Source: Impatiens glandulifera (lineage: Eukaryota; Streptophyta; Magnoliopsida; Ericales; Balsaminaceae). From it: a stretch of DNA of 64,000 bases. The DNA is taken from the NCBI RefSeq assembly GCF_907164915.1, contig NC_061863.1, positions 7,060,340-7,124,339 on the forward strand, in the 5' to 3' direction. The notes under the pieces are model-generated. The model did not search any database. It had not been told where the DNA came from and saw nothing but the letters and a program-made list of their open reading frames with translations. The position numbers and the translations under genes are program-made. Positions 1 to 64,000 of the stretch are shown here, piece by piece (position 1 is the stretch's first letter; each line of letters starts with the position of its first letter).

Positions 1-1283
1 AACGACAACGCTTCTATTTCAAAACAAATAATTCCTGAAACATTAAATAAAGCTTGGATTTTGAATTAAGAAATTTAATATTGTTCAATATTTGGTTAAT
101 CTAAACTATATTAGCAACCTCTAATAAGCTTATGAAACATGAATAAAATGTATTGTTTACAATTATATTATTAAAATTATATTATTAAAATCAGAGTGGC
201 GCAACGGAAGTTTTGTGGGTCCATAACCTACATGTCCAAATCAAAACCTGGCTCTAATATTTTTTTTCTTTTTACAATTTTATTTAGTTCATCTTCAATT
301 ATATTTAGGTATGAATATTTTTAATCAAGGTAACTAAGATACAATCATACAAATGTTATGAAACATATTTATTGTTTATAGTATGTTCCTACAAAGTATT
401 TTTCATACAAATGTTATGAAATATATTTCTTGTTTATAGTACGTTCCTACAAAATATTTGTTAGTAGACAAATGGGTATTGAAAACGAAGTTGAGAAGGT
501 GTAGATTTGTGAGTTTTATAGAAAGTTTGAATTTTGAAAATAGAAATTCAATATTCTTAAAAAGTTATTAAATATGTTTCATCTAATCAATTCTAGACAC
601 CTCTGATGAGTTATGAGAAAGATCTTGAAAAAAGATTTACTTACTAAATGTATTCTTTTTCAAAGGTTATGTGATATATCTTGCATTCTTTGCCCATAAG
701 AAATTATTAATAAAAATGACTAAAATATTTATAATTTTATATTTTAAAGATAAATAAAAGTATTTTGATATTTTACTTTATGTTTTTGAAAGATATGATT
801 AAATAAATGATTGACAAACATAACGGTAATTTGAATTAAATTTATGTCACCTGAAATCTGTTTATTTAAAAAAAATAGTTTTAAAGTATTGAATGAGTTA
901 TTTGGGTAAAAAGCTAATTGGATAGTTATTTGATTTTTCAATAAACAAATCTCAATCACATTATATATATATATATATATATATATTCTCAATCATCAAA
1001 TTACTTAATTATATAATCATGAGACGCATAAATAATTTCTCGGGGGCTAAATTAGTTATATTTATAATACAATTTTTTTTCCGATTAAATAAATATATTT
1101 ATTAATTAAAACATTACAAGGATAATATAAATCGTGAAAAATACATTAATAAACACAATTACAAAGTTATTCTTGTCGATGAGTCGGTACAAAAGAAGAC
1201 AATTCTATGAGACTCCATTTGTTGAAAATATTACAATATTTGTTCATTTTCAATTGTTGAAAAAAATATTTTTTTCAATATTC
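1..1283. repeat. AT-rich spacer repeat, copy of 31446-32330
   Basis: No gene is visible. The first ~950 bases match 31446-32330 closely, beginning with the same AACGACAACGCTTCTATTT. At 31.4 kb that sequence directly follows the end of the coiled-coil gene, so another coiled-coil copy probably lies just left of the window (inference). A tRNA-like sequence sits at 190-259 and a short (TA)n run at 962-986. After about 1005 the match is lost, and 1006-1283 is AT-rich sequence I cannot assign. Confidence 0.7.
190..259 (+). pseudogene. Degenerate initiator tRNA-Met-like sequence
   Basis: The sequence begins ATCAGAGTGGCGCAACGGAA and ends CCTGGCTCTAATA, which is the plant initiator tRNA-Met layout with a CAT anticodon in CCATAAC. 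The acceptor stem pairs except for one mismatch. About two bases are missing in the T arm, so the T stem cannot form properly. It lies inside a repeat also found near 27.2 and 31.6 kb, so it is a repeat component rather than a working tRNA gene. Confidence 0.75.
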
Positions 1284-2243
1284 TATGATATCATCTTCGG
1301 TTCAACCGATCCTAAGTTATGTGATAAATTTTCAACCCTGATGACTAACAAGTTTGAAATGAGTATGATGGGAGAATTAAGTTTCTTCCTAGGTCTTCAG
1401 GTTAAACAACTCGAAGAAGGAACATTCATAAGCCAACCTAAGTACACCAAGGAGCTTCTAAAGAAATTTGGGATGGATACATGCTCCTCAGCGGCTACTC
1501 CAATGAGCTCATCGGTTAAATTGGACAAAGATGATGAGGGTCAATCGGTACACCAAATCGCTTACCGGGGCATCATCGGTTCTCTCCTATACCTGACAGC
1601 AAGTAGACCGGATATTCTATTTGCAGTCGGTGTGTGTGGAAGATTCCAAAAAAATCCAAAACAATCCCACTACACAGCCGCAAAGCGAATATTGAAATAC
1701 CTAAAGGGAACACCTGATGTCGGCTTGTGGTATCCAAAGGATTCATCCTTTAACCTAACGAGCTATTCAGATGCAGACTATGCAGGTTGCAAGATTGATA
1801 GAAAAAGCACCAGCGGAACACGTCAGTTCCTAGGTGACCGGCTTGTTTCATGGCATAGCAAGAAACAAACATCAGTTGCCACATCAACCGCAGAAGCTGA
1901 ATACCTGGCAGCCGAAAGTTGTTGCTCACAACTTCTTTAGATCCAACAACAACTGAAGGACTTCGGTGTCACAGCCGAAGAGTCTCCGATCTTCTGTGAC
2001 AACACAAGTGCCATAGCAATCACCTACAATCCGGTTCTACACTCCAGAACCAAGCACATTGACATAAGGCACCACTTCATTCGGGAACATGTCATGCTGA
2101 AGCATATCCGGTTGGAATACGTATCAACAGATCAACAAGTAGCCGATATCTTCACCAAGCCTCTACAGGAAGCTAAGTTCTCTCAATTCAGACTTACACT
2201 CGGTTTAACCGATATTAGTCAGATCATCCCTAAGGATGCTTAA
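1284..2243 (+). pseudogene. Copia RT end plus RNase H, with in-frame TAG
   Basis: This is the C-terminal part of a Ty1-copia polyprotein. Visible motifs are DIIFGST (after the RT active site), GELSFFLGLQV, SRPDILFAVGV, YSDADYAG (RNase H), KKQTSVATSTAEAEYLA and, after the stop, ADIFTKPL. The frame stays open to TAA at 2241-2243 except for TAG at 1938-1940, where family members usually have Trp. RNase H is thus split, and only one Asp of the YVDD pair remains at the broken left end. The product would be inactive. The upstream open frame back to 1134 shows no similarity to copia and is not part of the gene. Confidence 0.88.
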
Positions 2244-2686
2244 AGGAGAGACCGGTTCGGACAGACAAAACCGGTAGTTCCTCCTAAACTGTTGGACTTC
2301 AAATTTTCAAGGTATCTATGGAAGAACCGCCTGGTTTATCAGTCAGAGTAAACCGACCGGTTATTTAGTGCATGCACCAAATAACCGCTTCGGGACGAAC
2401 GACTGATAATTGACCGGTTCGGAAATAGCTTATCTTAGATTATTTGAACTTCAAACAAAAGTGGAATAATTATCAGTGTTTAAATTTATCTGTTCTGAAA
2501 CATTTCATTTTCAAAGTAAAATGGTCGTACCTAAAAAGACGTGAAGATCTGATATCTTTCATGGTCCAGGTCTATGACCAACATCCTAGGCTGCAGACAT
2601 GCCTATTTCATGCAAAACTTTTTATCCTGTGGTTAATAGACATTATTATCTGTGATATCTGGACAATAGGTTTATCCCTCCACTAG
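2244..2686 (+). other. Spacer between RNase H and first accessory gene
   Basis: No coding similarity is seen. The sequence is rich in ACCGGTT/AACCGG motifs, like the 3' LTR and the other accessory promoters, and leads into the TATA box at 2687. It probably serves as the upstream promoter of the first accessory copy. Confidence 0.45.
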
Positions 2687-2694
2687 TATATAAG
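2687..2694 (+). promoter_or_regulatory. TATA box of accessory copy 1
   Basis: TATATAAG lies 69 bases before the ATG at 2756. It is followed by an A/C-rich and CT-rich leader (CTCTTCCTCTCACTAAG) typical of a plant 5' UTR. Confidence 0.55.
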
Positions 2695-2755
2695 TTGAAC
2701 AAACCTTAAACAAAACAATCACAAGCTGCATAACTCTTCCTCTCACTAAGACAAA

Positions 2756-3511
2756 ATGTCTCAGTTTCCTAACATCCTTAAAGTGGATTTCAACTCTGCT
2801 CAAAGCACTGAGCACTATGAGATCTTCAAGATGATCAAATCACTTGAAGATACTGGTCTTCAACATTTTCTGGATGACAAACATGTCATCTATTCTGAGT
2901 CTGTCCTGGAGTTCTTTTATAATGCCAGGGTGTTTCGTGGTACTCCACACTTTGACACTCACATCCAGTCAAAGGTAGGAGGTATCGTTTTTGACTTCAC
3001 CGAAAATGACTTTGCCAGATGCTTTAACCTGCCAAAGCAGGGGCTAACCGACCTCAACATACCGGCTGAACTAAAAGCCGAGATCTCCTTAGCATTTGCC
3101 CGGTCAAGCCATCCAGTGGATGACCACGGTGCTAAGTCACTATTGAAAGCTGAATACTAGCTCCTCAATGATGTAGTCGGTCGGGGCATCCTGGGAAGGG
3201 ATGTGACCAACACATACTGCACCGCTGCCTTCAACATGATGGCGGTCATAACTACTGGAACACCGGTCAATTGGTCGAGGGTACTGTTTGACGTCCTAGT
3301 CTGGATGATAGGTGTTAAAACAGTCGGTCTCATTCCTCAAATCAGCTGTCTGCTTCTGGAACTTGGGGTTCCAACATGCCCAGGGGAAGGGCTGAATCAA
3401 GCTCAAGTGCTAACCAAGGAAATAACTGACTCGTTCTATGAGCGGTTTGAAAAGGCATGGAAGAGGAGGAACCGCCACCCCAACGGTCACACCACCTCAA
3501 GCGGATATTAG
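2756..3511 (+). pseudogene. Retroelement accessory protein, copy 1 (in-frame TAG)
   Basis: About 251 codons encode a protein of a plant family that I recall being labelled putative plant transposon protein. Its biochemical role is unknown. Shared family motifs are an N-terminal DTGLQHFL, a V.EFF..A stretch, FDFTENDFARCFNLP, GTPVNWSRVLF and a Gly/Pro-rich end. A TAG at 3158-3160 interrupts the frame after KAEY. Copy 2 has Gln in the equivalent HIQLLLEIV, so a CAG-to-TAG change is the simplest explanation. The same frame stays open on both sides, so the break is recent. It ends at TAG 3509-3511 without the coiled-coil tail seen in copy 3. Confidence 0.7.
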
Positions 3512-3874
3512 GTCACTCCTTCCTACACCCGGTCATTTTGCTGCACGCACCGGGTGTATCTTTGTTCAACCTCCTTATGATCATTTCGGTTTTATCTATG
3601 TTTTCTTCAGTTTAAGTTATCTATCGGTTTCTAGCGGTTACTTTTCAGTGTATTGTTGCATGGGTCATTAATGAAAAGTAACATTTAATTAATGAGATAA
3701 CCCCCAACTACATGAGTAATCAATACCCAACTAACTTGGTTACTTTTCAACTAAAACCTACATCGAGCTCCGCAATCAACCTCTTCCCAATGAGCTTTGG
3801 AAACAGAAAGATTCTCTTCTCCAATAAGACAAAACTGACATTCAATGTTGATGTCTTCCCTCCAAAACCGGATC
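3512..3874 (+). other. Spacer and promoter region of accessory copy 2
   Basis: No coding gene is supported. The spacer has CGGTT motifs and leads to the TATA box at 3875. Confidence 0.4.
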
Positions 3875-3883
3875 TATATAAGG
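3875..3883 (+). promoter_or_regulatory. TATA box of accessory copy 2
   Basis: TATATAAGG lies 81 bases before the ATG at 3956. The leader contains CTCCTTCTCTCTCTAATAG, closely resembling the leader of copy 3. Confidence 0.6.
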
Positions 3884-3955
3884 AGACCTTTCCTAATCAA
3901 ATTAACACATCTCAAATCTTAAACTCCTTCTCTCTCTAATAGCAAAGTTCGAATA

Positions 3956-4657
3956 ATGCCGAGCCGAACTCTAGGAAACTTCTTGAGCATCGATTTCGAA
4001 TCTTGTATGGAACATTGGGACGGAGAAACAAAGGAGGTCATGTTTGAATCTCTCATTGACACCGGCCTTCGAACCTTTCTCGAAGAATCCGGTCTCATAC
4101 TTCTTGAGGATGTTAAGACCTTTTTCAGAAGTGCTTGCATCAGAGATAACTACATCGTCTCCACGGTAAGAGACCATACCTTCTGGCTGGATGAAGCCGA
4201 ATTTGCCCATATGTTCAACTTTCCCACAGAAGGGTTTTCCGACTTCCCAACCCAGGTGGAGAGTGCAGTAACCGATCATGCAATGTTCTTCTTTAGAACC
4301 GATGTTCCGGTGGAAAACCATGGGTTAAAAACCCGCCTTGCTCATCACATTCAACTCCTTCTTGAGATTGTAACCCGCTCCATCATTTGTCAATCCCCGA
4401 ATCAGCGTTACTCCAAGAAAACATACGATATGATGACCCATATTGTTAGCAACACGGCCATCAATTGGTCAACGGTCATTTTTCAGAACCTGAAAACCAT
4501 GGTGCTGACCAAGAAAGGTATCGGTTATGCTCCTCACATCAGTAAGATCATTCTCAAGTACCGCCCAGAATTTGGACCGGGCACACCGGCATCTCCCTCG
4601 AACACTCTTGACATGGATGGGGTGGAAGAAAAGCTTTCTAGGGTAGTTATTACATAA
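3956..4657 (+). CDS. Retroelement accessory protein, copy 2 (intact, 233 aa)
   Basis: This is the only uninterrupted copy of the accessory family in the window. Motifs line up with the other two: DTGLRTFLEE (about residue 38), VKTFFRSA, FWLDEAEFAHMFNFP, a central Gln/Leu-rich helix HHIQLLLEIV, TAINWSTVIFQNL and a C-terminal GIGYAPHISKI. No membrane segment, signal peptide or known catalytic motif is visible. It is shorter than copy 3, lacking the Lys-rich, acidic and coiled-coil tail. It has its own TATA box and CT-rich leader and sits between copies 1 and 3 on the same strand. The function is unknown. Its placement after RNase H fits an element-encoded accessory or captured gene. Confidence 0.75.
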   Translation: MPSRTLGNFLSIDFESCMEHWDGETKEVMFESLIDTGLRTFLEESGLILLEDVKTFFRSACIRDNYIVSTVRDHTFWLDEAEFAHMFNFPTEGFSDFPTQVESAVTDHAMFFFRTDVPVENHGLKTRLAHHIQLLLEIVTRSIICQSPNQRYSKKTYDMMTHIVSNTAINWSTVIFQNLKTMVLTKKGIGYAPHISKIILKYRPEFGPGTPASPSNTLDMDGVEEKLSRVVIT

Positions 4658-4980
4658 GTTGTATCTTTCCATCTTCTGTATTTCTATTTCCAAACCGATC
4701 CATATATCGGTTTCCATTTTGTACCTCTTCATTCAATGAAATTCTATTTCAGTAAATAACCGAGTCAACATAATCATCAGAATATTCATCTAAGTAACCG
4801 GTTAATATTGTCAAAACCGGTTAAAATTCTGCTTCTTCAAATAACCGGTTAAATTTCGATAACCAAACTCTCTGGTTAAAATAAAAACACCGCAGTATCA
4901 AACGATTTCAAAGGGGATTGCGTCATCAAAGTCAAAATCGAAAATTTTGGAGGGAAATCTCCCGCTCAAACTTCCCACCT
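4658..4980 (+). other. Spacer between accessory copies 2 and 3
   Basis: Non-coding. It contains at least four AACCGGTTAA-like or ACCGGTT motifs between 4798 and 4870. It precedes the GC-richer promoter of copy 3. Confidence 0.4.
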
Positions 4981-5001
4981 CTTGGTTTACCTCCCATTGA
5001 A

Positions 5002-5156
5002 TTGGCGCCTCTTTAATCACCGCCCTTTGATTCCCACCGTTTGGATTACCGCCTTTTTGGCTTCCCGCCCACAGATTGCCGCCTCTTTGGCTTGGAGGGA
5101 AAATTCCCGCCAAAAGTTGATGGGACGGTTGGGTTTCCAAACCGCACCTATAAAAG
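5002..5156 (+). promoter_or_regulatory. Promoter of accessory copy 3 with E2F-like sites and TATA
   Basis: TATAAAAG at 5149-5156 lies 123 bases before the ATG at 5272 and is followed by a long CT-rich leader. Upstream are TTGGCGCC (5002-5009) and TTCCCGCC (5063-5070 and 5104-5111), each close to the plant E2F consensus TTTSSCGC. They lie within degenerate repeats of the form ACCGCCTTTTTGGCTTC. Functional E2F binding is inference. Confidence 0.5.
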
Positions 5157-5271
5157 GAGTCCTTGGCCATTTCATTTCACTCTTACGCGAAACAGCTTTC
5201 TCTCTCTAAGCTCTCAAACTCTCTCTCAGCGGTTACTCTCTGTTTTTCTCAAAATCTCTCAATCATCTAAG

Positions 5272-7871
5272 ATGGGTCGTGCCTCGGCTTTGTTCAGACA
5301 CATCATTCAGGTGGATTTCGAGGAGATCCGACAAAAGGGCTCGCCTGCGGCAAAGGAAGTTATTGCCCGGATTTCTGAAGCCGGACTTGAATATTTTCTA
5401 GGCGGTCCCTTTGTTCTCTATAGAGAAGCGGTTGAAGAATTTTTCGAAACCGCATCTCTATCTGGTGACAAGATAACCGCAACTGTTGGCGGTACTTAGT
5501 TCGATATAACCGAAGAATCGGTTGCGGAGATTCTACGTCTTCCATCAGATGGCCAAAACGCTTTGATGAAGCTCGCACCAACAACATTCGAGGCGGCCTG
5601 CCAGATTCTCTCTGCAGACGCGGAACCGGTGAAAGTATCCGGTAAGAAATCGACACTACGACCGGAATACATACCGCTTTGTGACATCTTCACAAAGTCG
5701 GTTCAAGCGAGAGGTGGAAATTACGACAACCTTACCAAGGCCAAGATCGAGATGCTGATCGGTTTGCTGGAAGGTACGAAAGTCAACTGGGCGAAGGAAA
5801 TTTTCCACAACCTGAAAGACATTTTGAAACCGGATTCCGCCCGGTCATGGGGATACGCCATCCCCCTTGGAAAAATCATGCTCCACCATAACATCAACAC
5901 CGGTCCTGGTGTTATTCTCTCATCAAGTAGGATAATAAAATCCAAACAATTCCTGGAGAGAAAGCAGCCGGCCCCCGGTTCCACAGGTGGCCGAAAGAAG
6001 AAATCTACCGCCAAGAAACCGGCCCCGGCAAAAGAAAAGTCCGAAAGCAAGGACAAGGAGAAGATAGTATTCTCAGAACCGCCCACAAGAGATGAGGAAG
6101 AATCGGCTTCCACGTCTGACCGAACCGGCTCACAAAAAACCGATGAAAATCCTTCCGATAGAGAAGGACCGAATGAAGAAGAACACTCGGGTATAAGTCC
6201 TGACAACAACGATGCGGCCGCAAGCATTGAGAACACCGATGCCGGTGCAGACGGCCGTGAAGAAGAGGATACCGCTGAAGACGACTAGAAGATGGCCGAA
6301 ATCATCGTACGAAGTATCTTGGAGGAAATCGAATAGCGAGTCCAAGCGGTTGTCGTAGTATACCGGGAATGGCACGGGTACCGATGCGACAAATTTTTCA
6401 AACACATGTTACCGGGCCTGACCGATGAACAATGCTTCAGAAGGCTGAAGGAGATAGAAGAAACCGTTATAAGCCTCACAAACGCTGAGGATCCTAACAA
6501 AGCCATGGACCGACACGCAATCGTGAAACCGCGTGCTCGGCTACAGAAGCTCACCGTACGTATCCGAAAGCTTTCAGAAAGGTATGTTCCAGGAACACCG
6601 AAGGCTAATTTACAGCTCTTGGTGTTGAACAAGCTTGAGATAAAGAAAGGAGAATTCACTGAGGAAATAGAGCGGATTGAAGCGGTGCACAGACAGCGAG
6701 AAACATCACATTCTCCGCGTCTTGAGACCAATGACAGTCAGAATCGAAGTAAAACGCCTCCTCTAGCGGATCCGGTCATAAACGAAACCGACGAAAGGAC
6801 GGGGACTCCTCTCGCCGGGCAATTTGAAACTGATCAACCTGGGGTTTCCGAACCGGACGTCACAGAAGAAAGGGTCAAGTCCCTTATTCAAGAGTTTGCA
6901 GACTCAACGGTTCAACCATTGGAGACGAAAATCAAGAAAGCCATGCGCCAAACACTCATGTTCGCCGAAAAGACGAGGGATGATCTCGTAAAGGCAGAGG
7001 ACCAGATCACAGTCATCGAAAACGAATACCGGGACGACGTGGTTCTGCACAACGAACATTATCAACAAACCAAGGACTTGGAAGAAAAGACCTCAAGGAT
7101 GGTGGATGACATGGATCGGTTTGAAAGGGAAACCGAGCAACGATTCAAAGAGGTCGATGAGGACCTGGGGCGGTCAAGAAATGAAGTCGGCTCGACACTT
7201 GACAGGGTCACAGATCTGGAAAAGAAGAATGCACGCCTTGAAGACCGCAACGACAAGCTTGAAGCCGATCTTAAGGCGCTAACCGAACAGGTCAATGAGT
7301 TGATAAATGCCAAGATCAATGCTGACATAGCGGTGGAGGAAGCAAACGCTCGAGCGGCTAAGGAAGTCCAAGATGCGTTGGACGAAGAAACGCGGAGAGC
7401 AAAGGAGGCACCGCGACTATCTGAAGAGGAAATAGCCGAGCGCGAACGAAACACAGCGGCTAATATCCGGGACTTGCGAAGTCCATAAAAGTTCAAGCGG
7501 CCAAAGATGCAGAGCGGTTAAACGCACAAAAACAAGGGCTCGAAGAATATGTTAGGGCTCACAAGAAGAAAAAGGCAGCATCCTCCTCTTCGGCTCCGGT
7601 GAAACGAAAAAGGAAGGTTTCAGCAAGAAAAATGTTGGAGAGGATCACCGAGACAAATATGGATACTCCACCAAACCCACAGCAAACCGAGGATGAAAAC
7701 GAAGAGCATCTTGAGCAACGGTCTACAAGACAGCGAGTCTCCGATACGGTTCCAATCAGCACGGTCGGTCAACCGCGAGCTGAAGGTTCATCTTCAAGAC
7801 CGGATCAACCGAATGAAGAAGAACCAACCGATGATATGATGGACGGCATCAGATTTTCCGAATCAGAATAG
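5272..7871 (+). pseudogene. Accessory protein copy 3 with coiled-coil tail, broken
   Basis: This is the longest accessory copy, about 866 codons if read through its breaks. Residues 1-230 carry the family domain (VDFEEIRQ, GLEYFLGG, FDITEESVAEIL, KVNWAKEIFHNL). A Lys/Ala/Pro-rich stretch (about 5970-6060) and an acidic Ser/Glu region (to 6285) follow. Then comes a long coiled coil (about 6880-7470; DLEKKNARLEDRNDKLEADL) and a basic cluster KRKRKV near 7602 that resembles a nuclear localisation signal. Breaks are TAG at 5497, 6286 and 6334, and a frameshift near 7470, after which frame 3 stays open to TAG at 7869. Coiled coils are also reported in Sirevirus envelope-like ORFs, but no membrane segment is seen here. 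Confidence 0.7.
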
Positions 7872-8192
7872 GGGATTTACTTTCTTACTTTATGTTTCTT
7901 TCGGTTTATTTCGGTTACTTTTATATATATATATAAAGTTATTTTTGAAACCGGCCTATACTTGCATTTCTACATGGTTTTGATAATTTTAAGTAAAATA
8001 ATTAAAAAGGGAGAAATTGATAAGATAAAAGATTAGATTTTTCCAAAATTTTTCTCAAAATTACTCCAAATTTTTTCGAAAAATTCTCCCAAGTCAGTTT
8101 CAAAAAAATCCGGTCAAATAAAGAACTGGCCTACGTTTGCAAACTTACATGGTTTTGATAATTTTAAATAAAATAATCAAAAAGGGAGAAAT
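7872..8192 (+). repeat. Duplicated polypurine-tract region
   Basis: A segment starting GGCCTA, running through ACATGGTTTTGATAATTTTAA to AAAAAGGGAGAAA, occurs twice (7956-8024 and 8128-8196). There are therefore two polypurine tracts (8006-8018 and 8179-8191). The second directly abuts the LTR start TGTTAG. The first is followed by TGATAAG, which looks like a degraded LTR start. The rest is AT-rich filler with (TA)n at 7923. Confidence 0.75.
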
Positions 8193-9460
8193 TGTTAGAT
8201 AAAATTAGACCGGTTCACAGAACTTAACACATAAACCTTCTATGTAGGAACAAGGAACCGGACCGGTCAAACAAATGAACCGGTTAAGAAGATTAACCGG
8301 TCAAGTTATTAAACCGGCCAGGAACATTCGAAACATGACCGCACAAAGAAAGGATCGGCCAGAGCTAAGAACCGGAAACACCAGACAGCCGATCAGCTAC
8401 AAGGCAAAGGAATAACCAGAAGCTGTCCGGTTAAAACCAATCACATCGGAAACCATCCGGTGAAAAGTCAAATGACCAGCATAAGAAGATACTTCGGGTA
8501 TCTGTTGAGAATGATACCAAAGGAACAGACTGAAAATTTCCATATTCATACAAGTCTGAGGACAGTCTGCAGGTTGTAGAACACCGTCCTACAGGATCTT
8601 TCCACTTCAGGATAAATCAGAAAGGCAATCTTCTAAGTACAGACAACTGTCTAACAGACAGTCACCATATTGAGCAAAAGACAAACCTAGCAGGTTTGTC
8701 TTACACACTGGAAGAACAGACTGCCAAGTCTGTGAAATTGACCGCCAGGTCTATATCAATGAACCTCTACTCAGCCAATCAAGTTCAAGGAAGTGAAATA
8801 TGACCGTTGGCATATTTCACCTATAAAAGGAGCAGCTGAAGAAGAGTAAAAACGGGACAAAAATGGGACACAGGGAACATAGTGAACAAGCAATCTACAA
8901 GTGAAAAGAGTGTGTTCTCTCTCTAGAAAAAGCCTAAGTGCTAAAGTTGAAGTGTGTATTTTACAATTTCGGTGTAAATTGTAAGGGTATTATCGAGCAG
9001 GAAATAAGTCTCGATCGATTGTATTTGTATTCCTTAGTGAATATCCTTCTCGCGGTTTCGAGAGGAAGGGGTGACGTAGGAGTTTTATCTCCGAACATCC
9101 ATAAAAACCTGTCTTGTTATTTACTTTCTGCTGGTTCTACATTCTAACCGACCTGTACTAACCTATCTACACCGATCTAACCGACTCTACATCACCTAAA
9201 CCGAATCACCAAGTTACAAAAACCGATCCATTAATTTCCAAACCTATCCTATTGAAAACCGGTTCTGCCTATCTTGTGAGTGTGCTGCTTCAACCTGAAA
9301 CAAACCTCTTCCGCGCTTGAACCTAGTTCAAAGGTTTGTGACAGTTTGTGTAGTATTGAAATCCCGGTGTTAATCTCTAACCGGATTAATCACCACCCTT
9401 TGAGTGAGACGCGCTAACCGGCCCAACCCCGGTTCTCCAGCCGCGACCTAGATCCTAACA
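8193..9460 (+). repeat. 3' LTR of the copia element
   Basis: The LTR starts TGTTAG directly after a polypurine tract and ends CTAACA, giving a perfect 6-bp terminal inverted repeat over 1,268 bp. CTATAAAAGG at 8821-8830 is the likely promoter, with CT-rich sequence near 8918 downstream. U3 is dense in AACCGG/CCGGTT motifs (8210-8330). The open frame at 8938 inside R/U5 is not a gene. Confidence 0.85.
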
Positions 9461-11352
9461 ACATTTTTTTACGTTTTTGGCACGTTTAACACGTTTTTAA
9501 CTTATATAACATGTTAACACGTTTTTGATAAGTTTAACACGATCTTCACGTTTTTGGCATGTTTAACACATTTTTGACATTTTAACACGTTTTGATATGT
9601 TTAACACGTTTTTCACACGTTTAACACGTTTTTAATATTTTAAACACGTTTTCACACTTAAAACATGTTTTTCACACGTTTAACATGTTTTTACGTTTTT
9701 GGCACGTTTAACAAGTTTTTAGCATGTTTAACATGTTTTCATACTAATAACACGTTTTTGTCACGTTTAACACGTTTTTGACATGTTTAACGCGTTTTTG
9801 ACGAGTTTAATACGTTATTTTTTACGTTTTTGGCACGTTTAACACGTTTTTAACATAACTAACACGTTAACACATTTTTGAAAAGTTTAACATTGTTTTC
9901 ACGTTTTTGACATGTTTAACATATTTTTACATTTTAACATGTTTTTGATATGTTTAACACGTTTTCACACGTTTAACACGTGTTTCACACGTTTAACATG
10001 TTTTTCACGTTTTTGACATGTTTAACATGTTTTTGACATATTTGACACGTTTTTCACATTTTGGTTCGTTTAATACGTTTTTGACATGTTTTCACGTTTT
10101 TCACATTCTTAACACGTTTAACATGTTTGTAACATGTTTAATACGTTTGTAACATGTTTAACACGTTTTTCACATTTTTGGCACGTTTAACACGTTTTTG
10201 ACATTTTAACACGTTTTACACACTTTACATATTTTTGACATGTTTAACATGTTGTTTTGCACGTTAACATGTTTTGATAAGTTTTAACACGTTTTTGTCA
10301 CATTTGACACGTTTTTGGCATTTTTGACATGTTTAATATGTTTTTCACACGTTTGACATCAAACAGGTGAAAACGTATTAAACGTGTCAAAATGTGAAAA
10401 ACATGTTAAACGTGTCAAAAACATGTTAAACGTATCAAAATATGCCAAAAACGTGGAAAACGTGTTAAACATGTCAAAACGTGGAAAACATGTCAAAACG
10501 TGTTAAACGTGCCAAAAACGTGAAAAACGTGTGAAAACATGTTAAACATGTTACAAACGTGTTAAACGTGTTAATAATGTGAAAAATGTGAAAAATGTGA
10601 AAAACATGTTAAACATGTCAAAACGTGTTAAACGTGCCAAAAACGTGAAAAATATGTCAAAATGTGTTAAATGTGTCGTAATCGTGAAAAATGTGTCAAA
10701 CGTGTTAAACATGTCAAAACATGAAAATAGTGTCCAACGTGTCGAATGTGTTAAACGTGTTGAATGTGTGAAAAACGTATTAAACGTGTCGAAAACGTAT
10801 TAAACGTGTCGAAAATGTGAAAAATGTGTTAAACGTCTCAAAATGTGGAAAATGTGTCAAAACGTGTTAAACGTGCCAAGAATGTGAAAAACGTGTGAAA
10901 TACGTCAATAATGTGAAAAACGTATTAAACGTGTCGAAAACATGAAAACGTGTTAAACGTGTCAAAACGTGTCAAAAACATGGAAAACGTGTCAAAACGT
11001 GCCAAAAACGTGAAAAACGTGTGAAGCGTGTCAAAAATGTGAAAAACATGTTAAACGTGTCAAAACGTGTTAAACGTGTCAAAATGTGTTAAACGTGTTA
11101 AAACGTGCCAAAATATGTCAAAATGTGTTAAACGTGTCGATAATGTGAAAAAACGTGTCAAAACGTGTTAAACGTGTTAAACATGCCAAAAATATGAAAA
11201 ACGTGTTCAACGTGTCAAAAATGTATTAAACGTGCCAAAAACATGTTAAACGTGTCAAAAACGTGTTAAACGTGTTAAGAACATATTAAAAATGTCAAAA
11301 ACGTGATAAACGTGTTAAACAAATAAAAATGTGTTAAATGAGTCAAATACAT
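9461..11352. mobile_element. Foldback-like inverted array, copy 1
   Basis: The left arm (to about 10362) is an imperfect tandem array of TTTAACACG and TTTTTGACACG units. The right arm is the reverse complement (CGTGTTAAA, CGTGTCAAAAA), so the whole can fold into a hairpin with arms of about 0.9 kb. Inverted arms made of tandem short repeats are the hallmark of foldback transposons. The left end is replaced by the LTR. Copies 2 and 3 lie at 22.6 and 44.9 kb. Confidence 0.7.
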
Positions 11353-11513
11353 GTTAAATGAAAAAATAAAAATAAAATAATTTGGGTTACCCAACTCATA
11401 CCCACCAACCCATATTAGTAAATAATATGGGTTTAATTATGGGTTGGATAAATTTAATTTGGGTTGAATATGGGTTGGGTAATACGGGTTGGGTTTACCC
11501 GTTTGCTCACCCC
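11353..11513. repeat. MITE-like right end with GGGTTGGG/CCCAACCC motifs
   Basis: Imperfect inverted motifs (GGGTTACCCAACTC and CGGGTTGGGTTTACCC) end in GTTTGCTCACCCCTAC, a form common at termini of plant hAT-like MITEs. The sequence to the right resumes the block homologous to 28.8 and 33.9 kb, so 11513 is the insertion boundary. Confidence 0.5.
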
Positions 11514-13396
11514 TACTTGACACGTTCTTTTCCAAAGTCGAGCCTCGTATAAATAGTGTTCCCAAATCGTCACTATCGAGTCGAGTTAGATTATTAATTA
11601 GTATGGTCTATTATTTCGGTATGATATAAATATTCGATTATAAGTATCTTCGTCTATTAGAAACTTGGTTTAAATCTTATTATTAAAATAATTTAGATTA
11701 GTAACATTTTTTTAAAATCATAATTGTTTTGTTTGATTTATTTGTTTTATTGCTCATCACAAATATATACACTTAAAACTTATCATGTTTTAATTTTTTT
11801 TTATGAATGAAATATATATATTAGCATCAACCTCACAGTTATGACATTCACTTCAACATAATACGTTTTAAGTGAGAATCGAACAAAAACATATCATTTC
11901 TAATATATTATATAAAATAAAATATTGAATTTTTGTTTTAAATATATTTATATTTAACTATTAAATTTGGTTTAAAGTGATTAAATATTATATCTAATCA
12001 AATAAATGTAAAATATAAAAATAAAATAAAAATGATATTTTTTATTATTCGGTTTAGTTATCTTCGAGTTATATGATACTAACCAATTGTAATTGAACGC
12101 TTTTATGTCTGTTTATAAGAATTTCATTCTATATTCATTCGTGTAATTATAGTATGGTTCTATTTTTTGGTTTACAATAAGTGCAATATTATTGGAATAT
12201 TGTGTTCTTTTCTAATAGTATTTTCTTCAAAAAAAAATCTAATATTGTTTCTTAAAGAGTCTTTATCATATATTAGTACTTTCTTACCAGGATAATAGTA
12301 ATTATATCGCAAATTAAGGAAAGTAAAGACTTTCTTGAAATAAAATATATAATTATAATTCTAAATTTGTGTTGTGCATGGGTTAGCTTAAGAGTCATGA
12401 CTCTACATTGGTTTAATAGTAAAAAAAATTAGGTAATTTTGTATGTGTTTTTTAAATTTTTTCAAAAATCAAAACAAAATATATTCAATAGAAAAAAATA
12501 TCAAAAGTTTTGTTTGTAGAATTATCTAAATTTTGTTTTTCATTCACTTTTTTATCTTATAAAAAATATTATTTTAATCACATCCTTATATTTAATGAAA
12601 ACAAAATTATTTTTATTTTTACTTTATAACTTTTTAAAAGGGACTTCTAATGATGATAGAGACAAAGTATTAAAAAAAGTTATTTATAGCAATCCTTCTA
12701 CAAAGTTTAAAATATATAAATAGATTAAAATATTATTTGAATCAACTCTAACAACTTTCATAAATAAAGAAATACAGTTTGAGTAAGTTATTTGAAAATA
12801 ATTTGTATTTTATGTCCCTAATTCAAATATTTCAAAAATATTGTTTTTATGTGTTCTAATTATTAGAACTCTTTGTTTTTTGAAATTTTGAGCCATAAAT
12901 AGACGGCTCCCTTTTTTTTTTTTCATAATTAATAAATCTATAGCATAAAAGATTATATCTTTTATATTTTTGAAAATTTGAATCTTGAATTATTTATGTT
13001 TTGATTTATTTTAATAGAATAATTTAAATATATAAATTTTATTTTAAAATATTATTAAAAATATCAAAAATATGAGTTTCTCATCTAAAACACTTAGATG
13101 GAAATGAAAATCATGACTATAATCATTCTAGTTTTTTACGTTAAAATAAAAAATTAAAATGATTTATTTTGATAATTTAAGTAAAATGATTTAAATTTTA
13201 TTTTATTTTAAAATGTAATTATTTTAATTAATAACTTAAATATTAAGTTTATTTATTTAAATAAAATTAAAACAAAAATCTTGAACGGTTGGTTAACATC
13301 ATAATCTACATGATGTGACAATTTGAATTCGTACGGTTTTTCTTCACAAAAATAAATAATTAAAAATAATAATAATAATAATAATTAAAAAAATAT
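11514..13396. other. Block A 5' flank, no gene seen
   Basis: AT-rich non-coding DNA, paralogous to about 28810-29860 and 33905-35680. It ends at the promoter-like TATATATAAAG near 13397 that precedes the coiled-coil pseudogene. Confidence 0.6.
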
Positions 13397-14121
13397 GTAT
13401 ATATAAAGTTACTTATTTACCTACTTCCATTCATATCGGAGAAATGAAGTTTTCAGTTCACAATTTACAGGTACACATGAGATTTCTACTTTTAAGTTAT
13501 TTTCATTACTTGAATGAAGAATGAAATGTATAAAATAGACAGTTTTGAGAATTCAGTAATGGAATATCAATTTTATTCAGAAAGTATTGATGTAGCTGTT
13601 ATCTTCTTTGATAAACCATGTTTATTGTGGATATGAAAGAAATAGAGATTAATCATTGATGTTACATGTTTAAATGTTGAAGAAATGATAATAGTTTGTC
13701 TCTTTTTCAAGTTCGGAAACGAAAGAGAAATGTAGGTTTTCGATTAAACAGATTTTTAGGTTTTTTCTCAATTTTATTCCATGTTTGAATCGTTTGTTCT
13801 GCTTTAGATTTGTTATTTGTTCTTACATGAATATCACCTATTTTTGTTTATAAGTGAACTAATCCTGTTAGTTTCTGAAACCATACTGACGAGTATGATA
13901 ACTATAGAAAATGTTTAAGGAGTTGGGGAAATTTATTGAACAAATTATTTTTTATCTGTCAATGGTGTTTTGTAATTTTATTATATTGATCCTTTATTGC
14001 TTATCATAATGTGAATATTTCATCAAATCCAAATGACATACCTGCATTGGTTCTGTTTTACTTTATTTGTAAAATGGATCTTAATGAAACTAACCAACCA
14101 TGATTTGAGATATTAGTTACA

Positions 14122-15160
14122 CTAGCATTTAGCCCGGCATTTGCACGATTAATAATATAAAAAACTGTGAAAAAAAATTACGGATAACATTTTTAATTTT
14201 ATTTTTAACCGTTTTAAGTTTATGGGTGGGTCAACCCACAATCCGACCCAAGTATTCATTTACTCATCATCAATATATATTAGTTAGTTAAAAAGTTGAA
14301 CTTATATTAATATTAAAACGTCCCGCGTTTATCAAATTTGGTATTGAATTTAAAATATAAAGTCTTAATAGTCTAGTTGGTTAAAGAGTTGTACTTGTTT
14401 TGTTAGGTTGCAAATTCAAAACATACCTCTAGCATTTTTAATTTTATTTTTAACCGTTTTAAATTTAAAGGCGGGTCAACCCACAATCCGACCCAAGTAT
14501 CCAAATTAACCACAGTTCTCGACCCGACAATCCGGACACTTTAAAAATTAAGCATTATATATAGATTAGTTAGTTAAAACTTAAAAAGTTGAACTTATAT
14601 TAATATTAAAACGTCTCGCGTTTATCAAATTTGGTGTTGAATTTAAAATATAAAGTCTTTGTAGCCTAATTGGTTAAAGGGTTGTACTTGTTTTGTTAGG
14701 TTGCAAGTTTGAAACATACTTCTAGTATTTTTAATTTTATTTTTAACCGTTTTAAATTTAAAGGCGGGTCAACCCACAATCCGACCTAAGTATCCAAATT
14801 AACCACAGCTCTCGACCCGGCAATCCGGACACTTTAAAAATTAAGCATCATTATATATATATAGATTAGTTAGTTAAAAATTTGAACTTATATTAATGTT
14901 AAAACGTCCCGCGTTTATCAAATTTGGTGCTGAATTTAAAATATAAAGTCTTAGTAGCTTAATTGGTTAGAGAGTTGTACTTGTATTGTTAGGTTGCAAG
15001 TTCGAAACATACTTCTAGCTTTTTTAATTTTATTTTTAACCAATTTAAATTTAAAAGCGGGTCAACCCACAATCCGACCCAAGTATCCAAATTAACCACA
15101 GCTCTCGACCCGGCAATCCGGACACTTTAAAAATTAAACATCATTATATATATATATAGG
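14122..15160 (-). mobile_element. Non-autonomous Helitron in block A
   Basis: On the minus strand the element ends ...GGGCTAAATGCTAG, with the CTAG (CTRR) terminus at 14122-14125. It is preceded by a CGTGC-AAAT-GC(A)CG-type hairpin remnant, and its 5' end reads CCTATATATA. The paralogous site in block B (about 36377) lacks it: ATTTACA joins TTATGC directly, so insertion was between A and T with no target duplication, as Helitrons do. Internally a ~295-bp unit is repeated about three times (for example GAACTTATATTAATATTAAAACG near 14296, 14590, 14884). Each unit contains a tRNA-like A box/B box pair. Confidence 0.75.
14955..15008 (+). promoter_or_regulatory. tRNA-like pol III A/B boxes inside Helitron
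   Basis: TAGCTTAATTGG (14955-14966) fits an A box and GTTCGAAAC (15000-15008) fits a B box. They are 33 bases apart and lie in a tRNA- or SINE-like segment repeated in each tandem unit. Transcription is not shown. Confidence 0.5.
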
Positions 15161-16421
15161 TTATGCTATTTAATTCCCATAAGGGTGTTTATCATTGAGT
15201 AATCATTAATTATGTCTTTTTCAAAAGAGTTCAAGAACTTTGTATCAAATAGGTTTTGAATGCTAGGGGGAAATTACAAAATATAGAAAGACAATAATTA
15301 TGTGATGGATCAATTAAATGGGGGTATGTTTATGTTTGAATTCATACACTTATTTCAGCTGAATTATTTAGTGTTTTATTATACACATGTCTTTTCTTGA
15401 CTGATTTTTATATCTTCTTGTTGCATAAATAGAAAAATAAAGTTACAAATCTTTTTTTAAAAGCTCATAAAGTTGATTACAATAATTCAGGTGAAGAATC
15501 CAAACTAACACTATTATATGCTGCATTTGGTTTATGATAAGAATCTGATGAAAATGAAGAACAATGAGAGAGGAGATGTTTCAGTTCTTATAAAGAAGAT
15601 TGAAGAGACAGAGAGCAATTCAAGATCCAAAATTGAAGTCTTAATGGGACATTCCAACTTCCTTCATCTCAGGATGAACAAAATGACTTCAAACAACATC
15701 GAAGCTTCAAGTCTAATAAACAACCCAAACATCGAATCCAACTCCAACACCAACACCAATGAGAGTATGATACTAGAACTAGCTGCATTAAGAACAGAGA
15801 ACAACCGTCTACACAATACAATATCCGAAATGGAAAAAGAGAATAGAAAAATAGTGAGTCATCAAAATAGCATCATAAAAAAATAACCGACGAGAATAAT
15901 GAAGTGAAACAAATAGAGGAGAAGAAGATCAATGAGACAACTAGAGTGTTACGTAAGAATTTGGAAGACCGAGTTCGAATGATGAGCAGCAGAATAAAGG
16001 TGGCAGAATAGCTTCATATCGAGAACAAGGAAGTCTACATGAAAACAAGAGACAAGTACTCGAAAGAGAAGACGACGTGATAATTATTAAAAACACGATG
16101 AAGGAACTCAATAGGGTTGGAGTTAAGTTCGAGAAATTCAGCGATGATATTATGAAGAGGGTTTCAACATTTTCTTGTTGGGCTGTGTTTGCGAATGAAT
16201 GGGCTAGGAAGAAAGGAATGGAGGAGAAAGAACATGAAAAATAGATAATGGAATTAAGGGAGAAGGTGAAGGAAATGGAGAAGGTTTTGAATATAAAGAA
16301 AGAAGAGATTGCTATGATTGGGGAGGAGAAGGAAGAGGCTATTAAACAGTTATGTGTTTGGATTGATTATCATCGAAAAAATAGAAGGGGTTACTTGAAG
16401 GAAATTGTCACAAGAATATAA

Positions 16422-16760
16422 TTTTAAGGTTCATCTCTGAAACATGTTTGATATTTTGTTTTATATTGAAAATGTATGGATAGATTATAATCATCTTAGA
16501 GTTGTATTTTGAGAACTTTGAATGTTTAAAATATGTTGTTGATGGGTGAAATTATAGATTTGAACAAAACAAAACCTTTCCATTTAGAGTTGTCCAGGTA
16601 ATATAGTTTGAACTTTTTCTTTTATAAAACAAACCATTTTTGTAACTTGGGTTAATGAAGTTTAAATCAGAACCTTCTAAGTGGGGAATCTATTCTGAGT
16701 CGATATTTTGGTCTCTTAGGTAAGATTTCTATAAATTGAGTTATACTTATACTTATTAGT
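16422..16760. other. 3' flank of unit 1, no gene seen
   Basis: AT-rich sequence nearly identical to 37684-37980 in block B. Confidence 0.6.
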
Positions 16761-17526
16761 AAGGATATAAATGAACAGAGTTGCTTACAAGATATTCGAA
16801 TCTCGGCTTGATAAAAAAAATCGATTGAACTTGTTTTTTAAACTTAACGAGCCGAGCTCGAGCTTATTTAAAAGTTTGAAAATTTAAACAAGTTAAGTTA
16901 GAACAATTACATGTTCATCTCGTCAGTTCACGAACATGTTCATTTAGAGACTGATTTAAAACTCCATTTATTATTTATTAATATATTGTTGAGTAGACTT
17001 GAATATTTGAGTATTTTAATGGGTAGAACGAAATTCTATATCAGTTAAAATTTTATGTTATAATTATATATATATTTGGATTCTATATCCATTAGAAATA
17101 TATATATCTATCTAATAGGATTGAAATCTTTAGAGCTTTTTTAAAGTGTAACTACACACTTTAAACAAAAATAAAGTATTTATTTTGAGTGCGAGTATTA
17201 TATAAATTTTAATGTCCTTAATAATATTCTGTTTTCTGGATGGACGTATCCAAATTTTATCTTCATTAAACACGTTAAATATTTATTTTTTCTTTATTAT
17301 TTTCATCATCTTTTACCATCCGTTATTACATATATTAATAAATTAATATTTAATAACTAAAAAAAGGTGAAACATTTCACCTAAGGCTTTCCTCTATGTT
17401 GCAAACGGGCTCGTATCTCAAACAGCTTGTGAGCACAACTAAATAATATGAGTTGAGCTCGAGTATAATATAAAAGCTTGAACTAAGCTTGAAACTGTTC
17501 GTTTGACTTGTCTTGTATATAACCCT
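16761..17526. mobile_element. GAGCTCG-rich MITE-like repeat, block A copy
   Basis: The left end AAGGATATAAATGAAC and the right end TATATAACCCT form imperfect inverted termini (compare TAGGGTTATATACAAG). The interior has palindromic GAGCCGAGCTCGAGC motifs near both ends. The block B copy is 37981-38762. The element therefore predates the block duplication. Confidence 0.5.
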
Positions 17527-18083
17527 ACCTATTGATTAAAACAAACTATTTACTAATTGCTTGGAATATTACGCCCTAACATGGATTCGGTTCAATTTTT
17601 TGAATAAATTTAAATCATATCTTATTTAGTTAATTATACTCAATTAAAATCCTATATCTCATCAGATTGAATATATTTGATCGGTTCAATAATTTTATAT
17701 ATAGAACTTTAATATACCATATAATTCACATAACAGATTCATGTAAAAAAATAAATGATATAATAATAATTTTTTTATTAAACAAGAATGTAGAAGAATA
17801 AGGGCTCTTATACTACATCAATCAAAATAAGAATAAGTGATTTAATCCGTGTTGCCATGCAAGTATATATATAAGGAAGGAAGTAACAATGGATAATAAA
17901 AAGAAAAGAATAAATACTAAAAGAATGGAGTAAACCTAAAGATGATTAAAATATTCTTAAAGTAAAAAAGCTAATATATTAAGGTGTGAATTAAACGTAA
18001 AGAAATAATCCCACCACTAACATGGAATATAATTATGACTATATATATATATAAACCAGTCCTTCACAATCCAAAATAAAAAC
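17527..18083 (+). promoter_or_regulatory. Conserved promoter of small Asn-tailed gene a1
   Basis: The last ~330 bases are conserved upstream of all four family genes (also 25630-25960, 39015-39340, 48600-49535). Common elements are CCACTAACATGGAATATAAT and a TATA run (18041-18055) followed by AAACCAGT and CACAATCCAAAATA. In this copy a MULE starts at 18084, inside the presumed leader. Confidence 0.6.
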
Positions 18084-19211
18084 GGGAAGAATGTCAATTT
18101 TATTTATAAAGTTGGAAGGAGGTGTCAAATTTATTTACAAAGTTGCAAAATTCTATTTATGTATATAAACTTGTCAAAATGTGTCAAAATTATTTAACAT
18201 AACGGAATGTCTCAAACGGTGTTAAGTTTTTATCCACGTGGATATTTATTTTTTTATATTTTTTTAACCTATTTTTTAGGTTTCAAACAGACATTCTTTT
18301 TCTATTTAATATATAAAATTAAATAAATAATTTTTTTTTTCTTCTACCTACCATCATCTTCATTCCCTCTCTTCACTAGCAGGCAGCCCACCATTATCTT
18401 CATCCCCTCTCTTTCACAGCCGTCGCAAACTGTTTTTGCTATTTCTTTTTTAACTAGATCATTCATAGACTTTGATATTACTGTTAGGCCTGATAATACA
18501 GACTTGTTTTCATCGAATGGACCAGTTTCGATCAAACAATATAATATCTGTAATAAACCTTGTTTATCTGCCATTGAACTCTGTGATTGAGGATCTAACT
18601 AAATGAGTTTAAAAACCCTAGCTGAAGCGATCTTGGAACTAGTTTTTCCTTCACGAAGAACAATCAGAACAATGACAAACAACTGACATATCACATTTAA
18701 CTTATCAAAATCTCAATTTTATTTTTCAAAATTCTAAAACTTATTGTTCTAATCCCCTAGTTGCAGGCAAATTATTCAAATGAAATCCAGAATTTCTAGT
18801 TTGATGTTTCTCGTATTGAATATATAACCTATTACTTTGACATCAATTGAGAAGAACATAGGGTGAAATTCGGAGAGAGAAGACAAAGTGGGTCTTAGAA
18901 ATGGTGGATGAGATTTTAGAGATTAAGATTTAAATGAGAAGAATATGAATCGGGTGAAAGAGGAGAGAGAATGAAATTATTATTTATTTATTTATTAAAT
19001 GTAAAGAAAAAGTCTGTTTGAAATGAAAAAAAATAGGTTAAAACAAAATATAAAATAAATATTAAAAAATTAACTTCGTTTGAAACATTCCGTTATGTCA
19101 ACTAATTTTGACACATTTTGACAAGTTTGTATATATAAATAGAATTTTACAACTTTGTAAATAAATTTGACACCTCCTTCTAACTTTATAAATAAAATTG
19201 ACATTCTTCCC
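18084..19211. mobile_element. Mutator-like element (MULE), possible Pack-MULE
   Basis: Terminal inverted repeats of about 240 bp begin GGGAAGAATGTC and end GACATTCTTCCC. They are flanked by a perfect 10-bp target duplication AAATAAAAAC (18074-18083 and 19212-19221). Block B has the empty site near 39340. Long TIRs plus a 9-11 bp duplication are diagnostic of Mutator-like elements. There is no transposase, so the element is non-autonomous. The interior (about 18335-18970) holds a gene-like fragment. Confidence 0.85.
18344..18574 (-). CDS. Gene-like fragment inside MULE (76 aa)
   Basis: An open frame starts MADKQGLLQILYCLIETGPF. The last ~25 residues fall in or near the terminal repeat, so only about 50 residues are internal cargo. 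The helical Leu-rich start could be a captured first exon of a host gene, which would make the element a Pack-MULE. I do not recognise the family, and expression is unproven. Confidence 0.3.
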   Translation of the reverse strand: MADKQGLLQILYCLIETGPFDENKSVLSGLTVISKSMNDLVKKEIAKTVCDGCEREGMKIMVGCLLVKRGNEDDGR

Positions 19212-19261
19212 AAATAAAAACATATAAAATATAATAAATAATAAATTTATTAATTCGTCAA

Positions 19262-19588
19262 ATGACTACAATTCAATTGCATAAGATCCCCACACCCGAG
19301 CAACAACTGCCGGCCAACAAGCAGTGCCCTAATTTCAATGTGCCGGTGAACCAGAACTGCAACGGCGGCGGCGGATGCCCTTTAGCCACGGCGGCGGCGG
19401 CCAACAAGCAGTGCCCTAATTTCAATGTACCGGTGAACCAGAACTGCAACGGCGGCGGCGGATGCCCTTTAGCCACGGCGGCGCAGCACAAGACTTGGTC
19501 GGAGAAAGTAAAAGAGATGGTTCATTCATTCACTAAGATGTTTACCCATGACCACAATAATAATAATAATAATAATAATAATAAGTAA
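19262..19588 (+). CDS. Small Asn-tailed Cys/Gly protein a1 (108 aa)
   Basis: This is a member of a four-gene family in the window (19262, 25985, 39392, 49552) whose function I do not recognise. The layout is a polar N-terminus (TPEQQLPANKQ), a Cys/Gly core (CPNFNVPV then CNGGGGCPLATAA), a short amphipathic helix (EKVKEMVHSFTKMF) and HDH followed by nine Asn and Lys. No signal peptide is seen. The Cys/Gly core is duplicated as a perfect-looking 29-residue (87 bp) repeat, absent from b1. The start is supported by alignment with b1 and by the shared promoter. The leader is interrupted by the MULE, which probably alters expression. Confidence 0.6.
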   Translation: MTTIQLHKIPTPEQQLPANKQCPNFNVPVNQNCNGGGGCPLATAAAANKQCPNFNVPVNQNCNGGGGCPLATAAQHKTWSEKVKEMVHSFTKMFTHDHNNNNNNNNNK

Positions 19589-20395
19589 AGGCAACGCTTC
19601 AAGATCGGTCACCGGAAACTCGCCGCCGGCGACGATGGTAGCAGCAGTGACCAAGAGAAATGCGAAACCTAACCAGAATAAATAAATAAATATTATGATA
19701 ATAATATAATAATAAATTAATAATAATGTGTGTAGACTGTAATAATAAAAGTGGATCGTCACTTCATGTATGTGTTTGGTGTGGTAATTAAGAATTTTAT
19801 TATTATTATTTGTTTAATAGATTAATTATCAATAATTTGAATCTCAAAATATAATATTCTTGAAGAATAAATACTATAATTTTTTTTACTATACATATCC
19901 TATTATATTTAATTAATAAATAATGATAAGTAAAGCGACGCTTCGACAACAATCCCACCTTGACTGACAGGAAGACACCCTTACAAAGTAAGACGGTAGA
20001 AAAGAAATTATCATGTAAAAAATGAAAAGATAAAAAGTTATAAATATAAAAAATTAGAAAAAAAAAACATACAAAAACATTCCTAACCTTCTCACAAATT
20101 TTTTAATGAAATATTATTTTTATACCCATAGTTACTCTTAATTGATTTATAGAGACGGTCCAATTTTCATTTTTCCTATGGAAATACTCAAATTTTTAAT
20201 TCAAAAGTCATATTCTAATCTACAAAAGAACAAATAATAAGGAGTAGAAAGAGGAAAAAAAATTAGTGATATGGATTAATTTTTTATTTTGTGAATACCC
20301 CTATTTATTTCTTTGATGTTATTTTTTGTTTTAGAATGATTTTTATTGAATTTATTTTAATGTTTTTTCATCATCTACGTTAATATGGAATTATT

Positions 20396-20432
<37 letters not shown>

Positions 20433-20554
20433 ATCGAGATACAAATTCAAAAAGAAATTAAACAACTAATTATTTATATTATAAACCTTACAATACAAGT
20501 TTTATACTTAGTTCAATATTTAAATTAGTAACACGCAACTCTAATATTAACATA
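19589..20554. other. AT-rich intergenic, no gene seen
   Basis: Paralogous to 39623-40611. It contains (TA)n at about 20401-20428. The start of a ~1.05-kb tandem duplication (about 20160-21210 against 21210-22300) lies here. Confidence 0.55.
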
Positions 20555-20952
20555 ATCAAATAGTTTTTCTTTTAGGAATTTTTAAACTCTTTTCTTTCTT
20601 CTAAATATAACTTCAAACTCTCTAAAGTATACTTCATCTATTATTTAATAGACCGGTTCATTGGTGAACATGAAAATTAATAAACAATAGTAGGGACAAC
20701 TATTAAATGACACTTATCAAATTCATGCAGCTCCGAAAAAGAGTACTCGTAATAAAACTTAAACAATATAATGTTTGAACTAGAAGTCTCATAACAATTG
20801 CGAGACTTTTTTTTTCCATATGTTTATCGCAACTTTCATCTTGGTTGATGACCGAAGATAATTGGTTGTTGTCTCTCATATAGCTTAGGCGCAACTGCTT
20901 CTACATTTCACCAATTATTTTGCTTTGTGTGGAATTATTTGAGGCATTATCT
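20555..20952 (-). pseudogene. Decayed copy of unknown 133-residue gene, block A
   Basis: On the minus strand the sequence aligns with the open gene at 21568-21969: SYMRDNNQ, QDESCDKHM and the KYTLESLK-type end are recognisable. Frameshifts after the central region and near the C-terminus destroy the frame. It is the left member of a tandem pair. Confidence 0.6.
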
Positions 20953-21567
20953 CTATAATTTAGAAATTGATAATTGCTTGTGATAAATTTTAGGCATATG
21001 TATGCTTTATCATTCTAAATATCAATAAAGGATTTAATTTACTAAAATCTAATCTTAGACATTCTAAAAACAAAGGTATATCAATTCGTATTTCTAAATT
21101 AAATAATAAAAGATTTTACATACCAATAACTGCTACTAGATATTTTAAATATTTGAGATATCATGATTATTTTTATTTGGTTTATATAACGCTCCAATTT
21201 TTCTATGTTTCCTATGATTAAGAATGGAAATTAATACTAATTTTTTTAATTCAAAAGCATATTCTAATATACAAAAGAACAAATAAGGACAATTAGTGGT
21301 ATGGATTAATTTTATATTTTGTGAACTTTATGTATTTCTTTTATACTAGTTCTTGTTTTTGAATAACTTATTGAATTCCTTATGTTTTTCATCATCTACA
21401 TTAATATAGAATTAATCTGCCATAATATAAATTTAGATAGTTAATCGAGAACGATACAAATAAAAAAAAAATCACTAATTATTTATATTATGAACCTTAC
21501 AATACAAAGTAATACTAATTCAATATTTAAAAGAGTAACACACTAACACTCAACGCTTATATTAACA

Positions 21568-21969
21568 TCAATCAAATAGTTTTTCTATTAGAAATTCCTT
21601 AACCATCTCTTCTTCAGAACATAACTTTAAACTCTCTAAACTATACTTCATCTTTCCGTCAATAGACCAATTCATTGTTGAATGTGAACACATTAGTAAG
21701 CAATCAGTAGGGACAACCATTAAACGTCGCGCATCAAACTCCCGCAACTCCGAAACCGAGTAGTCACTGCAAAAGTCAAACGAAACAATTGTTGAACTAG
21801 AAGTCTCGTTACACTTGCGAGACCTTTTTATTATATGCTCATTGCAACTTTCATCTTGGATGACGATAAATGGTTGGTGGCTGCTTCTCATATAACTTTG
21901 GCGCAACTGTTTATGGATTTCTCCATTTACTTTGCTTTGTGTGGAATTATTCGAAGCTTTCGTTAACAT
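21568..21969 (-). CDS. Unknown 133-residue protein, block A copy
   Basis: An uninterrupted single-exon frame, conserved at full length with 43934-44335 and with about a dozen residue differences. Visible features are a polar N-terminus (KASNNSTQ), SYMRSSHQP, QDESCNEHIIKRSRKC, FDFCSDYSVSELREFD and a charged C-terminus CSEEEMVKEFLIEKLFD. No signal peptide, membrane segment or known motif is seen. A (TA)n run lies about 60 bases upstream of the ATG and may supply the TATA element. The partner copy 1 kb away is decayed, so retention of this frame in both blocks hints at function. I do not recognise the family. Confidence 0.5.
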   Translation of the reverse strand: MLTKASNNSTQSKVNGEIHKQLRQSYMRSSHQPFIVIQDESCNEHIIKRSRKCNETSSSTIVSFDFCSDYSVSELREFDARRLMVVPTDCLLMCSHSTMNWSIDGKMKYSLESLKLCSEEEMVKEFLIEKLFD

Positions 21970-22025
21970 ATTTTAGTTTTCCTCTTTTCTCCTCGAATAC
22001 AGAAACTTAAATATTGTTGTGAGAA

Positions 22026-22027
<2 letters not shown>

Positions 22028-22118
<91 letters not shown>
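22028..22118. repeat. (TA)n microsatellite, ~45 repeats
   Basis: Pure TA run upstream of the 133-residue gene. The block B counterpart (44399-44443) is about half as long. Confidence 0.95.
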
Positions 22119-22120
<2 letters not shown>

Positions 22121-22599
22121 TGTTTTATAATTCTAAATTATTAATAAAGGATTTAATTTACCAAAATCTAATCTTAGATATTCTAAAAAGAAAATGAAGT
22201 TCAAATAATTGGTATTTCCTAACTAAATAATAAAGGATTTTACATACCAATAACTGGTATTCGATATTCCAAATATTTGAGTTATCTCACTTCCTAAACA
22301 AAAATTCATAACTTTTTTTTCTATATTTTATTTTAGTGTAATCTTTAATTATTTTATTAATATATATAAATTGAAAGTTAATGCTTATATAAAATTGTTT
22401 ATTACATGTAAAATTCAATATAGACGTGCTTAATAATAAACAATTGATTTTTAATGACAACATCTATCATATAATATGCCTTGATTTGTATCTAGAACAT
22501 GCATTTAAAAAATTCAAAAGTTAATTTCTTCATTATTTGAAATACTAACTGTTTTGAGGTTCATCATTGATCCTTCCATATATACTTGCCATACTTACA

Positions 22600-24185
22600 G
22601 GTGCGTTTAAATTTTTAAGCGTGCGATTTGGAATTAAAATTAGAATCCCAATGAAATTCAAAATAGTGTAATTTTATAGTTCGCAATTTCAATCTTTTTA
22701 AGTCAGAATTGTAATTCAATTTTTTTTTAACTTATTCAACACGTTTTTAACTCATTTAACAAATATTTTATTCATTTAACATGTTTTGACTCGCTTAATA
22801 CGTTTTTAGTTTTAATAATATGTAACTTGTTTTAATTTATTTCACACGTTTTTGACACATTTGATACGTTTTAACATGTTTAACACGTTTAGGCACGTTT
22901 AACATGTTTTTGATATGTTTCACACGTTTAACATGTTTTTCACACGTTTAACACGTTTTTCACAAGTTTTTGACACATTTAACATGTTTTTACACGTTTT
23001 TTTGTACATTTTTGACACGTTTAATATGTTTTTAACCTTTTGACACGTTTTTCACGTTTTTGGCACATTTTCAGTTTTTGTCACGTTTAACACGTTTTGA
23101 CACGTTTAACACGTTTTTGACACGTTTAACACGTTTAACACGTTTAACACGTTTTTGACATGTTTAACACGTTTTTCACACGTTAAACACGTTTTTCACA
23201 CGTTTAACATGTTTTTACATTTTTGGCACATTTAACATATTTTTACATGTTTAACATGTTTTTGACACGTTTAACACGTTTTCCATGTTTTAGACACATT
23301 TTTCATGTTTTTGACACGTTTAACATATTTTTGACATGCTTAACACGTTTTTCACGTTTTGGTATGTTTTTCATATTTTGACACGTTTAACACGTTTTTG
23401 ACATGTTCCAAATGTTTTTCACGTTTTGACACATTTTTGACATGTCAAAACATGTTAAATGTGGCAAAAATGTGTTAAACGTGCCAAAAACGTGTTAAAA
23501 TGTGTTAATACTTGTTAAATGTGTTAAACGTGCCAAAAACGTAATAAATGTGCCAAAATGTGTTGGAATGTCAAAAACCTGTTAAACATGCCAAAAACGT
23601 GAAAATTGTGTTAAACGTGCCGAAAATGTGAAAATTTTGTTAAATGTGCCAAAACGTGTTGAATGTGTTAAAATGTCAAAAACGTGTTAAACGTATTAAA
23701 CGTGCCAAAAACGTGTTAAACGTGTAAATGTGTTTAATGTGCTAAAAATATGTTAAATGTGTCAAAAATGTGTTAAACTTGTCAAAACGTGTTAAACATG
23801 TCAAAAACGTGTTAAACGTGTCAAAATGTGTAAAACGTGTGAAAACGTGTTAAACATGCCAAAAATGTGTTAGACGTGCCAAAAACATGTTAAACGTGTG
23901 AAAACGTGTTAAACATGTTAAACGTGTCAAAAACGTGAAAAACGTGTTAAACTTGTCAAAATGTACGAAAAATATGTTAAATGTATTATAAATTTCAAAA
24001 ACGTGTTAAATGTGTCAAAAACATAAAAAACGTGTTAAACTTGTCAAAACATGTGAAAAAAATGTTAAATGTATTAAAAATGTCAAAAGCGTGTTAAACG
24101 TGCCAACAACATGAAAAACTTGTTGAACGTGTGAAAATATGTTTGAAGTATGAAAACATGTTAAACATGAAAAAAAAAATGTGTT
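22600..24185. mobile_element. Foldback-like inverted array, copy 2 (3' truncated)
   Basis: The element starts GGTGCGTTTAA, matching the outer terminus of copy 3 (GGTGTGTTTGG). The left arm of AACACGTTTTT/GACACG repeats (from about 22735) switches orientation at a TGACATGTCA palindrome near 23438 into the complementary right arm. It ends abruptly near 24185, where the sequence jumps to the equivalent of 47264 in block B, so about 0.9 kb including the right terminus was deleted. Confidence 0.7.
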
Positions 24186-25632
24186 TAAACTTCTGTAATT
24201 AGAGGTGAATGTATGTTACTAGTCAATATTTAGGTCAATTACGTTACATATTTTTTTTAGAATCCCATTAAGTTAATAAAAAACAGTAAAATATTTTCTC
24301 TCTTTTTAGACAATTGTCCTACATGCTGCAATAATTGTCTTGCATGCTGCAATAAATTAATTCAATTGTTGATCAATTAATCTCATCAGATTTGAAATCT
24401 TCATAAGATTGTTTGTAGATTGTTTGTAGATGTAGACACTTATGATCAATAATCTAATTCAATTTCACATCATGCATGTTATTATCAAATCTTCAAGGTT
24501 TTTCATATCCCTTTATTTGTTCTTCAAGGTTTTATTTGAAAACTGAAGAATTGGACAAAAAATTCAATTTATTGAATTAAACAAATTAAACTATCACACT
24601 AACTGTCCAAGGCTCAAACCACACACCTTAATTATATATTTATATAAAAGTAAAACCTAGACTTCGGATATTAAGACACTTACGAGCTTGTTAACATATG
24701 ATGACCCATTTTCAGTTGTGGTTGCATCATGGTCGGCCCTAAGGAGGTGAGGCGAGCTAGGCAATCGCCTAAGCCCCCACCAGCTCCTCGGCTCCCTAAA
24801 ATAAAAATAAAATAGTTAATTTATACTAGAGTTGAACCCTCAATCTTAATAGTACTACTAAAACATTTAACCAATTAGTTTAAACATAATATAAAGAAAC
24901 TATTTCTAAAAAAACAACTTGATAATAATTGAACATAGCTAAGACAAAATATACATTATTTATCTTAAAATCACTATACTAATATAGTATATTATATTTT
25001 TTTTAAAAAGATTTGATACATAAGAGTTTAATAGGTATTTGTTTTTGATTTAAGCTCGGTTGAACCTATAGCTTGAACTATAACTCTATATATCCAATAA
25101 TTCATATTCGAAAACTAATTAAATAAATTTAAATTAAAAACAATATAATAATAATTAAAATTAAATTACCTTATTAAACAAAAATGTTCAAATTAAGGTG
25201 ATATATTTTTATAAAAAAATTTAATCATAACATTTGTTAATATATTTTGAGTTGGAATGAATTTGGTTCATATATTTTAACAGATTCTATATCCGACTCT
25301 AATAAATCAAAAATTTTATATTAAAATCATATATCCGAACCCTATAATCAACTTATAGTATGTTTTTTCATTCGAATTAGTTTATATAAATCACCCCTAA
25401 TATATATGAAAAATGTTACTTTATCAAAAAAAAAAATTACAATAATGATTTATTTCCTAGATTAAGTTCAAAAAAAAGGATTACATCCCACACATTTAAA
25501 AACTAAACTTAACTTGATTTCAAATCATCACATTTAATTATGCAACGACAAATATACTTGGAACTAACTAAATATTCAACAATCTATATATTCGAAAACT
25601 AAATAAATAGATTTAAGTAAAAATTACTAATA
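24186..25632. other. Block A intergenic, no gene seen
   Basis: Paralogous to 47264-48600. Near 24728 a MITE-like stretch (GGTCGGCCCTAAGG, GGCAATCGCCTAAGCC) also occurs at 47768. The rest is AT-rich. Confidence 0.55.
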
Positions 25633-25984
25633 TAAAGATAATTTTTTTATTAAACAAGAATGTAAGAAGAATAAGGGCTCTGATACTACATCAATCAAAT
25701 TAAGAATAATTGAGCAATTTTATACCATGCAATTATATTATAAGAAAGGAAGTAACGATAGATAATAAAATGAAAAGAATAAATACTAAAAGAATGGACT
25801 AAACCTAAAGATGATTAAAATATTCTTAAAGTAAAAAAAAAGCTGTGAATTAAACATACAGAAATAATCCCACCACTAACATGGAATATAATTATGACTA
25901 TATATACAGTATATATAAACTAGTTCACAATCCAAAATAAATAACTATAAAAAAACAATAATAATAAATTTATTAATTGGCCAA

Positions 25985-26487
<503 letters not shown>

Positions 26488-27180
26488 ATGATGAACATTT
26501 GTATTTTTTATTTTTAACACATTGCTAGTCATAGTCATGTCTCTTTCTTGTTATCTTATTATTTCTTAAGATGTGAATTCCCTTTTCAACTACAAGTATT
26601 TTATAGTTTCTTCAATGCAAAAATACCTTTGTTGCTTCTCATGTGCATTTTTAACTTACATAACAAACTAAATACAGTATGTGACTTGCATGTTTAAGTG
26701 GACAAGTGTACAAAATAACTAATTGTTATTGTCCTCACTCCATGTGTGTCTTTCTCACCATTCTTTAGTTTATGGTAACAAAAGTTCCCTAGTATAAAGG
26801 TACTTGTAATGCAGTTTGTTCTGTTGTATTTTAAATTTTATTGTCTGTTGATGTCTAACTTTTCTTGTAAGATGTAGTTATTTTTTATTTGGTATATTCA
26901 GCATTTATTTTTTTCAGACACTTGTTTAAATCTTCATTCACACATAAGACAATAATTCAATAGGATTTTAGAATGGTGTAGAAAAATTTTAACTAAACTT
27001 GTCTAGTTATTTATTCTATATGCAGACTATAAGAATAATTGAAATTTCTTTTAGCATGTTAGTTCTTTCAAATATGTTGAAAAGTTTTAACTTTATTCAA
27101 TTTCTATAAATAGGCTTCTTTCAAATTTATTTTCGATAATCTTTTTATTTCAATTGAATGGATAATTCTAAATATAATAA
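26488..27180. other. Unique intergenic, no gene seen
   Basis: Less AT-biased than its neighbours and without a visible counterpart in block B. No open frame or RNA gene is supported. Confidence 0.45.
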
Positions 27181-28800
27181 AATATTAAACATGAAGAAAC
27201 TTTATTATTTACAATTTTATTAACAAAATCAGATTGGCGCAGCGAAAGCGTGGTGAGCCCATAATTCAAATGTCTCAGAATCAAAATGTGGTTCTGATAA
27301 TTATTTTTCTTTTTTAGTGTTTAATTATTTTTATCTTTAATTACATTTAGTTCTCAATATTTCTAAGGTAAATCCAAGATACAATCTGGACAAATGTATT
27401 GAAAACATAGAAAGGGGATATGTACATATTTATTGTCAAATTTATATTTTGTAAATTAAGAGGAATGAAGCTAAAGAATGGTGTAGAAAGATTTTTGGGA
27501 GATAGAAGAATCAAATGTGTTGTCAGGAGATGAATGAGAGAAACTTCTATCCCAAATCGAATAATTCAGAAGCTTTTTATAAACAATTTGGATTTTAAAT
27601 ATGAAAATTCAATATTCTTAAAAGATTTTTTCTTAAATCTAAGAAACAATCATACACATGTTATTAAACATATATATTTTTTTTTATATTACACAGTATT
27701 AATTAGTGAACAAATGGGTATTGAAAATAAAGAATGGGATATGTACATATTTGTTGTCAAACTTGGATTTTGTAAATTAAGAGGAATTGCAGCTTAAGAA
27801 TGGTGTAGAGAGATTTTTGGGAGATAGAACAATCAATTTTGCTGTCATGAGATGAATGAGAAAAACTTCTATCCCAAATCGAAGAATTCAGAAACTTTTT
27901 ATAAACAATTTGAATTTTAAATATGAAAATTCAATATTTTTAAAAAATTTTATTAAATATTGTTTATCTATATCAATTATAGCAACCTCTAATAAGCGGT
28001 AAGAATGATCTTGAAAAGAAGATTGGTTTACAAAAATTAATCCCTTCTAAGGATTATATGATATATCTAGTCTCTTTGCACATAAGTAATCATAAATAAA
28101 ATGAGTAAAATATTTAATAATTTAAAATGTTATATATTTTTAAAAGGATTTTACAAATTAAGAGAAATTTGAGATCAAGAATGGTGTAGATTTTTGAGAG
28201 GTAGAAGAATCAATTTTGCTGTCATAAGATGAATATAGACACTTCTATACCAAATCAAAGAATTTCGAATTTTTATATAGTTTTGATTTTGAAGATGAAA
28301 ATTCAATATTCTTAAAGATTTTATTAAATATTGTTCATTTATATCAACTCTAGTAACCTCTAATAAGTGGTGAGAATGATCTTGAAAAGAAGATTTATTT
28401 ATAAAAAGTATTTTGTTATTTTAGTTTATAATTAAAATAATATGATGAAATTTGGATTAAATTCAAGGCTTTATCTGAAATCTGGTTATTTTCAAAATTT
28501 ATTTTTGGTTTTGAGGTATTTAAAAATAAGTTATTTCGGTAAAAATGTTCGAGCTAGTTCGATATTGAGTTATTTGGGTTTTAAAAAAAACATCTTAATC
28601 ATATTATATTAGTTATATTCTCAATCATCAAATTACTTAATTCATTTAATTTAAAATACTAAATTTATTTATTTTAATTTTATAAATTTTAAATATAAAT
28701 TGTCATTTTAATAATTTAATCCAAATAATAATAAAAAACCCACATTTTCATTGAATGAAATTTGATTTCATACCTTTCAAATAATTATACAAAAATATCA
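27181..28800. repeat. Spacer repeat with internal tandem copies
   Basis: Related to 1-1000 and 31446-33890. A unit of about 320 bp with TTTTTGGGAGATAGAAGAATC and ATGAAAATTCAATATTCTTAAA recurs near 27400-27630, 27720-27950 and, diverged, 28150-28330. It begins with a tRNA-Met-like sequence. Confidence 0.65.
27228..27299 (+). pseudogene. Degenerate initiator tRNA-Met-like sequence
   Basis: Full 72-base length: ATCAGATTGGCGCAGCGAAA, anticodon loop CCCATAA, end TTCTGATA. The acceptor stem is nearly complete but the T stem (TCAGA/TGTGG) no longer pairs. This is the copy closest in length to a genuine tRNA. Confidence 0.7.
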
Positions 28801-29869
28801 AGCTTATCATTGACACTTTCTTTTCAAAGGTAGAGCCTCGTATAGACGGTGTTCCCTAACCGTCACTAGATTATTAATTAGTATTGTCTACTATTTCGGT
28901 AGGATACAAGTATCCGGTTCTAAGTATCTTCGTCTATTGAAACATGGTTTGAATCTTATTATTAACAAATTTTAGATTAGTAACCATTTTTTTGGTCTTA
29001 AATTATAATTTTTTTGTTCGATTTATTTATTTTATTTCTCATCACTAATATATACACTTAAAATCTACCGTCTCTTAATTTTTATATTTTTGTATGAATG
29101 AAAAATGTTAGCATGACCTACACAGTAATGACGTTCACTTTAACATTAGACGTTTTAAGTGAGAATCGAACAACAACATATCATTTCTTATATATTATAT
29201 AAAATCAAAATCAAAATTTTGTTTTAAATACATTTATATTTAAATAATCAATTTTGTTTAAAGTTATTAAATATTATTTAAAGTATATAAAGAGCTTAAA
29301 ATATTGAAAAGCTATTTAAAATATTCAAGTTCTGATAAGGACAAAGTATTAAAAATTAATTATAGCAATCCTCCTATAAAGTTTAAATTATATAAAGAGC
29401 TTAAAATATTATTTGAATAAATTCTAACAACTTTTATAAATAAAGAAATACAGTGTTTAGTTGTACTTTCAATCAAACTTAGGGATTGTTTGAGTAAGTT
29501 ATTTGAAAATAATTTGTAATTTGTTTGATCTTGAACTATTTATGGTTTGATTTATTTTAATAGAATAATTTAAATATATAAATTTTATTTTAAAATATAA
29601 GAAATATGACTATAATAACTCAAGTTTAATAATTTAAGTAAAATGATTTAAATTTAATTTAATTTTAAAATATAATTAAAAAATTAAGAAAAATATATTT
29701 TAGTTAATAACTTAAACATTAAGTTTATTTATTTGAATAGAATTAAAACAAAAATCTTTAACGGTTGATTAAATTTATAATATATGATATGACAACTGAA
29801 TTCTTACTGTTTTTCTCCATATATATAAGTAATTAAAAAAATAAAAATAACGATAAGTAAAAAATATAG

Positions 29870-29970
29870 GTATATATAGAGTTAGTTATTTGCTTACTTA
29901 CATATCATATTTAAAAAATTTCATCCTCTCTCTCATCGGAGATATAAAGTTTTCACTTCGCAATTCGCAG
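29870..29970 (+). promoter_or_regulatory. TATA and leader exon of intact coiled-coil gene
   Basis: GTATATATAGAG (about 29870) is followed by a CT-rich leader (CATCCTCTCTCTCATCGGAG) that ends TTCGCAG at 29970 before a GTACAC splice donor. The acceptor is duplicated: TTTGTTGCAG ends at 30354 and again at 30370. Confidence 0.5.
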
Positions 29971-30460
29971 GTACACATGAGATTTCTATTTTTTAATCTA
30001 TTTTCATTACTTGAATGAAGAATCAAATGTATGAAAAGAGACCCATTTGAGAATAATTTAAATATCAAATTTATTCAGAAAGTGTTGAACACTAATAGAT
30101 GTCTATTGTGGATATGAAAGAAATAGAGATTAATCATTGTTGTTACATGTTTAAATGTTGAAGAAATGCTAATAGTTTGTCTCTTCCTCAAGTTGGGAAA
30201 TATAGGTTTTCGATTAAACAGATTTTTATGGGATGGATTAATTTAATGGGGTATCTTTATGTTTGAATTCATATGCTTATTTCAGCTGAATTCTTTAGTA
30301 TTTTGTTATACACATGTCTTTTCTTGTGCTGATTTTTGTATCTCTTTGTTGCAGAAATACTTTGTTGCAGAAATAGAAAAATAAAGTTATATACCTTTTT
30401 AAAAGCTCATAAAGCAGATTACAAGAAATCAAGTGAAGAATCCAAACTAAACACTACCAT

Positions 30461-31429
30461 ATGCTGCGTTTGCTTTATGATAAGAATCATCTGAAGAAAA
30501 TGAAGAACAATGAGCAAGGAGATGTTTCAGTTCTTATAAAGAAGATTGAAGAGACAGAGAGCAATTCAAGATCCAAAATTGAAGCCTTAATGTCACATTC
30601 CCACTGCCTTCAACTCAAGAGGAACAAAATGACTTCAAACAACATCGAAGCTTCAAGCCTAGTAAACAACCCAAACATCCAATTCAACTCCAACTCCAAC
30701 ACCAACACTAACACCAACGAGAGTATGATACTAGAACTGGATGCATTAAGAACAGAGAACAATCGTCTACACAATATAATATCCGAAATGGAGAAAGAGA
30801 ATAGGAAAACTGTTATTCATCAAAACAACATCATAAAAAAGTTAAGCGACGAGAACAAGGAAGTGAAACAACTAGCGGAGAAGAAGATCAACGAGACAGC
30901 TGGAGAGTTATGTAAGAATTTAGAAGATCAAATTCGAATGATGAGCAGGAGAATAAAGGTGGTAGAACAACTTCATATCGAGAACAATGAAGTCTACATG
31001 AAAACAAGAGACAAGTATTCAAAAGAGAAAACTGATATGATAATTATTGAGGACATGATGAAGGAACTCAACAGGGTGGGAGTTAAGTTCGAGGAATTCA
31101 GTGATGATATTATGAAGAGGGTTTCGATGTTTTCTTGTTGGGATGTGTTTGCGAAGGAATGGGCTAGGAAGAAAGGAATGGAGGAGAAGGAACGAGAAGA
31201 AGAGATAATGGAATTAAGGGAGAGGGTGAAGGAAATAGAGAAGGTTGTGAATGAGAAGGAAGAAGAGATTGCTATGATTGGGGAGGAGAAGAAGGAGGCT
31301 ATTAGACAGTTATGTGTTTGGACTGATTATCATCGAAACAATAGGAGGGGTTACTTGAAGGAAACTGTCTCAAGAAATCGTCGAAACTTCAGGATTTTGC
31401 GAATTATGAAGAGCTCAAGTATGATGTAG
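30461..31429 (+). CDS. CIP1-like coiled-coil protein, unit 2 (intact, 322 aa)
   Basis: Almost wholly helical and charged, predicted coiled coil (heptads through residues 90-180 and 240-285), with an Asn-rich break (SNSNTNTNTNE). The C-terminal IGEEKKEAIRQLCVWTDYHR closely resembles the end of plant COP1-interactive protein 1 and related myosin-like coiled-coil proteins. The N-terminal actin-binding-type domain of long relatives is absent, so this is a short C-terminal version. CIP1 is a cytoskeleton-associated partner of the light regulator COP1. That role cannot be assumed here. The final ~19 residues (after VSRN) differ from units 1 and 3, where the frame stops at VSRK, so the 3' end was replaced at a repeat junction. 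It is the only unbroken copy of three. Confidence 0.65.
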   Translation: MLRLLYDKNHLKKMKNNEQGDVSVLIKKIEETESNSRSKIEALMSHSHCLQLKRNKMTSNNIEASSLVNNPNIQFNSNSNTNTNTNESMILELDALRTENNRLHNIISEMEKENRKTVIHQNNIIKKLSDENKEVKQLAEKKINETAGELCKNLEDQIRMMSRRIKVVEQLHIENNEVYMKTRDKYSKEKTDMIIIEDMMKELNRVGVKFEEFSDDIMKRVSMFSCWDVFAKEWARKKGMEEKEREEEIMELRERVKEIEKVVNEKEEEIAMIGEEKKEAIRQLCVWTDYHRNNRRGYLKETVSRNRRNFRILRIMKSSSMM

Positions 31430-31439
31430 AATTTTTGCA

Positions 31440-32949
31440 GGGATGAACGACAACGCTTCTATTTTAAAACAAATCATTCAACATTAAAGAAAGCTTGGAT
31501 TTTGAATTAATAAATTTAATATTGTTCAATATTTGGTTAAACTGAACTATATTAGCAACCTCTAATAAGCTTATGAAACATGAATAAAATGTATTATTTA
31601 CCATTATTTTATTAAAATTATATTATTAAAATCAGAGTAGCGCGATGGAAGTTTTGTGGGTCCATAACCCACATGTCCAGATCGAAACCTGGCTCTAATA
31701 TTTTTTTCTTTTTACTATTTTATTTAGTTCATCTTTAATTATATTTAGGTCTGAATATTTTTAATCAAGGTAACTAAGATACAATCATACAAATGTTATG
31801 AAACATATTTCTTGTTTATATTATTTTCCTACAAAGTATTTAATAGTAGACAAATAGATATTCAAAACTAAGTTGAGAAGATGTAGATTTGTGAGTTTTA
31901 TAAAAAGTTTGAATTTTCAATATTCTTAAAGATTTATTAAATATGTTTCTCTAATCAATTTTAGACAACTCAAACTCTAGAAAGATTTTGAAAAAAGTTT
32001 AACTTACAAAATATATTCTCTTACAAAAGTTATATGATATATTTGGTATTCTTTACCCATAAGAAATTATTGAAAAAAATGAGTAAAATATTTCATAATT
32101 TAAAATGTTAAAGATAAATAAAAGTATTTTGTTATTTTAGTTTATGTTTTTGAAAGATATGATTAAATAAATAATTGACAAAGATAACGGGTAATTTGAA
32201 TTAAATTTAAGGCTTTTCTTAAATGTGTTTATTTAAAAAAAAAAAATTTAAAAGTATTGAAGCTAGTTATTTGATTTTTCAAAAAACAAATCTCATTCAT
32301 ATATATCTCATTTTTTTTTAATTTTAGTGTTTCATTTAGTTGTTCTTTAATTACATTTAGGTCTCAATGTTTCTAATGAAGGTAAAACCAAGATACAGTC
32401 ATACATATGATAAAACTAAGATACAATCATACATATGTTATTAAACATATTTATTCGTTTATAGTATGTGCCTACACATTTTGGGTTAGTGGACAAATGG
32501 GTATTAAAAACAAAGAAAGGAGATATATACATATTTGTTGTCAAACTTGTGAGCCCAATTATGTCTTATATAAAAAACCAACATTTTTATCCACCTAAGA
32601 CAATAATTTCATAGGATTTTACAAACTAAGAGGAATTGGAGTTCAAGAATGGTGTTGAAAGATTTTTGGGAGATAGAAGATAAATTTTGTTGTTATGAGA
32701 TGAATGAGTGACGTATCTATCCAGAACCGAATAATTCCAAAACATTTTATAAATAGTTTGGATTTTGAAGATAAAATTTAATATTCTTAAAGATTTTATT
32801 AAATATTGTTCATCTATATCAATTCTAGCATCCTCTAATAAGTTGTGAGAATATCTTGAAAAAAAGAAGATTGATTTACAAAAATTAATCACTTTCAAGG
32901 ATTATATGATATATCTAGTCTCTTTGCACATAAGAAATCATTAATAAAA
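31440..32949. repeat. Spacer repeat, copy of window start
   Basis: 31446-32330 matches 1-970. 32330-32949 resembles 27310-28100, with the GGAGATAGAAGA unit again. No gene is supported. Confidence 0.65.
31631..31700 (+). pseudogene. Degenerate initiator tRNA-Met-like sequence
   Basis: ATCAGAGTAGCGCGATGGAA, anticodon arm GTGGGTCCATAACCCAC (fully paired), B box GATCGAAAC and end CTCTAATA. It is two bases shorter than a genuine tRNA in the T arm, as in the copy at 190-259. Confidence 0.75.
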
Positions 32950-33448
32950 CTAGCATGTAGTTCATGCATTTGCACGAGTAATAATATAAAAATCGAGGAA
33001 AAAAAACTACGGTTAAAATGTGATAGTATTTTTAATTTACTCTCACATATATATTCAAATTAATCACAACTCTCGACCCGGCAATCCGGATACTTTAAAA
33101 ATTAAGCATAATTATATATATTAGTTAGTTAAAAAGATGAACTTATATGGTTAAAACGTCCTGCATTAATCAAATTTAGTGCGTTAATCAAATTTAGTGT
33201 TGAATTTAAAATATAAAGTCTTATTAGCCTAATTGGTTAAAGAGTTGTACTTGTTTTGTTAGGTTGTAAATTCGAAACATACCTATAGAACTTTTAATTT
33301 TATTTTTAACAGTTTTAAGTTTATGGGTGGGTCAACCCACAATCCGACCCAAATATCCATTTACTCTCACATATATATCCAAATTAACCACAGCTTTGGA
33401 CCCGGTAATCCAGACAGTTTGAAAATTAAGCATCGTTATATATATAGA
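32950..33448 (-). mobile_element. Second non-autonomous Helitron (499 bp)
   Basis: On the minus strand it starts TCTATATATATAACG and ends GCATGAACTACATGCTAG, with the canonical TC...CTAG ends and a GCATG/CATGC stem at the terminus. The paralogous spacer near 28100 reads AATAAAATGAGTAAAA without it, so insertion was between A and T without duplication. It carries one unit of the ~295-bp sequence that is tandemly repeated in the Helitron at 14122, including the tRNA-like boxes near 33230-33275. Confidence 0.8.
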
Positions 33449-34139
33449 TGAGTAAAATATTAAATAATTTAAAATGTTATATATTTTAAAGATAAATAAA
33501 GGTATTTTGTTATTTTAGTCTATGATTTGAATAATATGATGGAATTTGGATTAAATTCAAGGTTTATTTTATCTGAAATCTGGTTATTTTCAAAAATTAT
33601 GTTTGGTTTAGAGGTATTTTAAAATGAGTTATTTCAGTAAAAATGAGAGCTAGTTTGATATGGAGTTATTTGAATTTTAGAAAAATAACATCTCAATCAC
33701 ATCATGTATATTCTTAATCATCAAATTAATTAATTCATATAATTTAAAATACTAAAATATATTTACTTTATTTTTATAAATTTTAAATATAAAAAGTTAT
33801 TTTAATAACTAAATCTAAATAATAATAAAAAACCTCAAAATTTTTCAAATAAAATTTTAATTTCATACCTTTCAAATAATTACACAACAAACAAGCTTGA
33901 AATATATAGTTTATCCAACACTTTCTTTTCCAAGGTTGAGTCTCCATATTGACCATTTCCCTAACCATCAATGGCGAGTCGAGGTATATTATTAGTATTG
34001 TCTAATATTAAGGTAGGGTACGAGTAGTTGGTTATAAGTATCGTAGTCTATTACAACCATTGTTTGAATCTTATTATTAAAATAATTTAGATTAGTAACA
34101 TTTTTTTGTCTTAAATCATAATTGTTTTGTTCTATTTAT
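33449..34139. other. Spacer and block B left edge, no gene seen
   Basis: 33449-33890 resembles 28100-28800. From about 33905 the block B homology to 11515 begins (CTTTCTTTTCCAAGGTTGAG). Confidence 0.55.
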
Positions 34140-34887
34140 CAAAGTTTTAAAATACGCGGTTGAACCGGCGGTCCAACCGGTCCAACCGGGAACTGGTGAG
34201 ATGAACGATTCGATTTTTCACTTCAATACGGGTACCTTACGAACCGCTCAAAAACCGGTTTGACCGTCCGGTTCGATTGAAAATCTGAACTGGAATTTTC
34301 CGGTTCGAAAGGTTTGTCATAAACTTGCGTTGTTTCTCTTTCTCACCTCGACGACTGGCCGTTTGCCGCTCGGTTGGTTCCTAACAATCGATCTGGTTCC
34401 AAACAGTCGGTCATTCTTCATTATGTTGGTGTGACCTTTTGGAGCGTTGGTTCTAAATAGGCGTCATTCTCTATTGACCGTTTGCAGTTTCAAACATGTG
34501 CCATTCTCTATTGACCGATTGCAGTTCCAGTCGACGGTCGTTTGCAGTTCCAGACGATGGCCCCGTAAATTATATTAGTATGGAAGAAAAAAGAAATAAG
34601 AAATGAAATATATAGATAAGAAAAATAACAAAGATAAAAAAAATAATAATAATAGTTGTCAAGTCTATCTGTAAATATACAGTAGAGATAAAGAAAATTA
34701 ATTGATTATATTTTCAGATGTCTTTCAAAAAAGTAATAATTAATGTTGACAACATTTTTTTTTTTTAATTCATGGTAGAATTAATTACTTTATAAATCTA
34801 AAATATATATAAAAAAAAAAAGAGCTCCGACCGGTGGTCCGACCGGTTGAACCGTTTAAACCGGAATTCGTCCAAAATTCCGAGTTG
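34140..34887. mobile_element. hAT-like non-autonomous element
   Basis: Present in block B only. Block A near 11740 has the uninterrupted site. The ends are CAAAGTTTTAAAATACG and CGAGTTG, with flanks CTATTTAT and ATATTTAT, an 8-bp duplication with one mismatch. The outer parts are rich in AACCGG/CCGGTT. There is no transposase. Confidence 0.6.
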
Positions 34888-35685
34888 ATATTTATTTCTC
34901 ATCACTAATATATACACTTAGAACATATAATCTCTTATATTTTATTTTTTTTTAATGAAAGATGCTAGCATGACCTCATTGTAATGAGGTTCACCTAAAT
35001 TTAAGACGTTTTAAGTAAGAATCAAACAAAAACTTATCATCTATTATATATTATATAAAATAAAATATTGAATTTTTGTTTTAAATACATTTATATTTAA
35101 CTAGTGATTATATATTATATGTAATAATTTTCTTATCAAGTAAATGTTAAATATAATAATAAAATAATATTTTTTATTATTTGGTTTAGTTATTTTCGGG
35201 TTATGTGGTACCAACAAATTATAATTAAATATTTTTTATTATTCGGTTTAGTTATATTCGAGTTATGTGATACAAACAAATTGTAATTAAATATTTTTAT
35301 GCCCATTTATAAGAATTGTATTCTATGTTCATTTGTGTAATTGTAGCATGGTTTTATTTTTTAGTTAAGTTGTTTATCAAAAGTGCAATATTATTGGAAT
35401 ATTGTGTTCTTTCCTCATTTTATTTTCTTCAAAATCTAATATTGCTTCCTAAGGGGTCTTTATCATATATTAGTACCTTCTTGCAAGGATATTAGTAGTT
35501 ATAGGGTGTCAACTAATTAAGTAAAAACAACTTAGATAAAATTAATTGAATAAAATTAAAACAAAAATCTTTAACAGTTGATTAATCATAATCTATCTGA
35601 TATGACAACTTAGATATTTACTGTTTTTCTCCATAAAAAGAAATAATTAAAAATAATTAAAATAATAATAATTAAAAAAAATATG
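34888..35685. other. Block B 5' flank of unit 3, no gene seen
   Basis: AT-rich, paralogous to about 11750-13390, with a local duplication of TTTTTTATTATTYGGTTTAG near 35170 and 35236. Confidence 0.55.
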
Positions 35686-37683
35686 TATATATAGAGTTAG
35701 TTATTTGCTTACTTACTTATCGTATTGGAGATTTTCCTCATCTCTCTCATTGGAGATATGAAGTTTTCAGTTCGCAACTTACATGTATGCATGAGATATC
35801 TACTTTTTAAGCTATTTTCATTACTTGAACGAAGAATTAAATGTATTTAAAGAGACGATTTTGAGAATTCGGAAATGGAATATCAATTTTATTCAGAAAG
35901 TGTAGAAAAGTAATGCCTATTGTGGATATGAAAGAAATAGAGATTAATCATTGTTGTTACATTTTTAAATGCTGAAGAAATGCTATTAGTTTTACTCTTT
36001 TTCAAGTTCGGAAATATTGGTTTTCGATTAAATAGATTTTTAGGTTTTTTCTCAATTTTACTCTAAATCGTTTGTTCTGCTATTGATTTGTTATCTTTTG
36101 TTACATGAACATATACCTATTTTTGTTTATAAGTGAACTAATCAAGTGAATTCACTGTTAATTTCTGAAAGCATACTAATGAGTATGACGACTATAGAAA
36201 ATGTTTAAGGAGTTGGGGAAGGTTATTGAACAAATCTTTCTATTATATTGATATTTTATTGCTTATTATAATGTGAATTTTTCATCAAATCCAAATGACA
36301 TACTTGCATTGATTCTATTTTACTTTATTTGAAAATGGATCTTAATAAAATTAACCAATCTCATGATTTGAGATATTTACATTATGCTATTTAATTCCCA
36401 TTAGGATGTTTAAGTTCCATTATTGCTAGTTTCTCAATTCTAATCTTTGAGTAATAATTACTTTAAGTCTTTTTCAGAAGAGTTCAAGAATTTTGTATCA
36501 AAAAAAATGTTTTAAATGTGAGGTGGGAAATTAGAAAAAAAAAATGGAAAGACAATAACTATGGGATGGACCAATTTAATGGGTATCTTTATGTTTGAAT
36601 TTATTTGCTTATTTCAGTTGAACTCTTTAGTGTTTTGTTATACACTTTTGTTATACACGTGTCTTTTCTTGAGCTGATTTGTATATCCCATTGTTACAGA
36701 AATAGAAAAATAAAGTTATAGACCTTTTTAAAAAGCTCATAAAGCAGATTACAAGAATTCAAGTGAAGAATCCACACTAAACACTACCATATGCTGCGTT
36801 TTCTTTATAATAAGAATCATCTAAATAAATTGAAGAACAATGAGCAAGGAGATGTTTCAGTTCTTATAAAGAAGATTGACGAGACAGAGAGCAATTCAAG
36901 ATCCAAAATTGAAGTCTTAATGGCATATTCCAACAGCCTTCAACTCAAAATGAACAAAATGACTTCAAACATCATCCAAGCTTCAAGTCTAGTAAACAAC
37001 CCAAACATCGAATCCAAATCTATCGAGAGCATGATACTAGAACTGATTGTTTTAAGAACTGAGAACAATCGTCTACACAATACTATATCAGAAATAGAGA
37101 AAGAGAATAGGAAAATAGTGAGTCAACAAAACAACATCATACAAAAGTTAACCGACGAGAATAAGGAAGTAAAACAAATAGTGGAGAAGAAGATCAACGA
37201 GATAACTGAAGAGATACGTAAGACTTTAGAAGATCGAATTCGAATGATGAGCAGGAGAATAAAGGTGGCAAAATAGCTTCATGTCGAGAACAAGGAAGTT
37301 TACATGAAAATAAGAGGCAAGTACTCGAAAGAGAAGACTGACATGATAATTATTGAGGACATTATGAATGAACTAAATAGGGTGGGAATTAAGTTTGAGG
37401 AATTCAGCGATGATATTATGAAGAGGGTTTCACGTTTTCTTGTTGGGCTGTGTTTGCAAAGGAATGGGCTAGGATGAAAGAAATGGAGGAGAAGGAACAA
37501 GAAGAAGAGATAATGGAATTAAGGGAGAAGGTGAAGGAAATGGAGAAGGTTGTGAATGAGAAGGAAGAAGAGATTTCTATGATTGGGGAGGAGAAGAAGG
37601 CTATTAGACAGTTATGTGTTTGGATTGATTATCATCGAAACAATAGAATGGGTTACTTGAAGGAAATTGTCTCAAGAAAATAA
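35686..37683 (+). pseudogene. CIP1-like coiled-coil gene, unit 3 (decayed)
   Basis: TATA near 35688, a leader exon, an intron and a coding exon from ATG 36791. The leader donor is altered (ACATGTATGC where unit 2 has GCAGGTACAC). TAG at 37274-37276 is at the same codon as in unit 1. A one-base deletion near 37431 shifts the frame, after which 37450-37683 still encodes FAKEWARMKEMEEKE through IRQLCVWIDYHRNN to SRK. The product is at most a 161-residue N-terminal coiled-coil fragment. Confidence 0.75.
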
Positions 37684-37980
37684 TTTTAAGGTTCATCTCT
37701 GAAATATGTTCGATCTTTTATTTTATATTGAAAATGTATGGATCATTTTAGAGCTGCATTTTGAGAACTTTGAATGTTTAAAATATGTTGTTGATGGGTG
37801 AAATTATAGATTTGAAAAAAAAAACTTTCCATTTAGAGTTGTCCATAATATAGTTGAACTTTTGCTTTTATGAAACAAACCGTTTTTGTAACCTGGGTTA
37901 ATCAAGTTTAAATCATCTATTCTAATTCGATCTTTTGGTGTCTTAGATAAGATTTATAAATTGAGTTATACTTATTAGTA

Positions 37981-38277
37981 AGGATATAAATGAATAGAGT
38001 TGCTTACGAGATATTCGAAGCTCGGTTCGGAAAAAAATCGATTAAACTTGTTTTTTAAACTTAACGAGTCGAGTTCGAGCTTATTTAAAATTTTGAAAAT
38101 TTAAACGAGTTAAGTTAGAGCAATTAGATGTTCATCTCGTCAGTTCACGAACATGTTCATTTAGAGACTGATTTAAAACTCCATTTATTATTTATTAATA
38201 TATTTTTGAGTAAACTTGAATATTTGAGTATTTGAATGGGTAGAACGAAATTCTATTTCAGTTAAAATTTTATGTTA

Positions 38278-38312
<35 letters not shown>

Positions 38313-38762
38313 GGATTCTATATCCATTAGAAATATATATCTATCTAATATGATTGAAATCTATGGAGCTTTTTTGAAAGTGTAACTACACACCGAAAAA
38401 AAAACTAAAGTATTTATTTTGAGTGTGAGTATTATATAAATTTTAATGTCCTTAAAAATATTATGTTTTCTGGATGGACGTATCCAAATTTTATCTTCAT
38501 TAAACAAGTTAAATATTTATTTTTTCTTTATTATTTTTGACATCTTTAATGATACGTTGTTACATATATTAATAAATTAATATTTAATAACTAAAAAAAT
38601 GTGAAACTTTTCACCTAAGGCTTTCCTTTATGTTGCAAACGGGCTCGTATCTCAAGCAGCTTGTGAGCACAACTAAATAATATGAGTTGAGCTCGAGTAT
38701 AATATAAAAGTTCGAACTAAGCTTGAAACTGTTCGTTTGACTCGGCTTGTATATAACCCTAC
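37981..38762. mobile_element. GAGCTCG-rich MITE-like repeat, block B copy
   Basis: Counterpart of 16761-17526, with a longer (TA)n run (38284-38311). A short tandem duplication (GACTCGGCTTGTATATAACC) at 38740-38800 extends past the right end. Confidence 0.5.
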
Positions 38763-39391
38763 CTATTGATTAGACTCGGCTTGTATATAACCCTACCTAT
38801 TGATTAAAACAAAGTACTATTTACTAATTGCTTGGAATACTACGCCCTAACATGAATATGGTTCGATTTTTTGCATAAATTTAAATCATATATTATTAAG
38901 TTAATTATACTCAATTAAAATCCTTTATCTCACCAGATTGAATATTTTGATTTCAATAATTTTATATATAGAACTTTAATATACCATATAATTCACATAA
39001 CAGATTCAAGTAAAAAAATAAATGATATAATAATAATTTTTTTATTAAACAAGAATGTAGAAGAATAAGGGCTCTTATACTACATCAATCAAAATAAGAA
39101 TAAGTGATTTAATCTGTGTTTCCATGCAAGTATATATATAAGGAAGGAAGTAACCATGGATAATAAAAAGAAAAGAATAAATACTAAAAGAATGGACTAA
39201 ACCTAAAGATGATTAAAATAAAGTAAAAAAGCTAATATATTAAGGTGTGAATTAAACATAAAGAAATAATTCCACCACTAACATGGAATATAATTATGAC
39301 TATATATATATATATATAAACCAGTACTTCACAATCCAAAATAAAAACATATAAAATATAATAAATAATAAATTTATAATTAATTCGTCAA
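38763..39391 (+). promoter_or_regulatory. Conserved promoter of small gene b1
   Basis: Homologous to the a1 promoter, with a TATA run at about 39301-39319, then AAACCAGTACTTCACAATCC and an uninterrupted leader. It shows the empty site of the MULE found in block A. Confidence 0.6.
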
Positions 39392-39622
39392 ATGACTACA
39401 ATTCAATTACATAAGATGAAACCCACACCCGAGCAACAACTGCCGGCCAACAAGCAGTGCCCTAATTTCAATGTACCGGTGAACAAGAACTGCAACGGCG
39501 GCGGCGGATGCCCTTTAGCCACGGCGGCGCAGCACAAGACTTTGAAGGATAAAGTAAAAGGGATGGTTCAATTAGTCAGTAAGATGTTTGCCCATGACCA
39601 CAATAATAATAATAATAAGTAA
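39392..39622 (+). CDS. Small Asn-tailed Cys/Gly protein b1 (76 aa)
   Basis: Block B orthologue of a1, with a single Cys/Gly core (CPNFNVPVNKNCNGGGGC), the helix KDKVKGMVQLVSKMF and HDH plus five Asn and Lys. The shorter form probably represents the ancestral layout, since a1 differs by an extra 29-residue repeat. Its leader is uninterrupted and the promoter is conserved, so it is the best candidate for a working member with the CNGGGG core. No known domain is recognised. Confidence 0.6.
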   Translation: MTTIQLHKMKPTPEQQLPANKQCPNFNVPVNKNCNGGGGCPLATAAQHKTLKDKVKGMVQLVSKMFAHDHNNNNNK

Positions 39623-40411
39623 AGGCGACGCTTCCAGATCGGTCACCGGAAACTTGCCGCCGGCAACGATGGTAGCAGCAGTGACCAAGAGAAATGCTAA
39701 ACCTAACCAGAATAAATAAATAAATATTATGATAATAATATAATAATAAATTAATAATAATGTGTGTAGACTGTAATAATAATAATGTGGTAATTAATAA
39801 TTTTATTATTATCATTTTTTGTTTAATAGATTAATTATCAATAATTCGAATCTCAAAATATCATATTCTTGAAGAATAAATATTATAATTTTTTTTTACT
39901 GTACATATCATATTATATTTAATTAATGAATAATAATAAGTAAAGAACAATCTCACCTTGATAGATAGGAAGACACCCATAAAATAGTAAGACGGTAGAA
40001 AAGAAAATTATCATGTAAAAAATTAAAATTAAAAGATAAAAAGTTATAAATATAAAAAATTAGAAAAAAAAATGTATGAAAACATTCCTAACCTTCTCAC
40101 AAATTTTTTAATGATAAATATTATTTTTATACCCATCATTACTCTTAATTAATTTATAGAGACGGTCCAATTTTCATTTTTCCTATGATAAAGAATGGAA
40201 ATACTCAAATTTTTAATTCAAAAGTCATATTCTAATCTACAATTGAACAAATAATAAGGAGTAGAAAGAGGAAGAAAATTAGTGGTATGGATTAATTTTT
40301 TATTTTGTGAATACCCTTATTTATTTCTTTGATGTTATTTTTTGTTTTAGAATGATTTTTATTGAATTTGTTTTAATGTTTTTTCATCTTCGAAATTAAT
40401 ATGGAATTATT

Positions 40412-40480
<69 letters not shown>

Positions 40481-40611
40481 AAGATAGTTAATCGAGATAC
40501 AAATTCAAAAAAAAATTAAACAACTAATTATTTATATTATAAACCTTACAATACAAGTTTTATACTTAGTTCAATATTTAAATTAGTAACACCCAACTCT
40601 AATATTAACAT
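39623..40611. other. AT-rich intergenic, no gene seen
   Basis: Paralogous to 19589-20554, with a (TA)n run at about 40417-40477. Confidence 0.55.
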
Positions 40612-40692
40612 CAATCAAATAGTTTTTCTTTTAGGAATTTTTAAACTCTTTTTTTTTCTAAATATAACTTCAAACTCTCTAAAGTATACTTC

Positions 40693-42978
40693 TTTTTTTT
40701 TTTTTTTTTTGGAAACAGCTTAGTGCCATTTCATTAAAAAAAACCCAAAAGAGGGAAAAAAAATACAAAAGATTAAGATCAGATCTAGACAATTTCTAGA
40801 TTTGACAATGAAACAATAATTGAATTACAGACAATAACAATAATCAATTAGCGCCTACAATGTTCTTACTTTTATTCTACTTGTGACATTCTCAAACGAA
40901 ATATCCCATATATGGCAGAGCTTTCTATTCTCTTCATTCCTTTCGATTCCTCTCCAGGATTGAATGAGTGCATTTCCATCTGAAGTTATATCTCTCCAAA
41001 TATCTTCAGCGGTTCTACTTCTTCCACTGTGAGTTCTTGAATTTCTTTCTTTCCAAATATTGTAGATTACTGCTCCAAAGTAGCATTTCAACATACTTAC
41101 ATAGAAGGATCTTCCTTTTGCTTTATTCTTCATCCACTCTTGGATTTCTTCCCATATTCTTGGAAAGTTGATGATGTTCATGTTTGCAGCATACATCCTC
41201 CAGATTTGTATTACAAAAGAACATTCCCCAAATAAATGGTTTATGCTTTCCTCAACTCCCGAACATAGGACACAGTTGATATCAGGAATGTTTATATATT
41301 TTCGAATTTTGTCTTTTGTTGTCAACCTTTTCCTGTATACCAGCCAGAGAATAAATTGGTGACGAGGAATAATCTTTGGAAACCATACCACATTATGCCA
41401 ATCTACCTCCTGTCCTCTTGTTCTAACCATTTCCCATGCCTTTCCTGTAATAAACTTCTCATTGCTTTCTGTTTTCCAGCTTATTTCATCATTATTTTCA
41501 TTGAGTTGCTTCTGCCTCATTAGGTTTAAAATTCTATCACCTTCTGGAATACGTCTCAAAAGTGAATCACATCTACCTTGATATACGTCTCTAAATGAGT
41601 ACTTGATGTATTCTCTTCTAACTCTGTTTCCTTGCATTTCTTTTTTGAATATAATGGGAATATTATCCAGCCAAGGATCATGCCAGAATAGTACCCCTCT
41701 TCCATTTCCAATTGTGGTTTTCACCATTTGAAAGGCATCTTTTCTTGTTTTTAGGATTTTCTTCAATGACCATGCCATTCTTTCGTTGATGCTTAGTGTC
41801 CAGATACTCTTCTCTTCTTTCATAAATCTTGTATGCACCCATTTGACCCATAGGGAGTCCGCTTTTTGCTCCAACTCCCATAATCTCTTGATGGTGAGGG
41901 CTTTGTTCCATTCAACACAACTTTTTATTCCCAGTCCTCCTTCTTCTATGGGAGTGCAAACATCCTCCCATTTGACTTTTTTTCCTCCTCTGCCTTGTGT
42001 TCCCCATATGTAGTCTCTCATGATTCTATCGAGTTCAGTCATTAATTTCTTTGGGATGACTATCTGTTGTGCCCAGTAGCCAATAATTCCAAAAATGACT
42101 CTTTTAACGAGCTCGATTCTACCTGCATAAGACAGTTTTTTCGTAGCCAGACCCAAAACAGAATTTCTAACCTTTTCTACCAGTTGTCTAAAGTGATTGT
42201 ATCGGAGTTGTTTTGATGATAGGGTTACTCCAAGGTATTTCACTGGTAGTTCACCTTCCTTGATTCCCATAATATTGAAAATGTTTTCTTTCCTTTCTTC
42301 ATTAACCCCTCCATAGAAAGCCTGACTTTTGTCCTCATTGATGTATAAAGCTGTAATACTCGAAAAGATTGTTAGAGCTTCTTTGATTATACTAACAGAT
42401 TCAACATCCGCATAAGCCACAAAAAATAGATCATCTACAAAACATATATGGGTTATTGCTTCTTCTTTGCAGTACGGGTGAAATTTGAAATGATGACTTC
42501 TCAGAAGCATTTTTAAAATGCAGTCAAGAATTTCCATTATTAAGACGAATAGGTAAGGAGATATAGGGTCTCTTTGCCTTACTCCCCTTTCACCCTTGAA
42601 AAAGCCTCCATGAATACCATTCACGCTCACAACAAAGTGAGGAGTGGAAACACATTGCATAATCCAATCAATGAAAATAATTGGAAAACCTGCAACAAGG
42701 AGGAATTTGTGGATTGATCCCCATCTGATCGAGTCAAAAGCTTTTTTAATGTCAATTTTGAAAGCCACACGTGGCGATATGTTTTTCTTTCCATATCCAT
42801 TCAATAAGCTCTGCATGAGTAGGATGTTATGGGAAATAGAGCGTTTGGGAATAAATGTTGATTGCCCTAATCCTACAAGTTTATCAATAACTGTTTTCAA
42901 ACGTTGCGAAATAATTTTTGAAATAATTTTATAAATAACATTGCAACATGAAATAGGACGAAAGTCCTGAATTTTTTC
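40693..42978 (-). mobile_element. 5'-truncated LINE retrotransposon
   Basis: A poly(T) run (plus strand, from 40693) is the 3' poly(A) tail of a minus-strand element. A 16-bp target duplication CTCTAAAGTATACTTC flanks it (40677-40692 and 42979-42994). Block A has the empty site near 20633. The endonuclease and the start of RT are absent. The open frame shows no stop over 700 codons, so insertion is recent. Confidence 0.92.
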
Positions 42979-42996
42979 CTCTAAAGTATACTTCAT
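40855..42996 (-). CDS. LINE reverse transcriptase ORF2 fragment (713 aa)
   Basis: Non-LTR reverse transcriptase starting just before DFRPISCC (residue 11). Motifs are KIDIKKAFDS (80-89), a GVRQRDPISPYLF fingers/palm motif (138-150), the catalytic box FVDD (186-189; usually FADD), a thumb region, and a C-terminal zf-RVT-type cluster CVLCSG...NHLFGEC (575-592). The apurinic endonuclease domain is missing through 5' truncation. The first six codons (MKYTLE) come from the host gene remnant and target duplication, not from the LINE, so the ATG is fortuitous. Truncation makes independent retrotransposition unlikely. Confidence 0.9.
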   Translation of the reverse strand: MKYTLEEKIQDFRPISCCNVIYKIISKIISQRLKTVIDKLVGLGQSTFIPKRSISHNILLMQSLLNGYGKKNISPRVAFKIDIKKAFDSIRWGSIHKFLLVAGFPIIFIDWIMQCVSTPHFVVSVNGIHGGFFKGERGVRQRDPISPYLFVLIMEILDCILKMLLRSHHFKFHPYCKEEAITHICFVDDLFFVAYADVESVSIIKEALTIFSSITALYINEDKSQAFYGGVNEERKENIFNIMGIKEGELPVKYLGVTLSSKQLRYNHFRQLVEKVRNSVLGLATKKLSYAGRIELVKRVIFGIIGYWAQQIVIPKKLMTELDRIMRDYIWGTQGRGGKKVKWEDVCTPIEEGGLGIKSCVEWNKALTIKRLWELEQKADSLWVKWVHTRFMKEEKSIWTLSINERMAWSLKKILKTRKDAFQMVKTTIGNGRGVLFWHDPWLDNIPIIFKKEMQGNRVRREYIKYSFRDVYQGRCDSLLRRIPEGDRILNLMRQKQLNENNDEISWKTESNEKFITGKAWEMVRTRGQEVDWHNVVWFPKIIPRHQFILWLVYRKRLTTKDKIRKYINIPDINCVLCSGVEESINHLFGECSFVIQIWRMYAANMNIINFPRIWEEIQEWMKNKAKGRSFYVSMLKCYFGAVIYNIWKERNSRTHSGRSRTAEDIWRDITSDGNALIQSWRGIERNEENRKLCHIWDISFENVTSRIKVRTL

Positions 42997-43933
42997 CTAT
43001 TATTTAATAGACTTGTTCATTGTTGAACATGAAAATTAATAAACAATAGTAGGGACAACTATTAAACGACACTTATCAAATTCATGCAGCTCCGAAAAAG
43101 AGTACTCGTAATAAAACTCAAACAATATAATGTTTGAACTAGAAGTCTCATAACAATTGTGAGACTTTTTTTTTATCATATGTTTATCGCAACTTTCATC
43201 TTGGTTGATGACTGAAGATAATTGGTTGTTGTCTCTCATATAGCTTAGGCGCAACTGCTTCTACATTTCACCAATTATTTTTGCTTTGTGTGGAATTATT
43301 TGAGGCATTATCTCTATAATTTAGAAATTGATACATGCTTGTGATAAATTTTAGGCCTATATATGCTTTATCATTCTAAATATCAATAAAGGATTTAATT
43401 TACCAAAATCTAATCTTAGACATTCTAAAAACAAAGGAAGATATATCAATTCTATTTCTAAATTAAATAATAAAAGATTTTACATCCCAAGAATTGTTGC
43501 TAGATATTTTAAATATTTGAGATATCATGATTATTTTTATTTGGTTTATATAACGCTTCAATTTTTTATGTTTCCTATAATTAAGAATGGAAATTAATAC
43601 TATTTTTTTTTAATTCAAAAGCATATTCTAATATACAAAAGAACAAATAAGGACAATTATTGGTATGGATTAATTTTATATTTTGTGAACTTTATGTATT
43701 TCTTTTATACTAGTTCTTGTTTTTGAATAATATTTTTGAATTGCTTATGTTTTTTCATCATCTACATTAATATAGAATTAATTTGTCATAATATAAATTT
43801 AGATAGTTAATCGAGAACGATACAAATAAAAAAAATCACTAATTATTTATATTATGAACCTTACAATACAAAGTATTATACTAATTCAATATTTAAAAGA
43901 GTAACACACTAACACTCAACCCTTATATTAACA

Positions 43934-44335
43934 TCAATCAAATAGTTTTTCTATTAGAAATTCCTTAACCATCTCTTCTTCAGAACATAACTTTAAACTC
44001 TCTAAACTATACTTCATCTTTTCGTCAATAAACCAATTCATTGTTGAACGTGAACACATTAGTAAACAATCAGCAGGGACAACCATTAAACGCCACGCAT
44101 CAAACTCCCGCAACTCCGAAACCGAGTAGTCACTGCAAAAGTCAAATGAAACAATTGTTGAACTAGAAGTCTCATTACACTTGCGAGACCTTTTTATTAT
44201 ATGCTCATTGCAACTTTCATCTTGGACGACGACAGATGGCTGGTGGCTGCTTCTCATATAACTTTGGCGCAACTGTTTATGGATTTCCCCATTTACTTTG
44301 TTTTGTGTGGAATTATTCGAAGCTTTCATTTCCAT
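43934..44335 (-). CDS. Unknown 133-residue protein, block B copy
   Basis: Same length as 21568-21969, with residue differences such as MEMK for MLTK at the start and DAWRL for DARRL. Core motifs are conserved: SYMRSSHQPS, QDESCNEHIIKRSRKC, FDFCSDYSVSELREFD, EEMVKEFLIEKLFD. The stop TGA is followed by matching 3' sequence. No family is recognised. The open frame has been kept in both blocks while the neighbouring tandem copy decayed. Confidence 0.5.
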   Translation of the reverse strand: MEMKASNNSTQNKVNGEIHKQLRQSYMRSSHQPSVVVQDESCNEHIIKRSRKCNETSSSTIVSFDFCSDYSVSELREFDAWRLMVVPADCLLMCSRSTMNWFIDEKMKYSLESLKLCSEEEMVKEFLIEKLFD

Positions 44336-44396
44336 GTTTTATTTTTCCTCTTTTCTCCGCGAATACAGAAACTTAAATATTGTTGTGAGAAATTTA

Positions 44397-44398
<2 letters not shown>

Positions 44399-44443
<45 letters not shown>
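44399..44443. repeat. (TA)n microsatellite
   Basis: TA run 60 bases upstream of the block B 133-residue gene. Confidence 0.95.
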
Positions 44444-44446
<3 letters not shown>

Positions 44447-44915
44447 TTATAATTCTAAATTATTAATAAAGGATTTAATTTACCAAAATCTAATCTTAGA
44501 TATTCTAAAAAGAAAAGGAAGTTCAACTAATTGGTATTTCCTAATTAAATAATAAAGGATTTTACATACCAATAACTGATATTAGATATTCCAAATATTT
44601 GAGTTATCTCACTTCCTAAACAAAAAATCATAATCTTTTTTTTCTATATTTTATTTTAGTGTAATCTTTAATTATTTTATTAATATATATAAATTGAAAG
44701 TTAATGCTTATATAAAATTGTTTATTACAAGTAAAATTCAATAACGTGCTTAATAATAAACGATTGATTTTTAATGACAACATCCATCATATAATATGCC
44801 TTGATTTGTATCTAGAACATGCATTTAAAAAATTCAAAAGTTAATTTCTTCATTATTTGAAATACTAACTGTTTTGAGGTTCATCATTGATCCTTCCATA
44901 CTTGTCATATTTACA

Positions 44916-46809
44916 GGTGTGTTTGGTAACATTGGAATTGAAATTGAAATTGAAATTAGAATTCCAATGGAATTCAAAATAGTGTAATTTTATAGTTCGT
45001 AATTCTAATCTTTTTAGGTCAGAATTGTAATTCCAATTTTTTTTATTTATTCAACACGTTTTTAACTCATTTAATAAATATTTTATTCATTTAACATGTT
45101 TTGACTCGCTTAATACGTTTTTAGTTTTAATAAGTTTGTAACTCGTTTTAATTCATTTCACACGTTTTTGACACGTTTAATACGTTTTAACACGCTTAAC
45201 ACATTTAAGAACATTTAACACGTTTTTGATATGTTTAACACGTTTAACACGTTTTTCACACGTTTAACACCTTTTTGGCACGTTTAACATGTTTTCACGT
45301 TTAACACGTTGTTCACGTTTTTTGTACGTTTTTTATATGTTTAAAATGTTTTAACGTTTTTGACACGTTTTTCACGTTTTTGGTACGTTTTCACATTTTT
45401 GTCACGTTTAACACGTTTTGACACGTTTAACATGTTTTTCACGTTTTTGATATGTTTAACACGTTTTTCACACATTAAACACGTTTTTTACACGTTTAAC
45501 ATGTTTTCATGTTTTTAGCACGTTTAACATGTTTTTTACATATTTAACATATTTTTGACACATTTAACACGCTTTTCAAGTTTTAGACACGTTTTTCATA
45601 TTTTTGGTACGTTTTGACACGTTTAACACGTTTTTGATATGTTCCACATGTTTTTCACGTTTTGACACATTTTTGACATGTCAAAACATGTTAAATGTGC
45701 CAAAACATGTTAAATGTGCCAAAACATGTTAAATGTGTCAAAAACATGTTGAATGTGCCAAAATTGTGTTAAACGTGCCAAAAACGTGTTAAAATTTGTT
45801 AAATGTGTTAAAGGTGCCAAAAACGTAATAAATGTGTTAAAATGTCAAAAACGTGTTAAACGTGCCAAAAATGCAAAAAATGTGTTAAACGTGTCAAAAA
45901 CGTGAAAAATATGTTAAATGTGCCCAAATATGTTTCATGTGTTAAAAATATGTTAAACGTGTCAAAATGTGTTAAACTTGTCCAAACATGTTAAACATGT
46001 CAAAAACGTGTTAAACGTGCCATAAATGTGTAAAATGTGTGAAGACGTGCTAAACATGCCAAAAACGTGTTAGACGTGCTAAAAATGTGTTAAACATGTA
46101 AAAAACATGTTAAACGTGCCAAAAACGTGAAAAACATGTTAAACTTGTCAAAATGTGTGAAAATATGTTAAACGTATTAAAAATGTCAAAACATGTTAAA
46201 TGTGTCAAAAACGTGAAAAACGTGTTAAACTTGTCAAAATATGTGAAAAACATGTTAAACGTATTAGAAATGTTAAAAGCGTGTTAAACGTGGCAAAAAC
46301 GTGAAAAACTTGTTAAACGTGTGAAAATGTGTTTTAAGTATAAAAATGTGTTAAACATGTAAAAAAACGTGTTTAAACGTACAAAAAAACGTGAAACTGT
46401 GTTAAACGTTTAAAAACATGTGGAACATGTCAAAAACGTGTTAAACATGTCAAAACGTGAAAACGTGCCAAAACGTGAAAAATATATTAAGCATGTCAAA
46501 AACATGTTAAATGTGTCAAAAACATGAAAACGTGTTAAACATGTAAAAAAATGTGTTAAACATGTAAAAAAACATGTTAAACATGCCAGAAACATGAAAA
46601 CATATTAAACGTGTGAAAAACGTGTTAAACGTGTTAAAAACATGTTAAACGTGACATAAACGTGATAAATGTAATTATTTACAAACATAGGAATTGAGAT
46701 TGAATTACAATTCTATAATTTTCTCAAACATAGGGATTGAATTGTAATTCAATGTCAATTCTCATGGAATTGGAATTAAGATTCCAATTCCACTAATACA
46801 AACATACCC
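44916..46809. mobile_element. Foldback-like element, copy 3 (both ends present)
   Basis: The outer ends are GGTGTGTTTGG and CAAACATACCC. Subterminal GGAATTGAAATTGAAATTG and ATTCCAATTCC sequences also pair. Inside, a left array (from about 45046) of AACACGTTTTT/GACACGTT units turns at TGACATGTCA near 45680 into the reverse-complement array (to about 46680). Nothing in it encodes a transposase, so it is non-autonomous. I could not see a convincing target duplication. Confidence 0.75.
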
Positions 46810-48748
46810 TAATTATTTTTCTTACATTGTCCAATACTAACTAGATGCATGTATAGGAGAAGATGAATATCGTTAGGTATACGGTAGGAAATAGGTTAGA
46901 AAATAAAAAAATGAATAGATCATTGATGAATCCCCAAAAGTGTAAAACCTATAATTTTTTATAAATGGTCAAATATTTGTAGTAGAGACTATCCTTTAGG
47001 TGGACACGTGTGACACAACATCGAGTCTCTTTCCCACGTGGCGGACACGTGTGACACAACATCAAGTCTCTATCCCAAGTGTAATCACGTACCGGACTAA
47101 AACAGAATCTCTAAGTCGACGTGTCAAAATGCAAAACATTTAATTTTCAGGTTTCACAAAATAAAACATAATGGCAACTCTTAAGCGAACTAAAATTAGT
47201 CTAAGTAGATAATCTGAAAAGAATTCTAGTTGGACCTGCCTTTTGGTCCTCAACCTCACTTCTTGTGATTTGAGATGAATGTATGTTACGAGTCAATTTT
47301 TGGGTCAATATGTGAAGTTACATAATATTTTAAATCCCATTAAGTTAATAAAAAAAAGTAAAATCTTTTCTCTTTTTAGACCATTGTCCTACATGCTACA
47401 ATAAATTAATTCAATTGTTGATCAATTATTCTCATCAGATTTGAAATCTTCATAATCTTGTTTGTAGATATAGACACTTATGATCAATAAACTAATTCAA
47501 TTTCACATGCATGTTATTATCAACTCTTCAAGGTTTTTCATATCCCTTTATTTGTTCTTCAAGGTTTTATTTGAAAACTGAAGAATTGGACAAAAAAAAT
47601 CAATTTGTTGGATTAAACAAATTAAACCATCACACTAACTGTCCAAAGCTCAAACCACACACCTTAATTATCTATTTATATAAAAGTAAAACCTAGACTT
47701 CGGATAGTAAGACACTTACGAGCTTGTTAACATGTGAGAATTCATTTGCAGTTGTGGTTGTATCATGGTCGGCCCTAAGGTGAGATGAGTTAGGCAATCA
47801 CCTAAGCCTTCACCTACCCGGCTCCCTAAAATAAAATAAAAAAAAAAATTAATTTATACCAGAATTGAACCATCAATCTTAATAGCACTACTAAAACATT
47901 TAACCCATTAATTTAAACATAATATAAGAAAAATATTTCTAAAATAAAAACTTGATGAAAATTGAACCCAAGACAAAATATACATTATTTATCTTAAAAA
48001 TCATTATATTAATATTATATTATATATTTTTTAAAATATTGGATAAATAAGCTTAATAGGTATTTGTTTTTGCGGGATTTAAGCCCGGTTGATCATATAC
48101 ATAGATTCACCCTTGAACAATAACCTTATATATCCAATAATTCATATTCGAAAAGTAATTAAGCAAATTTAAATAAAAAACAATATAATAATTACAAATA
48201 AATTACCTTATTAAATAAAAATGTTCAAATTAAATTGATATATTTATAAAAAAAAGATACATTACTAATCATAACATTTGTTAATATATTGAGTTTGAAT
48301 GAAATTAGTTCAATTATTTTAATAGATCCTCTCTCTCTATATGACTATAATAAATCAAACATTTTATATTGAAACCATATATTCGAACCCTATAATCAAC
48401 CGATAATATGTTTTTTCATTCGAATTAATTGATATAAATCACCCGTAATATATATGAAAAATATTACTTTATCAAATTTTTGTTTGTTTGTTTTTAAATA
48501 ATGAGTTATTTCTTAGATTAAGTTTAAAAAACTACATCGCACACATTTAAAAACTAGACTTAATTTGATTTCAAATCTGTTACATTTTATGCAATGACAA
48601 GTATACAAGGAACTAATGATGGATAATAAAAAGAAAAGAATAAATACTAAAAGAATGGACTAAACATAAAGATAAAGATGATTAAAATATTCTTAAAGTA
48701 AAAAAAAGCTAGTGTGAATTAAACATACAGAAATAATCTCACCACTAA
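46810..48748. other. Block B intergenic with G-box cluster
   Basis: 46810-47263 has no counterpart in block A, where it is deleted. 47264-48748 matches 24186-25870. A MITE-like GGTCGGCCCTAAGG stretch is at 47768. No gene is supported. The small open frame at 47511 has no features. Confidence 0.55.
47005..47051. promoter_or_regulatory. Cluster of three CACGTG G-boxes
   Basis: CACGTG at 47005-47010, 47035-47040 and 47046-47051. The first and third lie in a ~41-bp tandem duplication (GGACACGTGTGACACAACAT). This is the core bound by bZIP/bHLH factors and of ABA-response elements. No gene starts nearby. Confidence 0.5.
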
Positions 48749-49443
48749 GACCATTTCCAACCCATAAACTCATTCTCAAACTCAAAATGCAGTAAACATC
48801 ACATCAAATACTAATTCATCTCCAACCCAAAAACCCATTTCCAAACTCAAAAGAATATTCTTAAAATATTCCTTTCTTACACTAACTTTTTAACCTTATT
48901 AACTTTATCTATATATTTATTAACTTTACATATTTAACCTCAATCTTTTCTCATTCATTTAATAAAATTAATTATATATCAACAATTCATACCAACAAAT
49001 AATTCAATAATACATTTAAATAAACAAACATATTATATTAAAACAAATATTATTAATAAAAAAACATTAATGTATCAATTCAAGTATAATACAATTATAA
49101 AATTTTATTTATAAAATATAAAGTAAAAATATAAAATAAATTAAATAAAATATCAACTATAATACAATTTAATGATTTAATTAAAAAATATTATAACTTC
49201 TTATTTTAAAAGTGAAAAAAATAAGTTGAATGATCAATTTGTATTATAAATATTTACAGTTATATAAAAAAATAATAATAATAAAATAGATTAGAAGCCA
49301 TTTTGAAAAATTGCCAAAAATGGGGAGGAACAGTACCAGGTGGAGAGAGAATCAGTAAAACGCATATTGCGTTCAAGTATGGGATCCGGTTGGAGTAAGA
49401 ATGGGCACGCATAATGGGATTTGCGTGCCCGTTGGAGATGGTC
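48749..49443. mobile_element. PIF/Harbinger-type MITE (695 bp)
   Basis: Terminal repeats GACCATTTCCAAC and GTTGGAGATGGTC, with a TAA target duplication (48746-48748 and 49444-49446). Block A shows the empty site in the a2 promoter (CCACTAACATGG). TWA duplications and GACCATCTCCAAC-like ends are typical of Tourist/Harbinger MITEs. It sits in the b2 promoter, upstream of the TATA box. Confidence 0.85.
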
Positions 49444-49551
49444 TAACATGGAATATAATTATGACTATATGTACAGTATATATAAACTAGTTCACAATCC
49501 AAAATAAATAACTATAAAAAAACAATAATAATAAATTTATTAATTGGCCAA

Positions 49552-49872
49552 ATGTCTACAAGTGAATCACAAAATATCAAACCCACATCAGAGCAACAAT
49601 TTCCGGCCGCCAACAACAATTGCCAGTGCCGTAATTCCAAATTACCGGTGAAGCAGACCTACTACTACGGCGGTGGAATCCCTGTAGCCATGGCGGCGAA
49701 GCAATTGATTATCAGGGAGAAAGTAAAAGGGATTGTTCAGTCAATCACTACGGTGTTTTGCCATGACCACAATAATAATAATAATGCTGCTTCTGACGGC
49801 AACGGGCCCGTCCCCGTCGGACGCATTAATAGGGATAGGTGGTCACCTGAAAAACCCCGCACAACACAGTAG
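49552..49872 (+). CDS. Small Asn-tailed protein b2 (106 aa)
   Basis: Block B counterpart of a2. It shares SESQNIKPTSEQQFPAANNN, a Cys pair (QCRNSKLPVKQT), YYYGGGIPVAMAAK, the helix EKVKGIVQSITTVF and a CHDH motif, then five Asn. The C-terminus (AASDGNGPVPVGRINRDRWS) is longer than in b1 and shows what a2 had before its rearrangement. The TATA box is near 49477, and the Harbinger MITE lies just upstream. Function unknown. Confidence 0.6.
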   Translation: MSTSESQNIKPTSEQQFPAANNNCQCRNSKLPVKQTYYYGGGIPVAMAAKQLIIREKVKGIVQSITTVFCHDHNNNNNAASDGNGPVPVGRINRDRWSPEKPRTTQ

Positions 49873-50762
49873 TACCAGTGACATCGAAGATAAACCGGCT
49901 TTCAAGTATATATTTGGTGTTTAAAAATAATTATAGATAAAATATATATTTAGAGGTGATTATAATTTTTATGAAATTAATAATTAAAAGAATTATTTTT
50001 TATTTTCCCTCTAATTTTTATTTATCTTTTCAATATATATTTAAATATATATAATTAAAATATATAAATAGATTAAAATATTAGTTTGTATATATTAAAA
50101 ATAAAAATAATAGTTATATATGATAATTATATAATAGAGTAAATAGAAAATTATATTAATGAGAAATAATATATATATATATATATTAACTAGTTAAAAG
50201 ATATAATTTATTTTATTTTTTAAAAAAATTATTTATTATATTTATATAGATCAATTAATGAAAGAGAAATTAATAATAGATTATATGAGAAAGAAACCTT
50301 CTCCAAATCATTTGGTTATATATATATACTTTAGAGGGATATATATGTTTTTTAAAGATATTATTTTTTATCTCATCTTCATTTATGTTTGTGAATGGTT
50401 GGCTATTTGTTTTGAAAAAATGAAGTGGATGTGGATTGTGGAGTATAAATATGAGTATCCAACCATTGAATTATATATTTTCCTTGATATATCGTTGTAG
50501 AATATGTATGATTTGAGTGACTCAAATATTTTGAATGTTGAGTTAGATGAATCGGATAAAATTGAATCACATGAGAGTGGTTCGGAAGAAACTGAAGATG
50601 TAAGTGATTCATATTTCAGTACAAAGATGTTGAACATATATTAGGGGAAGAACAATTTGAAGATGACATGTTTTAGATTGGTAGCTAGTAAATTTTTTAT
50701 ATTATGGTATATTTTAATGAATATTAGGTGAATTTTATAATATGTTTTAATAAAAGAAAAAG
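49873..50762 (+). other. AT-rich tail of block B with a possible coding remnant
   Basis: Mostly AT-rich. A 46-residue acidic frame at 50504-50644 (LDESDKIESHESGSEETEDV) follows, in the same frame, an open stretch at 50258-50500 (single TAG between). It could be a transposase or gene remnant, but I recognise nothing. Confidence 0.3.
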
Positions 50763-51049
50763 GATAAACTCAACAAAAGATTCAATGAAAGTAGGTCCAC
50801 GAATCAACGTGGCATGACATGTGGGTAGGAGAGAGAAATTTTTCAAAATGTCCTGAAACGCTTATTTCAGGTTCCGAAACAGTTTCATAATGTCCCGAAA
50901 CGGTCATTTTGAGTCCCGAAATGGTAATTTCGGGGGAAAAAATCTTCCCAAAATGAGTGGTTTAGGGACCTGAAATGAGCGCTTTCGGAACGTGGGGACA
51001 ACCTGGCAGACCACGTCGGATTCGTGGATCTGCTTTCGTTGAGTTTATC
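50763..51049. mobile_element. MITE-like inverted repeat (287 bp)
   Basis: The left end GATAAACTCAACAAAAG and the right end TTTCGTTGAGTTTATC pair. Inner GTCCACGAATC/GATTCGTGGATC also pair. The core has CCGAAACGG/TTTCGGG motifs. It sits within short imperfect repeats of GGTATATTTTAATGAATATT. Confidence 0.65.
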
Positions 51050-52099
51050 ATTCATTTTAATAAATATTATGGTGAATATTATAGTATATTTTAATGTATA
51101 TTATGGTGAATTTTATGGTATATTTTAATGAATATTATGCTTAATTTTAGTGCAAAATAGATCTTGTATTACTTTCGTCACTAACGTTGTAAAATGAGCC
51201 AGCCTTAACGCAGATAGTAATTACTTATGGTTAAAGGAAAGTATTGCAATGATCAGCGCATAGAGTTAAACGAAAGTATTGCAAGGGTTAGCGTAGAAAG
51301 TTAAAAGAAAGTTCGCTTAATGCTAAAAATTTTGCAAAAATCTTCCCTAGAGTTGAAAAATATTTATTTAAAATGTCATTGAAATTGCATTAAAATCCAC
51401 ATTGACGGTTAAAGGAAATTAGTGCAAAACTTAGCCCAGATTAACGCTAAAATATGTTTAGAGCTAAGTTTGATTAAGTCTAAATAACAAAATTTTACCC
51501 GATAGTTGAAAAATATTTATTTAAAATTCACTTACGTTAAAATTTTTTACCCGCCGCCTTAAGTCCCCCTCCAAATCGTTTCATTTCCCAATGGGATAAA
51601 TGAAAATTTTAAGAGTCTAATTAAAGGATTGTCAAATTTAGAACTCTCCTAAATTGTTTTCGTTTGAAGAACTCTACTTATCATTTTTTATATTTAAGAC
51701 TATTCGTTAACGGTGTTAATATATAGGTAAGTTCTGTTAAATTATTTAACATGTTATTTTATTTATTTATTTACTTAATCTTTATTCACTTTTCAATCCC
51801 ATTTCCGTCATCTCCCACTCTCTCTTCCACCTTCAATCTCCCACTCTCTCTTCAACCTTCATCTCTACCCTCCAATTCTATCACCGTCACCTTCATCTTT
51901 CCTTTGGCCACCTCATTTTGCATCTTTTTCGATCGGCCTAACATCAATATTTTTTACAAGGCCTAGCATTTATCTATAATAATCTTACGATTGCAATGGA
52001 AGTCAAATTTTGTTTCCTATTCGGTACTATTTTCTTTAAAAAAAACAAATTATATTTATGAGTCAGTTGATTTTTTATAGGAATCTGTATATAACATAG
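51050..52099. other. Intergenic, no gene seen
   Basis: Short diverged repeats around 51180-51420 (GTTAAAGGAAAGTATTGCAA type) and a CT-rich stretch near 51800-51860. No coding support. Confidence 0.45.
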
Positions 52100-52309
52100 C
52101 TCGAGCGGTGTCAACACATCGATCTTGTCACTTTAGCGGTTGCTTATTATGAAAAGCTAAGAGGAAAATACGGCAAGGAAGAAGCCGTTCAAAGATCGGG
52201 TTGGCTTGTTGATAACAATCGGTGCAAGGCGCACATTATATTTAGTTCACGTCACTTCTGGTATCAAGCACCATGTAAACCTCTTTCGCCTGCCAATTCC
52301 GACTCGTGA
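52100..52309 (+). pseudogene. Possible exon remnant (69 codons)
   Basis: A GC-richer open frame after an acceptor-like TAG, with plausible coding composition (VAYYEKLRGKYGKEEAVQRS). No start codon or family is recognised. It could be a displaced exon. Confidence 0.25.
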
Positions 52310-52673
52310 TAAATACTCACTGCTTCCTTCACTTGTCCAAATTCAATATCGCGAGTAAATTCAAATTCATCTCAACCGACTTTAGATTCGATTGTGCGAT
52401 TCTTCTAATCGCTAGGTTTAACCGAGTCTGTAGCGATATAACTCGAACAGAGTCACGATGAAGTCGCAAGCTAAGCTGAGAGACTCATAGTCCTAGTAAT
52501 GAGATCGGTGAAGAGAGAATCGAGAATGTAGGTCAAAAAAAGAGAATAGGAGTTCCTCTGGGTAGAAATGGTGAAGAAGTTTAACCATGGAGTTTTCTTG
52601 ACAATCATTTGGAAGAAAAGAAGAATGGAGCGATTTATATGGAATACGGACAGATCAGGGAGAGATTCAAAAT
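52310..52673. other. Intergenic, no gene seen
   Basis: Moderate GC, no supported gene. It leads into the hexanucleotide array. Confidence 0.4.
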
Positions 52674-52944
52674 GGTGTAGGTGTAGGTGTAGGTGTAGGT
52701 GTAGGTGTAGGTGTAGGTGTAGGTGTAGGTGTAGGTGTAGGTGTAGGTGTAGGTGTAGGTGTAGGTGTAGGTGTAGGTGTAGGTGTAGGTGTAGGTGTAG
52801 GTGTAGGTGTAGGTGTAGGTGTAGGTGTAGGTGTAGGTGTAGGTGTAGGTGTAGGTGTAGGTGTAGGTGTAGGTGTAGGTGTAGGTGTAGGTGTAGGTGT
52901 AGGTGTAGGTGTAGGTGTAGGTGTAGGTGTAGGTATAGGTATAG
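52674..52944. repeat. (GGTGTA)n hexanucleotide array, ~43 copies
   Basis: Essentially pure GGTGTA repeats, ending in two GGTATA variants. All six frames stay open through it, producing spurious Cys-Arg, His-Leu and Pro-Thr repeat frames. Confidence 0.98.
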
Positions 52945-53200
52945 CCGGTCCCGGTGATTTGGGATGCCCCGGCTTAAAAAAAACATGATTTTTGATTGCT
53001 AAAGAAAATAATAAAAAAATAAGTTTGGTGAGGTTTGAACTCATGACAAAATGTTAATTTTATGTTTTCTTCCCAAACCACTAAGCTAAACTTATTTATG
53101 TTCAAAACATTATAACATTTTATTCTTTATTTTATTTAATGGGCTGCCCTGGGGCTTAGCCCAAGGGCTTGCTGGGCTTACCCAAGGCCCGGCCCTGAAT
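52945..53200. repeat. GC-rich repeat with GGGCTTAGCCC and GGCCCGGCCC motifs
   Basis: It begins near CCGGTCCCGG and ends GGCCCGGCCCTG, with a tRNA B-box-like GTTTGAACTC near 53034. It resembles plant MITE or SINE-like repeats ending in CAGGGCCGG, without a clear target duplication. Confidence 0.4.
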
Positions 53201-53997
53201 ATAGATATAAATATAGATATAAATATATCTGGAAAAAGGATTTTGTTGGTGCTGCAACTGTATGTGCATGAGGCAGAAGAAGAGATGAGTTATAAATTTA
53301 TCTTTTATTATCATTATAAATAAAAAAGATGATGTGATAAAAAAAGAATTGCGTGGACTCTAATTTACAAATATTTAAAGCAATAATTATGTAGACTCTA
53401 ATTTATAAATATTTAAAGCCATCTCGCCTCATTTGGCTAAAAATATACAAGTAGGAGCCCAATACGGCAAAGTTGAAAATTTGAGCTCATTTAATCAAAT
53501 GGTCTCAAGTTCAAGCCTCGTATGTTAATTGGGCCAATAAACAAATTAATTAGACAAAACAATTGAACATAAGAACCCTAAAATTAATAAAACATACTAA
53601 TTTACCATTATATTCACTATTCATAACCATTTACACTCTATCAAAATTAATAAGAATTTAATTATTCAGTATTAAAATATATATAATAATAATAATATAT
53701 TTCAATTTTGACTTATAAATTTATGTACGATTGAAAATAAACATTATAAATATTGACTATAAATAAAATCCCTTTATTAAGAAACAAATTAGTCATATTA
53801 GGTTGATTTTAAAAAATACAATCCTAAATTTATATTCTCTTTCTTTCAATTTTTAAAAAGTAAGCTTTCTTTTATTATTTTTCACCAACAAATTATTTCT
53901 AAGTTATTGTTTACAATCAGGATAATCCATTCTGGTTGTGTTTTGGATACACTAGTTTCAAAATGTATGTGGGGGCGGAAAGTGAAGTTAGACGTGG
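53201..53997. other. AT-rich intergenic, no gene seen
   Basis: Simple TAGATATAAATA repeats at 53199-53228. No coding support. Confidence 0.45.
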
Positions 53998-54076
53998 TTT
54001 AGGGTTTCTTAAATTGGCCCATTAACAATATTACGGCTCTATAAATAAGAATTTCGCATGTGAACATAAACCCTAA
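53998..54076 (+). promoter_or_regulatory. Telobox / site II / TATA promoter
   Basis: A reverse telobox (TTAGGGTTT, about 53999), site II core GGCCCA (54016-54021), TATAAATA (54040-54047) and AAACCCTAA (54068-54076) near the expected start site. This combination is characteristic of plant ribosomal-protein and snoRNA gene promoters. I find no clear downstream product. A 36-codon frame starts at 54363. Confidence 0.55.
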
Positions 54077-56198
54077 AAAAAAAATATTAAGACTCCTCCG
54101 CTCCATTTATTCTATTAATCTGACGCTCATTTCTTTTATATCAATTCATTCCCTCTAACAATCTCTGGATTATTTTTCTTATTCTATGTTTATATATATT
54201 AAAGGTATTTCCCTTTAACGGTGGTGTTAGTGAATATTCAATCCTAACCAACTAAACATTTTTGTTTTTCCCTATTTCAATGTATCGCGTCGCTCTTTCA
54301 TCGTCTTTTCTAATTTAGAATTCTGAAAGATTTTTTAAATTAGTCTTTAGATCGAGAAATAAATGCCAAGTTCTAATGCGTATGAAAACCTTGTCGATAC
54401 TCGTGGATCAGCTGTAATGAGTCCAAATTTTGGGAGAAATCCCAAATATAAATTTTATTCTTTGAATAATTGAGGTTTGTTTTTCTATAATTAAATTGGA
54501 AGTTTAAATTTTGTTCGTTCGCTACTTTAATTGATGAATTATTTCGTCTAAAGATATAGAATGAGTTTGGTTTATCCGTTTTTAATTTATTTTATTATGT
54601 TTTCATTTTAATTCTCAAGATGAATGTGTTTGATTATATATTGTGAATTGAGGTTAAAATCATATGTACACAATTCAATTTGCTAATTAAGATAATTTCA
54701 TGATAAATTAAAAAATTAAATAAGTTATAAATGATGATGTGGTTCAATTGGTAGTCTTATATGACACCAATTCTAGTCTTTGTCATTAGAAAAATGGTTC
54801 ATTTCATACTTTTATAGTAATGAATTTATTATAATTCTTATCTATTAAACTACCATAAATATAAATTTTATTAAATTTAAAAGTGACAATTAAAATATCA
54901 TTTAGTGTTTGATGGGTATATACAAAGTTAATATTTATTATTATTATTTATTCTATTTTATTTAAATTAATTCAGATCTGAAGTTTGATTTTCATTGAAG
55001 ATAATTATCCAATTGTTCACTTTTGTCTTCCTATCATCCGTTTTTACTCAATTATTTGAGCAATGTAAGCTCCCTAAATTCTCCTTTTATCTTTCAATCT
55101 TTTGTTTTCTAATGGAATTAAATAAGGTCTTTTTAAAATTCTAAAAATTGTTACAAGTTACAATGTTTTTGTTTAAAATATTTGTAACAATAATATTCTT
55201 TTATGAGGTCTCAAATTGACTAACACGGAATGTGCTTCCCAGATGATTTTCGACAAATTACAAGATAAACATTGAGAATCTGCAGCATAGAAAATCGAGA
55301 AGGTAATTTGAATGCTAGTCAATCGAAGCGACAAATGTCATCGGGTCTATTTCATCGCCGACATGTAATTAATTATATAAAGTTCAATTTGTTTGAGTGA
55401 TTATTCAAAATTTTAATTATTATGTATTAACTCCGTAGTAAATTATTATAAAATTTTAATTATTATGTATTAACTCCCATAGTTAATTATTATGTATTAA
55501 TTCAGATAATTTTAATATTTTTATTGATTATTCAAAATTTAATTAATTTAATTATTCGTGGACAAGTGATTAATTATGAGGAGTGAAAGGAAAATTAATG
55601 AGGAGTGAAAGGAAAACTAATTTTCCCAATTTATCAAATTGTCCCTCCAAGTCATTCAATCTTTCAAACTATTTTTCAGTCATTTCTCAACAATTATATA
55701 AGTTTAATTATTTTGGGACGACAAAGAATATCAATTTGATCCGCCTAGATTTTATTAAGAAGATAATAGTGTCTTCTTCTATGAATGAATGTTTGAAAAA
55801 TTGTAAGAAATCATATATGTATTGAAATATTTTAACAATACATTTTTTTTAATTAAAATTAGTGTTTAAAAGAAAAAAATATCAATTTTCTAAATTTAAA
55901 ATATATATATAAATTCTTTTAAATGCAAGTAAAAACTTTTACTTGTTAAATTTACGTTAAAAACAAGATATATAACATGTACATACCCAATTAGTTAATT
56001 AGTTTATTTTAACATATGAATTTATGAAAAATTCATTTAACATATATAATATAAAAATCTAGCTCATCTAAGCCTCTCCATCTATAAACGGTTAAAACAG
56101 TGTTAATTTTATTAATATTTCTCAATATATTGGGGACAACCATTTTTTATAATTTATTATTATTTTATTTTAGACATAATTTTTTTTTTCTCATATAG
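54077..56198. other. Intergenic, no gene supported
   Basis: AT-rich. It may hold a non-coding transcript driven by the promoter at 54.0 kb. The 80-codon frame at 55583 has no recognisable features. Near 55380-55500 a short AATTATTATGTATTAACTCC unit repeats. Confidence 0.45.
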
Positions 56199-56555
56199 GG
56201 AAATTGGATGAAATGACAATAAAAATTAAGTTATTTGCTATAAGTGCATAAATTTAAATGCGCGGGTAACATTTCCTCTTTTTTTTTGGACGATTTTGCC
56301 TATGTCGTAAGATGTTAACAATCGCGAGACGCAACCGGTATTCGCGTGACGCAATTTTTTATTTTTTTTTTAAAAAAAATTGTCTCGCGATTGCCGGTTG
56401 CGTTTCGCGAATGCTGGTTCACGCAACCAGAGGATGCGTAACGCAACATGAGCATTTTCGTCAAAAAAAATGTGTCACCAACGTATTTAATTTTTATGCG
56501 CTGACACATGTAGCAAATAACTCAATTTTTTATTTCAATTTATCAAATTTCCGTG
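56199..56555. mobile_element. MITE with CpG-rich nested hairpins
   Basis: The left TIR (GGAAATTGGATGAAATGAC...AAGTTATTTGCTATA) pairs with the right end (TGTAGCAAATAACTCAATTTTTT). The core (56318-56460) is CpG-rich, with inverted ATCGCGAGACGCAACCGG and CCGGTTGCGTTTCGCG segments. It ends about 75 bases before the TATA box of the next gene. Confidence 0.65.
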
Positions 56556-56628
56556 GTCCAAATGGTTAGATTTCTCGAATTTGTGACATTATTTTTTTGT
56601 TGTTATTTTAGTTATATTTTTCCGATAA

Positions 56629-56848
56629 TTATATATACAAAGAAAATTATAATTGAAACTCTGAAAGGGTCCATTCTCTCTCTGAACTGCAAATCCGTCA
56701 TCGACGCCGCTGGCAATGGAAATGGAAATGGAAATTCCTTTTTCCAATTTCCACTCAGATGAACCCTAAACTCTTTTCCGATCCGCCTGACCGTTTCTCG
56801 CCTCCCGAATTCTATATGTTCTTCTTCTTCTTCTTCCTCAACTTATGA
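56629..56848 (+). promoter_or_regulatory. TATA, leader and uORF of secreted-protein gene
   Basis: TATATATACAAAG near 56629 precedes a CT-rich leader. A 29-codon upstream ORF (56759-56848, MNPKLFSDPP...) ends in TGA at 56846, overlapping the first main-frame ATG (56845) as ATGA. Confidence 0.55.
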
Positions 56849-57399
56849 TTCTCCTTTATCTTCACAATCAAATTATGATGATCAGACTTCAAATCACTGT
56901 TGCCGTCGCCGTCATCGTCTTCTTCATGTTCACCTTAACTTCTGCTCGTTCACCGTTACAACTCCTTACAAGCACCGATCCATCAGAATCTGATCTCATC
57001 AACTTATTATTACATCATCAATCTGATCATACTACTAATCCGATCAAGATCTCGACAGATTCAGAGAACAAATCCGAAACATCCTACATGCCTTTAACTT
57101 TAGTTAGATTCCGAGCGGTGAATCGTCATTTCAGGCCGTACACACTTCGTCACCGTAAGAGAAGATGTCAACACTCGATGAAGCCTCATACTATGATAGA
57201 TCCTAGATCCAGATACCGTGGCGGTGTAATTTCTTTTGGTCATGATATGGTGTTCGTTGGCGAGAACCGGAATTTGAATCGAAAGGGAATGCATGTTCAT
57301 GAGGAATTGAGTAGGTTTGATATTAGAGATCAAAAAATGAAAAGTGGAAGCGGTTTTCTGAAGGGATTTCGAAAGTTTCTGAAGCAATTTGAATTTTGA
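56845..57399 (+). CDS. Small secreted plant protein of unknown function
   Basis: The 184-residue frame has a hydrophobic signal peptide (MIRLQITVAVAVIVFFMFTL, ending near SARS), so the ATG at 56875 or 56878 may be the real start rather than 56845. After a variable acidic linker comes a basic block LTLVRFRAVNRHFRPY, an Arg/His/Cys-rich region (RHRKRRCQH) and ISFGHDMVFVGEN. I recall this arrangement from conserved secreted plant proteins of unknown function (pattern L.L..FR.VNR.F ... YG.DM). The C-terminus is basic (FLKGFRKFLKQFEF). Single exon. No enzyme motif is seen. Confidence 0.75.
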   Translation: MILLYLHNQIMMIRLQITVAVAVIVFFMFTLTSARSPLQLLTSTDPSESDLINLLLHHQSDHTTNPIKISTDSENKSETSYMPLTLVRFRAVNRHFRPYTLRHRKRRCQHSMKPHTMIDPRSRYRGGVISFGHDMVFVGENRNLNRKGMHVHEELSRFDIRDQKMKSGSGFLKGFRKFLKQFEF

Positions 57400-59571
57400 G
57401 GTATTTAGATCTTACATATAGTTTTGGTTGATGAATAGATCTAATTCAATGTAGAACCATGGATTATTAGATTATCATATGTTATGATTCTATCTGGAAA
57501 TCATTGATCTAGGTCTTTGTGGCTGCAAATTAATCTTGAATTTGCTTAGAACTGTAGTTTAGTAGGTTAAAGATTCATGTCCCCTGCCTTTCTGATCTGA
57601 TTTGTTTGATACTTTTACTACTGCAATGCAATTCAGATTGAAAAAGATTCTGAATTTGTTGAATTATTGCACATTAAAATCGATGGGAGAAACGAATCTT
57701 TGTGAATAAGATTTTGGAAGATTGATGAAAATGATATAAAATAAAAGTTTGCTTTGGCATATGCCTTAACAATTGTCTCAATGTCCAAGTTCATACATAG
57801 TCATTGCCACAATGTGCATAAAATGATTGATTATGTATAGAAACTCTTTCAATCTTTATTTTTGAATTGCGTGATGATAAACGAAAACATCAAGAAAAAT
57901 GGTAAGATAGATACACTAGTATAAGGAGATTGATCAAGATTTTCGAAGTAATTCAACTCGACTTGCTTCTAGATGCTTTTATCCTATGTCGGTTTTGTGC
58001 ACTTTGTTTTGTTGAGATTTGCTTCTACATCTATGAATTGAAAGGTAATAATCAAGTCTTACTGCAATTCGTTGTTAGAATAAATAAATAAATCTTCAAA
58101 AAAATTATTTGAAAAAATGGAAACCTTCATATTAGATGATCATGATGCCTTTCAAAACTTGATTTGAATAAATGAAAACCTTCTCATTGGATGATCATGA
58201 TTCCTCTAAAATAAAAATTAAATTCTTGATTAAAATAAATTAAAACTCTTCTTATCAATGATCATGAGATAAAATATTCGATAAGAGATAAAGAGATGAA
58301 GTCTAAAGCATTAAGAAAAACAATAAGTTAGATAAGCAGAGCAATGAAGCAATATACTAGTATAAGGAGATTGATCAAGATTTTCGAAGGAACTCAACTC
58401 GACATGCTTCTAGTTGTTTTTATCTTAGGTTGGTTTTGTGCATTTGCTTTGTTGAGATTTGACACTTTGTTGCGAACTTCATTGTTAGAATCAATAAATC
58501 TTACAATTTTTTCTTTGAAAAAATGGAAACCTTTTTATTAGATTATCACGATACTTTTCAAAATTTTGAAATTCTTTATTCGTATAATTAGAAATTTTCT
58601 TAGTGGATGATCATGATACCTCCCAAAAATAGAAATTCTTGATCATTGAAGATTGAAGGAGTAATATTATCGATTTTGTTCAATAAAATAACAAAGTGAA
58701 TGATTTGACTCGTTCAAAACTAAAAATAAACAAATGAAGTTAAGCTGATAACACATATTCTTATTTTTCAATGATATTCCATTACTATTTCTCTTATATA
58801 TTTTCAATCATGTTTAATGAAATAGTTTTACATTTAACATAAAATATAAAAAGACAAGGATAACTCTATGTCGTCACATATAAGTTGTAACAATGTTCTA
58901 TGTATAATAAAAATGATGATAGTAATTGACACTATTTTGGCTATCATATATTGAAGAAAGAACCCGTTCTTTGCATTTTTTTTATAATGTTAAATAAAAT
59001 AGTTCTACATTTGTAAACAAAATTAGATAAAGATAGTTTTTTACAAGTTTAGTTTTTATTTTTATTTTAATTTTAATTTTAATTTTAATTTGTAACTAAC
59101 ATGAAATCTCACAAAAGAAACAACTCTTGGGGCTTATATCAAATGGGATTTTACCCAAAAATTCAACCATCAAATCTTTTTATCTTTTCATCCATAAAAT
59201 ACATTACAAAAACCATTTTTTTCCCAAACTATATCAAACTGTATTTTTTTTAAAACCCAACATTTACTCTCAAACAACCCAAATCAAAAGAGCTCTAGTT
59301 GAGATATCTTAATGGAATCGTTTTTTTATGGTAAGGAAATTTGAGAATAAATAGACATGTCAAAACATTGATTCGAACAAATTATAAAGTGTCAACCATC
59401 CTTAAATCCTTAGTAAAAACACATATTACCAAAGATAGAGAAATCCATCCAATTAACCAACCAAACCAACATTGTTTTTTACTAAGAACTAAATAAACAT
59501 AAAAAAGAAATTCAAAAGTACTTAAACAACCTAACTAATTAACCAAACTAGTAAATAAAAAAACTTCTAAA
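57400..59571. repeat. Intergenic with a ~250-bp direct repeat
   Basis: 57911-58162 and 58352-58565 share ACTAGTATAAGGAGATTGAT, GATTTTCGAAG.AACTCAACTCGAC and GAAAAAATGGAAACCTT. The rest is AT-rich. No gene is supported; the 65-codon frame at 58344 lies in the repeat. Confidence 0.65.
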
Positions 59572-60611
59572 TTAAAACCCTCCATCCTTAGGAACTTCAC
59601 ATTGCAAAGATGGTGGATCAATACAATCAAAAATATCAGCAGGAAGATCATCAAAGAATCCATCTGGAGTTCCCAATTTCTCAATATCTTCATTTTCAAC
59701 ACATAAATTCCATCCCATCATTCCCATACCACCCTCACCATCATCATCACAACAACATAGTAATTGACTTGTCTCATAAGAACTCGCCGGAAAACCATCC
59801 AAAAAATCATCTCCAGCAACACCCACTTCAATTTGACCAATTGGGTTTTCCTCTGTCATGGCCGCCGGCGGAGGAGGCGGCGCCGCCGCCGGAGGAATAC
59901 TTGATTCATGAAGTGGGGAAAGGTTAGTAAAATGTAAACCGGCAATCATTGAATCTGGGATAAGAAACTCCGGTTGTGAAACTATCTGCATTAGAATCAT
60001 ATCTGAAGAAGATTCCTCCATCTAAAACCAAAAATCAAAAAGAAAACTTAAAGATTGTCTTTTTCAAATAAAACTATAACCTGAAAATCTTTCTGTTTGT
60101 CCTTTAATACCATGTTTGACGGCGGCAGTGGCGGTGGCGGCGGTGGCGGAAGGATGATCATACGGGCAAGACGTTTCTGCCGAGTACTCCAGAAGTTCTT
60201 AACATCATTATCAGTTCTACCATGAAGATATGAAGCAATTGTTGCCCATTTATTACCAAATCTTTGTTGTAATTCAATAACAACTCTTTCTTCTTCAGCC
60301 GTGAATTTGCATCCTCTAATGAATAGAATTGAATTAAGAAATGAATTGAATTGAGATTAGTTAATTATAAAAAAGACTTACATTTTTAAATTGGGTCTGA
60401 GTTTATTAACCCAACGAAGACGACAAGATTTGCCAGTACGAGGAAGAAGACCCATTGAACGAATGGAGCTCCAATCTCTGGGTCCGTATTTTTGAACGAA
60501 TTTTTGAAGAACTTCGTCTTCTTCAGCAGTCCATGGGCCTTTCTTTATCATTATTACTTCTGAATTTGACATTGATTTCTTCTCCATTCTTGATCTCCTC
60601 ATTTCTATCAC
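59572..60611 (-). CDS. DUO1: R2R3-MYB transcription factor DUO1 (three exons, ~304 aa)
   Basis: Exons are 60611-60382, 60315-60081 and 60021-59572. Splicing uses GTAAGT/AG and GTTATA/AG (an alternative donor ATG|GTATTA lies upstream in exon 2). R2 is KKGPWTAEEDEVLQKFV to RTGKSCRLRWVNKLRPNLK. R3 is GCKFTAEEERVVIELQ to GRTDNDVKNFWSTRQKRL. The LK.GCKF junction with its extra Lys and the C-terminal FFDDLPADIFDCIDP identify DUO POLLEN 1, the male-germline activator of sperm-cell division and differentiation genes. The acidic C-terminus fits an activation domain. The length matches Arabidopsis DUO1 (about 300 residues). Oddities are SMGL where Arabidopsis has SKGL, YLHGR for the usual YLPGR, and a poly-Pro run after R3. 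The exact initiator Met among several near 60611 is uncertain. Confidence 0.88.
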
Positions 60612-60693
60612 TCTCTGTTTTTTTCTCTCTATTTCAGTGATGGGTTTGATTATGAATTTTCTTTGTCGGGTTTTCTTTTTGTTTTTGAAAGTA

Positions 60694-60709
60694 GCGGTTA
60701 ATACGGTTA
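60694..60709 (-). promoter_or_regulatory. Two TAACCGY motifs upstream of DUO1
   Basis: On the gene strand TAACCGT (60709-60703) and TAACCGC (60700-60694) lie 83-98 bases upstream of the ATG. They match the DUO1 target motif AACCGY known from Arabidopsis. Autoregulation is inference. Confidence 0.5.
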
Positions 60710-62018
60710 CTGGGTTCTATCCATTATCACCACGTCCCGTTTTTTTCTCAAACATAGTGGATGTGTATTTACAGAATTGCCCCTCTCAACTAGTAGTGAA
60801 ATGTAAACGTGGGCGACAAGCCAATGTGATTAGTGAGATTTTTTTTATTATTATTATATATTGACCTTTTCAAATAAAAAATTTATTATTTGGGTTTAGA
60901 AAATGAATCACTTTTATAATATGGGTTAAACTTTAACATTTTTGTCATTTTGAAACTTTTTCAATTAATGGACATGTCTGTCTATAAGACTCGTGACATT
61001 TTTCTTTACCATATAAGATAACAAATATTAGATTTTTTTTTTAAAAAAACATGAATATATTATTTCTTCTTAATTTACTAGCAATAACATCTTAAATAAT
61101 TAAAAATATTAAAGTTTAAGTTTCAAATAACATATTTAAAATTTGAAGTTATAGTCCTAAGCTAATAATTGAGAAAAAAAAAGGTGATACAATCAATTAA
61201 TAAAGTAAGTTTGATTGACAGAGATACTAATAAAAATATATTTTTTTTATTAATTTAATATTGTTAAATATATTTAAACATCAAAATAAAAATTATTTAT
61301 TTATTATTTAATAAATAAATAATTATATTATTTTAAAAATATTATTAAATAAATAAACTAATATAAATAACAAAAAGTTCAAAAAAATTAAATTTAAAAA
61401 AATGAAAAATAAATAATAAAAACTAAATATATATATATATATATATGTTAATTTGAGATATATTTAATGTATAAAATAAAATCTAAAAATAAAAAATACC
61501 AATTCTCTCCATAATAAGAAAAGAGAACCCTTTCAAATAGGCATTGGTGGTGAGTTTTGAAATATGGATCAAATTATCAAATTTTCCATTAAAAAACACT
61601 TTAATACCTAAAACTATACTAAATTAACGCAAATAGAAAATAATAATAACAATAATCATATAACAACCCGAATATAATTAAAAAATCTGAAAAGTATATA
61701 AAAATTTAAAACTCATCCATCTCTCAAAAAAAAAATACTTCAGCTTCTCTAAAAACACATAAGCCTAGCTAGACTCATCAAACTTCATATAAAATTACAG
61801 AAAAAGATGATGAAATAGTTCAAAAGGAAAATAATATCATATAATAAAAAAAATCCTCAAAATCTTTGAAGACAACAATAATAATGACACAAGGAACCAA
61901 TTTTCGGTATCAAAACCACCATTCAAAAAGGACCATATACACACATCAACATCTATTGCGTCGATTCTCATCTCACACGATCCATCGATTCCAACAAGTA
62001 CAAAATATAAAACATGCT
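60710..62018. other. Intergenic between DUO1 and HOS1-like gene
   Basis: AT-rich, with a (TA)n run near 61430. The right part is probably the 3' UTR of the HOS1-like gene. No other gene is seen. Confidence 0.55.
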
Positions 62019-63532
62019 TCATCTTCTCCCTAATCGACGGCCTCTTCTTGATCCGGTTAAAGGCGTTGCATAATAAGCTGAACCTGAATATCCGTCAGGA
62101 CTTTCATCGAGTTCGTCTTCACTCGTATCATCAGACCTCCATCTGGGTCCTCCATTCACATATCCATCCTCCTTGTTTCCACTACTATTAGAAGAAGAAA
62201 AAAAACAATACCATGAAAAAATATCAGAATATGTATAAGACCAAAATTTATAAATTCAATTCTTATCTTACTAAAAGCGTCATTTTAAAGTGAGGTCAGT
62301 TTCATCCACCATTAAAGTACTAAAATAATCTTAATTTACTTTTATAAAATTAAAATATAAAAGGACAATTTAGTAATTCAAACAAAATAACCCGTTTTTT
62401 CTTCAAGCAAGATTTTTTTTTAATAATCCCATTAAAAAATCCAAGATCAAACAAACTTCAGAGAAAAAACTCTGGTTTTCAAAACAAAACAAAAATAGAG
62501 AGGGTAAAATGGTAATTTACCTCAAGCAAACATCCATGGCATCATTAGATTGTTCCAACTTCCAAGATTTTCCGGGTTGATCAGATGTGCGGCCATGATT
62601 TAATCTCCCGGAAAACCCATTCTGGTCCTTCTCCGACGACGCTTCATCAGTTTGATAGTCGAAATCTCGAGCAACTCTCAAAGAACTTCTGTTGAACTCT
62701 TTTAAAGGGGTGTGGGCTTTGACTGATGAGTTAATAACTTGACGAAAACCAGATGATCTAATATCAACAAGTTTGAACTTCTTTCTGTTACTGTTTAGGG
62801 ACTTCAGAGTTCCAGTATTATTAGATAAATGGCTCTCCTCTTGCAGAAAAGAGGGAGAGAAATTGGTGGAAATTCCGCTCAATAATATAGACGGAGAAGA
62901 ATTCATAGCTTGGTTAGTGTTGTTGTCAGGTTTTAATGGAGTTGTTATTGACGAAGGAAATAAGAAGCTAGTTGGGGTTTCTCTCTGGACTGCTTCGGGA
63001 AAATCAGTTTTTGGAGGAATGATAGTATTGTGGATAGAAGGAGAGGTAACTGCTGTTTCTGTTAGTTTTCCATCCTTAACTTCTTGTTGTTGAATGGTTG
63101 GTAGCAATTCTATGCCTTTTTCCTGATAAATGAATATTTTTACACAAATATAGTTAGGATTCGCTCAAACACAGCACCATTTTAAAATATTTATTTTTGT
63201 TATGATTTAGAAACTAGACTTAGTCAGACATTCAGAAATTTATTGGTTGCCCAAATGACCTCTTATCCATCATCTTGTTAAAGTTCCCTTTTTTAGGCAT
63301 CCTACTAAAACTTTAGTTTAAAACCAACAACTTTTGTTCTTAATTTCTTTCTTCCACCCAAAAGAAAAAAAAGGATAAAGTCAAGTTCACTTACAACCAA
63401 ACCAGATCTCCATTGGCTCAATGATGCCATTCGGGACAAAACTTCTTCAGTAAGGGAATTAGTTGAAATGAATTCCTCCTCCAATCTCTTGAGTTTCTGA
63501 TCTACTTGGTAAGCCTCAACATACCGATATCG
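62019..63532 (-). CDS. HOS1: HOS1-like E3 ligase, last three exons (partial)
   Basis: Exons are 63532-63395, 63122-62521 and 62184-62019, all with GT/AG borders and consistent phases, giving 301 C-terminal residues and TGA. The first exon encodes RYRYVEAYQVDQKLKRLEEE, the end of an ELYS-like helical region. LSQWRSGLV then continues into EKGIELLPTIQQQEVKDGK. A Ser-rich disordered stretch follows, then NDAMDVC, GGPRWRSDDTSEDE and a basic end RRGRRLGRR. HOS1 is a RING-type E3 ligase at nuclear pores that acts in cold response, flowering time and mRNA export. The RING and most of the ELYS-like part lie beyond the right edge. The assignment rests on remembered similarity of the ELYS-like and WRSD.TSEDE segments. 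Confidence 0.68.
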
Positions 63533-64000
63533 CTAGGGAAAAAATATTAAAATAAGTCAGCCAACTCTATTATAGGTTGACCCAGCAAGATATTCATCCT
63601 AATTAATTAAACACTTTCAAAACTACTAAATCAAAAAAATCTATTATAAAATTTTATTTCGGAATTCATAATCCGAAATGTGTTTTCCGTCAAAAGAAAA
63701 ATCTAGATACAAACACATTTATCCCAATTGGTCATTCAAAATGACTACAAGAGGAAAATTAATAAGGATAAAGATGTGTTTTGAGAAAACTGTATAGTGT
63801 CAAATGTTGAATACTGAATTTGAAATACAGGATGAGTTAAGAATATATGGCAATATTTAAATTTAATGTACTTAGTAGGTAAAGTTATTTAATAAAAATA
63901 TAGGAACTAAGGTTGGGAAAGTACTTATAACTATTTTACCTTAATAATGCCGTAACTTGATTAATTTATATGGGTTATATTTGTTTTTTTGAATGCTCTA
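63533..64000 (-). other. Intron of the HOS1-like gene
   Basis: AT-rich, no coding segment. The acceptor TTCCCTAG at 63540-63533 borders the exon. The next upstream exon is outside the window. Confidence 0.6.

Follow-up and report, generated by a model that had tools for sequence, protein, structure and literature searches.

Three related reading frames follow the pol gene of a copia-like retroelement at this locus, and the question is whether they are genes of the element and, if so, whether each is expressed from a promoter of its own. Plant LTR elements often carry additional ORFs downstream of pol. A large survey doubted that such ORFs are functional, given their strong divergence (PMC6317226). 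We analysed a window of 64,000 nucleotides, which is the whole stretch of DNA under study, together with relatives of the element in the genome of the host plant (654 Mb). In our reading, to which we assign a probability of about 0.68, a decayed member of a copia family carries three internally promoted accessory genes here (Table 1).

Table 1. Features of the element, in positions of the window; distances of TATA boxes are relative to the ATG
Feature	Coordinates	Strand	Remarks
Truncated copia pol: end of RT and RNase H, one TAG at 1938	1285..2243	+	RVT_2, E = 2.8e-10
TATA box of gene 1, TATATAA, -69	2687..2693	+	TATATAA or TATTTAA in 20/20 close and 10/10 deep rows
Accessory gene 1; the open copies examined have 237-253 codons, here one in-frame TAG at 3158	2756..3511	+	PF20167-like
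TATA box of gene 2, TATATAA, -81	3875..3881	+	21/21 close and 9/10 deep rows; CATATAA in L037
Accessory gene 2, open, 233 aa	3956..4657	+	dN/dS 0.13
Conserved promoter block of gene 3 with runs TTGGAGGGAAA, GGACGGTT and CCTATAAAA; TATA box 5149-5155, -123	5092..5155	+	
CT-rich leader of gene 3	5192..5260	+	TTTCTCT invariant in 10/10 deep rows
Accessory gene 3; open copies of 860-953 aa; shares its N-terminal domain with both other genes and ends in a long C-terminal tail	5272..7871	+	
Coiled-coil-like stretch in the tail of gene 3	7111..7446	+	Weak Pfam coiled-coil/helical matches only
Two NLS-like basic clusters, KKKK and KRKRK, in the tail of gene 3	7563..7616	+	
Duplicated 74-nt polypurine-tract region, copies 7949-8022 and 8124-8197; terminal PPT 8179-8192	7949..8197	+	
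3' LTR (TG...CA)	8193..9460	+	Matches LTRs of relatives; L032/L014 has an LTR pair and a 5-bp duplication

The insertion in the window (1285-9460) is decayed and 5'-truncated: homology between this copy and 19 relatives begins at 1285, inside RT, and the element lacks its 5' part. Gene 2 is its sole open accessory gene; gene 1 is broken by one TAG (Table 1), gene 3 by TAGs at 5497, 6286 and 6334 and by a frame break near 7488. In one relative (L029), the pol frame places rve (220-317) ahead of RVT_2 (606-759), which is the copia order with integrase before RT, and the gag frame of another (L030) matches copia gag (PF14223, E = 4e-22). The one insertion tested for paired LTRs (L032/L014) showed 2.1% divergence between them, a 5-bp target duplication, GAAAT, on both sides and the PBS ATTGGTATCAGAGC. 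With this integrase/RT order, copia gag, paired LTRs, PBS, PPT and 5-bp duplication, the element is a Ty1/copia LTR retrotransposon, and at least one insertion of its family is about a million years old.

The host genome was searched with gene 2, and 150 matches were scored of 18804 first-look candidates. Among 20 insertions taken from the top of this match list, RT/RH, gene 1 and gene 3 were each present in 19. All three genes occurred in the same order in 6/6 insertions fetched via RT and chosen from 150 RT matches; L038 was picked in the knowledge of its PF20167 match, and L037-L039 were read just into the start of gene 3. A single pattern for the start of gene 2 gave 184 exact matches. Aligned codons were free of stops in 14/20 rows for gene 1, 18/21 for gene 2, 10/20 for the gene 3 domain, 7/20 for the gene 3 tail and 12/20 for RT; all three accessory ORFs are open in L034 and L035, and gene 3 is open in L015 too. 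The family is a large copia family in which many copies hold open frames and many others are decayed, the member in the window among the latter. As the preliminary description had proposed, the accessory genes belong to the retroelement and were multiplied with it, standing in the same order between RNase H and LTR in relatives genome-wide. This shared order rules out a local host-gene cluster flanked by an unrelated LTR, a reading of negligible probability for which no supporting point was found.

The three genes had been described as diverged paralogues of one family on the pol strand, and two comparisons bore this out. First, tblastn of the open pieces gave E values of 2e-14 for gene 1 against gene 2, 8e-27 for gene 2 against gene 1 and 2e-17 for gene 2 against gene 3. 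Second, profile comparison gave 1e-19 for genes 1 and 2, and 7e-15 for gene 2 and the L015 copy of gene 3, which is open. The kinship is far above chance. The genes formed three clades, one per gene position, which predate the split between subfamilies (RT dS about 1). Because each gene position forms its own clade, the amplification claimed earlier is to be taken as an old triplication. L033 (RT 73-81%), in which one accessory-like copy was seen, may represent an ancestral state with a single gene. Promoter 1 and gene 1 together behave as an exchangeable cassette. Among close copies, dN/dS was 0.09 for gene 1, 0.37-0.40 for gene 3 and 0.12 for RT (gene 2, Table 1); across the deep split it was 0.13-0.22 for gene 2, 0.21-0.25 for gene 3 and, from the 3/10 pairs with unsaturated dS, 0.05-0.08 for gene 1. 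Purifying selection on all three genes is clear, and for two of them it is, among close copies, roughly as strong as on RT.

To which family do these proteins belong? Against PF20167 (Transposase_32), at a cut-off of E 0.1, gene 1 matched in 8/8 open relatives (best E = 3e-6; window piece, E = 0.0044) and gene 2 in 8/11 (best E = 2e-3), while gene 3 of L015 gave E = 8e-6 and the accessory ORFs of L034, L035 and L038 matched in 7/7 cases (E = 3e-9 to 7e-4). The match was weak or absent for the window's own pieces and absent for the L033 ORF and the gene 3 part frame of L016. The scores of 13-37 bits (37.4 for the best fetched protein) lie under the Pfam gathering cut-off of 45; the three genes are remote relatives of PF20167, with matches significant over most of the profile. 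The proposed capture of a host gene found no support: the only significant family match, through which alone host relatives were sought, was to this transposon-associated family. The plant mobile domain gave no match at a maximum E of 10, although at this setting the filters of HMMER remove the majority of matches above 0.1; the PDB search returned nothing useful (best E = 0.26), and NCBIfam had no match for three accessory proteins. Searched against proteins at E 0.001, gene 1 (L014 copy) and gene 2 had no match, and just 259 and 115 candidates, respectively, shared words with them; pol had 7008 matches in the same protein set, and the organism-named ones among the 120 listed were plants.

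We then come to expression. The TATA boxes and CT-rich leaders reported ahead of the three ATGs are indeed present. A TATA-like box was found in 61/61 promoter rows of close copies (20+21+20) and in 29/30 rows of the deep alignment, including 14/15 rows from copies outside the close set. The significance of this conservation is modest: the combined rank of the TATA windows gave p = 0.016-0.020, and that of gene 1 ranked 111/506 in its spacer. The spacer between genes 2 and 3 contains five invariant runs of at least 6 nt, CCTATAAAA being one of them; TTGGAGGGAAA, GGACGGTT and CCTATAAAA are invariant in 10/10 deep rows and gone in L036, a copy outside that alignment that has lost the gene 3 box. 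Depletion of ATGs in the leaders was dropped as promoter evidence, as it was not significant (9/20, 1/21 and 5/20 leaders of genes 1-3 hold one; expected 5.8, 5.2 and 6.1 in total); for gene 1, all nine are close to the TATA box, no more than about 20 nt away. Sites resembling E2F sites number four in the spacer of promoter 3, where not every copy has them; gene 3 has seven, gene 1 has a single one and the remaining 52.6 kb hold 15, and the sites were kept as a lead.

Could the ORFs instead be translated from full-length RNA, by re-initiation, an IRES or stop suppression as described for SIRE1 (PMC2829016), the TATA boxes being incidental in AT-rich spacers? Every ORF lies in sense, which fits, but spacers of 512, 444 and 614 nt precede genes 1, 2 and 3, and neither the conserved boxes nor the leaders are predicted. 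In addition, the open frames of the three genes start inside their own spacers, at 2750, 3923 and 5017, and therefore one suppressed stop cannot fuse an ORF to the preceding gene. We regard this explanation as very unlikely. Alternative splicing of the LTR transcript, reported for barley Bagy2, would turn the CT-rich leaders into polypyrimidine tracts and the AG ahead of each ATG into the acceptor. Among close copies, an AG does stand no more than 20 nt from the ATG in 19/20, 21/21 and 18/20 cases for genes 1, 2 and 3. However, in the deep alignment the last 15 nt lack an AG in 4/10 rows at gene 2 (L034, L035, L037, L038) and in 4/10 at gene 3 (L024, L035, L038, L039), and L035 has three open ORFs; at gene 3, AGs farther up the leader persist as possible acceptors. 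Splicing also fails to predict TATA-like boxes at an almost fixed distance. These boxes persist in deeply diverged subfamilies, some of whose copies lack the AG ahead of gene 2 or gene 3, and this favours separate promoters. Splicing may still apply at gene 1, because the TAAG ahead of its ATG is kept in 9/10 deep rows, but as an account of all three genes it is distinctly unlikely.

As to the products, the coiled coil reported in gene 3 stands as a stretch of that character, though its Pfam support is weak, and the NLS-like cluster is well conserved: KRKRK occurs in 17/18 insertions aligned there, the window included, and is absent in L012. A structure prediction had been proposed as a check; AlphaFold with five window rows gave a poor model (pLDDT 52). 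The position after pol and a hydrophobic stretch in gene 1 (KD19 1.42-1.84 in 4/4 copies examined) would suit envelope- or movement-like proteins in place of nuclear regulators. However, KD19 does not exceed 1.2 in gene 2 or gene 3, which suggests that the stretch in gene 1 may be a helix buried within a fold that the proteins share, and the basic cluster of gene 3 is conserved; we consider an envelope or movement role unlikely.

The genome of the element consists of gag-pol and, after it, three accessory genes in sense direction that are ancient paralogues; in the reading with internal promoters, each is probably a self-contained Pol II unit of TATA box, short CT-rich leader and ORF. The LTR promoter would yield gag-pol and genomic RNA, and each of the three internal promoters a short mRNA of its own for one accessory protein; judged from sequence, transcription from the TATA boxes is probable. 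The proteins share a PF20167-like domain, to which gene 3 adds its coiled-coil-like tail together with a basic cluster of nuclear-targeting type. Their most likely role might be that of nuclear regulators, for example switching the element on or lifting its silencing, and not that of particle parts, a tentative suggestion to which only the basic clusters point. These findings suggest that the element runs its three genes separately, somewhat like complex retroviruses. In foamy viruses, which are animal retroviruses, an internal promoter serves tas/bet; the parallel, a second promoter inside a retroelement for regulatory genes, would be one of plan. We know of no relation between gene23 of the maize gypsy element Grande and these accessory proteins. 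As reviewed in PMC7264820, gene23, too, is an accessory gene located towards the 3' end of the internal region, and it encodes a nuclear protein and has its own promoter; here it is the conserved TATA-like boxes that suggest promoters, and gene23, unlike the genes here, is single and antisense (PMC7264820).

A link to Sireviruses had also been proposed, and the evidence on it is mixed. Like Sirevirus/SIRE elements with their 'env-like' eORF-3'F, as described in PMC2829016, the element has copia order, sense ORFs between pol and the 3' LTR, and ATTGG at the PBS junction. At the 5' LTR-PBS junction (CA/ATTGG in Sireviruses), ATTGG was found in 3/3 copies (L030, L031, L032), the LTR end being mutated in L030. 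However, the PPT here is AAAGGGAG, whereas that of Sireviruses is the diagnostic octamer AGGGGGAG, whose count was 0 in window positions 1156-11056, L034 and L035. AAAAAGGGAGAAAT precedes the LTR in the window, in 16/17 relatives (L014 with one change), in L034 and in L035. The PPT is repeated here too, the window, L034 and L035 having two copies each near the 3' LTR, against the four on average described for Sireviruses (PMC2829016). In addition, three paralogous genes, each with a conserved TATA-like box, stand here against one ORF there. Sirevirus membership is doubtful, given the missing octamer. For the extra ORF of Sireviruses, an internal promoter was proposed and, by the account in PMC2829016, not conclusively identified. 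One family now offers three post-pol genes under purifying selection, testable promoter candidates and hundreds of natural variants, and both the function of extra ORFs and the internal-promoter question become directly testable.

The chances are evenly balanced for a wider plan resembling that of complex retroviruses, in which an LTR-driven gag-pol unit would be joined by three internally promoted regulatory genes, derived by an old triplication from a PF20167-type gene that gypsy elements have as well, and promoter-plus-gene cassettes would be swapped between co-resident elements. In sunflower, Athila 14 carries Transposase_32 (PF20167) in its 3' ORF (PMC11728184), the same domain family that the accessory genes here match below the Pfam cut-off; unlike our element, Athila belongs to the Ty3/gypsy superfamily, and one PF20167 ORF is reported for it (PMC11728184). 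The domain held in common also connects the accessory genes of copia elements with those of gypsy elements.

The window lies at C2:7060340-7124339 of the 654-Mb genome and contains a single decayed copia insertion at 1285-9460. The insertion has no 5' part, as position 1285 is where homology to 19 relatives starts.

Layout of the copia insertion and of repeats in the window
Feature	Position or length	State
RT end and RNase H	1285-2243	
Spacer, RNase H to gene 1	512 nt	
Gene 1	2756-3511	one TAG
Spacer, gene 1 to gene 2	444 nt	
Gene 2	3956-4657	open
Spacer, gene 2 to gene 3	614 nt	
CCGCC-rich stretch upstream of promoter 3	4940-5130	partly repeated
Gene 3	5272-7871	three TAGs and a frame break
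Tail with duplicated polypurine-tract region	between gene 3 and 3' LTR	
3' LTR	8193-9460	
Fold-back arrays	9461-11319, 22840-24140, 45095-46669	
Segmental duplication	13.2-24.2 kb and 35.5-46.4 kb	pieces ~79-96% identical
GGTGTA repeat	52674-52944	45 nearly perfect copies

The preliminary description had proposed that one protein family is present here in three copies carried by the retroelement, and sequence comparison places the mutual homology of genes 1, 2 and 3 beyond doubt. We searched the genome with gene 2 (150 scored of 18804 first-look candidates); the 150 matches listed were 85-100% identical, and 20 insertions were fetched from the top of the list. RT, RNase H and gene 1 were found in 19 of them (absent from L010), as were the gene 3 domain and coiled-coil part (absent from L025), while the gene 3 end and a sense 3' LTR downstream were each present in 17. 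Because this sample had been chosen by gene 2, a search with the RT was added (150 scored of 19858), from which six further insertions, L034-L039, were fetched. L038 was selected for its hit to PF20167 (Transposase_32) and the other five without regard to accessory hits. All six carried the three genes in unchanged order after the copia RT, with L037-L039 read as far as the gene 3 start and L036 decayed, in agreement with the proposal that the genes belong to the element. In other copies, gag (PF14223), integrase and RT lie upstream in copia order. One insertion, covered by L032 together with L014, has GAAAT at both ends, the primer-binding site ATTGGTATCAGAGC and LTRs 2.1% apart, corresponding to an age of 0.8-1.5 million years if the substitution rate is taken as 1.3e-8 to 7e-9.

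By hand count, 41 of the 150 listed RT matches share a score of 456.9 bits, and in many of them the frame is open for 1076 or 1093 aa. These represent an expanded subfamily, probably a young one, and L034 and L035 are members of it. At the DNA level, L034 and L035 share 83% identity, and their genes 1, 2 and 3 are all open (237/244, 235/235 and 953/946 aa). Compared with the window, their identity is 95% in RT, 70-77% in gene 1, 64-65% in gene 2 and 46-60% in the gene 3 domain.

Selective constraint was estimated as NG86 dN/dS among the close copies found by gene 2, many of them dead (190-210 pairs, stops skipped). The values were 0.12 for RT, 0.16 for RNase H, 0.09 for gene 1, 0.13 for gene 2, 0.37 for the gene 3 domain and 0.40 for the gene 3 tail. 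Over aligned codons, the rows free of stops numbered 12/20, 16/20, 14/20, 18/21, 10/20 and 7/20, respectively. Between the window group and L034/L035, where RT dS is ~1, dN/dS was 0.02-0.05 for RT, 0.13-0.22 for gene 2, 0.05-0.08 for gene 1 in three pairs (the other seven being saturated) and 0.21-0.25 for gene 3, an uncertain value at a dS of 2.2-2.5. Thus, relative to RT, the accessory proteins change more quickly, yet they are under constraint. In a tree of 17 domain copies, which carries a long-branch warning, genes 1, 2 and 3 each formed one clade (supports 93/95, 98/98 and 100/100), indicating that the triplication is older than the subfamilies. L033, from a more distant family (RT 73-81%), has one accessory-like ORF (1747-2462), located between RNase H and an LTR piece. 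Its tree position is unsure and it gave no Pfam match; L033 possibly represents the one-gene state preceding the triplication.

PF20167 was the sole significant family match of the accessory proteins, always under the 45-bit cut-off. It was matched by 8/8 open copies of gene 1 (best 3e-6), 8/11 of gene 2 (best 0.0023), gene 3 of the close copy L015 (8e-6) and 7/7 accessory ORFs of L034, L035 and L038 (3e-9 to 7e-4); the window's own pieces matched weakly (0.0044, 0.1) or not at all. A genome search with PF20167 (150 scored of 3707 candidates) gave 43 scored hits over the cut-off by hand count, and one of the hits under it, at C9:15758691 with 38.3 bits, corresponds to gene 1 of L038. According to a 2024 paper, an Athila element of sunflower carries PF20167 in its 3' ORF (PMC11728184). 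A set of 5.8 billion proteins, in which plant pols were present, gave no match to genes 1 and 2 at E 0.001. The coiled coil and KRKRKV noted earlier in gene 3 recur, as a coiled-coil-like region at the C-terminal end and as KRKRK in 17/18 insertions; L034/L035 also have basic clusters near the gene 3 end. A nuclear role of the accessory proteins may be suggested by the basic clusters.

The TATA boxes described for the three genes are widely retained. TATA-like boxes occupy nearly constant positions at genes 1, 2 and 3 in 20/20, 21/21 and 20/20 close copies (61/61; window included, rows without the region omitted) and in 10/10, 9/10 and 10/10 representatives spanning the deep subfamily split (29/30). 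Five of these ten are shared with the close set, and the five new ones have the box at 14/15 positions. Gene 2 of L037 has CATATAA, and L036, outside the ten-row alignment, keeps the gene 1 and 2 boxes and has lost that of gene 3. Within their own spacers, the TATA windows ranked 111/506, 32/438 and 16/608 in conservation (Fisher combined p 0.016; 0.020 with local ranks). There is thus good evidence of a promoter at gene 3, fair evidence at gene 2 and weak evidence at gene 1. Across all ten deep rows, five stretches of at least 6 nt stay unchanged in the spacer between genes 2 and 3: CCTATAAAA, the leader motif TTTCTCT, GGACGGTT and TTGGAGGGAAA a short way upstream, and TTGGAGGG at -325. The CCGCC-rich stretch in this spacer contains E2F-like sites and is highly variable in length among copies.

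Alternatively, the accessory ORFs could be reached by splicing. No AG is left within 15 nt ahead of the ATG in four copies at gene 2 (L034, L035, L037, L038) and in four at gene 3 (L024, L035, L038, L039), which argues against this route; however, AGs remain farther upstream in the gene 3 leader, and gene 1 retains TAAG in 9/10 deep rows. Leader ATGs showed no significant depletion: genes 1, 2 and 3 had 9, 1 and 5, with 5.8, 5.2 and 6.1 expected. Those of gene 1 sit so near the TATA box that they would fall outside the transcript. Judging from sequence, separate promoters would serve the accessory genes.

Promoters and genes also appear to be exchanged among copies. When the close copies were sorted into classes A, B and C by gene 1 distance, the four-fold-site distance of gene 1 was, by construction, 0.45 between and 0.15 within classes; for the identical pairs, it was 0.12/0.10 in RT and 0.21/0.14 in gene 2. 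The divergent segment begins roughly 100 nt before TATA 1 and stops close to the gene 1 end, and TATA 1 reads TATTTAA in 4/4 class B rows and in no class A or C row. Both promoter 2 types, type 1 being assigned by eye from the sequence letters, occur in class A (type 1 in the window and L016, type 2 in eight others) and in class B (type 1 in L012, L015 and L025, type 2 in L013). The modules therefore recombine, likely via template switching in reverse transcription.

For the Sirevirus ORF, an internal promoter has been hypothesised with support from motifs, although none was conclusively identified (PMC2829016). A survey finds a sense extra ORF in 74% of SIRE elements, sorts these ORFs into 19 groups with little or no similarity and questions whether they function at all (PMC6317226). 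Among the titles and abstracts listed from the open-licence literature, none described a copia element with three paralogous genes under separate promoters. The suggested Sirevirus link is doubtful: the primer-binding-site junction fits, whereas the polypurine-tract octamer is absent.

Of the three large fold-back arrays in the window, the first starts directly at the LTR end. They consist of ~20-nt CACGTTTTTGACATGTTTAA-like units, reverse-complemented in the second half, and are ~68-73% self-complementary over 1.1-2 kb. Both halves of the segmental duplication, ~20-22 kb apart, enclose such an array, and parts of the duplication are repeated again at 29.7-31.4 kb.
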